The notes under the pieces: generated by a model
The model's input: the letters and a program-made list of their open reading frames with translations, nothing else
The model's database searches: none
What the model was told of the DNA's origin: nothing
DNA from: Anaspis maculata
Lineage: Eukaryota > Arthropoda > Insecta > Coleoptera > Scraptiidae
Assembly: GCA_949128115.1 (NCBI GenBank)
Contig: OX421966.1
Location: 38,395,042-38,459,041 of the forward strand
Length of the DNA: 64,000 bases
Reading direction: 5' to 3'
Program-made: the position numbers and the translations under genes
Shown here: positions 1 to 64,000 of the stretch, piece by piece
Layout: each line of letters opens with the position of its first letter
Numbering within the stretch: the stretch's first letter is position 1

Positions 1-1298
1 TTCCACGCTAGAACGTCTTTTATGCTACAGGTGGACACATCTCACCAATTTTTCTTAGCATCACAGTTAACACCAAATTGCATCAAATCATTTCCATGCC
101 AATTCGCATCTCCCGTGGCAATAGATTTTTCTCAAAACGCAATCGATAACGACGAAACCTGATATATTTTTGCAATTTTTACACTGGCATGGTCAAAGAT
201 CTCCACTGATGATGATTAATTTTTGTGACTGACTTGACAAAATGTGAAGCCTTAAAATGCCTAACGTAATAATTCTTTCTTTCGAAAACCACCTCAGCTA
301 TCATGAGCAAAGAAAGTCTGTAGAGCCAAGAACAACTCGAATGACAATGTTTACAAGGCAGCAGTTCTCAGTCTTGAGATTACTGTTTTTATGGAAAAAT
401 GATTGTACCTCACCAACCTTATAATTATTACCAGTTACTTCCTTAATTATTTTGTGAATAGTGAACGGAAGATGGTTCTCGGGAGGAGGAAAAAAGGTGA
501 ATGTGTTTTTTCTGGAGGTATGTAGGCCTAGGCACTGGCTACCGATCATTTTCAATTTGTTACATCACTGAATGAAGTCCTATGATGTTTTACTCCTATA
601 CATTGAAGATTCACTGATCTACTTACTTGAAAATTAAATTTTTATGGAAAAGACCAGTTTTTTCAGGATATTTCAGAAACGCTTCAGTAAATCTGCGATG
701 GTTTGATGAAGCTTCGATTCATGGGCATATGAACAAAAGGCTATGTATGCCCGTTTACGCGACTTCACCTCTTCCGGTTCATGAGTTACATTTTTTCTTC
801 TTCCTTTTTCACCCTGTATACAGAGCTGCATGTCTGTCGCTGATGACTACACTTCTGAATTGGAAGATTATGGTCTATACAACAACTATTTCAACCATAA
901 AATGCAGGGGGCTTTCGTCTAACATCCGGACTATTTTAACAAGATCTCCAATTTTTATATTTCATTTTTTTGTGTTGACATTGTTATTTTGAGTTGAATT
1001 AATGTTTTATAGATTCTGAGTTACGGTTATTCACCCTAAAAAATCTCTGGAGAAGTAGAAAATCATAAAAAACGGGTCACTGTGATGTTTTGTTGATGAA
1101 TACATCCTTTTCGTATTAAGGCCATCTTAGCGCAAGCGTCAGCAGGGTGGTGGTACAAATTCTGACAGACGACAGTTAACGGCGAAACAACAGAAATTTT
1201 AGCTGTGTTTTGACATATATTTTTATTGTTATGTAATTTCAGAACGCGATTTGCTTAGAAAAGCAGCTTCCTTATTAATCCTGCACTGCAGAAGGACC
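1..1298. other. unassigned AT-rich DNA
   Basis: I see no gene, RNA or repeat boundary that I can support here. The short open frames have no recognisable motif and A+T-rich codon use, and look like chance frames. Confidence 0.5.
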
Positions 1299-3424
1299 TT
1301 ATATAGTCCTAGCGGTACACCAAATTATTCTGCACTTCTAACGATTTCGATTATTTTCGGCACAGATGATCATTGGACCTATTCAAGCGTTTTGACCCGC
1401 AGCACCACCAAATTTGCATCTCAGGAATGGAGGGGTGGGGGTATCTTCAGAATTTGAAGCTCCAGGTCTAGTATGGTCATAGGTATGGTCCAATGAAGAC
1501 CCACAAAGGCAAGTGAGTAGTTATTTTCGAATGATGTTCATCCGCTGATGTCGATTCTGACGTGAAAAATGAGTTGCGCAATCATTTGACGAAGATAATT
1601 GGTAATAATAAGAGATAAAGATGAAATCAAGTGGTCATCTATTGAGCTCTGTGGGAACTTGTTTTTTGTGATAAATACATGAAACTTGGTGTGACTCTTC
1701 ATTATTACTTACTTCCCAAATATGGAGGGAGCACCACGCGTTCCGACGGATGACGTCGCGACGGAATATCAAAGAACAGTGGTCGCCATTTCCAGAACAG
1801 TCGATAGGACTATTATAATTTCTTTGATTTCTTCCATCAAGCCATATGCTTTCAAGATTCAATAACATATTTCTGTCGATTTGAGGAAACGGTGGGCTAC
1901 CAGTGGTAAACCAGGTGCCTGTAAGGGGAACTGTGAGGTTTCTTCACCCCCAAATTTCCGCGGTCAACATCTTCAGATAAAACCGAGAATAAAACTAACT
2001 ATTTTGAAGTCTTTGCATACGAATATGTTATCTGGTTAACATTTCTCGTGTTTCGTCCTTCTAGGGACTCCTCAGTATGTTTATACAGATCTAGCGATCA
2101 AATGAAAGGCACTCAGAAAGGTACTTTTGATTACTGGAAAAAAGTGATCTTTAATGTTGTACCATATTAGGTGCATACTCGGTTACAGAACTCTTACAAA
2201 CTAAACTATAAATTATTATAACGATTAATCGCCTGTTAATATCGTTGCCACCGTACTGAAAAAAATAAATGGCTGTGTGTAAGACCGTATCAAACAACCA
2301 TTATTGTTTGTTTATTTGTTGTTTTTATCCTTATCGGCATTTCTTATGTCATAGGAGTTTGCTGAATTTGATTCCCAAATATCACAAGCTGAGAAACCGA
2401 GTGAGAAACTTTGTTTCTATAGCACAAAGCACTGTGCCGGGAATCGAATTCAAGAATTCAAGTTTTTGATATTGGTGCTTTTTTCAGACGTATTTACTTC
2501 ATTCATCTCCGAGACTTTATTCATACCCTAACACTAGAATCACAGAAATTGCATTCATTCCTTTTTTACCCATTTCAAACAAAACGGTATTCCAGAGTCG
2601 GTTAGTTTACTAGGTAGTCTGAATGATCTCGCGCGGTTGCGAAATCTGTTTAAACCGTACTGAGGAGTCCTTAGAAGGACGAAACATGGAGAATGTTGAC
2701 CAGATGACATAATTATTCGTATGGACAAACTTAAAAATAGTTTTATCCGAAGATGTTGACCGTGGAAATTTGGGGGTAAAGAAACCTCACAGCTCCCTCT
2801 AGCAGACACCTGACTCACCACTGGTAGCCCACCGTTTCCCCAAGTCGACAGAAATATGTTATTGAATCTCGAAAGCATATGATTTGATGAAAGAAATTAA
2901 ATAACTATGATAATATATCGACTATTTTGGAAATGACGACCACTATGTTTTTTGACATTGCGTCGCAACGTCATGCGTCGGAACGCGTGGTGCTCCCGCC
3001 ATATTTGGAAAGTAAGTAATAATGAACAGCCCTACCAAGTTTCATGTATTTATTACAAAAAAACAAGTTCCTACAGAGTTCAGTAAATGACCACTTGATT
3101 TCATCTTTATCTCTTATTATTACCAATTATCTTTGTCAAATGACTGCGCCACTCATTTTTCACGTGAGAATCGACATCAGCGGATGAAAATCATTCGGAA
3201 ATGACTACTCACTTGCCTTTGTGGGTCTTCATTGGACCATACCAGACCTGGAGCTTCAAATTCTGAAGATACCCCCACCCCTCCGTTCCTGAGGGGCAAA
3301 TTTGGTGGTGCTGCGGGTCAAAACGCTTGAATAGGTCCAATGATCATCTGTGCCGAAAATAATCGAAATCGTTAGAAGTGCAGAACTTGGACGATTTTAG
3401 GCCCGTACCGCGACGACTATATAT
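1299..3424. repeat. long foldback element, arms about 800 bp
   Basis: The left arm (1299-2098) reappears as reverse complement at 2640-3424. Shared blocks include the segment around 1340-1480 against 3220-3370, and the one around 1880-1990 against 2740-2850. By eye the arms are roughly 85% identical with small indels. The 540-bp loop (2099-2639) holds an old SINE copy. No transposase frame is visible. I did not find a convincing target-site duplication, so the outer ends are approximate. Confidence 0.75.
2275..2455 (-). mobile_element. degenerate tRNA-derived SINE (family 1)
   Basis: On the minus strand a B-box-like stretch (TTCGATTCCC) lies near 2440. It is followed by a 3' part with the signature CTCCTATGACA...GCCGATAAGGA around 2325-2365. 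The same 3' signature occurs in the SINE at 17401-17690 and in the one at 41923-42100. This copy sits in the loop of the 1.3-3.4 kb foldback and is the most decayed of the three. Confidence 0.5.
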
Positions 3425-5187
3425 GGTAATTCCATGCTCTAATCGTCTCAACAAGCCCAACTGGAAAACAAATTGTCAACACATCTACTGTTCTAAATGT
3501 TCGTATCAATATTTAGGTAGGAGTCAAACAGTAATCAAAGTTGTAGATCGTAATAGAAAATATTGGCAATATTTTGTACTTTTTAGGAGCGGCGCATATT
3601 GGCATTTTGCTAGGTAATTGGCAGTTACCGCTAGAGACAACCAGATGTACCCAGGGTAGTGCAATCCTCCCATTTACATTTCAAGAGTGTTGTGAGTATT
3701 CATATCATATCGCAGAGAAACTCATTTGCAAACTCATCGCTTATGTTTTTACGTTTTGAAATTATATCGAATGTAAATAGTAATATAATGGTGGGCTAAT
3801 GGGTGGGTGAATCTATCAAATACATAGAAAAGTTTTGTACCTTACATCGCTATCAATCACTTTCGCGTATGTTCTAGTCGAATTTGTACCAACCTGTTCG
3901 AATATTCAATTACGCGCCGGGAATCTTACTCATTTGACAACCGAACGCAAGCGCACTGTAGTAGGAAAATAGTGTATAGGCGGCTAAAAACAGAAAAAAT
4001 GAAAGTAGTATGAAAAATCAAGATATCGGCGTTTGCCCAGATGGGATTTCTGGGGACTTTTTAGGGTTTGTTTCTAGTGAGTCTATGAAAATACTCTCCA
4101 AATTTCAGCTCGTTATTTGAAATTTCCGGGTAGATATCTTACTGGCCTGTACTATTTACCGATTAGAATAAAAGAGAAGAGTGAACGATCAACAGGTTTT
4201 TTTTTCATTTTTGTTCAAACACTGGATCCACTCCACCCTATAGATGAAGCCAAGTGGATCACCTGTTTATTGTAGCAGGAAAATCTCTTTTAACCTTTTT
4301 GGGGTAAAGTGGATCTTTTTTTTTTCTTAATTTCTGCAAAAAAAAAACTGGAAAAAACATTTATTTTTCTTAAATATTTTTATTTTAAATAAAAACCAAT
4401 TATTGTTTTGAAGAGTAAGTTCTTGGACTCCAAAGGGTCACACCCAAATTAATTGCACAAAACTAATATCAGTTTTTTTTTCAAAAAACAATAAATCATT
4501 TGAATTGAATTGAATTGACTAATATCAGTTTTAGGTAGGTTTGGGTATGGTGATCCACTTCGCCCTATAAAATGATATTTTTAGTGAATTGCGATTTTCT
4601 AGGTTATAACATGATTTACAATCTAACCGTCAATTGTAGGGTTATCACAAAAGTTCATGCATTAGAGGTGTTATGGAATTTACCTCCCATCCTAACCTGT
4701 TTTTCCTGCACAATAGTTTATTTTCTAGCTACGCAATATCATTGAAAATTGCCCGCTAAATTTGTAGGAGATGACTTACCTGCTTTGTTGTCGAATAAAT
4801 GCTGATTTTGGCCAGTGGCGCCATCTATGTACCATATTCTGAACTCCGCGTGACACTCGCGAGATTCGTTTGCATTTTGCACGTTTAAATTTGAAAAAAA
4901 GCGCGAATGATCCACTTCACCTCATTTGATGGTAATAAAAGTACCAGAAATTACCGATTTTCAAGCTTTCCAACGAAAACTGTTGACGACTAGCTATTTT
5001 GAATAGCTGTAACTTCAAGACGCTAAAGCCGATTTGAACCAAATTTTCAGGGTAAGTAGTATACTAAAGAAAATGCGGTTCATCTTGAACGGGGTAAAAA
5101 CCCTCGAAACAAATGTTTTGGAAAATGCCGCTTGGGGATATAGAGATTCGGATTAGAGATCTCAGTTTCGATTTCATTCCGAGCGGG
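3425..5187. other. unassigned DNA with a possible retroelement tail
   Basis: No gene is supported. Around 4488-4518 an AATAAA-like motif is followed by a run of TTGAA repeats. This resembles the 3' tail of a truncated retroelement, but there is no coding body upstream. The rest is A/T-rich with homopolymer runs. Confidence 0.35.
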
Positions 5188-5321
5188 GACCCTATTTAAT
5201 TCTTGATATGGGGAACAGAGTTCACATATGAAGTTGCTAGGTAAGGAAAGCTGTGATTGGCACTTGCCTGGCAACTGCACATGTGAACTTCGTTTCTCAT
5301 TCCAAAAATAGGGTCCCTAAA
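5188..5321. mobile_element. short palindromic MITE
   Basis: The sequence begins GGGACCCTATTT and ends AAATAGGGTCCC. Further imperfect inverted identity around GTTCACAT lies inside (5220-5230 against 5278-5288). The centre carries ATTGG followed by a TTGCCTGGCAAC palindrome. Size and structure fit a MITE. No clear target duplication was found. A related end sequence (GGGTCCGTATTT) is found in the MITE at 15085-15231. Confidence 0.6.
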
Positions 5322-6149
5322 ATGTTTCTGTTTAATATTGGGGAGATAATTTCCAATGGCCGAACACACATACAGTTGTTAGAGCTCGTAGTCCAGGGGT
5401 TAGTAGTCCGGACGTTGTTAGTGGTAAATAAATACTTTGCATTATTATACCGAGTACATATTGTCACTTTGCATGCCTGTTGCTGAGACCACCCTCAACC
5501 AACCTGGAAGTAGAAAGAAAACTCTTGAAGAATCGTGAATCGTGAGCCAGCACCGATGGACGATGGACGTACATAATAAATATATCAATCATGGTGCTGA
5601 TGACTGATTTTATGCGCATGAAGGTGCTGCAAACAGTTTTAAAATATCTTGAGGCGTTTCCGAAATACGCTGATGTAAGAAGTGAAATATCTTCATTCTT
5701 TCATTCTTGAATAAATCAGTTGTTTTTGAGAATATCAAGCTGCAATTTGATAGTCCGAGAAACAATTATGTTCAAAATCAAACGCGAAGTGAAGACATTG
5801 ACATAATGTCATCTGCCTGCATAGTCAAAGTGACGTCAAAATAGTAAATTACAAATTTTTCATTTTCAAAAATCTGTTACAGTTCAAAGCAAAATGCGCG
5901 TGGGAGTGTTCTTAGCTAGAAGATGTTAAAGTCCAGGAGCTTATTTAATCCAGTGAAATTTTGAATAAAGGAGAATAGCGACTATGTGGGATATATTCCT
6001 TAGACGGTCAGCAACCACACCTCATCGGTTGTCTAGCTTGAATTTCTTGCAGGGAATTTATACAGGGTGAAACAGAAACAATAAATGAGAATTCGTAGCT
6101 CCAGACTGGGAAAAAGTGGGGAGCTTAAACTGCAAACATAATTTATTTT
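5322..6149. other. unassigned DNA
   Basis: No gene or repeat boundary can be supported in this stretch. Confidence 0.4.
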
Positions 6150-6530
6150 TGTTGTTGTGTTGCTTCCTGCAGAATCTGGTCCCAAAAATTGGATAGATTT
6201 TGAATAATTGAATAACAAACCTTTGAAATTTAACATTTTTTAATATTTGACAGATGACAGGCGGAGAAATACTTCCAACAGTTCTGAATACAGTCTTTCA
6301 AGATCTTCAGAATGATGTATTGCAAGTCAAGTTCTGTGAGATATAACTTCTCTTATTTTTGATGGTGACATTTCCGTTTGACAGATGACAGCCGAAACAT
6401 GATAAGCTCACTCGACAGCAGAACCATGTTCGCAAACCGAATTGCAAGTTGATCCGATCAACGTTGCGGCTGTTATTATGGAAGATTACAGGCACACACA
6501 CACACACACACACAGCTTCCCGTAATCTTC
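6150..6530 (+). repeat. dispersed repeat, copy 1 (partner 31905-32290)
   Basis: About 330 bp, including TTTGACAGATGACAGCC, a conserved block ending AAATTTCAATTTGATC-like, and a terminal microsatellite, is shared in the same orientation with 31905-32290. Copy 1 ends in a (CA)n run near 6493-6512 and copy 2 in a CAGACA-rich run. No coding capacity is seen. It is probably a non-autonomous element whose tail gave rise to the microsatellites. A (CCGT)n run lies at 6938-6962. Confidence 0.6.
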
Positions 6531-7189
6531 TCCAAAAAACTTTGCCATTTAATTACTCAAAATCTATCCGATGTATTACAACCATATTTGATAGGAAGCA
6601 ACAAAACAAAATAACCACATCAAGCCCGCAGTTTCAGCTTTCCACCAATCCTGAGTTGAATTTTACGAGTTTCCTTATTTTCTCCTGGCCGTTACCTCCA
6701 GAGGCTGCCGCTCGCTCGGATTTCGACCAGGACAACCCATGTTTGGTGCAGGACTCAACTCGGACGTCCTTTCCTGGTAGGGTGTTGACTTTATTCTGAA
6801 AATTCCAACTGATATCGGAAGTAGATTGCATTGGGCGTCGTGTAGATCCGTTTTCAAATCCGACGCAGTTTTTGTTTCAGCGGAAAGTTTTTAGCGCATT
6901 TTCCATCTTGATGAAAATCGCTATTGCAACCGCTTTGTCCGTCCGTCCGTCCGTCCGTCCGTTCCTCGAACTCCTCCCAAACTAGACGACCTAGCTTTCT
7001 AATTTTTTCGCTGTTACATAGCTGCCACTCCCAAAGGAGGGCTAGGCTATATTGGATGTCTATATTGCGCCGCCAACGTAGAGAAAACCGCCCCCGATAA
7101 ACTTGAAATAACATAATATTGCACTTTCTACCAGACCTGATGCTCTGGTGTTCTCATTTTTTGAATAAAACATAGTTGCCACTTATAAA

Positions 7190-8700
7190 CGTAAGCCAAG
7201 AAACATTCCGTCTTCAATATGCGCCGCCGACATGAAAAAACTGCTAAAAACCGCCCCCAATCACTTTAAAATGAAAAACATAAACCCGAAGACATAGCGA
7301 TCTGATTCTTTCGGTATATAAATAGCTGACTAAAAATGGGAAAGGATAGGTTACTTTTGGTTAGTCGCCGCCCCCAGATTCCGCCCCCAAACGATAAAAA
7401 GTGCAACGTTCACAAATGTTACTGATTGAGATGTTCCCTTAAACATTTAGGAACTGCCAACTCAAATTGTGCAATATTTGCTCAGCCAAAAGCTGCCGCT
7501 CCCACACGCCGCCCCCAAAGTAAGAGATAAATGAAAAACATGAACCCAAAGACATAGCGATCTAAGTTTTTCACTATATGGATAGCTGACTGAAAATGGA
7601 AAAGGAAAGGCTACTTTTGATATGGCGCCGCCTTCAGCTTCCGCCCCCAAAAGAAAAAAGTGCAACTTTCAACAATATTCACTGATTTAGCTGATAATGT
7701 TACCTCGAACATTTAGAAATTCTTGACTCAAACTGTGCAAGAATTTCTTTGTCAAACTCTGCCGCTCCCACACGCCGCCCCCAAAGTGAGAGATGAATGT
7801 AAAACATGAACCTGAAGACATAGCGATCTAAATCTTTCACTATATTGATAGCTGACTGAAATTGGAAAAATATAGGCCACTTTTAATTAGCCGCCGCCTC
7901 CAGCTGCCGCTTCCAAACAAAAGAAATGCAACTTTCACAATTTTCACTGATTGTCATATTTCCCTCACATTCAGAAACTCTCAACTCAAACTGTGCAACA
8001 GTTACTTTGCCGAATGCTGCCGGCCCCACACGCTGCCCTCAAAGTGAGAGATGAATGAAAAACATAAACCCGAAGACAAAACGATCTAATTCTTCCGCTA
8101 TATGGATAGCTAACTAAAAATGGGAAAGAATAGGCTACCTTTAACATGGCGCCGCCTCCAACTTCCACCCCCAAAAGAAAAAAGTGCAATTTTCAATAAT
8201 TTCCACTGAATCATTTTAATGTTACCTCAAACATTCAGAAACTCCCAACTCAAGCTGTGGAAGAATTTCCTTGCCAAACTCTGCCGCTCCCACACGCCGC
8301 CCCCAAAGTAAGAGGTAAATGTGAAACATAACCCTGAAGACATAGCGATCTAATTGTTCCGCTATATAGATAGCTGACTAAAAATGGGAAGAGATAGGCC
8401 ACTTTTGATTAGTCGCCGCCTCCAGCTCCCGCCCCCAAACAAAACAAATGCAACTTTCACAATTTTCACTGATTGTCATATTTCCTTAAACATTTGGAAA
8501 CTCTCAACTCAAACTGTGCAACAGTTACTTTGCCGAATGCTGCCACCCCCCACGCTGCCCTCAAAGTAAGAGATAAATGGAAAACATAAACCCGAAGACA
8601 TAGCGATCTGATTCTTTCGCTATATGGACAGCCGACTAAAAATGGAAAAGAATAGACTACTGTTGATTATTCGCCGCTCCCAGCTCCCGCCCTCAACAAA
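7190..8700. repeat. satellite array, 260-bp unit in a 522-524-bp dimer
   Basis: The anchor GACATAGCGA (or a near match) starts at 7291, 7551, 7817, 8075, 8339 and 8597, so the units are 258-266 bp. Alternate units resemble each other more than neighbours do. Matching open frames on the minus strand recur at 7462 and 7986 (524 bp apart) and on the plus strand at 7862 and 8384 (522 bp apart). The array is therefore a dimeric higher-order repeat. Each unit carries a GCCGCCCCCA-rich block. The short frames inside are repeat shadows, not genes. Confidence 0.85.
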
Positions 8701-9486
8701 AAAAATATATTGATAAGTGAAAGAATTTTCATTCAAATCTATTTCATTGGCAAGTACCCCATTCTGATGACAAAATATCACAATGAGTTTCGAATGAAGA
8801 AAGTGGGCAAGGAATGGTGTTTCTCCTTCACCAAATTTCTTTACGTTCACAATATGCCTCTTTGAGAAAATGCGCTACTGAGACTCACGCACGTGAAGGC
8901 ATACTCACTTGTTTTTCTCCATCCTATTCACCACGAATGTCAATTTTTCAAGTGAAACTTTCATATCATAAGCATAAAGTCAGGCATCGACCTAGTGATT
9001 ACTGGTCGAACGGTAGAGCCACCGAACATGGTGGAGCGGTAGGTACTACATAGTTAAAAAAAAAAATCCGTTTTACTCTGTATAAATCCCCTGCAAGAAA
9101 TTCAAGCAAAACACCCGGTGAGGTGTTGTGATTGCTGCCCATTCAAGGAATGTATTCCACATGGTCGCCATGCTCCTTCATTCAAAATCCCACGGAATGC
9201 TTTTAATAACATAAGCTTCTGGACTATTATGATAGTAGAAAATTATTTGAAAAAATAGACTCATAGTTCAAGAGCACACCTTGAATACGAACTGAGAAAC
9301 ATACAGCTCCGAACAGTGATATGACAAGGCCAACAGGGTCTGTTCATACAGAGCACCAGAGCCGTCTCTAAATACAACATGATGATCTCGCAGAAAGGAA
9401 TACGGTGTAGGCTCAACTTTTTCAACTTTAGCCAAAACATCACCACAGATTATTCCATACAACGCCCTTGGTTATTAGACCTACAA
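8701..9486. other. unassigned DNA
   Basis: Nothing is recognised apart from short chance frames between the satellite and the palindrome. Confidence 0.4.
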
Positions 9487-10922
9487 TAGTGGGGGCACTA
9501 GGTGAATGAACCTTGCAAATGGTGATGAAAGCATAAAATTCGGTACACATACTCAAAATGAGCACCTCTCTTAGATAAGAGGTGGAGCCACGCCGAATTT
9601 TCACCGGAAGGGGGCTCGGGGGGCTCCTGAAAGTTTGAGGTGCTAGGGCTCCCACCAAACCGCTTATCAGTTCGTTTTATCAATTAAAAAGGAAACTCAT
9701 GAATATATCGTAAAAATTGACGACGTTTATCGCCTTGTCCCGGGAATTTTTCATGATGAAAAAAAATAAGTTCTTCGGCAGAACACACAAATTGGTTTTA
9801 TTTTATTTTCACCTACAAAGAATTAATAAATAGATGTGCAACACGTTGTTTCCCACAAATTCGTATCCTCTGAACTCGTTTGTGGAGTCAAAATTTTGAT
9901 GGTGTATCTTCTTGAAGAGGGGCATTCCAAAGAGTAAGCTATTTTCAACACTAAGTTCAAACAGAATTTTTTCAATGTTCTGAATCGAAATTACTGAATT
10001 CCTTCCAGGAGTGCATACCCTGAACCCTTCTTTGGAAGTACCGCGTGCGATTGAACGTGGAGTAAGTCCTGAAACACTATCAGAATTTTTCTTCTGTGAT
10101 GCTACTATCCACTCTCGACCGGGGCAATTAGGTTCCTACACAGCATGCGCGGAGTGTATACACGATGCAGGGTATTTTCTCGGTTCAGTCAAATTTTTCA
10201 TGATTGAAATTATTGTGTCATAATATTGAAATAACGTGTATACACTCCGCGCATGCTGTGTAGGAACCTAATTGCCCCGGTCGAGAGTGGATAGTAGCAT
10301 CACAGAAGAAAAATTCTGATAGTGTTTCGGGACTTACTCCACGTTCAATCGCACGCGGTACTTCCAAAGAAGGGTTCAGGGTATGCATTCCTGGAAGGAA
10401 TTCAGTAATTTCGATTCAGAACATTGAAAAAATTCTGTTTGAACTTAGTGTTGAAAATAGCTTACTCTTTGGAATGCCCCTCTTCAAGAAGATACACCAT
10501 CAAAATTTTGACTCCACAAACGAATTCAGAGGATCCGAATTTGTGGGAAACAACGTGTTGCACATCTTCTTATTAATTCTTTGTAGGTGAAAATAAAATA
10601 AAACCGATTTGTGTGTTCTGCCGAAGAACTTATTTTTTTTCATCATGAAAAATTCCCGGGACAAGGCGATAAACGTCGTCAATTTTTACGATATATTCAT
10701 GAGTTTCCTTTTGAATTGATAAAACGAACTGATAAGCGGTTTGGTGGGAGCCCTAGCACCTCAAACTTTCAGGAGCGCCCCGAGCCCCCTTCCGGTGAAA
10801 ATTCGGCGTGGCTCCACCTCTTATCTAAGAGAGGTGCTCATTCTGAGTACGTGTACCGAATTTCATGCTTTCATCACCATTTGCAAGGTTCATCCCGATT
10901 TTGGCTCTTAGCGCCCGCACTA
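9487..10922. mobile_element. near-perfect 1.44-kb palindromic foldback element
   Basis: The left arm (9487-10164) and right arm (10235-10922) are reverse complements around a 70-bp loop. Over the outer 230 bp I count only about five differences, and the inner 200 bp differ at about two positions. The ends read TAGTGGGGGCACT and AGCGCCCGCACTA. CAA flanks both sides (9484-9486 and 10923-10925), consistent with a 3-bp target duplication. No transposase frame is present. If transcribed, the RNA would fold into a hairpin of nearly 680 bp. Confidence 0.88.
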
Positions 10923-11440
10923 CAAGGATAATATCCACTTATCTAAATCCAACTGTGAATAGCAACGGAATAAAGTGGATGTAAACAACAAAATCTGACA
11001 GCAGTCACTTTGGATTTTTTTTGTAATAATCATCAAAATATCACTCGTGCTCGAGATTTTCCCAGATAATTTTGGCCAAGCGTTTCCCTCGGCTGGTTGT
11101 CCCTAGATCAATGCCCTCGCTACAACCAGCACTCGCGATCGCCCGGCCAAAATGATCGTGAAAATCTAAGCACTTGTGATATTACTGTTGAATATCACAT
11201 TGTCTGAACGTTATCATACACCCTTTACCTTAATCAAAATTATTTGTAACTATTTACCTTTGGATACTTTCCCGTACTCCCAAACCGTAAAAAAATTACA
11301 AGTGCACTCAAAAACATTCAAAATAATAAGACGTTGATATTTTTGACAATGTGACTGTCAAAAAAACTAACTAAACGTCAACGCTCATTAATAAATTCCT
11401 AAGACATTAAGTAATCAGGCAATATGTTGGTCAAATTAAT
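10923..11440. other. unassigned DNA downstream of the small gene
   Basis: No feature is recognised. A short imperfect inverted repeat around 11045-11170 (TCGTGCTCGAGATTTTCC against GATCGTGAAAATCT) may be a MITE remnant. Confidence 0.3.
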
Positions 11441-11446
11441 TTTATT
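11441..11446 (-). terminator. candidate polyadenylation signal AATAAA
   Basis: A minus-strand AATAAA lies about 120 nt downstream of the stop codon of the two-exon gene at 11565-11961. The position is plausible for its 3' end, but there is no other support. Confidence 0.4.
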
Positions 11447-11564
11447 GATGACATTACTCACGTCGTCTATTATACATATCTATGATAAACTATAACATAA
11501 TCCAATTATTAGGTTAACAAAATAGACAAAATATCGAAAAAGTTAAAAATGAATACAGACGTAC

Positions 11565-11961
11565 CTACAATTCAGGACCGTCCCCTTTCAAAGTGAACAC
11601 AATTTCCGAATTGTTGCAGCTCAGACACTGGTCGAGATCTCTTGGCGTTTTCATCGGAACCAGACGTTTGAAATCGTTGACGAAGTAATAGTTGACGTGT
11701 TCACGTCCGAAGTTCAGCTGATCGCGGTACGCCTCGAAGTTGAAGTATAGTCTGCTGAACATGTAGTAAAACAAATTTTCCAGTCTCAGTTCGGATCGCC
11801 TGCTGACTATGCCTCTGCTCAGGTACGGTCTTTTCGTGCAATCCCATACTGTGATGTAATGGATCCTGTCTTTCTCTGTGAACGCACAATGAACTTTTTC
11901 AATTTTCGAATGCGATAATGTGGAAAGTCAAATACTCACCTGAAGCACGGCCGGAGATCAT
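11565..11961 (-). CDS. two-exon gene for a 110-residue protein of unknown function
   Basis: The coding exons are 11961-11940 (22 nt) and 11875-11565 (311 nt). Together they give exactly 111 codons ending in TAG. The 64-nt intron has donor CAG|GTGAGT and acceptor TTCACAG|A, and removing it keeps the frame. An in-frame TAA five codons before the ATG supports this start. The protein opens MISGRASEKDRIHYITVWDC, has an aromatic-rich middle (NLFYYMFSRLYFNFEAY), and ends with a CLSC pair and ELPDG-like acidic residues. I see no signal peptide or membrane segment. I do not recognise the family. It reads like a real host gene: codon use is even, and there is no neighbouring transposon protein. Additional 5' non-coding exons are possible. 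It could also be a retained fragment of a longer gene. Confidence 0.6.
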
Positions 11962-13467
11962 CGTTTTGTTCTCGTGTTATTGTAGAGTATAAATTGAACA
12001 AGTAGGTAACGCGATGCTCGGTAAAAACAATTACGATAAATTTGGTGAAGAAATACTAGACTAAACGAGATAAAAAGAACAGCTCTTTTTACATTCTACT
12101 TACTCACGCTTTACGGCGCAGAGATGTTTTTTGTTCACAAAATTCGAAGAACATCAATCAACCAACATCAATGATTCAGCCATCAGAAGTAGGTAGGTAA
12201 ACTGACTTTTCAGTTGAGCCAAGAGTTGAATTCGATTATTTCTGGAAGCAACAAATTTAGTTTCTTTCATGTCTGTCATTTGATTTTGACATTTTTCGAC
12301 AGTTTTCAATGGTTCAAAAACCGATGTAGATAAAACATTATTATTATGATGTTAAAAGTGGCTTATTTTGGTAGTGGGGTTGCTCCACTCCACAATCCAA
12401 GCGCTCGTTCCGCAATCGTCCTCGTTTACAAAAATTAGTCATTTTCAACACTACTTAGCTTAGGTACCTACATCATGAATGAATATACGTTGATTCAGAT
12501 GAATTGCTATCCAAGTAGGTCATGGAAATCTAAATGCAGCTCCAGATTTAGTCACAAAAAACGTCCAATCAAAAGTGTCTATCTCATGGAAACTTCATTA
12601 TTTATTTTCAGGTTATAAGTCAGATCTTTCACTCCTTTCAGTCAGAAAGTATTTCTTCAGTTTTTTATCGAGTATCACGTGCGGCACCTTATTCAAGGTG
12701 CAGTTGAAGAAAGATACATGCAGTTTTGATGTCAAACCGTCTGATCCGATCTTAGGACCATGCTTAGGGCTAAAAAAAAAGGGTAGCTACCTGGGGAGTC
12801 AGCAGATTTCCTTCCTTCCTTCTTGACAGTTTGGATGACAGTAAGACACTTCGCGGTTGATTTTGATTGACATGTCACACTGACTTGGGACTAAAACAAT
12901 AAACGTTTTAGAACTAGACAAAGCTAAAGCAACTTTTACCATATATACTTCCATTGCCTACTTAGATAGCAATTCATCTGAAACAACGTATAGCTATATT
13001 TTTGGTTGAAGCAGCGTTCATAATGACTGTTAACTTGAACTTATTTCGTAACCGTGAAACTCCAACAGTTGAAAATCAATGTTTTGGTTCACAATGGGAT
13101 GTTATCTTATGCCGTTTATGCCGTTCTGTCAAACTTGACCAAGATTCAAGTTCTACATCCAAGATCAAGGGACTAGTACCAACTAATACTACTAGCTACT
13201 AGTCCTACTATTATACTACCAGCTACCAGTACTACCCACCCCGCAAACCTTCAAGTCTGTGTATATTTCATATTATAGACCGTGGTTCATACTGTCAGTT
13301 TACATCCTACATCCTACATCCTCCGGCATACGGCATAAGTTACCGGCCATTTTGAACAAAACTTGAGTGTCTCACGATCCAAATACATCTATAGCGGGAG
13401 AATATCGAACCTGTTGGTCAGTTATACACCTGTAGGTAAGTCCGCGATAAACAGGACACAAGTTCTA
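11962..13467. other. upstream region of the small gene, otherwise unassigned
   Basis: This should hold the 5'UTR and promoter of the minus-strand gene, but I cannot place a TATA box or initiator with confidence. The rest is A/T-rich. Short tandem runs such as CATCCTA repeats lie near 13302-13322. Confidence 0.35.
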
Positions 13468-13469
13468 TA

Positions 13470-14437
13470 CAGGTGATTTTTTGAAAAAGACCCACCCCAG
13501 ATTTCTCGCTGCCAAATTTTTTCCCAGGAAAACGCCGGAACAGGTCGTTTTTTTTTTATTTTGAGGATGACATCTAGAACACGCATTGTCAAATTTTCAT
13601 TTTCAATCCCTTCGCCCCCACCCTACCCTACTTTAGAATTTCAAATAGCACTATACCTATGATGTGATAAATAAATATAAAGGTCATGAAATTCTCTTTC
13701 TGCCAAACATATTTTGAAATTTTCCAAAACCACCCCCAACTCTTCTGAAAAAAAATTCAAAAAGGAAGTTTTTCCCCTATTCACTGCCGATCATTGAGAA
13801 ATAGATTTTCCAGCAAAAACAGGTCTATTTTTATTTCGAAGGGAACATCTAAGACACGTATTGCCAAAATTTTATCTTCAACCCCTTCGCCCCCCAATTG
13901 AGAGAATTTTTGAAAAGGGTTAGAGGGAGGTTTAGAAAACTCGAAATTATTTTTTGCAGAAAGAGAATTTCATCACCTTCAGTCTGATGTATCATTAAGG
14001 TAGACGTTGCTATTTGAAATTTCAAAGTAGGATATGGCGATAATGTCTTAGATGCCTCCTTCGAAATAAGAATCGACTTGTTTTCGCTAGAAATTTTTTT
14101 TTCCAAGAATCGGAAGTTTATGGGAGGAAAAGCTTTCCTTTAATTAACGATGAGAGAATTCTGAGAACGGCTGAGGTATGCCTTGAAAAAATTAAGATAT
14201 GTTTGTCAAGAAGAGAATTCCATCACCTTAAATTTGATGTATCACAACATGGGTAGTGCTATTTGGAATTCTAAAGTAGGGTAAGGTGAGGGCGAATGAG
14301 CTTAAGATGAAAATTTGACAATGTGTATCCCAGATGTCTCCCTTGAAATAAAAATCGCCCTGTTCCGGCGTTTTCTTGTGAAAATCTTTGACGGCGTAAA
14401 ATCTAGGGTGGGTCTTCTTTAAAAAAAAATCATCCTG
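13470..14437. mobile_element. four-part foldback element flanked by TA
   Basis: The ends CAGGTGATTTTTT (13470) and AAAATCATCCTG (14437) are inverted and flanked by TA on both sides (13468-13469, 14438-14439), as for Tc1/mariner-type targets. Inside, two related units (about 13480-13790 and 13795-13960) are followed by their inverted counterparts, giving U1-U2-U2'-U1'. Each unit carries a conserved stretch reading roughly GACATCTnnnACACNTATTGTCAAA. No coding frame is convincing. Confidence 0.65.
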
Positions 14438-14569
14438 TATGATCAGTTTCACGGCTTTTCTCTTCAGAGTTGAGTTATGGAAAAAGTGTTTTTGTTGTAT
14501 TGGTACGAATTCCGATTGCTACCTTGGTGATAACCGTATTGGCAGCTAGTTGTCCACATGTGCTATAGT

Positions 14570-14745
14570 ATAATGTTACATTTGTCAATTATTGGGGTGT
14601 ATATATGGCGCGATGTGACGGAGAAAAAGTGTCTGCCCTGAGCGGGACTCGAACCCGCGTCTTCCATTCGCCGGATGGATACTCTGACCACTAAGCTATC
14701 GGGGAGACAACAGTTCCTCCGCCACATGCCCATATGAGAGCCGCC
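14570..14745 (-). mobile_element. tRNA-derived SINE-like sequence
   Basis: The minus strand at 14712-14641 folds as a tRNA-like head. It has an A box (TAGCTTAGTGG), a 5-bp anticodon stem TCCAT/ATGGA with loop CCGGCGA, and a perfect T arm GCGGG/CCCGC with B box GGTTCGAGTCC. The acceptor stem has two mismatches and U33 is missing, so I do not call it a working tRNA. ACTATAG motifs lie on both sides (about 14562 and 14749). A decayed tRNA gene is the alternative. Confidence 0.5.
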
Positions 14746-15084
14746 ACATATACTATAGTAGCCCTTTTCACAGCCTTGGCATATAATGTACCATTTTCTT
14801 CCATGCGTCAAGTACTTAGCATGAAAGATTTTATTTCTTCGTTTCTTCAAATCCTTCAGGTCGACAGTTTCTGAAATTTTGCAGTTGATCATGGTGTTTT
14901 GATTAAATTCAAACTTGATAGGTGTTTATCACTCATCAGATAGGCTGTTTCGAGAAGTGATTTTAATGATGACCGGCCTGGAATATACCTTGTTTGAGGA
15001 AGACAAAGGTCTTCTCAAGCAGACCAAGCAAATGGACCAGTTCTATACACGAAATAACTTGAGTGAAGGTTTGGCCCTTGACCA

Positions 15085-15231
15085 GGGTCCGTATTTTCGA
15101 AACTGGAGAGATGAATTCACATGAGATTACTATAGCAACAGTGTGTTTCCGCTCCTACCATTGGCTAGTGCCATAGTAACCGCACCCTATTTACATGGGA
15201 AATGAATTCACACGTTTCAAAAATACGGACC
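15085..15231. mobile_element. 147-bp MITE
   Basis: The ends GGGTCCGTATTTTCGAAAC and its imperfect reverse complement (15212-15231) enclose a core with ATTGG and GCCATAGTAAC motifs. Further inverted identity at ATGAATTCAC extends the terminal repeats to about 36 bp. No clear target duplication was found. Confidence 0.7.
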
Positions 15232-17176
15232 CAGCCGAATCAGTCGGCCGATCAAAGTCGAAATGTGATTTAAGCATGCACGGGTCAAAGAGAACGCTAA
15301 ATCATCGCTGAGGCTGATGCTGATGCCAAAGCCAAACCTGAAAATGTTCTCAGTCGACTTGATGTAATAAAGTGATTGCATGAAATTCGTTCACCTGATC
15401 ACCGGCAGGCAGCGCAAGGATCAAGTTAGGTTTTGACGTTTGTTAGGGAATTGCATTGGGACACATAACAGATAAGGCATTGTTAGAATGATTAGAAATC
15501 ACAATTTCGATCTCGTAAGCGCCAAACAAATGTTAACAAAACACTTAAAAATTACAGTATTTAGTGAGGTTAGTCCGGTTGACGTTGGCTCCGACATGGA
15601 TGAAACTTGACAGATGACAATGACACTATTGACATTTTGCCATAAACTCCCTTTATGTTTACATTATGAGATTGGATTCAAGTCGTAACGACTGCTTTGT
15701 TTTCGTGTCTGTACCCAGTTTTCAGTTTCCACAGCACAATCAAAGATTTCCACCACCCACAATATCTCTTTCCGTCCTATTTACCCCAAGTCCACGCCAT
15801 ACCTAACGAGCCCGTCGCGTTGTTCCATTTTTCCCGATGGCCAATTTTAATCTCTGCCTCTCCTAATGATTTTCGTTCAGAAAATGGCGCTTCTTCCGTT
15901 CCGTGGTGCTGTGTGGCGGCTCAAATGTTTCGGAAAGCTAGACCGCGGGACGTGGCATCTTTTTTCGCTCTTGTTTACAACTCGTGCACTTCCCGGTCAT
16001 TTCATTGTTGCGGTTAATGATGTGTTAATGTAAACGTCATATTTTGCGGGAGCTTTTGCTGGCTGGAATTTTTTTTGGTCCGGTTCCGGAGCGGCTCTGC
16101 GAAACCGTTATAAGTCCATTATAAAGTTGTTATCTCATTTTAATGGTATATGGGGAGGCTGCCGGCTGAAACGAACGGCAGAAGACTCACTATACACTGC
16201 TCCATCCACTTGGAGGTCGGCCAAGAATTCGGCCGTTTGTCTCTGGGCTCTTTTTCGCGTTGTCTTTAAGCTGATTTGAGCTGAAAAATAATTAATGGAA
16301 GACGGCGAGTTTCCCCAGATAAGTCCGGGCAGTTTATTTGGCGACGTTTACTCCCAAGATTTTTCCGGCGCTTCCGCTCCGGCCTGGGCATTTCACCACA
16401 CACAACACTATCTCGAGAAAAAATCCTTCTCGGTCGCCAACGAAATATTACAGGGAAATTATTAAACTTCACACCAGGGGGGTATTAGTGGGAATAAATT
16501 TTGTCGGCACCGTTACAGCAACAATTTGTTGGGAAGTTAGCGTGTGTCGAAAGATAAAAAAATATTTTCTCAGTTCACCGAGCTAAACTCAACTCCAAAC
16601 TTCCGCCAAACTCAATGTGAAGCGAGCTTTAAAACATGCGCAGGTGATGATGGGTAGATTTCATATCATTTCTGATCTGTGTATTATGCTAAGTTGGCAT
16701 GATTCGTGTCAGTTGGCTTATACAAGTTTGCCGTCTCTTATCTTGTCACCACTTGTATCTTACCTGAAAGTTTCCCAAGTGTTTGTGTATTGTGCTGGAT
16801 CAGTGCGGGAAGTCTCGAATGCTATAGATCTGCTCGTGGAACAGCAGCGGTGGAGGAACTGAGAGGAACTTTCCCAGCGACAATCCAGCCATGGAATTAT
16901 TTTGATTAGAACTTGAAATGGCGTGTATTATGCAGGATAAGGAGGAAGGAGCGTCAAAATGCTCCTCCAGCAAGCAGGTGATTGTTAGGTAGGCAGGTAC
17001 GTAGCTGTATGTCTATACGCAATAAACTGATTGAATTTCGACAAGTGACGATAATGGGAAAACGTTCGGGGATCGAGGACTTAATAGGTAATAATTGGAT
17101 TCGACTCGAACACCAAAGGGTTCTACGTTTAGTAACTGAGAAGTCGCACAACTTTATACGACTACACTATTTCCAG
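15232..17176. other. unassigned, relatively CpG-rich DNA
   Basis: From about 15.7 to 16.5 kb the composition is more balanced and CpG-rich than in the surroundings, which could mark a host regulatory or genic segment. I could not find a coding frame with recognisable motifs or paired splice sites. Confidence 0.3.
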
Positions 17177-17400
17177 CAGCGTCGGACTGGCAAATTTTGG
17201 CCTACCGGGCAAAGAATAAAAGTGGCCTCGAAACCGAAGGGGAGTCAGAGGGGCTCGCCCCCCAGTTAACGCCGCAGGCGGCTTTTTTTAACAATAATAA
17301 TGCTAAGAACAAAAAAAAAGACGCTGACCCAATTGTCTCTAGATTTCTTCAAGCTCAAAACTTTTGCTTGCCGTATTTCGCGTACGGGTTCGAATATAAT

Positions 17401-17690
17401 TGGGCGGCCGGTAGCTCAGGAGTTACGACGCAAGACCACCAACCAAGAGGTACCCGGTTCGAAACCCGGCCGTTCCCGAAGAACTTCTCTCCTGAGCCAA
17501 GTGTTAATGACTGTGTGAATATTGATATTTATGTTACGTATTTAAAAATGAAAATTTGTTGATTACTGATAACTGACCATTATTGTGTACTTATGACCAA
17601 ATGCAAAGAAACACTCAATAAAAAGGGTACCCTCCTATGACAAAAAATATGTCGATAAGGAGTAAAACATTATTATTATTATTATTATTA
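17401..17690 (+). mobile_element. tRNA-derived SINE with (ATT)n tail (family 1)
   Basis: The head has an A box (TAGCTCAGGAG) near 17411 and a B box (GGTTCGAAACC) near 17456, with spacing expected for an internal Pol III promoter. The 3' part carries CTCCTATGACA...TGTCGATAAGGA (about 17630-17662) and ends in a run of ATT repeats. It is the best-preserved of three copies sharing this 3' signature. Confidence 0.75.
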
Positions 17691-18199
17691 TGATTGAGAC
17701 GATCGCTTCAAAAACATACTGTTTATTACTGCGTACTACAATAAATACACGCAAACAATTATTTACGCAGGAATATCGCTGTGATTACTACTCGCTTTTG
17801 ATCCGCTCGCTACCACTTTGCATTTCAATTCATAACTGCTCGTGAAGCGACGATTGATGCCTTATATAGGTCCGACTGATTCATCTCAAATGTTCAATGC
17901 ATTCTCCAGCAGTCTCCACAGTAACCCGACATACGGTTTCTATACGACTCCCGAAAAATCTTGCACATTACCCGTATAATAATTCTGCCGTGGTCTAGAA
18001 CCGGCACCTCCGCCAAAATGGACAGATGTAGCTTGACCTATGCTGAAGACTCCATACAGTTGTACGGGAAAAAGCCTACACGTGCTCCGGAACACACCAG
18101 AACGCTCCGCAGTTCGCACTAGTACACTGCGATCTAACGGGAAGAGTCTAGAAAGATCGCGTGTTATCCAGAATCGCCGCTCGTAATATTATTCTAACA
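17691..18199 (-). mobile_element. solo LTR, copy A of a 0.5-kb LTR family
   Basis: Read on the minus strand it starts TGTTAGAATAATATTACGAG and ends CGTCTCAATCA, i.e. TG...CA. A TATATAAGG box lies near 17860 and an AATAAA near 17722. A conserved block with TTTTGGCGGAGGTGC is shared with copies at 39525-41697 and 59805-60280. No internal retroelement sequence adjoins, hence a solo LTR. The superfamily (Ty3/gypsy or BEL/Pao) cannot be decided from the LTR alone. Confidence 0.7.
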
Positions 18200-18668
18200 T
18201 TAGTCCAGAAATTACAGAACTAATAGCGAACAAAAATGAAACCCAGCCGGATTTTCCGATTTTTGCATATAGCTCATCAATAGTTTTAATTTTAAAGATA
18301 CTGATCTACTTGCGAATTTGTCGATGATTTCTGCATGTGGCTAAAGATGTAAATTATACATAGACGGTGAATAAAAAGAGCACGACTAGATGGCAGATGA
18401 AACAAACCAACTGCGGAAGCAGAGGGAGCCTCACACATACAATCTTGTCATTCCACGACTAGTGACTACTAAGAAATAATCAATGCATGATATGCACAAA
18501 CAAAAGTGGACCAGACTTTGATGAAAAATCAAGAATTTGGATTTAAAAAAAAAGTAAAAAACATCCAAGTGCAATTTTTTCCAAATGTGGATAATTTGGC
18601 CTCCAAACTGGGGATTGGCCTCGGGATTGGCCTACCGGGCATTTGCCCGGTGGACCAGTCCGACACTG

Positions 18669-19084
18669 ATTTCCAGGAATAATTTCAGAAATAATCAATT
18701 GTTTCAGTGTCAAAGATTGATACTAGGTATATAACTACGCAATCCTTCTTGAAAAATCTAGATTCTTAGAAAATTGATTTCGAGAATCCTTAAGTGGATC
18801 TGGCTTCACCTTTAGCATCGAATTGGAGGTCTAAAGGAAAACTACAGAAATCTGCGAGACAGATTTTCAAATACGCGAAGCTTGGAGAGTTTTTAAAACA
18901 TCGAATCGTGAAATCAAAGATACAAGGTGGACAAAAATGTAGTGTCCTAGAAAAATTGAACATTGAAGAGCCGAAATGAATGTCATGATCACCTCCAGAC
19001 CCCAGAAATACTCCAGGGGTTAGGCTACTCCTGGAGAGGACAGTCAGCCTTACAAAAATCTGTACCTAAAACCCCTGCAAAACA
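18669..19084. other. unassigned spacer
   Basis: No feature is recognised between two TIR elements. Confidence 0.4.
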
Positions 19085-20977
19085 ATTGGGTCGTATGCAT
19101 AAAAAGACGTAGATACTAAAATGCTACAAGTATCTACTCCGTAAGAGAAGTATGTACTACACTAGCGTAGTACTTACTATGCCCAGGTAGTAAATGCTTC
19201 TATATACAACGGTACGTAGTAGTTTCTACTTCGCCTTTGAAGCATCTACTCCGAAGTATCTACTATGAATTTGGGGTGTTCGTAGTATTTACTTCATTTT
19301 TAGCGAAGTTGCTGTTATAGCAACTTTTCGACCATACTTCTTGTCAAAAACATGGCTAAATTTATGGGTGCATCAGTTGTAAAAACATACAAAGAGCGGA
19401 GAACCTATGACGATAATATACAGGCTTATTCAAAAGTTAAAAGAAATACTGAGAGTGGCTGGGAGTTGAAAGGTTGAGGGTAGATCATGACACGTAAAAA
19501 AAAATACTGAGAGTGACTGGGGGTTGAGGGGTTGACGGTAGATCATGGCAGTCATGACACGTATCATGGAAAAACGACTTACCGTTTTTGAAAATCGACC
19601 TGTTCGAGCGGTTTTTTTTTTGGAAAAAATATGGTAAGAAATAATGAATTTTGTTCCGAACTTTTAAGTTACCCTGGGGTTCCTTAAATTTTCATGGTGA
19701 AGCATTCGATCTAATTTTCAATGGTAAATCTTGATACAATTTTTGACAAGCTTTCCAAACGAGCCCCCCTCCAAGTCAGGGTGCCTCTTAAAAAAAATGT
19801 TAAGGGTGGCTAGGGGTTAAGGGGTTGACGATAAATCATGATACGTGTCATGGAAAAACCGCTTGCCCTTTTTAGAAATCGCCCTGTTCGAGCGTTTTTT
19901 TTCTCGGAAAAAAATATGGTACAAAATTATGAATTTTCTTCCGGACTTTTGAATAATCCTGTATATCAAAAATTATTCAGGTATGTACGCGGTGCTGTGT
20001 GCATATTTATTCTAAAATTTGCCGTTTGGATTTTCGCGGTTGGACGTAAAAATTTTAGAGCTCCTTATTTTTACACTATTGTTATTTTTTCAGGTTTAAC
20101 AGAGAAAACTTAGTTTGGATTGCAACTAAGGTAATTTCGCTCACTACACCTTTTCCAGCTGTAGTTTAGAAAACTTCAGATGTATTTCAGAAAATATGAA
20201 ATGTATTTAAGATTAACCAAATGTGTTTAAGAAATTGCCAATGCATTTCAGAAAACTTTAGATGTACTTTAGAAAATAAGAAATGTATTTTAGATAAACG
20301 AAATGTATTCGAGATATTACCAAAAGAATTTAGAAAAAATTAAATGCATTCCAGATCCACGAAGTTCAATGGAGAAATTGCCAATTGTATTTTCGAAAAC
20401 GTTAGATGTATTCAAGATAAGATGAGATGTATTTGAGATATTTTGAAATGTATTTCAGAATCAGATATTTTTTTTAGGGTAGAACAGTGATGAAAAAGGA
20501 AAACGTTGTTGAGGAAAACGAACTTCAAATTCTCAACTACAATTGGCGGTTTCTCACTCACAATTCACGTTTTCTAAACTACATATCCTTGTTCTAAAAT
20601 TCATTTGGTACTTTCTCAACTACATTTGAATATTCAATTATACAACTGGCATATTCTGAACTACATTTCCCAAATCTAAAATACATTTGGCAATTTCTAA
20701 ACTACATTTCTCATAATTAAAATACAATTGGTGTTTTCTCAAATACATATCGCTAATCTGAAATACATTTGACATTATCGCAAATACAGTTGGAAATGGT
20801 GTAGTATATACTACGATGCTGTAGTACTTACTACACCGTATTGTAATAGAAGCTTCTTTTTTGTAGCATATGCTTCGGAACTGAAGTAGATGCTAAATAC
20901 ATAATAGAGGATACTACGAAGTAGATACTTTTTTCCGTAGTAGTAGCATCTACTACTTTTTATGCATACCACCCAAT
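19085..20977. mobile_element. 1.9-kb TIR element with internal repeat arrays
   Basis: The termini ATTGGGTCGTATGCATAAAA and its reverse complement at 20958-20977 are followed on both sides by GTAGATACTAC-type subterminal repeats. Flanks GCAAAACA and GCAAAATC agree at 6 of 8 positions. Inside, a unit around 19500-19660 is repeated about 300 bp later (19800-19960). The segment 20165-20790 holds two opposed arrays of short repeats. No transposase was found. Confidence 0.65.
20165..20790. repeat. head-to-head arrays of a roughly 30-bp motif
   Basis: From 20165 to 20480 a motif close to AAATGTATTTNAGA recurs about ten times in direct orientation. From 20520 to 20790 the reverse complement (TCTNAAATACATTT) recurs a similar number of times. 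The switch point is near 20490-20515. The arrays lie in the centre of the 19.1-21.0 kb TIR element. Confidence 0.7.
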
Positions 20978-22277
20978 GCAAAATCAGCATAAAAAGTCAA
21001 ATCTCATGACCAAAGACGAAACTGACTACGATGACTCGGCAAGTCGGCCACAAACAAGGACAAGATTTTTGACACACAGGAAACCAACGCCAATGACATA
21101 GAGGCGCATTTATTATCCTAGTTGTTGCACCAGTGCATAACTACCAACAGCGATGACGTATCGCGAGACCTGGACATAACAAAGGATGAAGATAAAAGAC
21201 ATTTAGCAAGAAAAAAGTCGTGAGGTCGTAGGTGCTAAGTACCTAACTGGCCGAACTCTGGCATAAGAAAGATGGGTCTCACTGCATAGATGATGTCAAC
21301 TGTTTTTTTTTTCGGGAAGATCCAAGTAACAAATCCGAAAGGTAACTAACAGGCGCTTCGAATTTGTCATCGGAGTGCACCAGGACATATTGGCGGAGCT
21401 TGAGTCGAGATGGAGAGACAAAATCTGGAAATAGCCGAGCTGAGGACGAGAATGGACAAACTCAAGACGATAAGCTTGATATGACAAATAGATAGAACTG
21501 CAGTATGAACACAAATAGCGGTGACCGAGGCGGAGACCCAAAAGTCAGGCTCCAAGTTTGCAACGAGCAAAAGCAGCACAGTACAGAGATGGGACCAAAG
21601 CCAAGCGACGAAAAGAGTAGCTTCTGAACAGCTTAAAACAATCACATAAAGGCAACATTTTAGTCAAACCAGAACTTGAAAATTGAACAAAGAAGCATTC
21701 CAGAGTGTTGAAATTGTAGAGAGGAATTTTCTGAATACAAGAGGCAAATACACAGCTGTTATCGACTTCTCAGACGACTTCAAAATGAGCTAAGGTATCC
21801 AAAAGCTTCACAAGAATTGATATTCAGAGATGTCAAAAACAGCAAGCACCGTTCGAGATAATGGAGAACAGTACAAGGATGATTAAGGCAATGAAATGTA
21901 GAAGTATTCCTGGATCACCAAGAGAATTACATCAAATGACAAAGAAGAGCTGACAAAACAAAGCCGAAGAAGCGTTACATACGTAGAAACACTGAATAAG
22001 GTCAAAGAGAACGTCTCTAACAGAAAAATTGCTGAAAACAAGAAATGTGTAAAAAGTCAGAGACAGCAAACTGGTCAGTCACCTGAACAAATGTGCTAAA
22101 ACGGATGAATACCTTATATTCACAAAATATCGCAAACATTCTCAGCCAATAGAAAGTGAGACAGAGACATCACCCAGAAAAAAGCCCAAGATAAGTTTTA
22201 GACGTGAGAGGAAAAGAAAAAGGTACGACAGACGAAGAAATAATGGAAGCAATCACAGTGTTGCGTACGACAAATCA
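20978..22277. other. unassigned purine-rich DNA, possibly decayed coding sequence
   Basis: The plus strand is purine-rich (AAGA, GACAA runs) like a decayed gag/ORF1, but stops interrupt every frame and I recognise no motif. Confidence 0.3.
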
Positions 22278-22340
22278 GAAGAAGAACCCAGTCAGTAGCA
22301 CGGTGGGCTCGGCCCCGCTTTCAAAGGCGAGGGTACCGGT

Positions 22341-23607
22341 TAGGGTTTCATCAAGTCAAGTAGCTTGACTTTTTTGCCAAATACTTGACTTGACTTGATT
22401 TTCAAAAAGCTTGATTCTCAACTACTTGACTTGGCTTGATTTTTTCAAATTACTACTTGACTTGACTCAACTTGACTTGATATCAAGCTCTACTTGAAAT
22501 TATTTGACTATACAGGGTGTTCCACTTTTATTTCAATATTTCAGGTGATAACCGAGCATAAAAAAAATAGGTGGATTTGATCGAAAAAGTTAGTCGTATC
22601 GGAAGGGCTAGAGGAAAATCAATTTTTAATTTGACATTTCGATTTTTTGTTATTGTGATCTTGTTTGGAATATTAGTTTGAAACTAGAAAGTTTATTTTT
22701 TCAAACACCTTCTCATTATAGTATTCAATTATTTCTTCAAATTGGCATAAGGTGTTTTTGTAGCTTTGTTTTGTTGTTGTTGCTTTGTTTGTTTTTTCCT
22801 CTGTCTTCTACAAAAATAAATAAATTCAACCTGATAACTTATTCTTGCTCAAAAAAAAAACTAAAAATAAGTTAGCGTGTATGCCGCTCTAGTAATTATT
22901 GATGATTACAATAGAGATAAGATAACTCCTGCTAGGACGAGTGCCGCTTTTCTTTAAGCAACAAGCAGGGAACCCAGAGGTCCGGAGTTCAAATCCTGCT
23001 GGGGCAGGTGGCTTTTCTCTATGCGCTCTCTAGTACTTTGCCGTCTACTAACCGAGTGGTCATATCAAGGGGGGGAAAAGGTGGAACGAAGGAAGTCACT
23101 GAAAAAAGGGCGCTAATAATCTAGTACTTGATGCGCCCCTGAACATCAATTGAAAAAAAACAAGCAGGGAGTGGTCTCATCAGACGCCATTAATTGCTTA
23201 GGAAAAATCAATCAACCACGAGTGAAATTCGGTCAGAGAAACTGACTGGCTTCTAAATCACTCTGCTAGGTCTGGTTATCTATAATCACATGCAATCTGT
23301 ATTTTTTGTTTCTGAAGAGTATAACGAAATTTTTTGTTGGAAATTGCATATTTTATTTCAGTATTTACGATACCCGACACCTTTGTTTTTCGGTATTCCA
23401 TTTGAAATAAAAGGTATGCGAATCACTTAAAAAAAAATCAAGTATCAAGTCAAGCAATATAAAATACTTGATTTTTCAAATACTTGACGTAGGAACTACT
23501 TGACTTGACTTGAAATTCGATTTTCACTACTTGACTTGAGCTTGACTTGATACTTGACTCAAGTCAAGTCAAGTAGCTTGAAAATCAAGTCAAGCCGTGA
23601 AACCCTA
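22341..23607. mobile_element. hAT-like element with CAAGTCAAGTA subterminal repeats
   Basis: The ends TAGGGTTTCATCAAG and GTGAAACCCTA are inverted. The flanks GTACCGGT and GCACCGGA are an 8-bp duplication with two differences. More than 100 bp at each end are dense CAAGTCAAGTAGCTTGA repeats in both orientations. The interior holds another family-2 SINE. No transposase frame is present. Confidence 0.75.
22925..23155 (+). mobile_element. tRNA-derived SINE (family 2)
   Basis: A B-box-like GGAGTTCAAATCC at about 22993 is followed by a body homologous to 23620-23760 and an A-rich end (TTGAAAAAAAA). The A box is weak. Confidence 0.5.
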
Positions 23608-23760
23608 GCACCGGATTAAAATCCACACTAGGCCAGGTGGACTTTTTCAAGAATCTCTTAGTACTGGGGCATCTACTATCGTGCGGTGATGCCCCAGGAA
23701 AAGGGATGAACGAGAAAGCCATCGAAACAAAACCCCACTGATCCCAAGGTGTAAATCTTA

Positions 23761-26700
23761 CAGTACTTCGTTGTTGTCGTCATCATTGTTATCGTTTCAG
23801 AAAAACCACCATGGAAAAACCTGCTAATAACCTGAGAGATTAATGCAGGGCAAAAGAAAAGCAGAAGAAGACATCTGAGTTTCATACAGTAATTGAGGGA
23901 GGCATCGACATCCTGCTGATGACTCAACAAAGCAAGAATTCCACCTACATGGATCACGGACGATCGGAGAGACGAAACAATTGTCGTACTTGAAGACATC
24001 TACTAAATCAACAAAACAGATACCTACGGTGAATCGAATATGATAGAACCCGAATTTACTCAAACTTCATCTCACCGAACATTCCAATACGAGGATATGA
24101 GGACTATAACAGGTGATGTCGAAGTAGCGCTCTAGAACAGTACTACGAGATATTATCTAAGAATATCTCATGAAACCCACAAAAAAGCAGCGGAAAACCA
24201 CTTCAATTTCCGAGGGTTTTCTTCTTATTTTTTTTAAAAGCTTTCAAGCTATTTGGTTGTTCTTTCAACAGATGTGGAGCAGATGATCACATGGTTTCCT
24301 TTCAAGAATTTTTTTTTGAAAGTATTCTTTTCAGGGAAATTGTATTTTTTTCTCTCTTCAACTCACCTTGTATAGTAAATGGATATCTAGTAGTTTAGTA
24401 CACAGTCGATGGTTGTCATTTATCTTCTTTTTTCATGATTCTTCTATCAACAGTTCACTGAAATCTTTTGGACTAACGGAACTATTCATAAAGTGGTCCG
24501 AATGACCTAATTTTAATCTTTCGAGCATGAAAGCCGAAGGTTTTTCATCATTTTTTGCGGGCCTTCACAGGATTTCACATACCGTTGTACTATTTTGGTG
24601 CGCTATTTTGAAATAAAATCACCCTATATATTATGTACCTACTTAGATTAATTCTTGTCAAGCATTTTGAAGCAACACATCGAAAGAGCTACCTCTTGGT
24701 GTAAAGATAGGTACATAATCAAGAAGAGACAAGAAGCCGGCGAAGCCAGGCGAATCATGAGCTGTAGAAAGACTGGTAGACTTTTCAATGCTTTTTTATC
24801 ACTTCAGTGCTTTTATGGTATTGCTTCGGAATTGCGATGGAGGCAACCTGGGGCCGCTTGACACCCCTTTTTTTCAGAGCTAAGAATAATGTGAATTTTG
24901 ACTACCAAAACGCAAGAAGTCAACGCACTTGATGGCGCGAGGCGCAAACCCAGTGATACTTCACTCAGCCATGTGAAGGCAATAGTCGCGGCGGAAGAAA
25001 AGAAGGAAACCAGCACTGCCGGCCGGTTTTATAGATTTGCTTTCCTTGTTTAAATTTTTTTATTCGATTGTAATTTTCCCATCTGTGACGGAAATGGTAA
25101 TGCGAAATACCAGATTCCCTATTGGAAATCAGCTAGTTTCCGTATTGCCATTGTATTCATCTCTTCATGTGCCTGAGTCAAGTGTGTTTTTCTGATCTGG
25201 TTATGTTTCGGCGACACTGTTCCGACGTGGCCGCCGCTCTCGAATCGATTGTCAATTCTGGGGCACCTGTGAAACTGGATGATTCATTGCGCTCACATAT
25301 CCATACTAACATAATGTTCCCCGGCGAAGGCTCCCGTTTTCCACCTTAAAAAGGGGCAGCCACGTATGGAACTGGAACTACCCAAAAGGGAAGTACCGTT
25401 AATTTTACCTAGATTTCAAGTATAGTATAATTAGTTTCCATTTTCACCGTTATCATCGAGATTGTAATTCTCTGTTATTTTTTTTTGAGCTGTTGATATA
25501 CTAAAATCGAACGAATGTGCTGTGTTTGCTTCCCGACTCGCATCACGTATGCCTTGATCTCACTTCACGACTCGAGGGACTGTGCTACCCCCTTTTCGGA
25601 AACCCTGTGTGAACTGGCTCAGCTGGCACGGTAGCAGATCTACAAAACTAGTACTTTCGTTGTCGAACCAGCTGGCATCATCACAAATCAAATTCGCAGC
25701 AATCGCCGTAACGGCACCAAAAGTGACAGAGAAGAGGCTGAGAAAATGACATAAGAGGGCGAGAAAATGGCATACATAGTAAGGTGCAAAATGACACAAT
25801 AATGAGGTTGGAAAATATCCAAAATGTAGGTATCGGAAATGAAAACACAGACCTGCTCTTTCATTTGTGTCACTTTAGTTTTGAATTTGAGTCAAATGTC
25901 GACTTTTCCGACAGAATTCACATGCAAATCTTGGAAGCCTCTTTTATATCAAGCAAAATAACTGTGATGGGTATTGGGCGTGATTTATTTTATTGAGACC
26001 TGATCCTCAATGTCCGCAACGTATGTTCGGGACATGAGGCTTTTCACGACCGATAAGATAATTTGAATGTTATGTGTTATGGACGACACCGCAGTATGTT
26101 CACCTGGGGACTCGCAACGCGGAAAAATATGACTTTTCTTTCTTTATTTCTGGGATCTTGGCGGGATACAAGAGCGCGCACGCGAGTGGGACGGCGATAT
26201 TGGCTTTGCATATAAAAATGGACCAGCGAGAAGTTTAAATGTTCGCGTATGAAATTTAGAGATAGTGCGACCTACATACATGACAGAATATAATATGTGT
26301 ATGAGACGAATGGTGGCCCCATAATTTTACGGCCCGCTTTAGTGTGTATGTATAGTTTGATGATGGCCCGACGTGACGTAGACTGAATAGATATGAAAAG
26401 GGGCACAAGAGCATTCTAAGAACGAGGGCGCGCAGGAGCTCTTTATGCAGAAGACCTTGACGGTAATACAGTTTTGCTTGGTTAGAGCTTGAGATTGACC
26501 TTTCGAGAACGTGGGTACAAATATTTTACGAAGGTGGCTCAGAAATGCTTCGCGAATGTTCGAACATCGAACAGTAGTTCCCACGTGAAGCATCGCCTCC
26601 ATCAAGCGTTTCATCGTAGCGTCGGTGCATCACAAAGTCCAAAAGACATGACAGAGAACTTGTACAATTCACTTCCGGTGAAGAATGCGGGCTTCTTTTT

Positions 26701-27050
26701 GTCCACAGAGTGCAGTTCAACTTGCCAATAGCCACGCTTCAAATCAAGAATGAAATTATCAAGGTTATTGCGAGATCAAACTCAAACGTTTTCATCTATG
26801 CGGACCGGAGGAGCCGCTCCGTGCAACAACCGCATTCAATCTCAAATACTGTGCGGAGGGAACATACAAGTGAACGAGAACAAGTGCATTGTACATATCG
26901 TGTAATTTACACACGGAAAATAAATGAACTGAGAACACAATCACAATAGCGCCTGCTGAGCCAGGTACAAGATAGTTTCAAAACACAAACAATACTGGCA
27001 GAGGGCCGCTTACAAACTAGACTGAAAAGAATTGAAGATTTTCCCAAATG
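23761..27050. other. unassigned DNA; one dispersed repeat at about 24350-24620
   Basis: No gene is supported. The segment 24350-24620 resembles 61280-61500 (shared CAACAGTNNACTGAAATCTT and flanking CACCCTRTA ends), suggesting a small non-autonomous element. The open frames of 60-90 codons have no motifs. Confidence 0.35.
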
Positions 27051-27428
27051 AAGACAGGGCATAAGGCTACCGCAATATAACAATTGAATTCAAAACGCAA
27101 CGTGCCGGATCTACATAACTTCAAGCTTTCTCGCAAGTAGAAGCAAAATGGAAAAGGACTTCCATGTGGCCGACGTGCTTGCCGAAGTCCTGGCGTCTTT
27201 ATTTCTGCCGCCCTTACCAGGCCACCGGACTTCCGACAGAAGACGGGGCATAAGGCCACCGCAATATAACAAATAAATTCAAAACGCAACGTGTCGGATC
27301 TACATAACTTCAAGCTTTCTCGCAAGTAGAAGCAAAATGGAAAAAGACTTCCATGTGGCCGACGTGCTTGCCGAAGTCCTGGCGTCTTTATTTCTGCCGC
27401 CCTTACCAGGCCACCGGACTTCCGACGG
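27051..27428. repeat. tandem duplication of a 189-bp unit
   Basis: Positions 27051-27239 and 27240-27428 are direct repeats. The start AAGACRGGGCATAAGG recurs with a period of 189 bp, and both copies end in ACCGGACTTCCGAC. I see only about half a dozen differences, so the duplication is recent. The open frames across it are duplicated shadows and give no recognisable protein. Confidence 0.85.
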
Positions 27429-28949
27429 ATGTTCTTGGTGTCGGCTCGTGGTTCCCGGAAGTTCTGCTAGCTCAGCCGGGGAGTTGTCGGTAATTCAAAA
27501 TAACAGGGCGCCCAGGCCTGACGTAGCTTCGGCCGCCGCCTGGTGATGTTGGGCTGAGAAACTCTTCAACCGTCGGTGCCGTGGGCCTGGAGGACAGAAA
27601 ACAGAAACGGATCAGCACACACAACGCGTGGCAAAATGGAGGATAAGTAATACTGACGGTATCCAAGGCGACGATCCGGCACATTTCAGATGACAGATCC
27701 GGCTAGACAATTATACATAAGCTAAACACTAGAACACGCAAAAAAAACTCCAGTCGCGTGTCCGCTCCGGTTTTTCTAGGTTATGGCATTGACACTTCGT
27801 CGACATAAAGTTTTGGTGGCGGTTGTGATTCTCGCCTCTATTGACACGAGCACTCAGCAGCTCTTTGAATTTTCGCCGAGGCGGGAAGTTTGGCCCATCG
27901 ATACATAATAAAACCACTTAACTTTGATTCGGTAGCCGACGATGCAAATGGCGGCGTAAGTTCGGCAGCAAGCACGGCTGGCGGTGGAAAATAGCGATAG
28001 CCGGCAGCGGTGGAAACTCTAGCGGCTGTGGAACGTGGAAAATAGCGACGGAAAATGAGCAATAGTGCCGGAAAAGGGCCCCTAAGGACGTATTCACCAT
28101 GATTTGCCATTCCGCAGTGCAAGCAGTGCTTCATTTATCTGTAGAAGATGACGCCGAGGCGGCCGACGACCGTTTCCTACTTGTGCAGCATGGTCGGTAC
28201 GAATTCGGCGACAGAAAAGAACGAGTTTTTCGCTCGAAATGATTTATATAGCTTGCGCTTATCACCGAAAAACTTCACTGAAAAAAACACGAGCCTGCAC
28301 GTCACACGTGAAACGGGTGGTGACAACACCAAAATTCCTAGGTCTTACTAGAAGTAACCAGGAAACGGCCTCGCGCAACTGGTGGTGTGCATTGAAGCGA
28401 ACCACCGTTCGTCCGAAAATCCGAACGTAATAAGGTGTCATCAGTTCGCGGAAAGGAACAGCTGTTCATTTTGGTGATGGCATTGCCATGGTCGGCACTA
28501 ACATCACCATTGCCGACCAAGCACACTCCACAGTCCAGACGCGTTCTGCCATCATTTTAAGGTGATTCTAACGACTAATGACGACCATGCGAGCTTGTAC
28601 TACGTCGTGTTCCAACAAACTGTTCAAAAGTTCCAAAGCTTCTCGCTGCTTCGCCATTGGGAAGCGTCTTGGAGTTTGTCGTATCAGAACGACACGGCAT
28701 TCTCAGCGTTACACTGCTCTAAACTCAACTGTCGTTCATTTGGTTGCATTGATTCAGATTTAATAGATTTTTCTTCCATGGGGTTAAGTAGAATGGCGTT
28801 CAGCTAGACTTCGCCCCTCGCTTCGCCCCTAAATGAAAAGGATTTTGTTCACTGTTTTTATATTTCTCACAAATGAAGCCCATTAATTTATCATCAATAA
28901 TACTATTTCACTATGAGAATCACATCATTTGAGGCCTTGTCTGAAGTAT
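27429..28949. other. unassigned DNA
   Basis: No gene or element boundary is supported. Several overlapping short frames on both strands lack motifs. Confidence 0.35.
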
Positions 28950-30213
28950 CTAATTCTTACTTGGTGATGCTCGGTCGGGGGTGTATGGCGTGGATCTTGG
29001 CACTTCACAGGGAGGTATCCTTGGTCCATCGCTGTTCCTTCTGTACGTCAATGACCTCCCGGAGTACATTACTGAGGCGAAAGTATTGCTGTATGCCGAT
29101 GACACTACTATCCTGGTGAGTGGCCATGATCCAGCTGAGGTGGCTCGCCGGGTGGACCGGGCGCTCCGGGAGTTTGCCGCGTGGTGCGAAAGAAATCGTT
29201 TAATAATTAATTTATCAAAAACAGTCATTATAGAGTTTGCGGGAGCCGCGGAGCCCAAGATGTGTGGCTTCGGCTTTGGTGGGGCGGATCTGCCGATGTC
29301 GCAGGATTGCAGATTCTTGGGAGTTCAGATTGACGGCAGATTGGGTTGGAGCCTGCAGGTAGAAAGCGTGTGCGCCCAAACTCAACAAGTCATTTTTTGC
29401 CATTTTCAACTTGAGAAGAATATTGAATACGCCTGATCTTGTTACAATTTACTATGCTAATTTTCACTCCGTGCTCTCTTACGGTATTACCGTCTGGGGT
29501 CAGGCGACTCAAATTGGGAGAGTATTCATGATACAAAAAAGAGTCATTAGAATCATGTTTGATCTGGCGCGCACGGGCTCCTGCAGACCTATGTTCAAGA
29601 CTCATGGGATCCTCACGGTGGCGTGTGTCTACTTGCTGAAGTTACTGACATACATCCATTGTAAGCAGGATCAAACGAAAAAAGCAAGAGACGTTCATTC
29701 GTACGACACGCGAAACAGGAGCGACCTTGTCATTGACAGATATTTTCACTCATACTATACGAGGTCACCAGTGTGTGCCGGCTCAAAAATGTACAACATG
29801 CTTCCTGGCGCGTTTAGGCAGCTTCCTCCAAGGGCTTTCAGGAAAAAACTAGAATTGCTTCTCGCAGAGCACTGTTTCTACACGGTTGTCGAGTTTGAAA
29901 GGTTTTTGAATGAAAGACCAAATACCTGAGATCTACCAAAGTCTCTGATTGACTGACACTTGTTTTTTTACTAAACTGTAAATGTTATTATTTTGTCATA
30001 TATCAATTCTGATCGATTTATGTGATTGTTTTAACTGTGAAATGTACGAGCATTCAAAATTTCATTAGATAATATTATATTTGTTTCTATTAATTAGGAA
30101 CTTACTTATCTGTGATAATTGTCTGTACCTAACTACCATACCACTGACTTGACCATTTTTTTAACAAATGCAACAAGGTTCAATAAATACTATTATTATT
30201 ATTATTATTATTA
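28950..30213 (+). mobile_element. 5'-truncated non-LTR retrotransposon with (ATT)n tail
   Basis: Only the distal part of an RT-type LINE is left. It holds the last RT motifs, a C-terminal domain, a 3'UTR (29930-30180), CAATAAATA, and a run of ATT repeats (30190-30212). The 5' break lies near 28950. Truncation at the 5' end and the simple-repeat tail are typical of target-primed insertion. It looks closest to CR1/L2-like or I-like clades; I cannot decide between them. Confidence 0.8.
28981..29929 (+). pseudogene. LINE reverse transcriptase, C-terminal fragment, frameshifted
   Basis: The first frame (28981-29436) holds the RT motifs SQGGILGPSLFLLYVNDLP and LLYADDTTILVSG (catalytic YADD). The next frame (29411-29929) continues the protein with the post-RT domain, including LSYGITVWG and HSYDTRNR, and ends at TAG/TGA-type stops near 29929. 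The frame changes at about 29400-29436, so one indel has broken the gene. The endonuclease and the N-terminal RT motifs are absent. It is non-functional as it stands. Confidence 0.85.
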
Positions 30214-31649
30214 AGAAAAGAAGCTCGTCATGCTTGTATCGACGAGATCGTAATGAATAGCATCTGTTTCAGAGGATCGAAAAATTCCATCGCAGAACGT
30301 CCATTTGTGGAAATTCAGCAGTTGAACAGAACATTTTCATGAGGAATTTCATCATCTGCCACCAACAAATCGCCACCTTCCACCATCCTGGCCACTATCA
30401 GTCACCTCGTCCAAAAAACGCAGAAGCAAGGACTTGCCGGCGCTATTAAATATCTACCAATAGATATCTCTACATTGATGGTTGATAAAAACTCGATGGG
30501 ATCTATTCATGCGCTGCAACCATACCTGGATATTTACTGACAGCCCCTCTCACAGTAGAGTCGGTGGAGATGGAGATAATAAAAAATTCTCATCGGAGAT
30601 TGCCACTCTGCCTTCTAGCAGCGAAAGTGCGAGTGTAGAGGAGTATCCCCTTAGAACCATTAAAGTTGGCTCCGAAATAGTTTGCCGGCATCAGAAGAGA
30701 CAAAAACCTCCCAAGGAAATGAAGGCCGCTGCTTAGGCCGACAGCAAGAGGAGCGGAAGGGGGGGCGCCGAGGCGTTTTTGTAGCCGTTGTAGCCGATGT
30801 TGTCGACAGGACGCCGCGGCGTGTGAGGGCGAGGGTTCATAGGGGGCGCCCGTTCAGATATTAACCCCAGCTGGATGATGCATGTCTGCAAGTGGCAGAG
30901 CTGCTGGAGTCGGGTAATAACTCATGTCAGTCGTCGAGCAAAGAGGGAAGGTGGGTGGAAACGTGCGAGGGGCGCATGATGGTAGAGTAAAGGTTCTGTA
31001 TCACCTCCTGGACGTGACGGGGAATCTCGACGACGACGGCCGGAGCATCCCTCAGACTTATTGACAGACACCTTATTGCCTCACGCGTGACCGGACAGCA
31101 GAAGCAGGCCGTTTTTAATTGGCGTCGCGGCGCCGCTTTTGTCAGTGGCAGAGCCCCGGGCACAATCCCGGGAGTCTATATCAATTCCGGGGCTGGACGT
31201 CGGCGGATAGTGTGTACGTACGCTGGACGAACGTTGCACAGGGAGCGCGGAGGGGTTCTTTACCGCGCTGCTTTGCAGTAACGTCAGGCGTCGTGCGAGC
31301 TTGGAGGACAGAAGATGTATTTTTCAACAGTCATACCCGCATTAGTGAACGTCCGGAATTGTAATTGCCCTGTGTGCTGGCTGGCTGGCAGGAAAAGTGA
31401 TTAGAATTGCGAGGATAGACTCACTTCGCCACTTTCGGAGACAGTGTTGCGACTGAGAATGAATTTACTCACTTTTTCTTGCCTCGAAAATTGGAATGGC
31501 ATCACCTTATAATGTAAAAACAACTAATCTTACATTGCATACTGCAGAACTCGTCGTCGCGATGTCATCTGTCAAATATAAATGTTGCGTAAATGTCGCG
31601 AGGCTCTCGTCCAAGTGTCGCACGATTCGGGCAACTTTTGCTGGATAGA
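30214..31649. other. unassigned DNA with a CpG-rich part
   Basis: About 30.7-31.3 kb is G+C- and CpG-rich compared with its surroundings. No coherent protein is recognised. Confidence 0.35.
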
Positions 31650-32885
31650 AGTACCTACAGTAGCCCAGGAATTTTAGGTGAAATTTTGGTCAAACCCTGA
31701 AATAAATATGTCCCTTTTGAAAATTTGCACAAATGACTTCCAAGCAATGCTAAACAACATACTGAAAGCTCCCTTCCAGCAAGTGTGCGGAACATAGATG
31801 TTTTGGGCAAGAAAGGAATAAGTGCCGCCAGATCTCGTAGCGCCGGATTGAGAGATGATGGAAAAGCCTAACTGCAGACTTGATTTTGCTCTTTTATTTT
31901 GTTTCTGTATGCTGAATTTGGTTCCAATCCATCCAATAGATTTTGAATAATTAAATCGTAAAGTTTTGAATTTGGGTAATTTTCAGTATTTGACATATGA
32001 CAGATAAAGAAGTACTTTTAACTGCTCTGAATACAGTTTTTCAAACGCTTGCAAAGGACATATTGCATTCCAAGTTCTGTGAAATAGAGATCCTGTCATT
32101 TTTTGGCAGTGACTTTTATGTTTGACAGATGACAGCCAAAAACTGATGGGCTCATTCGACAGCAAAACTATGTTTGCATACGAAATTTCAATTTGATCAA
32201 ATCAACCGTTTGGTAGTTATCGTGAAATATCACAGACAGACACACTCACAGCCAGACACACACAAAGTCAGACACACAGACAGACAAACTTTAATCTGGA
32301 AATGATTCTGATCGTCTCAGGGAGGCTCAAAATGGGTATTCCCGGGTTCATCTCGAAAAATGTTTTTTAGCGTCTTCACAATACTTTCCCTTCCTTTTGG
32401 TTGGTAGGTCAGAAGGAGGAAAATCACGGAACTCTGTTTTCAAATGTCGATTAGCTTGATTGAATGGCATTCAAACCAACCAGGGTCCTTCAAAATTTTA
32501 AGGAAACCAAATTTTACCGAGTTAGCACTGTCGCAGAACTTACATCCTTCTTGCCTTCTTGCTCATCAAAAACTATGACGCTCACATTTCAAGGCCTGAA
32601 GCTTCCAGTACGTGCATCAGCATTGTTTGAGGGACACGTTGGTCAACGTTGAGACTTACAGTACCCTCTTCTGAGCTACAGCAAGAGTTTATCTGATTTG
32701 GTGGCACTTACTCCTTTCTTGCCCAAAAAAAACTATGTTCCGCACACTTGTCGGGCCGGAGCTTCTAGTATGTTGTTCAGCATGGGTGGAAGGCCGTTTG
32801 TGCAGAATTTCAAAAGGGACATATTTATTTCAGGGCCAAACCCTAAAATGCCTGGGCTACAGAGATTGTCGTACTATGGCACTGC
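31650..32885. mobile_element. TIR/foldback element, arms about 190 bp
   Basis: The left arm (about 31650-31840) and right arm (about 32695-32885) are inverted: TAGCCCAGGAATTTTAGG against CCTAAAATGCCTGGGCTA, GAAATAAATATGTCCCTTTT against its complement, and AAGTGTGCGGAACATAG against CTATGTTCCGCACACTT. A second, more divergent copy of the right-arm unit lies at about 32520-32650. The interior carries the second copy of the 6.15-6.5 kb dispersed repeat. No transposase is present. Confidence 0.65.
31905..32290 (+). repeat. dispersed repeat, copy 2 (partner 6150-6530)
   Basis: It is direct-orientation homologue of the repeat at 6150-6530, including TTTGACAGATGACAGCC (32123-32139). It ends in a CAGACA/CACACA microsatellite from 32232. 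Confidence 0.6.
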
Positions 32886-34433
32886 ACGGATTGAACGATC
32901 ATACTAGAAGCCTTGGCATGATCAGTCCTCAATCTAGGATACGGAGTCTTGATTGCTTCGGCGGTTTACATAGGCAGCCTAGCAACACACAACGTGCACG
33001 AAATTCGAGATTTATGCAGTAGTACAAAGCGCGCATGCGGGTTTTACCTACTTGATATGATATATGATATGATAATCATCAGAATGTTTTTTGTTTCTCT
33101 GGCCTGAAATTCACCTGTCGCCAACCTCTCATCTATACTCCGTTTTATCTAATCTTGTCCAATAAAACACGACCACGCTTGTCTTTGATCAACTGGAGAT
33201 CGGAAATCGCTTGTTCTTATCCCTGGAGCTTCTGTTGGCACAACCAAAATGCTTATTTTTGTACTTGTTGCACTCTCTAACACTTCTCGGTATTTATAGT
33301 GTGTTCAATGCTGTCAAAGGCGTTTTTGAAACATAAGAAAAAAAATGATGTGCCAGAGTTAGAATCTAGTCTCAACTATTAAAGTGATTAACTGTCAGTT
33401 CCACAAAAAAGATGATCAGCGATCAAGACTGATTGCAGATTAACTGAACTTTTTTCTGCTGAATTCTAAGCGATTACCCCCAAAAAATGCCTGAAATCTG
33501 TACTAGACCCACCATCTTCTCATTATTAAGAGATAAACCAGCATTTTCATTGATCAGTCAGCTACAAATTGACTAACAAAAATCCCGAATCAACTAATCT
33601 CGTATTATCTGTTTTGTGGAACCCACGGTTAGACCGACAGTCCAGCACAGCAAACATCAGTTTTGCAAATTTGATTGCAATCATTTGTCTCCTTCAGTCC
33701 ATCAAGGTATGCGATTTTTCAACCCAAATGAAAAATGTCATCGGCAACTCCGAGGGCAACTCTGGTTTTTTCATCAATAAAATGAAAATATACCTACTAA
33801 TGAGTGATCGAATAATTTTCTCCTCAAGTCGCCTGTCGGGAATCTGGCCGAAAAACGTGACTACCAAGGAGACCGAGGCCTACTTTGAAGAGAAATTTAT
33901 TCGATCACTCTCTATTTGTTGAACCTAAGGACGGCATTTCCTAGCATAAAAAATGGCTGAAACAGACTGCGGATAAGCTGCAGAGCGAAAGAGAAACAGA
34001 TAGATTCTTGTGGCGTGAGTTTCTGCCAAATCTGACCAGCTAAAAATGTAAGAAAGAAATGAGTCATTCAAATCTGGGCTGGCAAGAGAATGAAAACATT
34101 TTTTTGAAAACAATATAGAAATTTTGAAAAAAATGAGTTTTCCGAATTTTGGAATTTTTAAATACTTATTAATTTTCATTCTAGATTTCAGATTACTCTG
34201 CTTTTTTTCAAGTCTCTTACTCCACGGATTCTCATAAAACTCACGTTTGAAGAAAAAACACTAGGAAATGCCGTCCTTGAGTAGTTAAGGTGGTCGGAAT
34301 ATTGATCAAATAATACAGTTTTCTGTCAGTTCCAGTAACCTTATTCTCTGGAAGAACGAAGAAAACTACCATTTAGGTCTCTTTTGAAAGCTACAAGAAT
34401 GGTCTTCAACGTAACGAGCTGAAATTTTGAATT
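32886..34433. other. unassigned DNA
   Basis: No gene is supported. There is a possible internal inverted match between GAGTGATCGAATAATTTTCTC (about 33802) and GAAATTTATTCGATCACTC (33892), suggesting a small MITE of about 110 bp. Confidence 0.35.
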
Positions 34434-34777
34434 ATTGAAAAATTTTTTTTTTTTTTTTATTAACATCCAAATTCAATTACAATCTGTCACGAGTGACATT
34501 CAATAATTTATACGACACTTAACACTCTGGAAGGGGAAAGACCACTGTCTGCTCCCCCAATGCATTGACTATATACATGACATGTTAAAAAATTTCAATT
34601 AATATGAATAAAATAAAATCAATGTCAAGACACAAACACCTTAACAGACTTAACAAACATAAATCACGCGGAACATAAAATGAGTACTTATAATACAAAT
34701 AAAAGGCAGACTACAGAAGCCATTCTGAAGTAGTGGCAGGCATCGCGAGTGGGGCGATCTCGTTCGCTCATCACTGG

Positions 34778-37474
34778 CTATAAGAATCGGTCTGGCAATT
34801 CGAGCGGACTGCTTCTCTTCAGCCTCTTCACCCTCGGCTCGACGAGCATCTCTCCAGCTAGAGTGTTTGGATGAGACTCGAGCTTGACCCTGTATCTAGT
34901 GCTGTATCGGGATATTTCTTCCTGTACTGTTGCGACGTTCAGGTCCTGATGCAACACCCAGTTTGGAACGTACCATGGAGCTTCCGCTATGTCCCTGAGC
35001 ATCTTATTTTGGAAACGTTGAATTTTCATGATATTTGAGGCGCTAGCCGATCCCCACAGCTGTATACCGTATGTCCACACAGGCTTTATCACAGTCTTGT
35101 ACAAAAGGACTTTGTTCTCGAGGGACAGACCGGATCCTCGTCGCAGCAGCCAGTGGAGCTTCCTCCTGGTGTGCCCAAGTTGTAGGCGCTTTTTCCAGAC
35201 ATGACCGGCCCACGTCAGCCGTCTGTCTAGGTGCATGCCCAGGTATCGGATTTCCTCCTTCTGTGGTAAGACTTCGCCATTCAACGTAACGGAGGGACAT
35301 GTGGCTCTGTTGAGAGTAAATGTCACGTGCTCAGACTTTAGCGTGTTTGCCTTGATCCGCCAGGTATTTAGCCACCTCTCTATTTTGTTTAAGTGGGTTT
35401 GAAGATTGGTCGAAGCAATGGTAGGATCTCTATGTGAAGACATTACGGCCGTGTCGTCGGCAAAAGTTGCCAGAACCGTATTCCTGCATGTTGGTAAGTC
35501 TCTTGTGAACAGCAGGTACAGGACCGGACCAAGGACGCTCCCTTGGGGTACTCCCGACTCAATGCTTCTAAGGGATGTCTCAGCTACCCCAAACCCAACG
35601 GTGAACCTTCTGTCTGACAGGTAGCTTCGAAGGATCTCGTAGACCCGGGAAGGAAGATCCCTCTTGATTTTGTAGAGTAGCCCTCGATGCCATACCTTGT
35701 CAAAGGCTTGGGAAACGTCCAAGAAGGCGGCGGAGCAGTATCGCTTGGTTTCGAGATCATTGCGGATTTTAGCTGCCACGCGATGGACTTGCTCGCACGT
35801 CGAATGCTGTCGACGGAAACCAAACTGGTGTCCAGGGATCAATCCGCGCACATCCAGGATAGGCCGAATCCTCTCCAGAAGCAACGCCTCGAACACTTTT
35901 GAAGGAACCGATAAGAGGCTAATTGGACGGTAGGATGTTACCTGGGTGACATCTTTGCCCGGCTTTGGTATAACAATAATTTTAGCCTCCTTCCAAGTTG
36001 ATGGGTAGTGGCTTGTTCTTATTATGGAGTTGGCAATCATTGTGAAGAAACGAGTACCTTCCTCCGGCAATTCTCTCATCATTTTTCCCGTTATTCCATC
36101 TCTTCCTGGCGCCTTCCTGGGTTTGAGTTTCTTTATTATTTTGAGAATGTTCCTCTTGGTGAAGTTGTCAATAGGTAGGTCGAGCTGTAACGGGGCTTCA
36201 AGGAAGTGGTTGATTTCTCTTTCCTCTTCTGGTGGTATCATGGCTGGAAATGGCTTGAACACGTCACTGAGGTGATCCGCGAAAGCATCGGCCTTCTCTT
36301 CATCACTTTTGGCCCATCCACCCTGGGTTTTTCTGATAGGAGGAATGCGTATTTGCGGATGTTTAAGTTTTCTCGTAGCCTTCCAGAGTGAGTAATCTCC
36401 AGCCTCGGAGGATGAAAGGTTGCTAAGATAGTTGTAGATTCCGTCATTTCGGTGGTTCATCAATAACAGTTTCACTTCTCTTGTTGCCACATTCAATTCC
36501 GTCTTATCAGCTGGGGCCCGAGTCTCCTGCCATCTCTTACGCAGTTTTCTTTTCTCGTCGATTCTGTCCTGTATGTCTTTCGGAAGCCTTTCTCTTCCCG
36601 CCCGGTCGTGCTCCGCCCGTGGAGTAGCTCGAGCCGCCGCGGCACGCAGTACACTTGAGAACTGCTGAACGGCCACTTCAATGTCTGCTCCACTTTTGAG
36701 TGAGATATCCATCCTCAACTCTCCCTGTACATACTCTCTGAACATTGCCCAGTTCGTGTTTCTGTTAGTCAGAGACGATTGCTTGATTTGCTTTGTTACG
36801 GCTGTTCTGTACGTAACGATGATCGGAAAGTGGTCAGAAGATAGATCCCAGGAGGGCTCGATCTCGAAGTAATTGCTGCTGATCCCTCTTATCATGCAGA
36901 AGTCGAGCAGGTCGGGTACTTTGCAAGAATCCGTCGGCCAGTATGTTGGTTGTCCAGTTGTAAGTGGGTACATGCTATTCATTTGCATCGCTTGATACAG
37001 CTGTCTGCCTCTTGGGGTAGTAAGTCGCGATCCCCAGTACGGATGCTTAGAGTTGTAGTCTTCACCAGCCAGAAATTTGCTCCCAAGTGTCTTGAAAAAA
37101 TCGTCAAACTGTTCACTCTTGATTGGTTGTCCAGGAGGACAGTAAACAGAAGCCAAGGTAAGTTGTTGTCCTTGCTTGTTTTCGATAACAATACTAGTCG
37201 ATTGGATGTGTTTTTGACTGAGCTTCTCGCTTTCGTGGTGTTTAATGGAACTATGGATGATGACCGCCGTTCCACCATGAGCTTTCTCTTGTGGATGTGG
37301 TGTGGTGTATAAGGAATAGCCTGGAATGTTCAGGTAACTCTTGGATGTCATGTGTGTTTCCGAAACCAGCACAACGTCGATTTTCTGGGAAATGATAAAA
37401 GCTTTGAGCTCCTGGGTGTGTCGAGGTAAGCCATTGGCGTTCCAGACGGCAATCCTCAGGCTGGAGCAATCCAT
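34778..37474 (-). CDS. Jockey-type ORF2: endonuclease and reverse transcriptase
   Basis: 898 residues. The APE-type endonuclease occupies about 1-225 (WNANGL, VSETHM, AGEDYNSKHPYW, and the SSDHFPI catalytic end near 215). It nicks target DNA. The reverse transcriptase follows at about 440-720, with AFLDVSQAFDKVWH, GVPQGSVLGPVLYLLF and catalytic TFADDTAVMSS. The C-terminal part (about 740-898) contains WTYGIQLWG as in Jockey/CR1-group proteins. The protein copies its own RNA by target-primed reverse transcription in the nucleus. The length matches full Jockey ORF2 proteins. The ATG overlaps the ORF1 stop by one base (TAATG), so translation probably depends on reinitiation after ORF1. I see no internal stop or frameshift. 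The catalytic YADD position reads FADD, which is normal in this clade. Confidence 0.95.
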   Translation of the reverse strand: MDCSSLRIAVWNANGLPRHTQELKAFIISQKIDVVLVSETHMTSKSYLNIPGYSLYTTPHPQEKAHGGTAVIIHSSIKHHESEKLSQKHIQSTSIVIENKQGQQLTLASVYCPPGQPIKSEQFDDFFKTLGSKFLAGEDYNSKHPYWGSRLTTPRGRQLYQAMQMNSMYPLTTGQPTYWPTDSCKVPDLLDFCMIRGISSNYFEIEPSWDLSSDHFPIIVTYRTAVTKQIKQSSLTNRNTNWAMFREYVQGELRMDISLKSGADIEVAVQQFSSVLRAAAARATPRAEHDRAGRERLPKDIQDRIDEKRKLRKRWQETRAPADKTELNVATREVKLLLMNHRNDGIYNYLSNLSSSEAGDYSLWKATRKLKHPQIRIPPIRKTQGGWAKSDEEKADAFADHLSDVFKPFPAMIPPEEEREINHFLEAPLQLDLPIDNFTKRNILKIIKKLKPRKAPGRDGITGKMMRELPEEGTRFFTMIANSIIRTSHYPSTWKEAKIIVIPKPGKDVTQVTSYRPISLLSVPSKVFEALLLERIRPILDVRGLIPGHQFGFRRQHSTCEQVHRVAAKIRNDLETKRYCSAAFLDVSQAFDKVWHRGLLYKIKRDLPSRVYEILRSYLSDRRFTVGFGVAETSLRSIESGVPQGSVLGPVLYLLFTRDLPTCRNTVLATFADDTAVMSSHRDPTIASTNLQTHLNKIERWLNTWRIKANTLKSEHVTFTLNRATCPSVTLNGEVLPQKEEIRYLGMHLDRRLTWAGHVWKKRLQLGHTRRKLHWLLRRGSGLSLENKVLLYKTVIKPVWTYGIQLWGSASASNIMKIQRFQNKMLRDIAEAPWYVPNWVLHQDLNVATVQEEISRYSTRYRVKLESHPNTLAGEMLVEPRVKRLKRSSPLELPDRFL

Positions 37475-37476
37475 TA
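37472..37476 (-). promoter_or_regulatory. TAATG stop-start overlap between ORF1 and ORF2
   Basis: On the minus strand the ORF1 stop TAA (37476-37474) shares its last A with the ORF2 ATG (37474-37472). Stop-start overlaps of this form are known to couple translation in the Bombyx LINE SART1. The same use here is inferred. Confidence 0.75.
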
Positions 37477-38679
37477 GGAGCGCTTCTGAATCAGTGAAAC
37501 CAGAATGTCTAGCATTTTGTCGGTTCTTTCCATCATTTTTTCTATCTTGTCCATCATTTTCATGAACAGAGGTTCCAGCTGACTGGTTGACTGGGATGTT
37601 GTTTGAAATGTATTATCTTGGCTGACCTCGGCTTCTCTTTTTGTTGTTTGATTTCCACCAACAGCTTGAGAATAGGAGATTCCCTCCTTAACATTCGGGT
37701 TTTTAGGTGGTTTATTCGCGTTGTTTGTGTGACCTTTTGCTCTGAGAGGTGGAAATTTCTTCTTCTGTAGCTCTTTGTAGGTTTTACAACCCCTATAATT
37801 GGCAGGATGGCCATCTCCACAATTAGTACACTTGACTTCTCCCTTCCTTTCTTTTTTCGGGCAGTCAGCTGTTGCATGACTGTCTGGACATTTAACACAC
37901 CTTGGTGGTAGTTGGCAATATTTCTTTGTGTGCCCAAACCTCTGACACCTCGAACATTGAACAATCTCTCGCTTGATATGAGGGGGTTCAATCTTGACCA
38001 TTGTGTTAAGTAGACCAGTCACTTTATATATTTCTTTATTATTGGGCTGAGTCTTGAGCTCGATATGGAAAAGCGGTAGATTCTTCCCTGTTCCACGTTC
38101 GCGTATGTTAGCTATGTTCTTAACTTCGTGTCCCAGTTGTTCTATGGCCCCCTTTAAATCTTCGATGTTGGTCGACGGGTGTACGTTTCTCACAACCACT
38201 CGGAAACTACGGTCTTGTTTCATTTGAAAGGTAAAAAAGTGTGTTTTCTTCTCAGTCAGAGCCTTAAGTATAATGGAGTAATACTCCGGTGATGATGGCT
38301 GAACTCTCACCTGGTCTGCTCCCACGCATTTCAGTTGATGGTCGTTCGGTGCTATTTGTTTCAAGAGGTCGGTAAGGGGCTGAATACTTTTAACGCCGGT
38401 GACAAAAATCGGAGGTGGTTTCACTATTTTTACCTCATCTTCCTTCTGCTCTGTGTTCCCGTCTGTATCCATCAAGACATCATATCTATTAGTCGTAGGT
38501 AGAGGTGAGGGATTCAGCCAGTAGCTCTCCAGCTGAGTTTGCTTCAGAATTTTGCGTATTCTGTTCGGACTGTCCTTCATCGGGCGCTTGCGACCAGTTG
38601 CTGAAGACCAGCTCTGTTCGTTTGTGGCTTTGTCTTTCTGGGGAGTATTAGAGGCATTCTCGTCGTCTTCCAATGTCAT
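37474..38679 (-). CDS. Jockey-type ORF1: gag-like RNA-binding protein
   Basis: 401 residues. The C-terminal half carries three zinc knuckles in the order CSRCQRFGHTKKYC, CVKCPDSHATADC and CTNCGDGHPANYRGC (about residues 235-300), typical of Jockey-group ORF1. An RRM-like segment (FRVVVRNVHPSTNIEDLKGA, about 155-175) precedes them. The N-terminal 60 residues are basic and polar. The last 60 residues are rich in Q, M and K and are probably a coiled coil (MKMMDKIEKMMERTDKML). The protein binds element RNA and brings the RNP to chromatin. The frame is open from ATG to TAA. The start was chosen because it is the first ATG after the 295-nt leader. Confidence 0.92.
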   Translation of the reverse strand: MTLEDDENASNTPQKDKATNEQSWSSATGRKRPMKDSPNRIRKILKQTQLESYWLNPSPLPTTNRYDVLMDTDGNTEQKEDEVKIVKPPPIFVTGVKSIQPLTDLLKQIAPNDHQLKCVGADQVRVQPSSPEYYSIILKALTEKKTHFFTFQMKQDRSFRVVVRNVHPSTNIEDLKGAIEQLGHEVKNIANIRERGTGKNLPLFHIELKTQPNNKEIYKVTGLLNTMVKIEPPHIKREIVQCSRCQRFGHTKKYCQLPPRCVKCPDSHATADCPKKERKGEVKCTNCGDGHPANYRGCKTYKELQKKKFPPLRAKGHTNNANKPPKNPNVKEGISYSQAVGGNQTTKREAEVSQDNTFQTTSQSTSQLEPLFMKMMDKIEKMMERTDKMLDILVSLIQKRS

Positions 38680-38984
38680 AGTCAGTTATTTTCTAGCCCG
38701 GCCCTGTCTCCCGGGGCTGATAACGTCCGCGTGCTGATAAGCGCCGCCCGTCAAGTTGTGAATTTATCGTATTTATTTTCGTAGGTAGGTAGTACTCTTC
38801 CAATGATCTCTTACCCAAAGGCTCTATCGTCACTCTCTGTGATGAATGGGCATTCAGTGCATACAGTAGACACTCTTTTGGTCGAAAAACAATCACTTAA
38901 AAGTGTAAAACTGAGATATTATTCAGCAGCAATTTTAACATGGTGCATACAATAACAATGCCAGGGCCGGCCTGATTGAAAAAT

Positions 38985-39524
38985 AATTTTAAAAAAATGA
39001 GACTTCTTTACTGCGTGTATATGACTTGTTTTTGTTTATGCAGAGAAGACAACCATAAATTTGGACAGACTTTTCAAGCTAGGTTAGGGCTGCACCGCTG
39101 TAGACCAAATGAGAGCTTCTAGCGGTATTCTTGAATTTTTCTGTCGGCATCCCAAGGTTCGAGTTTGGCTAAATCAGTTTTCTTTCTTTCTTCAATACCA
39201 GGAAGTGTTTGAAATATTCGAATGCTTTTCAAGCAAACAGCAAATTGCACCCACATTTCAACACAAAACACTTTAAAATTGACATGAAATTGACGCAAAG
39301 TTTTTTCTCGGAAATTCGGCATCGGCTGTTTGTCGCTCGGCCAAATTCACCCGCATCCTGCGTTACCGAGTCCGTACGATCTCCAGCAACAAATGACGTC
39401 ACGCGAAATTTTATTTTTTTTTCGGTGCCCTAATGAACGTAAAAAATCCAATGAAAACCATGTGAGCTTTACGAAGGTTCTAGTATTCAAATTAATGTTT
39501 CCCAAAACCCGTGGAACACCTCAT
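38985..39524. other. unassigned DNA
   Basis: No feature is recognised between the Jockey element and the LTR. Confidence 0.4.
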
Positions 39525-41697
39525 TTCCCGATTAGAATACTGCTACGAGCGGCTATCCCGTGCATTTGGGTAAACACGCGATCTTTCTGGATTCTCCCAT
39601 CCATCATGTAGCGGTTAGATAAAAGTGCGGTGTTCTGTAGACATTTCCAGAAGTATACGCGATGGCTTGGCATTGGGAACTTTCAACGCTCGATCAAGAC
39701 ACATCTGTTCATTTTGGCGGAGGTGCAGGTTCCAGAACACACAGAAAGCACGCGAAAAGTGTATGATTATTCAGGAGTCATCTGAAATCGCATATGCTGG
39801 GACACTATAGAAATTGCTGGGAAATGATGGAAAGTTCGGGAACATTATTCGGAGGCCTATATAAGGCATCAACCGTCAGCTCACGGGGAGTATTGAATTG
39901 GAATGCGAAGTGGTAGCGAGCGGATGAAAGCGAAGTACCTGCGATATATTTCCAAGTAAACTACGCAACAGTCGAAGCACGTTCTCAAAAATTTTGCTTT
40001 TTTTGAATTTGATGTTACTTTGGACTGCTACAATACATTTGCATTCTGTTTGGATAGCTTGCTGATCTAATCCTTTGGCTATCAATCCGTGGTTTTGCAA
40101 GACACTAGGTCTTCCATATAAGGTTTCTACAGGGTGCTCAATAAGACAGTGCAAAATTTCTAAACCGTCAAGAAGCTCCCGTTCGAAAAAGAACTTCATT
40201 TTCTTGAATTTCAACCTTAAAGATGCCGAGGTGGGCCTTGAAGTACAGGATGGTGTTTGAATTTTCCGCTTATCACTTTAATTTACAGGGTGAACTCAAA
40301 AAATCATCTCTTTGGTTCTGCAACGACAACTTCTTTCGTCGTTAACCGATTTTGAAAATTCGCGGCTCATATTGGAACTGAAGCTTTAGGTAAAAGTATC
40401 TTAGGATCAGAACTGACTCGAGACAGACAGTCAGAGTCAGGAGTTTCATTAAAGGTGGCTCAAATCTGAAACGCCGTTGACAGCCCGGTTGGTAGAAGGG
40501 TTTGGTAAAAGTCATGTCTTTTTCGGAGAAATTATTTATTCTGAATACGTGAAGGTTTCTTTTGCTTGTCCTTGTCAAGAATTGTAGGTGAAGAAATCCA
40601 ATTACAACTGCATGTTCAAGAAGAAAAAAACAGCCCCTTGTTCATCTGATATTGATCGTAACCATCACTACGAAAATCTAAACTGACGTATCTCTGTACA
40701 CGCATACGTTTACTATTGCTTTATACTTTGCTTTTGCTTTATAGTGACATGGGTAATGGAAGCCGGCGACTCAAATTTAACGATTGTATATTACATTATT
40801 ACTCTTTGGCTGCTGAAAACAAAGTAAGATAAAACTGCCGTTATCTCAGTAGCAAGAAATACATAAAGATAACGTTGTGCGCGCGAGCCTATTCAATCAT
40901 TCCATCGCACACAACATAAACAATGAATTACCTGAACTGGTTTGCGTATTACTCATTGTTTTGATTTTTGTAGTGTTGGTTACGACCATTTTTAGGTGAT
41001 CAAGGGACTGTTTCTCCATCTCAAACATGAATTTGTAATTGGATTCCTCCACCTACAATTTTTGGCTAGGACGGAAACAGGAACAGGAAACAGGAAACAG
41101 GCTGTCGACGTTGTTCCAGATTTGGGCCACTTTTTATAGAACTTTCAGCTCTGACTGTTTGTCTCGAGTCATTTTTAATCTTCAGGTCTGTTTACCTAAA
41201 GTTTCAGCTCCATTATGAGCTGCAAATTTTCAAAATCGGTTGACGAGGAAAGAAGTTATCACTGTAAAAACAAAAAGATGATTTTTTCTATCCACCCTGT
41301 AAATGAAAGAGATAAGTGGAAAATTCGAACACCATCCCGTACTTCACGGCCTACCTTGGTATCTCTGTGGTTGAAATTCAAGGAAAAGAAATTATTTTTC
41401 AAACGGGAGCTTCTTAACGGTTCAGAAAATTTGCGCTGGTTTACTTAACACCCTGTACAAACTTCATGTGGAACATCTGATGTTTTAAAAAACAACGGAC
41501 TGATAGCTGACGAAATTTGCTGGAAAATACCCCAAACAGAATCCAATTTGTCAGTTGCAATCCAAAGTTACATCAAATTCAAAAAGGACAAAATTTTCGA
41601 GAACGACGCTTTGAGTGTTGCGTAGTTTAGATAATAATTGTTGGCGTGTATTTATTGTAGTACGCAACATAAACAGTGTGTGCTTTAAAACGATCGT
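39525..41697 (+). mobile_element. solo LTR, copy B, split by a foldback element
   Basis: 39525-39956 matches copy A of the 0.5-kb LTR in plus orientation: ACACGCGATCTTTCT, CATCTGTTCATTTTGGCGG, and the TATATAAGG box near 39859. The LTR resumes at 41630 (TGTTGGCGTGTATTTATTG, AACATAAACAG, ACGATCGTCTCA). The two parts are separated precisely by the inverted-repeat element at 39957-41629. Confidence 0.7.
39957..41629. mobile_element. 1.67-kb foldback element inside an LTR
   Basis: The ends TAAACTACGCAAC (39957) and GTTGCGTAGTTTA (41629) are exact inverted repeats. Homology continues inward for nearly 690 bp per arm (to about 40645 and 40985) with roughly 80% identity by eye. Examples are TTTGAATTTGATGTTACTTT against AAAGTTACATCAAATTCAAA, and GAATTGTAGGTG against CACCTACAATTTTTG. 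The loop is about 340 bp. There is no coding frame. The host LTR gives an exact insertion site, but the target duplication is not clear. Confidence 0.8.
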
Positions 41698-41738
41698 CTC
41701 ACGCAAAATACGTAACAATAATTCTAATGATAATAATA

Positions 41739-41920
41739 CCGTATGTTCGTTAAAATCATGAATTAGGGCAGGCTATGGAAGTAAAAACGTATGTCGTGAA
41801 TGTATCAATAATCACTCAAATTTGATGTCAACATGATGAGCCGTCGTCATGGAATACATTTTGGACATACGTTTCGAAGTTCACAGCTTGCCCTAATTCA
41901 TGATTTCAACGAACATACGG
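41739..41920. mobile_element. 182-bp palindromic MITE flanked by TA
   Basis: The inverted ends CCGTATGTTCGTT and AACGAACATACGG are flanked by TA (41737-41738, 41921-41922). The arms extend about 40 bp through CATGAATTAGGGCA. TA targets suggest Tc1/mariner mobilisation. Confidence 0.8.
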
Positions 41921-41922
41921 TA

Positions 41923-42100
41923 CAAGAATAATTGTTTTTCTTCTTATCGGCTTTTTAATCATAGGAGTTTACTCGTTTATTTATTTATCAACTTATACAT
42001 ATTGACTTTTCTAGACTTTTCACGGGGAATCGAACCCAGAACTTCCGCACCGCAGGCAGCCACAGAGCCGCCTGGGCCAAGGGGCCATCGCTAGATTAGA
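41923..42100 (-). mobile_element. tRNA-derived SINE (family 1)
   Basis: The minus strand has a B box GGGTTCGATTCCC (42034-42022), an A-box-like GGCCCAGGCGG about 35 nt before it, and the family 3' signature CTCCTATGATT...GCCGATAAG (about 41966-41945). It abuts the TA-flanked MITE. Confidence 0.6.
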
Positions 42101-42158
42101 ATAATACCGCCCCCGCCAGTTCTTCTGAGCTGTCATTGATTGTCGAATCTCTTGACGT

Positions 42159-42347
42159 ATGTCAAACAAACGTCAACACTCACGTCACACTAGTGGCGGA
42201 ACAATAGGTGATATGCATAAAATCGGAGTGTGTGCTCATGCTTCAGTTCTAGAGGAGTTGCTAAGAAAGATTCGCTCAGCAACTCCTGCAACATCGGAGC
42301 ATGATCAGATACTCCACCTTTATACATATGACCCATTGAGTAAGTAA
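42159..42347 (+). CDS. possible host coding exon ending at a splice donor
   Basis: An open frame from ATG 42159 (second ATG 42213) runs to a canonical donor at 42340 (TTGA|GTAAGT). Residues such as VLEELLRKIRSATPATSEH and ILHLYTYDPLS look like ordinary globular protein and resemble no transposon product I know. The errantivirus inserted about 14 bp after the donor, so it would sit in the first intron in opposite orientation. I do not recognise the family, and no matching downstream exon was identified. It may be a chance frame. Confidence 0.3.
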   Translation: MSNKRQHSRHTSGGTIGDMHKIGVCAHASVLEELLRKIRSATPATSEHDQILHLYTYDPLSK

Positions 42348-42353
42348 TTACCT

Positions 42354-42591
42354 TTTTACGTGTTTGTTTTTGAAAAAGCCTTTTTAAAAAATATTAACTT
42401 TATTAAACTGTGAAATAATTTAATTCGTACAAGTTTTAGAACGTAATAACGGATCGACAATTTATGCGTGCGACGTGCACTCGGTCATGATACAGGAAAT
42501 TGTGTTGTTCGCTAACTGCATGAAGTCGTATATATAAACAGCAGGGTGCTAAGTAAGCAAAACTAATCTTATTCATGACGGGGTCGTAACA
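42354..42591 (-). repeat. 3' LTR of the errantivirus
   Basis: On the minus strand it begins TGTTACGACC and ends ACGTAAAA. A TATA-like box TTTATATATA is at 42538-42529 and an AATAAA signal at 42404-42399. It differs from the 5' LTR at two positions (near 42386 and 42413). Confidence 0.93.
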
Positions 42592-42603
42592 CCTCCCCCT
42601 TTT
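42592..42603 (-). promoter_or_regulatory. polypurine tract (plus-strand primer)
   Basis: AAAAGGGGGAGG on the minus strand lies immediately upstream of the 3' LTR start TGTTAC. This is the position where the plus-strand primer of an LTR element is expected. Confidence 0.85.
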
Positions 42604-42846
42604 AGATAGAATTTTATAAAATTAACTGAAAATAAAAATAGAGGTAAATTTTTTCAAAATTCTAAAAATATAAAATTATTGACATAAAAGGTAAGTAAGC
42701 TAAAAACTGAAATAACAAAATCGTTAAGTACTAAAGACTTAAAATTAAAAGATTACAAATTAAAAGAAAGTGTCTTTTAGGGTCACGAGCACTTTTCACT
42801 TCGTATAAGCTCTGCTTTTAAACACTTCGCGCACTGCAAAGTTTGT

Positions 42847-44934
42847 TCACAAGGCTTTTCTTTGCTGCCTCGTTTTTCTTGGGACGGCTGCTGCTTCCAG
42901 AGGCGTCTCTTCAGTTTGTAGTTCGAGTGTCGGTTGCAACTCGATGTTCCACTGGTGAATAGATGTTCTACGGTGTGGTTTTGGATTGATATTGCAAAAG
43001 TTATAGATTTTTGCACAGCAACCCCTGTCGTCAGGTCTGGGGTTGTTAGAAGGTGAACTTTTCATGTAGCCAATGAAGTGGCGGCAACAGCCACATTTAC
43101 AGCAGATGACTGTTACAATTATTATAACAAAGATGGTCAGGGTCCAGATGGTGGATGCGCTGAGGTACTTTGTTGCGAAGGGCTCTTGATTTAACGTTTG
43201 AGTTCTTCTTCAAGCTCGCGTTTGTGAGCGGCGACATTTAAGTCGTCCAAGTTGAACTGGTTGATTTTAAGTGGTTTTAAATGGAACTCTTCTTTTGATG
43301 TTTGTTCCTCGCAGCATTCGAATGGAATTTGAGGGATGAAGTTCTCTTCTGTATAGTTGGAAGTTTGTTCTTCTTTAGCATATAGTTGATAAATGCCAGT
43401 ATATGCATTACACCGTTTTTGTAACGTGATGAGTTTGTTGCCCTCCAGAAGTTTGGTGGTTGTACCTTGATTAGGGCAGGTGTAGGTAATTGCCAACTTT
43501 GATGGTAGGACTAGTAACCATTGGTTCTTGCCGATGTACTGAATTTTATGGTTGATTACATTCATAATTAGTGGCTTGCATTTGTCGGAGTTTTGGAGTG
43601 TCGTGATGAGGATGACCTCACATGGTCCTTGGGTCGAGTCAAGAGGAATTAAATCTTGACACATGGCGGTTCTGTCGTCCATTTCTTGGCAAGTGTCGAG
43701 GTCATGGATCTTGATGTAAGTTCTCTTATCTTTTGATAATGCTATCATCTTTGATTCGGGGATGATAGTATGGAAAAGGTTTGTAGAAGGATCTTTGGTT
43801 GGTACAGAGTAGAGATGGTAAAGGTCGAAGGTATCCTGATTTATTAAAGGTATTATTATTACAAATATTAACCTGTTTTTTGTCTGAAATGCTTGAAGTT
43901 TAAAAAGATTTAATAACTGGGGAAGATTTTCCAAAGTGGGTTTGAATGGTAAGTTATTTCGCGTTAGATGTCTATTGATGTCTATCAATTCGCTGAGTAA
44001 ATTTCTAGGTTTAATTATCGATGGGTGGATTATTTTTAATTTCGCAAAGGTTAAACTATTGACTATATCAGTAAGTTCTTCTGAAATTAATGTGAATGAT
44101 TCTAGAAGTTGTTCACAATTATTCATCAATTTTAATTGATGCTCAAAATATTTTTGACTCCCAAAAAGGGTTTTAATTTCGTTTTCTATTACTTTCATAT
44201 CTTCGTTGAATGTTTGTTCGTCAATTTGTAATTTTCTAATCGTTTCGTTAAAATTTCGAATGGTACTTGTTGTGACTTTAATTTGGTCTTTAATTAATGG
44301 TGCTATTCTGTAAAAAATAACATTCCATAAACGCTCTGTTATGTAAAAATTCGGGTCGGCCATTGGCTGTTGCCTAGGAAATAACAACGTAACAGAGCCT
44401 TTATGGAATGTAATTTTTTAGAGAATCGCACCATAAGTTTTGAATTTCTGAATCGTCTCTTTCTAATTTGTCTATACATTTGCTAAAATATTCTCCGTCG
44501 GAGGCATCTAGATTTCCTGTTATAAATTTCCATACGGTTCCAACACCGTTTGCAAGTCCTCGTCTTACTCGGATTGTTTCGAATTTAATTTCTGTTAACA
44601 TATTATCGATTTTATTTGAAATCGCTTTTAGAATATCAAGATGGGGTTTTATCGTAAGGGAAAAAGTTCGAAATCTTACATTTTCATCGTGTTCATCTTT
44701 CAAAAGTACAGTTGTTAGGGTATTTAAAATTTGCAAATTATGTTCGTACGTTTCTTGTAAGTGATTAATGTCTTTATACACTACTAGTTTCCAAATATCT
44801 GAAGTTATTTTTATTTCTCTCTCTTTTTCGTAATATAGTCCTATGGTATTGTTTAGGTCTTTAATTTGGATATTGGAATAAGAAAAATTAATTAGGAATA
44901 GGAAAATAAAGATTTTAGATGGAGTCTTGTCCAT
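42847..44934 (-). pseudogene. env: env: baculovirus-F-like fusion glycoprotein, interrupted
   Basis: The N-terminal part (44934-44434) starts with a signal peptide (KIFIFLFLINFSYS). It contains a furin-type site RVRR followed at once by the fusion-peptide segment GLANGVGTVWKFITG, near residues 130-145, as in insect errantivirus and baculovirus F proteins. A 136-bp MITE (44433-44298) then breaks the frame. The ectodomain continues from 44297 to 43191. The membrane anchor (TIWTLTIFVIIIVTVICC, about 43140-43090) and a short tail follow in another frame, to about 42847. There are thus at least two breaks: the MITE and a frameshift close to 43195. The glycoprotein would act at the virion surface in membrane fusion. 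A 1.7-kb segment separates it from pol, where most relatives have none. Confidence 0.88.
44298..44433. mobile_element. 136-bp Harbinger-like MITE inside env (copy 1)
   Basis: The ends TGGTGCTATTCTGTAAAAAA and its partner TGGTGCGATTCTCTAAAAAA (reverse) form terminal repeats of about 45 bp. TAA flanks both sides (44295-44297, 44434-44436), a 3-bp duplication typical of PIF/Harbinger. A second copy of the same length is at 60634-60769. The insertion into young viral DNA dates it as recent. Confidence 0.88.
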
Positions 44935-46636
44935 GATTGATCTGTAACAATTATTTGTTCACAGATGACTAGATAAAACAATAAAGTTCTTAATTATGAA
45001 ATTAGCTGATACGATAAACCAACCTAGGAATTATCGCTAACACTACTAAATTCGTACTATAATTGAATTTTCGGTAAAGCCGAAGGATTTGACAGTCTGA
45101 ATCCTAAGATGTTATTCAGATGACAGGGACAATTTGGTGACTTCCAAAATTGTATATCAGAGCAAATCTGAATTTGACCGCAATAAAAATTAAAATGTTT
45201 TCCGTGAGGCGGGGGTTTGGCGGTTAATAAACCCAGCAGTTTTACAGGGAATAGAATTATGTGTATATAACATGGACCTGTACTTAAACTGGACTTATAA
45301 TACCGTATATCGCCATGACTCCAGTAGAATGCCGACATTATCGTTATCCCTAGGGACTTTCATTTTCCACAATTAATATTGACCGTTCTGCTACGATGAC
45401 TTTTCTCTGATGGCGACATGACATCGCAGTGTAAAGTTTAGGTTAGGTGTCAAAATGACATTTTCAAATTTGCTTTCGAGGCATAGCCGTTTTTTTTCGG
45501 TCGCTTGCAGCGTTTTGTACGTACATGTGTTCATAGGTTCCGGTAATTCAATAGAAGGGACGATGTTCCGCGTCTAAAATTGTTAACTGAAGTGTGTTGA
45601 ATACACGGTGTGCTGTTGGGCACTAGGCCGTTTGGCTTTTTTGTTTATGTTCCCCAATGGCTGGCCGTTGTTTGTGTTTTTCTGTATTCTGTAACGAAAT
45701 AGTAGAATTTCATTCAATAATTGATTGACGGCAATCTTACTTGTGAAAAGAAAACACTCTCAAGGCCCGAGCTGTGTGGTCCAGTAGGAAGTACCTAGCT
45801 GTGGTTTGTGCTGCCGAAATCATAGTGCTTGCGCCCCTTCTACACCGTGCATTTTTTTTCGCAGAACTACTGATAATAAGTAATGAAATCCACAGAATAT
45901 CCTTATTAAACGGATTAGGGAGTTATAAAACACACCAAATTCGAATTCGACACCACAAATCCGGAAACTTCCCACGTTGAAAAAAACGAAACTGTAAAAA
46001 TGACGTTTCTGGTGCAGGGATCACGCCCTCCTTGGATCACGCTTTCTGGTGCAAAACTGATAAATCGCAACCGTGATCCCTGATCGCAACTGCGTTGATT
46101 TTGAACTTTTGAAGCAACCTTCGATAAATTCGAAAGACAGTGACTCTCAAACTTCATGACTGTTTCAACTTGCGAACTTGCAATGAGTTCTTCGAAACGA
46201 AATAAACCTGATGGCTACTTTCGAAGTAAAAAACATATTATTGTAAATTGAATCAGTTATTATAAAATAATATTATATCCATAAATATTTATAGTACAAA
46301 ATGTGCCGATGCAAGTTGCAGATTTTCTATAATCTTTTGAGAACTTCTGTTATGATAACGATAATGGTAGCGCCCCTGTGGCGTCATTTGTTGTTTGGTC
46401 GGGTAGGGTGATCAGCAGTCCATTTTAAATACAAGTCCATGGTATATAATCATAATTATGAGGAAAAAGGTGTTCTTTGAACATAATGGTTGACGTCTGC
46501 CAAACGTCGTCAGAGTTTTTCAAAAATTCTTGTATTAAGTCCTATTTAGTCGCCTTTTACGACACGTATTTGGATTTACGTCTGCTAACATTTATTCTTA
46601 AAGGTCCCAAAACAGCAGGGATTTTTTGTTAAATAC
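44935..46636. other. unexplained 1.7-kb segment between pol and env
   Basis: Pol ends at 46637 and env starts at 44934. Related elements place env directly after, or overlapping, pol. The segment has no long frame on either strand and no viral motif. It contains host-looking stretches (TTTAGGTTAGGTGTC near 45438) and a direct repeat of TGATCCCT-like blocks near 46015-46085. It may be a captured or inserted piece, but I could not define ends or a target duplication. Confidence 0.5.
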
Positions 46637-48784
46637 CTAGTCTGAGGTATTTGGGTCTTGGTCTTCGTCTGATTCTATATTTGACGGTTTTATCCGGTCA
46701 AAGTTGACAGTCATATATTTATTATTGGAAGTTAGTAGCTCTGCGCAATTCGGAGGTAAGAGTCTGGTTATTTTGTAGGGACCAAGATATGTGGGGGACA
46801 ATTTGGATTGTCTTGATGGTTTTCTTAAAAACACTGATTGACCAAGTTTGTACTGAGGTCTATTTTCTTTTACATGTTTGTCAAAACGTTCCTTTGATTT
46901 TTGTTTGGAACTATCGATATTGGAAATGACTTTTTTGTTAACATATTGTGCGTAATTTCTCATGAGTCTCTGGTAATCATCTTGAAGTTCTGCTTCATTG
47001 GTAAAAATATTATCTCTAGATGGATCAATATGTCCAAAAACAATTTCCTGAGGGGTGAATTTGGTTGAAGCTGACTTGCTAAGGTTATATGTTTTTATAG
47101 CGAAAGGTAGTGCGTCAACTACAGGTTTATAAGGATAATCGATGTGGAAACTTCTAATAGAATCCATCAATGTGGCGTGAAAACGTTCCACTTGCCCATT
47201 AGATTGGGGATGATCAGTGGGACTGACAGTTAGTCTAATGTCGTACAATTCGATTAGATTTTTGAACGATTGGTTCATAAATTCGCTTCCGGCATCTACA
47301 TGAATTCGTTGTGGTACAGGGTAGTGTTGGAAGTACAATAATAATTTATCAGTAACGCTTCTTGCTTGTTTGTTAGGAATTGGATAAGCCTGTGCATATT
47401 TTGAAAAGTTATCAACAATTGTCAGAAGATGTAACTGGGGATGTACGTCTAGTGTGTCCATGTTTATGTGTTGGAATGGTCGTTCTGGTGTTTTTGTAAT
47501 TACAAGGGGAAAATCTGTGTTTTGCCTATTAATCTTCGATTGATTACAAGTCTGACACCGTTTTACAAATTCTTCTATATCTGGTTTCATATTGGGCCAT
47601 AAATGTTGTTCACGTATTCTTCGAAATGTTTCATTGATACCTTTATGTAAATTATTCTTTGAGGAATGCCATTTCGACATTATTTCGTTCTTTTCTTCAG
47701 GCGTTAGGTCTTTTTGCAATTTGATTATATCATGGCAAATATGGAATTTGAAAGTATCAGCGTTGAATAAATGACTCAAAATTCTTTTCAATGGTAGGTG
47801 ATTGACCTTGTTCAAATGATATTCTTTAGGTTCTAAATTTTCTTTGATCTCGTAGAGAAGTCTGAATAAATCTTTTTGAGAAAGTCTTGATAAATTGTCT
47901 ACGGGCAATTTGATGAAATAGTATTTTCGATTAGTGACCTTTAAGCTGTTTTTGATAGTCAATGTTTCAGTTAGATTCAAATTTCTTTCTGTAGTACATG
48001 TATCTGCGACATAGGTTGCAATATGGGGTGTATCCTCATTTTCATTATTGGGAATGAATGCTATTATATTTTTGTGGTAAGCAAGTGTCACATAGTCGTT
48101 TGTCTCTTTTATTAAATCAAAATTTATCGAAGGTTGTTTGTTAATAAATCTGTCATATTCGATTTCGAATTCGTAGTCTGGATTTGCATCAAAATCAATT
48201 AAGTCTGGTGTCTCGTTACGATTGATTATTGACTCGTCTTCTTCATCTGAAGATGAAGATGGATTTGCTGTGATTGGATTTATTCTGATACGCGAAAGTG
48301 CATCAGCATTTTTATTTAATTTCCCAGCTTTGTGAATGATCTCATATGTATACTCTTCTAATTTCAGGCGCCATCTTGAAAGGCGTGAACCTGGGTCTTT
48401 GATGCTCTCTTTTTCTTCTAAATTAAGATGATCGAGCCTCAATTGGTTTAAAATATTTTGTTCTCGATCGATATTATTTGAGTGATTAGTAGTGACGTTG
48501 TAGTTATTCACGTTAAAGGTTTCGAAAGGTTCAAGAATTATTTCAGGAAGTTCAACTTCCTTGGTTTCATTGCTTGAGTTCAACATTGTAGTAATAATTT
48601 GGTTATCATTTATCTTTACGATGGAATTAGGAATCTTTACTCCATTGATCTCTAGTTCAGGACATATAAAGGTTGAATCAGCATTATTGTTTGAGAATGA
48701 ATTTATTTTTACTGGTAGTTGAACTACCTCGATCGTTCTAGGCGATATATGAAAAAAATTTTTCAAAGTAGTATTTGGTTCTTC

Positions 48785-49222
48785 GAACTCATAGATATAA
48801 ATTTTAATCCGACTATTATTAAAAATTCCTTTTATCATAGAAAGAACGTGCTTCCAGTTTAAGTTATCAAGACCGCATCCGAGCTTTGGCAGTGCTAATT
48901 CAGCGATTTGATTTTCTTCGCATATAACCCGCAAGTTCATTAATGCTGTGTTGATAGAATCGTACGTGGGTTTATCTTGAAAGCGTTCCTTCGTGATAAG
49001 GTGAAAAATTTCTCGCGTTTCATTTACGCTCGAGAAAAAGGAATAAGCAACTTGTCCTACTATCTTTTGCTGAGCTAGCAACTCGTCGGTATTGTGTGGA
49101 TATTTTATTGCAATTTTTCTTGCTAAACCTTGGCTCATTTTAAAATCTTGAGACACTGCGTGCCCAATTGGAATGTTATTGGGTGCATCTAAAATGTCAC
49201 CTCTTATGAATTCGATTGAAAA
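48785..49222 (-). other. macro domain of TARG1/OARD1 type within pol
   Basis: Pol residues 322-467 have the ADP-ribose-binding macro fold signature: FIRGDILDAP at the start, GHAVSQDFKMSQGLA, HLITKERFQDKPTYDS, ALPKLGCGLDNLNW, and a C-terminal strand IKIYIYEF. The spacing and motifs match human TARG1 (OARD1) along its length. The two catalytic residues of that enzyme, K84 and D125, have counterparts at K399 and D440, also 41 apart. TARG1 removes ADP-ribose from acidic side chains, so enzymatic activity is plausible here. No disabling change is visible. Role in the element is inferred; viral macro domains elsewhere counter host PARP-mediated defence. Confidence 0.88.
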
Positions 49223-49630
49223 TCGATTAGAAAATCCATTTATTGGATTATTATTAGAGAGACTCACGGCGGAGCTCGAAGAATTCCCGAAGGAAGTATT
49301 TGAATGATTCTTATCTGAATCGACCCTAAGGCTATTATTTGCCTCGGAAATATTTATTCTTTGATTCTCTACTTTGAGAGAAGTATTTTTATTAGAAGAT
49401 CCATTTATAGGATTATTATTAGAGAGACTCACGGCGGAGCTCAAAGAATTCCCGAAGGAAGTATTCAAATGATTCTTATCTGAATCGACTCTAAGGCTAT
49501 TATTTGCCTCGGAAATATTTATTCTTTGATTCTCTACTTTGAGAGAAGTATTTTTATTAGAAGATCCATCTATAGGATTATTATTAGAGAGACTCACGGC
49601 GGAGCTCGAATGGTTCCCGAAGGAAGTATT
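49223..49630 (-). repeat. 165-bp tandem repeats coding 55-residue units in pol
   Basis: Two full copies and a 26-codon partial copy (pol residues 186-321) start NTSFGN and include AVSLSNNNPI and KVENQRINISEANNSLRVDS. The DNA copies are nearly identical and keep frame. The partial copy stops exactly where the macro domain begins. Confidence 0.92.
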
Positions 49631-50220
49631 TGATTTTTTAAATGAATTGGTATCGACTTGGATTAAACACTTTGGTTCTATTGCTTTTTTAGCAATTCTA
49701 AGATCCACAGAGGGAGTATGAAATTGTCGATTTTCTTCGTTGATTATACGCGGTTTATGTACCGGGTTTCTTGTATTATTTTTATTAATGGATTCACAAT
49801 GATTTAAAGTAGTGAGAGAAGTACCACCGTTCCTTGCATAGGAAAATAATTGAATTTCAGGATAGTCTTGAATTGAACAAAATAGTTTTCTTTTAGGAAA
49901 ATCGATAACACAATTGAAATTTAAAATGAAATCCATACCCAAAATTCCGTCGAATAATCCAAAGTCGATAGGTGCAACATGCATTGTGTGCGAATTGAAT
50001 TTACCGACTTGGTATTCGTAAACATGACTGGAGAGTACGGGAATATTTTCAATTCCGGTTATATGAATATCTTTGCTTTGGATTTTACTTTCGGGTGAAA
50101 TAATATTTGGGTGAATCAAACTGATAGAGGCACCACTGTCTAAAAGAAGTTCAAAATTATTTTTTGTGTCTAGAATATAAAACATTTTGTGTTGGCTATC
50201 ATTGGACTTTGCATTTAAAA

Positions 50221-51187
50221 TTACATTTCGGACTCGCTCGCGTGCGTCTGGGTTACAGGAGACTGGACGTCCGAGGAATCCAGCTCCGCATCTTCGTTTT
50301 TTGAATAATTTACGCGAGGAGCGGGATTGTTTGAGAAATTATTGTTTGGTCGATTTTGAAAATTACTTTGACCTGAAAAATTTCTATTTTGAGGATTTGC
50401 ATTATTGTGACTCGAATTATTTATTCTTCTGAAGCAATTTACTATTAAATGACCAGGTTTTTTGCAGTAATTGCAGAATTTCGCGTCTGGTCGTGGATTT
50501 GGATTACGAGCATAATTGCTCGGTCCTGCTTGAGGTGAAACATGTTGGTTATGGTAATTCTGCCGTGGAAAGCTTTTAAATGTTTTCGTATTGTTTTGAC
50601 TGCTGCGCGTTGATCTGAGGTATGCAATATTTTCTTCCTCAAGTATGAGTTGGGCGGCTTCACTAATGGATAATGGTTTTTGTGCTCTTATTAATTGACC
50701 TAAGGGGTCATTTAATCCGGCTAATAAAGTTTTCAGTCCGATCTTTTCGTGTGACTCGATTAAAGTGTTTTTATGTAAATGGGTCAATTTCGTCGTCGAG
50801 TCGAACACTCGACCTCAATTTTGTTAATAAATTTTCTATTTTTGTTACGAAGCTTCGCGCTGTTTCAGTCGTTTTTTGGAAAGAATTTGTGAGGTCTCTG
50901 ACGAGAGCTTCGGTATCCCTACAATCGCCAAAGTGGCCTATTAAGAGGGGCCTTATTGCTTCCCAGGTTGTTAGATTCCTCGAGGATATGGAAGTTTCAG
51001 CTTTTCCAGTTAGTTTGGATTTAATTAGGAAAACAAAGACATTTTCTTGTCCTTTTTCGATGTTTTCCGTTGCAAAATTACATGCTTCTATAAAATCATT
51101 CAGTAAGGCTTGTTCGCCATCGAATGAGGGAATTAAATCTTTAAGATCTCTCAAAGAGAGTTGAATCACGTTATCACCTTCAGCCAT
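50221..51187 (-). pseudogene. gag: gag, broken by one frameshift
   Basis: The first frame runs from ATG 51187 to a stop at 50771 (138 codons) and begins MAEGDNVIQLSLRDLKDLIP. The second (50814-50221) continues the capsid region and holds the zinc knuckle CNYCKKPGHLIVNC and a Gln/Asn-rich tail. The two overlap between 50771 and 50814 and need a one-base shift, so a single indel (or a recoding site not otherwise seen) separates them. Gag would form the particle core and bind genomic RNA. It lies 290 nt downstream of the primer site. The downstream end overlaps pol by about 118 nt in the -1 frame. Confidence 0.85.
50296..50302 (-). promoter_or_regulatory. -1 frameshift heptamer A_AAA_AAC at the gag-pol overlap
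   Basis: In the gag frame the codons read TCA AAA AAC, giving the canonical slippery heptamer A AAA AAC inside the 50221-50338 overlap. The pol frame is open from just upstream. This agrees with -1 recoding used by related retroelements. No downstream pseudoknot was modelled. Confidence 0.8.
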
Positions 51188-51475
51188 TTCGAATTATCAC
51201 AGGTAAATAATATAATATCAATACACTAAACAAGATAAAAAGGATATAAAATGGAAAGGGGAATACCCCGAAACAAACAATGATGATTATAAAAATAAGT
51301 AGACTTACTACTTGATGGAAATCGTTGCCGTCGGAGAACTTCAGGACAGGTTCCGCTGGAGCTTCCTTGGTTTGATTACAGATGTAGGCTGCTAGGCTGA
51401 AGTGCTGGAGCACACCACTCAACACTTTTTTACGTATAAAATTTTCAAAAGTTATTTGTGCCAAATGGGCCTAAC

Positions 51476-51493
51476 ATCCTACCGACTGCGCCA
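51476..51493 (-). promoter_or_regulatory. primer-binding site for tRNA-Ser
   Basis: TGGCGCAGTCGGTAGGAT on the minus strand starts one base after the 5' LTR and is complementary to the 3' end of a serine tRNA (acceptor CGACTGCG plus CCA). Serine tRNA is the primer of the Drosophila 17.6/297 group of errantiviruses. Confidence 0.85.
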
Positions 51494-51494
51494 T

Positions 51495-51732
51495 TTTTAC
51501 GTGTTTGTTTTTGAAAAAGCCTTTTTCAAAAATATTAACTTTATTAAACTGTGGAATAATTTAATTCGTACAAGTTTTAGAACGTAATAACGGATCGACA
51601 ATTTATGCGTGCGACGTGCACTCGGTCATGATACAGGAAATTGTGTTGTTCGCTAACTGCATGAAGTCGTATATATAAACAGCAGGGTGCTAAGTAAGCA
51701 AAACTAATCTTATTCATGACGGGGTCGTAACA
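51495..51732 (-). repeat. 5' LTR of the errantivirus
   Basis: It is 238 bp and identical to the 3' LTR except for two substitutions. The ends are TGTTAC...GTAAAA. The TATA-like box lies at 51679-51670. The flanking ACCT at 51733-51736 matches 42350-42353. Confidence 0.93.
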
Positions 51733-51762
51733 ACCTATACCCTGTTAGCAATGAACTGACAA

Positions 51763-52732
51763 CAGTGGCGCAGCCAAGGGGGGGGCTAGGGGGCTATAGC
51801 CCCCCCCCCCCTAGACAGTCTCGCTTTTTCACCGAAGCAATGAAAAATTTTGAAAATAGAAGAAATATTGTGTTCAACTGTTATACCTTCTTCATCATTT
51901 CAAAAATGGATCATTAGTCTCCCTGTGTAAGAGTTCCACTGCGATTGGATTGCGCGTTTTTTTTTTGTGCGGAGAGAGAAACTCTTCCGGTTTGAGGACG
52001 GAGTTGAATTGGTAAGATAAGCGTTGCGGAATCAATCCCTGTGGGTTTATTTCTTGACAGAATCTCACCATTTAGGGTTTCTTCCGAAAGCTACAAGGAT
52101 GCACTTCAGTTTGAGCCCATTGGCATTTCCAAAATCCAAAAATCAATTATTCATCCAAAAATTGAAAAAATATTTTTAGATTTTGGAAATGCCAATGGGC
52201 TCAAATCAAACTGCATCCCTCTGTAGCTTTCGAGAGAGAACTAAATGGTAAGATTCTGTCAAGGAATGAACTCACAGGGATTATTCTACCTATCAGGCTA
52301 TTTTGTAACTTCTCGTTCACTAACGACTCGTTAGCGAACGATTATCGTTCAGACTGCCACTATCGATAGATCTAACAAGATCACGAAAAACCGTATTTCG
52401 TGAGCAGCTGCGTTCGGCCGTATCGTTTGTGTGTGCCGAACGATCGTGTATGACGTTTCTACGTGCGCGCAGCACAGCTGTCAGTTTGCAAGTGTCATGA
52501 CATGACTACGATACCATTTATAACTGTCATTTTCCCCGCAAACCCGGGGAATACTGAATTTAATACCTACTTCAATTTAAGGTAGGTAACATTGGTACCA
52601 CAATAATTACACTCGAAAATAGGATGACCAAGGCCATTTTTCCGGGGGGGGGGGTTCGCCATTGGCGCAGCTCGCTTTGTTCGCGTTCGTTAGCCCCCCC
52701 CCCCCCATGGCTAAATCCTGGCTGCGTCACTG
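51763..52732. mobile_element. 970-bp hAT-like element with G-run termini
   Basis: The ends CAGTGGCGCAGCCAAGGGGG and its counterpart at 52732 (…GGCTGCGTCACTG) are inverted. Both are flanked by the identical 8-bp repeat ACTGACAA (51755-51762, 52733-52740). Long C/G runs lie near each end. A foldback MITE (51996-52290) is nested inside. No transposase is present. Confidence 0.88.
51996..52290. mobile_element. palindromic MITE (copy 1 of a TTAA family)
   Basis: The inverted arms carry GACGGAGTT, ATAAGCGTTGCGGAATCAAT, and a long core match AAATGCCAATGGGCTCAAA against TTTGAGCCCATTGGCATTT. The same architecture recurs at 62264-63779. The right end of this copy is degraded. Confidence 0.75.
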
Positions 52733-52740
52733 ACTGACAA

Positions 52741-53338
52741 TTTTGATCACCCAGAAGAATACCTAGACTGAGGGAATTCTGTTAAAGAGTTTGTACACCT
52801 AGAACTTAACCCACAAGATTAACTAATATCCACCGCAAATCATTTCCGGTACTCAACTAAACCATAATTTGACTTTTATGGGTAACCCAAATCTCCAACG
52901 TCACGCCTAATTAATTGTTAATTATACAGCCGGATATAAAATAGATGTTTAAAGGTGCAAAACCCTAAGACTTCAATTTTCGGTCTATCCTTTCCGCTAA
53001 TTATTAATTTTCTCGCGCCCTTCCCGTTATTACAAGGGAGAATTTAATTCCATCGTCCACCCCTTCCACTCCTTTCTTTGCTCCTGCTCCCTCTGCTCAC
53101 GGCAAGAATTCTAAACAATTTCCTCTCTAGATCCGCATCATCGTTTTTTCCGTTCCGCTCTGCAATTAACGGGCAATTTCCATAACACCGCTACACGATA
53201 AAAATATCGCGAGATGCCCGTGCCCTGAAAAAGAGGGCAGCTAGCAGCACCACTGCCAACGGAGGCGAAGTCTTGGCCATAATCCTTATTTAATTACTCA
53301 GCGACGGAGTGCATGGCAAGAAAAGTGGTAGTGCGGTG
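52741..53338. other. unassigned DNA
   Basis: No gene or repeat boundary is supported between two DNA transposons. Confidence 0.4.
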
Positions 53339-54349
53339 GAATAGGGTATGTGACGGTTTTTCAATTTTGGTCTAAATAATTTCTAATTGCTTGGTTTTCA
53401 CTGAAAGTAGTATTTATTTGGATCAAAGCATGTTTATTTTACGTAAAAAAAATCTTTTTTATTTCGCTAAAATATTTGGCGCCCAAACGCTTTATGAAAG
53501 TCAACGGCCATTGTGACGTCACAGTTCATAAACTGTCAAGTGTCATTCGCGAATGTAAACAAACCATCACATGTTCGCAAGGATGCTGTTCTGTTTGGAG
53601 AACAATGAGTGGAAAATCATATCACTGGTGTGTGGTGCCTCTTTGCAAAAACACGGGAAGAAGTTCCCCACATTAACTTTTCATTGTGGTACCCAAAAAA
53701 GAACACATGAGAAGGAAGTGGCTGGAACTTGCAAGAAGGGATCCAAATGGATTATCTTCGGAGTCGTCCATCTATTTTTGTGAAAACCATTTTTATGTAG
53801 GTATTTGAGCTTGCTAGGTACCTTTAATTATATTAAGTATCATATGTGTTATATAATCGATGAATGATATTAAAACAAAATTTGAGATTTGAGGTTATGT
53901 TATTAAAAGTGAAGTTAGTGGTCAGACTTTAGACTACCGTATTTTAGTGAATGTGCCTACAGTTTTATTATGACGTGAAAAAAACTGCCCAACCATTACA
54001 GCGTCCATTTGAGGCAGCGTACTGCTATTCGCTCTCGAGAAACCTGGATCACATTTTATTTTCAGGTGAAATTGAAAACACCGACACGCTCCGTCACACG
54101 CTACGAGCTACGTGACATCTCCGGTGACAGATGAGAAATGACAGATATGAAGATTGACGTCACACCCAATCGTGGCGCGTTTTAGGTCACGTGACATTGA
54201 TTTAAAATAATTAAATTTTTAATTTCACTTTTCTCATCAATTAATCAATGTATCTTCGAAAAATGTTGCACAAGCTACATTTCAATTTTCACTTGCTCAT
54301 AACAAAGACATAAAACCATTCAAATCTGACACAGTCACATACCCTATTC
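53339..54349 (+). mobile_element. THAP-domain DNA transposon remnant
   Basis: Identical 16-bp inverted ends GAATAGGGTATGTGAC (53339-53354 and, inverted, 54334-54349) enclose 1.0 kb with a single THAP-domain exon. Known THAP transposases occur in P-type and Kolobok elements. The missing transposase core marks this as a deletion derivative. No clear P-type 8-bp or Kolobok TTAA target duplication is seen; TA occurs three bases inside each end. Confidence 0.7.
53605..53796 (+). pseudogene. THAP zinc-finger exon with a premature stop
   Basis: Starting at ATG 53605 the frame shows the THAP C2CH signature: CVVPLCKNTGRSSP, then WLELARRDPN, then CENHF, ending at a splice donor (TAT|GTAGGT, 53797). 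It is in one frame throughout, except that codon 24 (53674-53676) is TAA where relatives have a coding codon before the LFI-VP stretch. The domain binds transposon or promoter DNA in its families. One nonsense change therefore kills an otherwise normal domain of about 64 codons. No downstream exon was found. The remaining alternative is a domesticated gene with a sequence error at codon 24. Confidence 0.75.
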
Positions 54350-54879
54350 TAAGTCCTATTAGTGTAATTAAATAAAAGTTGAAGCGCACCGAGCGCACGC
54401 GGGGCTTTGCAAAAACGCATCAAACTGTTTAAATTTCTTTTAATGGCTGTTTGCTTTGTGTAATTCTATTTGTGTATGCGAAGGGTCGGTACGTACATCA
54501 GGCCGGATGAGTGAGACGGAACGAGGATGTTGGCGGCAAAATTGCACGGTTCTTAACGTATATTTCCTCATATTTAATTCATAAACATGTTCGCAGATCT
54601 TCGCTCTTCCATCCAGTCCATTAAGACCAATTATTGGCTATACGTGGGAGCTCACGCTTCCATCCCCCTTCGCCCCTTCAGTCCAAACACTTGTTGAGGT
54701 TTGTACCATCTATTTTTATTGTTAAGCTGATGCATTAGAGGCAAATGGGGTGTTTTCGTCGTTTATTGCTCTTTTATGGAGTTCTTCCACCTTTCAGTTA
54801 TTTTCTTGTGTATTTTGTAGCCGCATGCTGTATAATCAACCCTCAAATGAACTTACCAAGTGAAGTTCGATCTGAACTA
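54350..54879. other. unassigned DNA
   Basis: Nothing is recognised here. Confidence 0.35.
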
Positions 54880-55003
54880 TCGTGTGATCAAATTAATGAA
54901 TTCTTATTTTAGGTAGGCTGTGGCCTAGCCGAACGCAGCTTCGCATCCTTGAATTTGACCAGGCCACGGCCTACCTAAAATAAGAATTCATTTGATCACA
55001 CGA
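54880..55003. mobile_element. 124-bp palindromic MITE flanked by TA
   Basis: The arms TCGTGTGATCAAATTAATG... and ...CATTTGATCACACGA match over about 48 bp, through AATTCTTATTTTAGGTAGGC. The flanks are TA (54878-54879, 55004-55005). Confidence 0.8.
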
Positions 55004-55075
55004 TATAATATGCTGGTATCTCACGTTAGCTGATTGATATGATTATATTCTTCCTCTTCATCTCCCTAAGGACCG

Positions 55076-55200
55076 ATATCTCCATATCCGGATATCTAAG
55101 TTGCGGATAACTCTATTTGGCAGATAAGTCCTGCGCAGAACGTAAAACGCAGCGTTCATCTGCCAAATAGAGTTATCCAGAACTTATCCGGAGATGGAAA
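55076..55200. repeat. short inverted repeat (MITE-like)
   Basis: ATCTGCCAAATAGAGTTATCC (shown 20-nt core: GGATAACTCTATTTGGCAGA at 55105) occurs inverted at 55157-55178. Weaker matches of ATCCGGAGAT extend outward. The loop is about 30 bp. Confidence 0.65.
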
Positions 55201-56430
55201 TACCGGGTCTCAATCAACCAGGATGCGCTGGCTAAATAGGAAACGGCAGGCAAAATGACGGACAGAACAGACAGCGGTACAATAATAATTAGCAAGCACG
55301 TTTGATGAGCTGATTCAACAGCAAACCGCTTATGCCTCGAAGTTTAAACATCAGACCAGCCTTAGGCACGTCACGTCGAGCTGCTGAAAAAAGGTATGAA
55401 AGCAAACTTCATGAGCATGATGGTCCTGCTCTGCACCTGGTATACATGGTTGAAGCCCACCGCATACCATGACTCTTAAAAATTGAAAATAAAAATCAGT
55501 AAATGCAAGTAGAATCGAATCATATGGGAATGCAAAGTCGAGAGACAGTTGAAAGAGGGCGCCAAAGATTCAATTTGCACGTCAAACCCGAGGCTGCTTT
55601 GATAAATAATTTTGTAAAGTTTTCATCGTCAGCTTCAACTGCACTTTGTGTGGCTATCGACCCGATGAAAAGGTGCCGTGGCATGTGAGAATGGGAACTC
55701 TTCACTTGGGAATGAGCTTCAGCCCCCTCAAGGGTTAGCCTCCTCAAATGAACTGTAGCCCTCATTGAAGTAAGCCCCAGCCTTCACGAGCCTCCTCCCT
55801 ATGAGAAAAACCCTCGGAGTACTCACTACCCTTTGTCGATCCTTTTGGTTTTGGAAAGCAGAAACCTGGACCTGGTGAATGGGGGCTAGAACTCATGATG
55901 AAGCTTCATCGAGAATAGGAAGACGCTAATGGAAATTAACAACTCTATTCTAGCAGTCAACGGCGTCTAATCAAGTTTATGTATAGTTTGAATGTTCAAG
56001 TATGGGAGAAGAATTATCATGTGCATTATATCAAATACATAGACAATACTTTCCGAATACGAATAAGAACAATAAAGATATTTCAAAATCTTATGTTGTC
56101 ATAAGATGTCATTATGTTTATAATGTGTGTGTGCGAAAAAGGAAAATTTCTTTCACAAGAGTGCCGGTTTGATCTCGCGGGACTAATAATTCTGTAACAG
56201 CGTTTATTTCAAATTTATATAGATAGTTTGCTCGTGGAATGGAAAAACTGTTAGAAGCTGGCTGTATTACCTTGAAACTAACTTGACGACGCGACGCGAT
56301 GTTACAAAACGTTCTTATTAATGGATTGTTCGGGCTCTGCCCAGGTCAAGCTCACCTGTTCGATATTTATTTATAGGACAAATTAATGATCATTCTATCA
56401 TTCATCATTTCATCTCAGCATTGAAAGGTG
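55201..56430. other. unassigned DNA
   Basis: No gene, RNA or repeat boundary is supported. Confidence 0.4.
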
Positions 56431-59280
56431 CTAGGACAATTTGTTACTTCTTTGGGCGGAGTAGACTAGGCAGAAAATCTCAAAAAAGACTTCCTAGAAG
56501 CAAATCATGTAACAATTGATTAACAGGTTGTTTCTTAGGTTTTAGACCCCGCTGAACACGACTAGGGGTGTTATCTTTTCGAAATTTCATCCCTTGCCCC
56601 TTAAATCCAAGATGGCGGGAAGTTAAGGGTAAAAACTGGATGCACGGATAAAAAGCTTATTTCCGGTCCATTTTTCTTCAAAATCGGTTATATTCTTATG
56701 TTTTTGGGGTCGTAGAAGATGATGCGGCAAAATTCAAATACCTGTGAGAGACCATTCGGCCTGAAATTAGTGTTGTCTTACTTTCAGGAGCAAATCAGAA
56801 TCAAATTTACGAATAACTCAAGATAGAATCATGTAACAATCAGTTAACAAGTGATTATTCATGTTTTGGACTATGCTGATCACAACTAGGTATGTTAACA
56901 ATTGAAATGTTCACTCCTTATGTCTCGAATTCAAGATGGCGCATAGTCAGAGAAGAGTGGCAAGCGCACAAAAACGCATTTCTAGCTCGATATTCCTCAA
57001 AATTCTTCTTTACTAATGTTTTTGGGGGTGTAGAAGATGATTAGAATAATTTTGAAGTTCTGTTGGCGGTTATTCGTCCTTGAATTGGAATTGCCCAAGC
57101 TTCAGGGACAAATCAAAGTGAAAAGTTAAAAATAAACGACGAGTAGAATGTTGGGACATTTTTTCATCAAAGCATAGATATATGTACTCAATTATGTATA
57201 ATCCACATGCAATTGAGAGGGGCAAATATATAAGAAACTGTCAAAGTTAGGCCATGATTTTTTCAGGCATCACGAGTCTTCTATTTTGTTTCGACATTTT
57301 TCAGGCGGGCATCTACACAGAGCAGTGCATGCGAACCCCTTCTTTCTGCAGCCACAATTTTGTGTGCGACAGAGAGTTGCACACCCACAGTGTACTAGAG
57401 ACAAGGTTTCTTCGGGAACTGGCCCTCGGGTCGTCCACACCGGTAAAACTTTGCCATGTGCCATGCACCTCCCAGCCGCAGTCATTGGGTGACGGTGCCT
57501 GTTCAAAAATTCGCCAAAAATAATTAATTGCGGTTTAGGAATTATCAATCAACAACTATCAACAAATAAACGTATTTGTAATGCAATTTTCTATGTATGA
57601 AAAACAGACAGATTTTACTTTGGACAAATAAAAGATAAGACAATTGATTTCATTATCAAATCTGCTAAAAACTGAAGTAGAACAGATTCAACTACAGTAA
57701 GTAGCAAGTAATAAGACAAAAGTTTTAAAACCAATCATCACCTGTCTGCAACTCCACACCTTTACATCTTGAGACATAATCATTATATTTAAAAAAACAG
57801 TAGATACCTCTTGCACAATAATAGCGCCCGCCTTATTAAGCAAGGAGGTTTATTAAGTGGCAACTGACAATTAGGCAATGACATTAATCATTAGCGTAGC
57901 CAAATGAACATCATTGGCGGGAGACCAGGATATTACAACCAAGTCTAACATACATATCTAGTCATGTTCAGCAGAGTTCAAAATACTATACTACAGCCTA
58001 AGTATAGTTAACAATCTGTAAACTGTTGCATAATTTGATGCCCTTTAAAGTTGGACAACATGCATAATGAGTCGGAATGGTCACTCAAGAGATGTCTTTG
58101 AAATTGGGACCCTCTCCTTCTACAACTCCGAAAGCAGAATTCTGAAAAAATCAGACGAATGTAATTCAGAAAAATCAATGTGTTTTTTGTACGTTCATTA
58201 CTTTTTTCTAACTATAGGTACGCTATCTTGAATGTGAGGCACAAGAAGTAAAATTTTCAACTGATAACAGACCTAGTATTGATCATCAAAGTCCAGAACA
58301 TAAGTAACCGCCTGGTAACTGATTGTTACATGATTTTATCTGAAGCAGAAAGTAGAGTGAGTTTCTTTTTCATCCACATTGTACCTGCATAAGTGCATAC
58401 CTCTGATTGCTATTTTATGAAGAATAACAGATTTTTTTACTATTTACCCTTGACACTTTCTTACATTTGTCTTTGTTAACTGCATGTGTGATAATAATAC
58501 ATAATTGGGTACCTACATAATTATATCCTATGCTTTGATACAAAAATGTTGCAACATTCTAATTATCGTTTATTCCTAACTTTTCACTCTGATTTGCGCC
58601 TGAAACTTAGGCAACACCAATTCTAGAACGAATGACCGCCCACAAGCCTCCGAAATTAATCTAGTCACTTTTTACTTCCTCAAAAACATTCATAAAGGAA
58701 GAATTTTGAGGAATATCAAGCTAGAAATGCGTTTTTGTGCGCTCGCCACTCTTCTCTGACTATGCGCCATCTTGAATTTGAGACATAAGGAGTGAACATT
58801 TCAACTGTTAACATACCTAGTTGTAATCAGCAGAATTCAAAACATAACTAATCACTTGTTAACTGATCGTTACATGATTTTATCTTGAGTTATTCGTAAA
58901 TTTGTTTCTGATTTGCTCCTGAAAGTTAGACAACACTAATTTCAGGCCGAATGGTCTCTCACAGGTATTTGAATTTTGCCGCATCATCTTCTACGACCCC
59001 AAAAACATAAGAATATAACCGATTTTGAAGAAAAATCGGGCCGAAAATAAGCTTTTTATGCGCGCACTCTGTTTTTACCCTCAACTTTCCGCCATCTTGG
59101 ATTTAAGGGACAAGGGGTGAAATTTCGAAAAGATAACATCCCTAGTCGTATTCAGCGGGGTCTAAAACCTAAGAAACAATCTGTCAATCAATTGTTACAT
59201 GATTTGCTTCTAGGAGTGATTTCTAGGCCTTTTTTGAGATTTTCTGCCTAGTCTAGAGTGCACAATTTGTCTCCTGATAA
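56431..59280. mobile_element. 2.85-kb foldback with tandem sub-repeats in its arms
   Basis: The arms 56431-57252 and 58447-59280 are inverted at roughly 80% identity. The left arm consists of two related units of about 320 bp (from 56509 and 56828), each with CAAGATGGCG near its middle and GTAGAAGATGATG at its end. The right arm has the two counterparts plus a third unit in the loop (about 58040-58350). This is the arrangement of Foldback/Galileo-like elements. A cysteine-rich coding remnant lies in the loop. Confidence 0.78.
57270..57548 (-). pseudogene. cysteine-rich CXC-like coding remnant
   Basis: 92 codons. The end of the frame has closely spaced cysteines: HCGCATLCRTQNCGC, then KKGFACTALCRC and EKCRNK. 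This resembles the tesmin/TSO1-type CXC pattern found at the C-terminus of several insect transposon-encoded proteins. Nothing precedes it that looks like a transposase, so it is probably the last exon of a lost element gene. Coding strand and position inside the foldback loop suggest it belonged to that element. Assignment is tentative. Confidence 0.5.
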
Positions 59281-59339
59281 TTTGCCTCTAAAATTATTCA
59301 TTTTCCATATGTGTGTCGTGGTTTGCTGCCAAAAACCTT

Positions 59340-59800
59340 AGTGTGACGGTCTTTAAGAACCCTCTCGCCTCTATGTTATATTGGTTAGAGCCCAGATGAC
59401 CCTCTTTGTGAATTTTTGTGCCATTAAGAACTTCGGTTATCCCTCATTACTTTTGTGTTATTGAAGCCCTACTAAGTTCCTTAGTGCTATCTTGTATCTT
59501 TCTGATATCTAGTGAGCCCCATCGTCTTATTGTATTGTTCGAGGCTCAAGTGAGCACTGTATTCATTTGTCGTTCAGAGCCCTACTGAGCTTTTCTATTT
59601 TTTGTGCCTCCTATGTAGATGTCTAGTGAGCCCACCAATGTCTTTTTGTGTTGCTCAAAATCCAAGTATGTATACCCTTACATGTCTTTGTGTCATTTTC
59701 GAGCCCTATACGAGGCTATCTTGTTTTTCCTTGTGCCTCTCTAAAATCTAGTGCGACTCCGATGTTTTCTTGAACAATTCGGAGTCCGTGCCTTTCGAAA
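59340..59800. repeat. degenerate minisatellite, period about 115-125 bp
   Basis: The motif TCTAGTGAGCCC recurs at 59508, 59622 and 59747 with variants, together with TTGTGCCTC and GAGCCCTA blocks, for about three and a half irregular copies. No coding meaning is seen. Confidence 0.6.
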
Positions 59801-59804
59801 GTCT

Positions 59805-60280
59805 AGTGTCATTTTGAAACACACTGTTTTTTGCTGCGTAGTACAATGAATACACGCCAACAATAACTGCTTGGGAATATTGCTGATTACTGCTCGCTTT
59901 CTATCGCTCTTGATTGCTTCGAATTCAACACTAACTACTCGTAGGCCGATCCGTGGTGCTTTCCGAATCTTCCGTCGGTCCTCCAGCAATTCCGCATACG
60001 CTTATGAACCCGGCATACGGTTTCTAGGCGACTCCCGAAAAATCATACACCTTTCGCGTGCAATTCTAACGTGTTGTGAATCCGGCACCTCCGCCAAATG
60101 GACAGATGTGTCCAACTCTCATGTTGAAGTCTCTACATAAATTTCTACGGTACAAACATTTCTGTGTTTTCTGGAAGGCACTATAGAGCGTCGCACTTGT
60201 ACATTGCCATCCTATGCGAACACTCGGACAGTCTGGAAAGACAAGACAAGCCGTCACAAGTGGGATTCATCTGGGAGACT
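59805..60280 (-). mobile_element. solo LTR, copy C
   Basis: It is minus-strand homologue of the LTR at 17691-18199: GTACTACGCAGC, GCATACGGTTTCTAGGCGAC (plus strand 60012-60031), and CACCTCCGCCAAATGGACAG (60087-60106). It is less complete at its 5' end. No internal retroelement region adjoins it. Confidence 0.65.
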
Positions 60281-60525
60281 GGAAAAACTCCAGATACCTA
60301 CATGACATTTTGCTGAAACGCACATAAAAAAAGTCTTGAAGGCCGATTTTCTGAATGGTTTATTGTAACGTCATTTGTCATACAAAGTGATTACAATTCC
60401 ATGAAAATCATTTGATTTTTATGTGAATCAACCTGTTTTTTTCTTGAACGCTTGCTGGAACCAGGCAAAGCGTCCCGGGAGCAGAGAGACTTTACTCACA
60501 TAGGGCTCGAGACCAAGTTGCAGGC

Positions 60526-60633
60526 GCAAAGTTTGGGACGGCGCGGCGTAACTCGCCAAATACAGCGGTCTGATTGGTTGGTATCCGCCGTTGCTATGGT
60601 AACCGCACTTACGGCGGTCTCAGCCCCAACTTG
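60526..60633. mobile_element. about 108-bp MITE next to a Harbinger-like MITE
   Basis: AAAGTTTGGGACGGCGCGGC is imperfectly inverted at GCCGGTCTCAGCCCCAACTT-like sequence ending 60633. The core has ATTGG and the palindrome GTTGCTATGGTAAC (60588-60603). Ends are approximate. Confidence 0.45.
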
Positions 60634-60769
60634 TGGTGCTATTCTGTAAAAAATAGCATTCCATAAACGCTCTGTTATGTAAAAATTCCTGTCGGCCATT
60701 GGCTGTTGCCTAGGTGATAACAACGTAACAGAGCCTTTATGGAATGTAATTTTTTAGAGAATCGCACCA
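60634..60769. mobile_element. 136-bp Harbinger-like MITE (copy 2)
   Basis: It has the same length and terminal repeats as the copy at 44298-44433, with only a few differences. The flanks TTG and TAG do not form a duplication, which may reflect insertion into, or recombination with, the adjoining MITE. Confidence 0.85.
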
Positions 60770-62030
60770 TAGGTATCGAGCCGTTAGAATCTAAGCACAT
60801 CTTTTTGATGTCTCTCACTAATTTTATTTGTCGTCTAAGAGTTGATAGTCAATAGGTATTATAAAATAAGCTGTTCTGATGATTGCAAATAGCAACAAGT
60901 GGAAGAGTTTCTGACAGCTGTAGCAATAGAGCGGGTTCTATTTAGGGATTAAGACTCAAACATGAAGAGTCAGTTGATGAGCTTGAGGAAACCACGATAC
61001 CTAATCAATGTTTTTGAGGACGAAAAAATCAAATCCCAAATAAGTACTATATTTCTCAATCTTTCTCCGATCCTTTTGAATTGTTATCTAATGTATGGAT
61101 AAGAATGTTATAATTCAGCAGACTTGTTGTATACAGATGTCCAGAAAATGCCGGAAAAGCTCTCCTACGTTGTAAAGGATCCTTCAGGGAATTCCGAAAA
61201 CATGATGAAAAAATACTTGACTTTAATTTTTGGAGTTATCAAAGCACCAAAACTGGTCCTTCGAATAATGATTCTCTAAGTTTCTGACTCATCCTGTAAA
61301 TGAAAATAAATTCAATGCACATCCAGTGGTAGATATTTCTTCCTCATAATTTTGCCGTCAACAGTAAACTGAAATCTTTTGAATTAACAAAACTAGAAGG
61401 GTTCAAACCGTCCTTTGACCCCTGATAGCCCCAAAAATAAAGGTCGTATAATGTTTTCCTTTAAATAGGGTCCTTTACGACCCTAGACACCCTGTAGAGG
61501 TAGCTTGAAGTGTTTTCTGATTTAATCAGGATTAACTGGATTACGAAACACGTTAGTAAACCCCCAAATATAACGTTTCTTCAAAGCGAACGAAAGTCGG
61601 CATAACGTTCAGCAAGTATAGGTCAGGCCAAACGGACTAAGCCCTTCGCGGTTTGCAGATAATCTTAGGAACGCGTCTACTACTTTGTCATTTGTTCGCT
61701 CGGAAGAAAAGTTGATTCTGGGGATCTCCTGAATTGTTTCGTGATCTGATAACGTATGATCAAAAACTTTTTTACCCCAAAGTGCTGTGATTATTTTTTC
61801 TTGCCTTCTCCAATATATTTAGGGATCACCTAAAATTGTGTACCTAGCTAATGTTCACTATAATGGAACATGTTTCGTCTAGCGGTATTTTTGTACCATC
61901 TAGATTGAAAGCACCCTCAAAGACACTGACATTTAATAATTTATTCAGTCATTATGACCAACCTTTGATAATTGAAATGATAATTCCATGGCACTCTATA
62001 GGAAAAAAATGTTTTTGATCATACGGTATT
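60770..62030. other. unassigned DNA with one dispersed repeat
   Basis: The part 61280-61500 is related to 24350-24620. Nothing else is recognised. Confidence 0.35.
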
Positions 62031-62034
62031 TATT

Positions 62035-62240
62035 AGTGCTGTCAACCGGTTACGGTTAACCGGTCAATAACCGGTTAAAAACCGGTCACGGTTAACCGGT
62101 TAAAAATAACCGGTCAATAACCGGTTAAAAATAACCGGTCAATAACCGGTTAACCGGTTTGACCGGTTATGGTTAACCGACTTGACCGGTTATTACCAAC
62201 CAATAATCGGTCAAGGTTAAAAGGCCGGTTATGGTCCATT
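62035..62240. repeat. array of ACCGGT palindromes
   Basis: The 6-bp palindrome ACCGGT, within AACCGGTTAAAAACCGGTCA-like units, recurs about 15 times over 200 bp. The outer sequence TAGTGCTGTCAACCGG resembles an hAT terminus, so the array may be the subterminal region of a truncated hAT-like element. Confidence 0.7.
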
Positions 62241-62263
62241 TGTTCAAAATCATTTACGGTTAA

Positions 62264-63779
62264 AGACGGAGTCATATTGGTGGAATAAGCGTTGCGAAAT
62301 CAATCCGTGTGGGTTTAAACCCTTGACGGATTCTCACCATTTTGGTCTCTTTCGATAGCTACAAGGATGTACTTTAGTTTGAGCCCATTGGAATTTTTTT
62401 TCGATTTTGGAGATGCCAATGGGCTCAAACCAAAGTACATCCTTGTAGCTTTCGAAAGAGACCTGAATGGTGTGATTCTGTCAAGGAATAAACCCACAAG
62501 GATTGATTTCGCAACGCTTATTCTACCTAGTGTTTCGTCAAGACAAGAAATCTTGTCTCGATGGTCACTTCTTGTCTTGTCTTGAAATTCAAGACAAGAA
62601 TAGATAGTACTCTTGACTTGAAGATTTCTTGATGGTTGCCTTCTTGTCTTGATGTCAAGAAATCTTGATATTTCTTGATCTTGATGGGCTCCGGATCAAA
62701 CCGGTTAGTTTCGTTTTATATTAGTTCACCGACTGCAGTTACCCCATGTTGACGGAACATGTGGAGCGCTGATTAAAATCAGGCATGCAACTTAATAAAA
62801 AAATACATTTCCAGCAAAAAACGGGTGAAAATCCCTGTTTTGGATCCCCATTTTCCGTGGTTTTGGATCAATTGCAATACAACTTTGTGGACATGCGTCC
62901 AATAGTAGCCAAATGTGAAAATAAGCTTTTGGCACTAAAACATCAGTCAGGTGTACCACAACATAATTAAATGAAAACATGAGTTTTTCATACCTTTGGA
63001 AGAGTTTCACAAATTTTGATGGAACTTGGAATATGATGAGAAGTATCTGGGGATTGAAACGTTTGTTCGAAATATTTTGAAATCAGACAATCAGGACTTC
63101 CGCAACTGAAAAAATAGTTGGGGATGATATTCCCATTTCTATGAAATAACGTCAAAATTTCGACCGCGGTGGGTTACCAGAATGGAATGGAAATTTGTGT
63201 ATATATCTGCGACATCGTAATCAGAAAATACTTTGGGAAAGTGTTGAAAATAAAGATCAGCCTAAAACGACATTTTGTTTTCAGATATTATTTTTCTGAA
63301 AATAAACGGAGAACTCGTGGTTCATCTTACATCCTCGGAATTAGACCGATTTTGATGTAATTCAGTATTGAGGTGGGAGTCCGGCCCAAAATTAGTTGAT
63401 GCCAGTTGATCCCAGCCACCACAATTTGGAAAAAATAAGAATCAGTGTCAAAGATCAATAATCTGATTCAATAATTTCATAGAAATAATATAATTGTCTT
63501 CAAGGACGTAAGTATAAGACTCTCGCTATAACTGTATTCTAAATAAAAGAATGCTTCATGTTTGAAATTTTTGCGATTTGTTTTTATCAAGAAATATCAA
63601 GAACTCTTGACACATTTTCAAGAAGTCTTGATTCTTGACACAACAACTCTTGTCTTGTCTTGATTTTCGGACCTCCTTTCTTGTCCCGATTTTCTCTTGA
63701 TTTCAAGACAAAATCAAGACAAGATCTTGAAACCATCTTGATTTGGTGAAACACTAATTTTACCAATCCAACTCCGTCC
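62264..63779. mobile_element. TTAA-flanked MITE (copy 2) carrying an hAT-like insertion
   Basis: The arms GACGGAGTCATATTGG and CCAATCCAACTCCGTC are flanked by TTAA (62260-62263, 63780-63783). Without the nested element the length is about 279 bp, close to the 295-bp copy at 51996-52290. TTAA points to piggyBac or Kolobok mobilisation. Confidence 0.75.
62528..63756. mobile_element. 1.23-kb hAT-like element with CAAGA subterminal repeats
   Basis: The ends TAGTGTTTCGTCAAG and CTTGATTTGGTGAAACACTA are inverted. The flanks ATTCTACC and ATTTTACC are an 8-bp duplication with one difference. Each end has 150-200 bp of CAAGACAAGA/TCTTGTCTTG repeats in both orientations. The interior holds no transposase. 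Confidence 0.85.
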
Positions 63780-63783
63780 TTAA

Positions 63784-64000
63784 TCAGTTACTACAACTAG
63801 CTGGTCAATCACCGGTGAATTTGAACAACTGGTGCATCATGGTAGGGTAATTATCACAGCGGAGGTAATGCAGAGTTCATTCTTATGATACCACCTATAA
63901 GCTACAAGGCAAGTACACTCACTTACCTATACCTAGTCTTTTGAAAATATGTTTTTGCACTACCTATATTAAATGCGTTATTTTACGACCTCAAAACAGG
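63784..64000. other. unassigned DNA at the window end
   Basis: Nothing is recognised in these last bases. Confidence 0.4.

What the first reader, a model, noticed from the sequence alone, without database searches (positions are those of the whole stretch)
48785..49222. TARG1-type macro domain inside an errantivirus pol polyprotein
Seen: pol residues 322-467 carry a full set of macro-domain motifs (GDILDAP, SQGLA, LITK, KPTY, GCGLD) between the protease and the RT position. The lysine and aspartate equivalent to catalytic K84 and D125 of human TARG1 are kept, with the same 41-residue spacing. Known: TARG1/OARD1 hydrolyses ADP-ribose on acidic residues, and macro domains of RNA viruses oppose PARP-based immunity. 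I know of no description of such a domain in insect errantiviruses, but I cannot search. Inference: the element captured a host ADP-ribosyl hydrolase and uses it against, or to process, ADP-ribosylation in the host cell.
Basis: partly seen in the sequence, partly recalled or inferred. Interest (0 to 1): 0.92.

Follow-up and report, generated by a model that had tools for sequence, protein, structure and literature searches.

The report
ADP-ribose eraser inside insect retroelements
Virus-like jumping genes in what looks like a beetle genome carry, inside their replication proteins, a relative of a cellular enzyme (TARG1) that strips ADP-ribose off proteins and DNA; similar domains sit in several unrelated kinds of jumping gene in the same genome, which suggests that ADP-ribose tagging matters for controlling them.

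Summary
Window 48785-49222 (minus strand) encodes a TARG1-type macro domain inside the pol frame of a gag-pol-env LTR element (42353-51732). The best solved-structure match is human TARG1 (E 8e-26), and the residues equivalent to Lys84 and Asp125 are kept. It is not a one-copy accident. The same genome holds at least eight LTR families (A-H) with such a domain, at three places in pol: protease-macro-RT (A, C, H), RNase H-macro-integrase (B, D, F) and macro-protease (E, G). Two non-LTR (LINE) families carry it upstream of an endonuclease-RT frame, and two more probably do; copies of one lie beside telomeric TCAGG repeats. Macro-less close relatives of E/G and of D/F exist. Lys and Asp are kept in 53 of 54 A, D and F copies read. 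Non-synonymous change is well below synonymous, so the domain is maintained as protein. The host has an expanded set of PARP catalytic frames, ZAP/PARP12-like where compared. Function is inferred: an ADP-ribose eraser travelling with the replication machinery. The host source gene was not found, the number of captures is unresolved, and the window copy lacks RT. Macro-domain ORFs were already reported in fish retroviruses, so the broad idea has precedent.

The parts
42353..51732 (-). LTR element (family A) that holds the domain, LTR to LTR
   Evidence: two 239-nt LTRs, 237/239 identical; gag, pol and env matches between them
51494..51732 (-). 5' LTR
   Evidence: ACC on both outer sides of the element, a possible 3-base target duplication
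51476..51493 (-). primer-binding-site-like stretch directly after the 5' LTR
   Evidence: read; likeness to a tRNA-Ser primer site is recalled, not tested
50221..51187 (-). gag, in two overlapping frames (50771-51187 and 50221-50808)
   Evidence: Retrotrans_gag 8.4e-4 below cut-off; zf-CCHC 0.068, weak
46637..50185 (-). pol frame, 1182 aa
49925..50158 (-). aspartic protease
   Evidence: gag-asp_proteas 5.5e-4, below its cut-off
49226..49633 (-). linker of tandem 165-nt (55-codon) repeats between protease and macro domain
48785..49222 (-). TARG1-type macro domain, residues 322-467 of pol
48395..48404 (-). junction of an in-frame deletion of about 1.25 kb (relative to L033) that removes RT and most of RNase H in this copy; the same junction is in L003
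   Evidence: converted to window coordinates by hand
47531..47701 (-). integrase zinc-binding domain (Integrase_H2C2)
   Evidence: 4.1e-15
47207..47485 (-). integrase core (rve)
   Evidence: 1.3e-13
43191..44934 (-). env (baculovirus F-like), broken into two frames 44404-44934 and 43194-44387
   Evidence: Baculo_F 1.3e-11 and 5.5e-37
42353..42591 (-). 3' LTR

Best explanation
The domain is a captured TARG1/OARD1-type ADP-ribosylhydrolase that gypsy/errantivirus-like elements, and also LINEs, carry as part of the proteins that travel with their RNA and cDNA (Pol in LTR elements, the first frame in LINEs). Shown: domain identity, catalytic dyad, reading frame, low pN/pS, recurrence at several positions. 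Inferred: it is active, and it removes ADP-ribose that host PARPs place on the element's enzymes or on nucleic-acid ends in the reverse-transcription/insertion complex, so that cDNA synthesis and insertion can go on.
For: TARG1-specific match and dyad. Catalytic Lys kept in 31 of 31 and Asp in 30 of 31 family A copies read (31 of the 70 matches), and both in 13 of 13 D and 10 of 10 F copies read. Between families macro pN is 0.28-0.30 against pS 0.78-0.85; within families pN/pS is 0.42 (A), 0.31 (D), 0.54 (F). In 8 of 8 LTR families read it lies in pol beside protease, RT/RNase H or integrase. LINEs I (L073) and J (L085) carry it upstream of endonuclease-RT, with no protease match in the frames scanned; that LINEs have no virion step is general knowledge. 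TARG1 acts on ADP-ribosylated DNA ends and D125A does not (PMC5725667, passages); PARP1 and TARG1 act on telomeric DNA (PMC11102865, abstract and outline).
Against: Family C has AAGSD, H CSGND and LINEs I, J, K GSGRD, GCGRD, GCNRD around the aspartate, so specificity may differ. About half of family A macro matches have no RT match (70 against 33). Close relatives exist without the domain (L060, L061, L062, L065), so it is not essential. Pfam Macro is below cut-off for LINE J (0.0087).
Confidence: 0.55

Rival explanations
1. Counter-defence proper: the domain erases ADP-ribose placed by PARP12/ZAP-like mono-ADP-ribosyltransferases on element RNA-protein particles in the cytoplasm, like macro domains of RNA viruses.
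For: PF00644 gives 16 matches, seven of them in about 300 kb of C4; of eight pieces fetched three were compared, and ZAP is the best solved-structure match of each, with PARP12 close behind. E/G macros are 57% identical while RT is 91%, as an arms race could do. ZAP restricts human retrotransposition (title and abstract start of PMC4441479 in the listing).
Against: I did not search for an antiviral role of insect PARP12-like genes and know of none; macro pN is still far below pS; TARG1 is not the MACROD-type class that I recall for RNA viruses; ZAP itself is catalytically inactive (recalled).
Confidence: 0.27
2. Reader, not eraser: the domain binds ADP-ribose to bring insertion to PARP-marked chromatin or breaks.
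For: Macro domains often only bind and element proteins can carry chromatin tethers (both recalled); a LINE family found beside telomere repeats has it.
Against: The Lys/Asp dyad is kept in the representative of all 11 families with a complete domain, which binding alone should not require; in families A, C, H, E and G it is far from integrase.
Confidence: 0.12
3. Passenger: a host gene piece picked up by chance and carried along without a role.
For: Macro-less relatives exist.
Against: Low pN/pS, conserved dyad, several positions, and open frames (57 of 63 near-full family A matches without a stop).
Confidence: 0.03

Closest known systems
TARG1/OARD1 (C6orf130), ALC1-like class macro domain hydrolase
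   Same: 37-51% identity to the eight LTR-family domains and 36-42% to the three complete LINE domains; same Lys-Asp dyad, and the same 41-residue spacing in the window domain
   Different: free-standing cellular protein in animals; here part of retroelement proteins
Fish epsilon-like endogenous retroviruses with macro-domain ORFs (Basta et al. 2009, seen only as cited in a passage of PMC4977317)
   Same: retroviral element with a captured macro-domain protein
   Different: described there as an additional ORF in a vertebrate retrovirus; macro class and place not checked (paper not held); here TARG1 type inside pol of gypsy-like elements and in LINEs
Retroviral dUTPase (recalled)
   Same: cellular enzyme captured more than once, between RNase H and integrase in some lentiviruses and before protease in betaretroviruses
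   Different: different enzyme; analogy recalled, not tested
Macro domains of RNA viruses (PMC7232374: search listing, abstract start, and a find that gave 0 for retrovir, retrotranspos, MacroD-type and insect)
   Same: virus-borne ADP-ribose erasers against host PARPs
   Different: other viral class; no reverse transcription; MACROD-type by recall
Esterase/PHD domains in ORF1 of CR1/L2 LINEs (PMC4120745, passages)
   Same: accessory enzyme or reader domain shuffled into LINE ORF1
   Different: the terms macro and ADP do not occur in that paper's main text

Membership tests
TARG1/ALC1-like hydrolase | sequence closer to TARG1 than to MACROD-type | tested here: met
   5 of 7 solved-structure sequences matched are TARG1, none named MACROD
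TARG1/ALC1-like hydrolase | catalytic Lys84 and Asp125 equivalents | tested here: met
   K78 and D119, invariant in 9 of 9 rows, human TARG1 included
TARG1/ALC1-like hydrolase | ADP-ribosylhydrolase activity | not testable with these tools
   needs enzymology
TARG1/ALC1-like hydrolase | ALC1-like fold by structure | not tested
   structure prediction switched off
Errantivirus (gypsy group) | LTRs, gag-pol-env order, PR-RT-RH-IN order | tested here: met
   window: (RT absent in this copy); protease, RT and RNase H in family copy L033
Errantivirus (gypsy group) | env of baculovirus F type | tested here: met
   PF12259 5.5e-37
Errantivirus (gypsy group) | RT placed among named errantiviruses in a tree | not tested
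   only elements of this genome were compared
Errantivirus (gypsy group), families E and G | env present | not tested
   their RT-RH lies in a distant clade, 100/100; their env side was not fetched
Host OARD1 as source | host gene nearer to the element domain than human TARG1 | tested here: inconclusive
   no host OARD1 found; the lists are capped at 150 scored places and filled by elements, and 150 of 241 candidates were scored; L034 and L035 look like MACROD-type genes by eye

The most novel reading that the evidence does not exclude
In one insect genome, LTR and non-LTR retroelements took up TARG1-type ADP-ribose erasers several times and at different places, because host ADP-ribosylation (an expanded PARP12/ZAP-like set and/or PARP1-type enzymes acting on cDNA ends and telomeres) is a general barrier to retrotransposition.
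Probability: 0.35. Interest if true: 0.93.

Novelty: new variant of a known kind. Interest (0 to 1): 0.85.

Why it matters
Whether ADP-ribosylation restrains retroelements in insects is open, as far as I know. A conserved eraser in the Pol of eight LTR families and in LINEs of one genome makes that testable: the elements themselves point to the modification. The with/without pairs (E/G against L060-L062; D/F against L065) are natural contrasts. Its presence in a LINE found beside telomeric repeats meets the independent finding that human telomeric DNA is ADP-ribosylated by PARP1 and cleared by TARG1 (PMC11102865, abstract).

Tried and rejected
Chance match or single insertion of a host exon: rejected.

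Neutral passenger: disfavoured by pN/pS and dyad conservation.

One capture against several: not resolved. RT-RH tree: A is nested among families with the other position, branches starred. Macro tree: E+G 98/97, C+H 97/97, D+F 85/85, LINEs 100/98; one clade of all eight LTR domains is not rejected (p-AU 0.139), nor A+C+H (0.186), A+D+F (0.30) or B+D+F (0.222). Human TARG1 falls among the LTR domains without support once LINEs are included; the weak split (85/87) did not hold.

Host OARD1: not found in three searches. Protein database: 19 candidates, none at E<=0.001; whether it holds eukaryote proteins was not checked. Bacterial and archaeal genome contigs: 85 pattern matches, none a relative. 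Viral contigs: 48 pattern matches, 1 relative (L070, 36%), used as outgroup, long branch.

Literature: searches returned no paper. Searches returned 38, 483, 109 and 408 papers, of which only the 20, 20, 20 and 15 listed were seen, as listings; none of those titles or abstract starts tells of a macro domain in an insect or LTR element. One search returned one paper, the fish ERV review. Passages: PMC6338049 on accessory domains has 'macro' only in macrophage; PMC8672886 on zebrafish ERVs has it only in macroevolution; PMC12992720 and PMC13172572 on insect ERVs hold neither 'macro domain' nor 'macrodomain'. Only open-licence papers are held.

Synonymous sites between families are saturated, so no dN/dS ratio and no dating beyond LTR identity.

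Full report
What is there. The part of the window that I examined holds one LTR element, 42353-51732, on the minus strand, with LTRs of 239 nt that differ at 2 positions. Pfam finds a weak gag, a weak aspartic protease, integrase (H2C2 and rve) and a baculovirus-F-like env in two pieces. The pol frame is 1182 aa; residues 322-467 are the macro domain. Pfam Macro is only just above cut-off (23.2 against 22 bits), but human TARG1 is matched at 8.2e-26 over residues 3-145. The copy is defective: RT and most of RNase H are gone by an in-frame deletion of about 1.25 kb, gag is in two overlapping frames and env is interrupted. Of seven other copies examined, one (L003) shares the deletion junction and one (L007) has a different deletion, so RT-less copies may have multiplied. 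Over the family, 70 macro matches at >=90% identity stand against 33 RT matches at >=93% (my counts from the lists; each call scored 150 places, of 423 and 6845 candidates; some matches are partial).

How widespread. Of 63 family A matches that span at least 140 of 146 residues, 57 have no stop in the domain (my count). The other 80 matches of that list are families at 38-45% identity with frames up to 1627 aa. Further searches brought more families. I read eight LTR families by Pfam or tblastn. Protease-macro-RT: A, C, H (H by tblastn alone). RNase H-macro-integrase: B, D, F. Macro-protease-RT: E, G. Counts are lower bounds, since at most about 150 places are scored per search.

With and without. 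RT-RNase H tree of 16 rows: E and G (93/94) lie in a clade (100/100) with L060, L061 and L062, in whose fetched pieces tblastn found no macro at E<=1e-4. B, A, F, D and macro-less L065 form another starred clade (100/99), with C+H as its sister. On the best tree presence changes 3 times (3 are forced by starred branches) and position, with four states, 5 times. The tree cannot tell gain from loss. The eight macro-less rows were picked by me from the RT hit lists, so they are not a census.

Non-LTR elements. Seven loci (97-100% identity to the L073 domain) carry a TARG1-type domain (L073: TARG1 3.6e-27) in frames of up to 661 aa; the L073 frame has weak nucleocapsid-like matches near its end and is followed by endonuclease and RT; in L077 the endonuclease was seen; the second frames of the others were not scanned. 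Family J (L085; 11 matches at 52%) has the domain and two CCHC motifs in an 805-aa frame before endonuclease-RT, though Pfam Macro is below cut-off there (0.0087). L079 has endonuclease-RT after a frame with the first part of a domain, and K (L086) shows only a weak endonuclease match. In L075, L076 and L078, three of the nine LINE loci scanned, (CCTGA)n lies upstream of the macro frame; contig C9 begins with the same repeat. Two of the seven I loci are on C7 within 22 kb of its end and one is 13 kb from the start of C9. TCAGG is a known telomere repeat of some beetles (PMC8233369, passages), so the host is probably a beetle; this is inference.

Selection. Between families synonymous sites are saturated (macro pS 0.78-0.85) while macro pN is 0.28-0.30 (E-G, D-F, C-H). 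The macro changes faster than RT in all three pairs (RT pN 0.06-0.16); it is faster than protease in E-G (0.28 against 0.20), slower than protease in C-H (0.30 against 0.39) and slower than integrase in D-F (0.29 against 0.31). Within families: A, 31 copies read, 27 distinct, pN/pS 0.42; one copy has E for the aspartate of the GD motif and one has H for the catalytic aspartate. D 13 copies 0.31 and F 10 copies 0.54. Copies were taken from the hit lists by hand, not at random, and pairwise counts are not independent.

Host context. PF00644 gives 16 matches among 20 candidates, all scored: one strong locus with two matches (181 and 69 bits, called PARP1-type by me without a comparison), the rest weaker, seven of them in C4:72.20-72.50 Mb. 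Eight pieces were fetched and three of those eight (two from C4, one from C7) compared with solved structures: ZAP is best in each, PARP12 close behind. The eight pieces align with each other. This is an expanded PARP set; some frames could be pseudogenes, and one has a stop.

Mechanism. In the eight LTR families the domain is in pol, so it should enter the particle with RT and integrase; in LINEs it is in the first frame, which in other LINEs is the RNA-binding protein (general knowledge). The common setting is the reverse-transcription/insertion complex. TARG1 removes ADP-ribose from Asp/Glu (PMC7050489, passages), from phosphorylated DNA ends (D125A does not; PMC5725667, passages) and at telomeres (PMC11102865, abstract). 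I therefore prefer erasure of PARP marks on element proteins or nucleic-acid ends (0.55) over a purely cytoplasmic counter-defence (0.27); the two overlap. Nothing here measures activity.

Novelty. Captured accessory domains in retroelements are known, and macro-domain ORFs in fish epsilon-like ERVs are reported (PMC4977317, one passage). My searches showed no TARG1-type domain in gypsy-like pol or LINE ORF1, but only part of the longer lists was seen and only open-licence papers are held.

Noticed in passing
L073-L078 (G000 C7, C2, C9, C6), L079 and L085 (C9): LINE families with a TARG1-type domain, upstream of endonuclease-RT where scanned; three loci sit next to TCAGG/CCTGA telomere repeats.
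   Followed up: partly
G000 C4:72198149-72498837 (L106-L109) and other loci: Seven PARP catalytic frames in about 300 kb; two of the four fetched from there were compared and match ZAP best.
   Followed up: partly
window 48395-48404; L003: Same RT deletion junction in two copies; RT-less family A copies may have multiplied with an open pol frame.
   Followed up: partly
window 49226-49633: Tandem 165-nt repeats coding a Ser/Asn-rich linker between protease and macro domain.
   Followed up: no
L030, L064, L073, L085, L086: Loop before the catalytic aspartate differs from GCGLD (AAGSD, CSGND, GSGRD, GCGRD, GCNRD), hinting at changed specificity.
   Followed up: no
L044 and L032: Macro only 57% identical while RT is 91% identical between G and E: fast change or replacement of the domain.
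   Followed up: partly
L034, L035: Host macro genes of MACROD look, L034 apparently with introns; no host OARD1 found.
   Followed up: partly
L070 (IMGVR_UViG_3300033149_001257): A 110-kb viral contig encodes a TARG1-like domain, 36% identical to the query.
   Followed up: no
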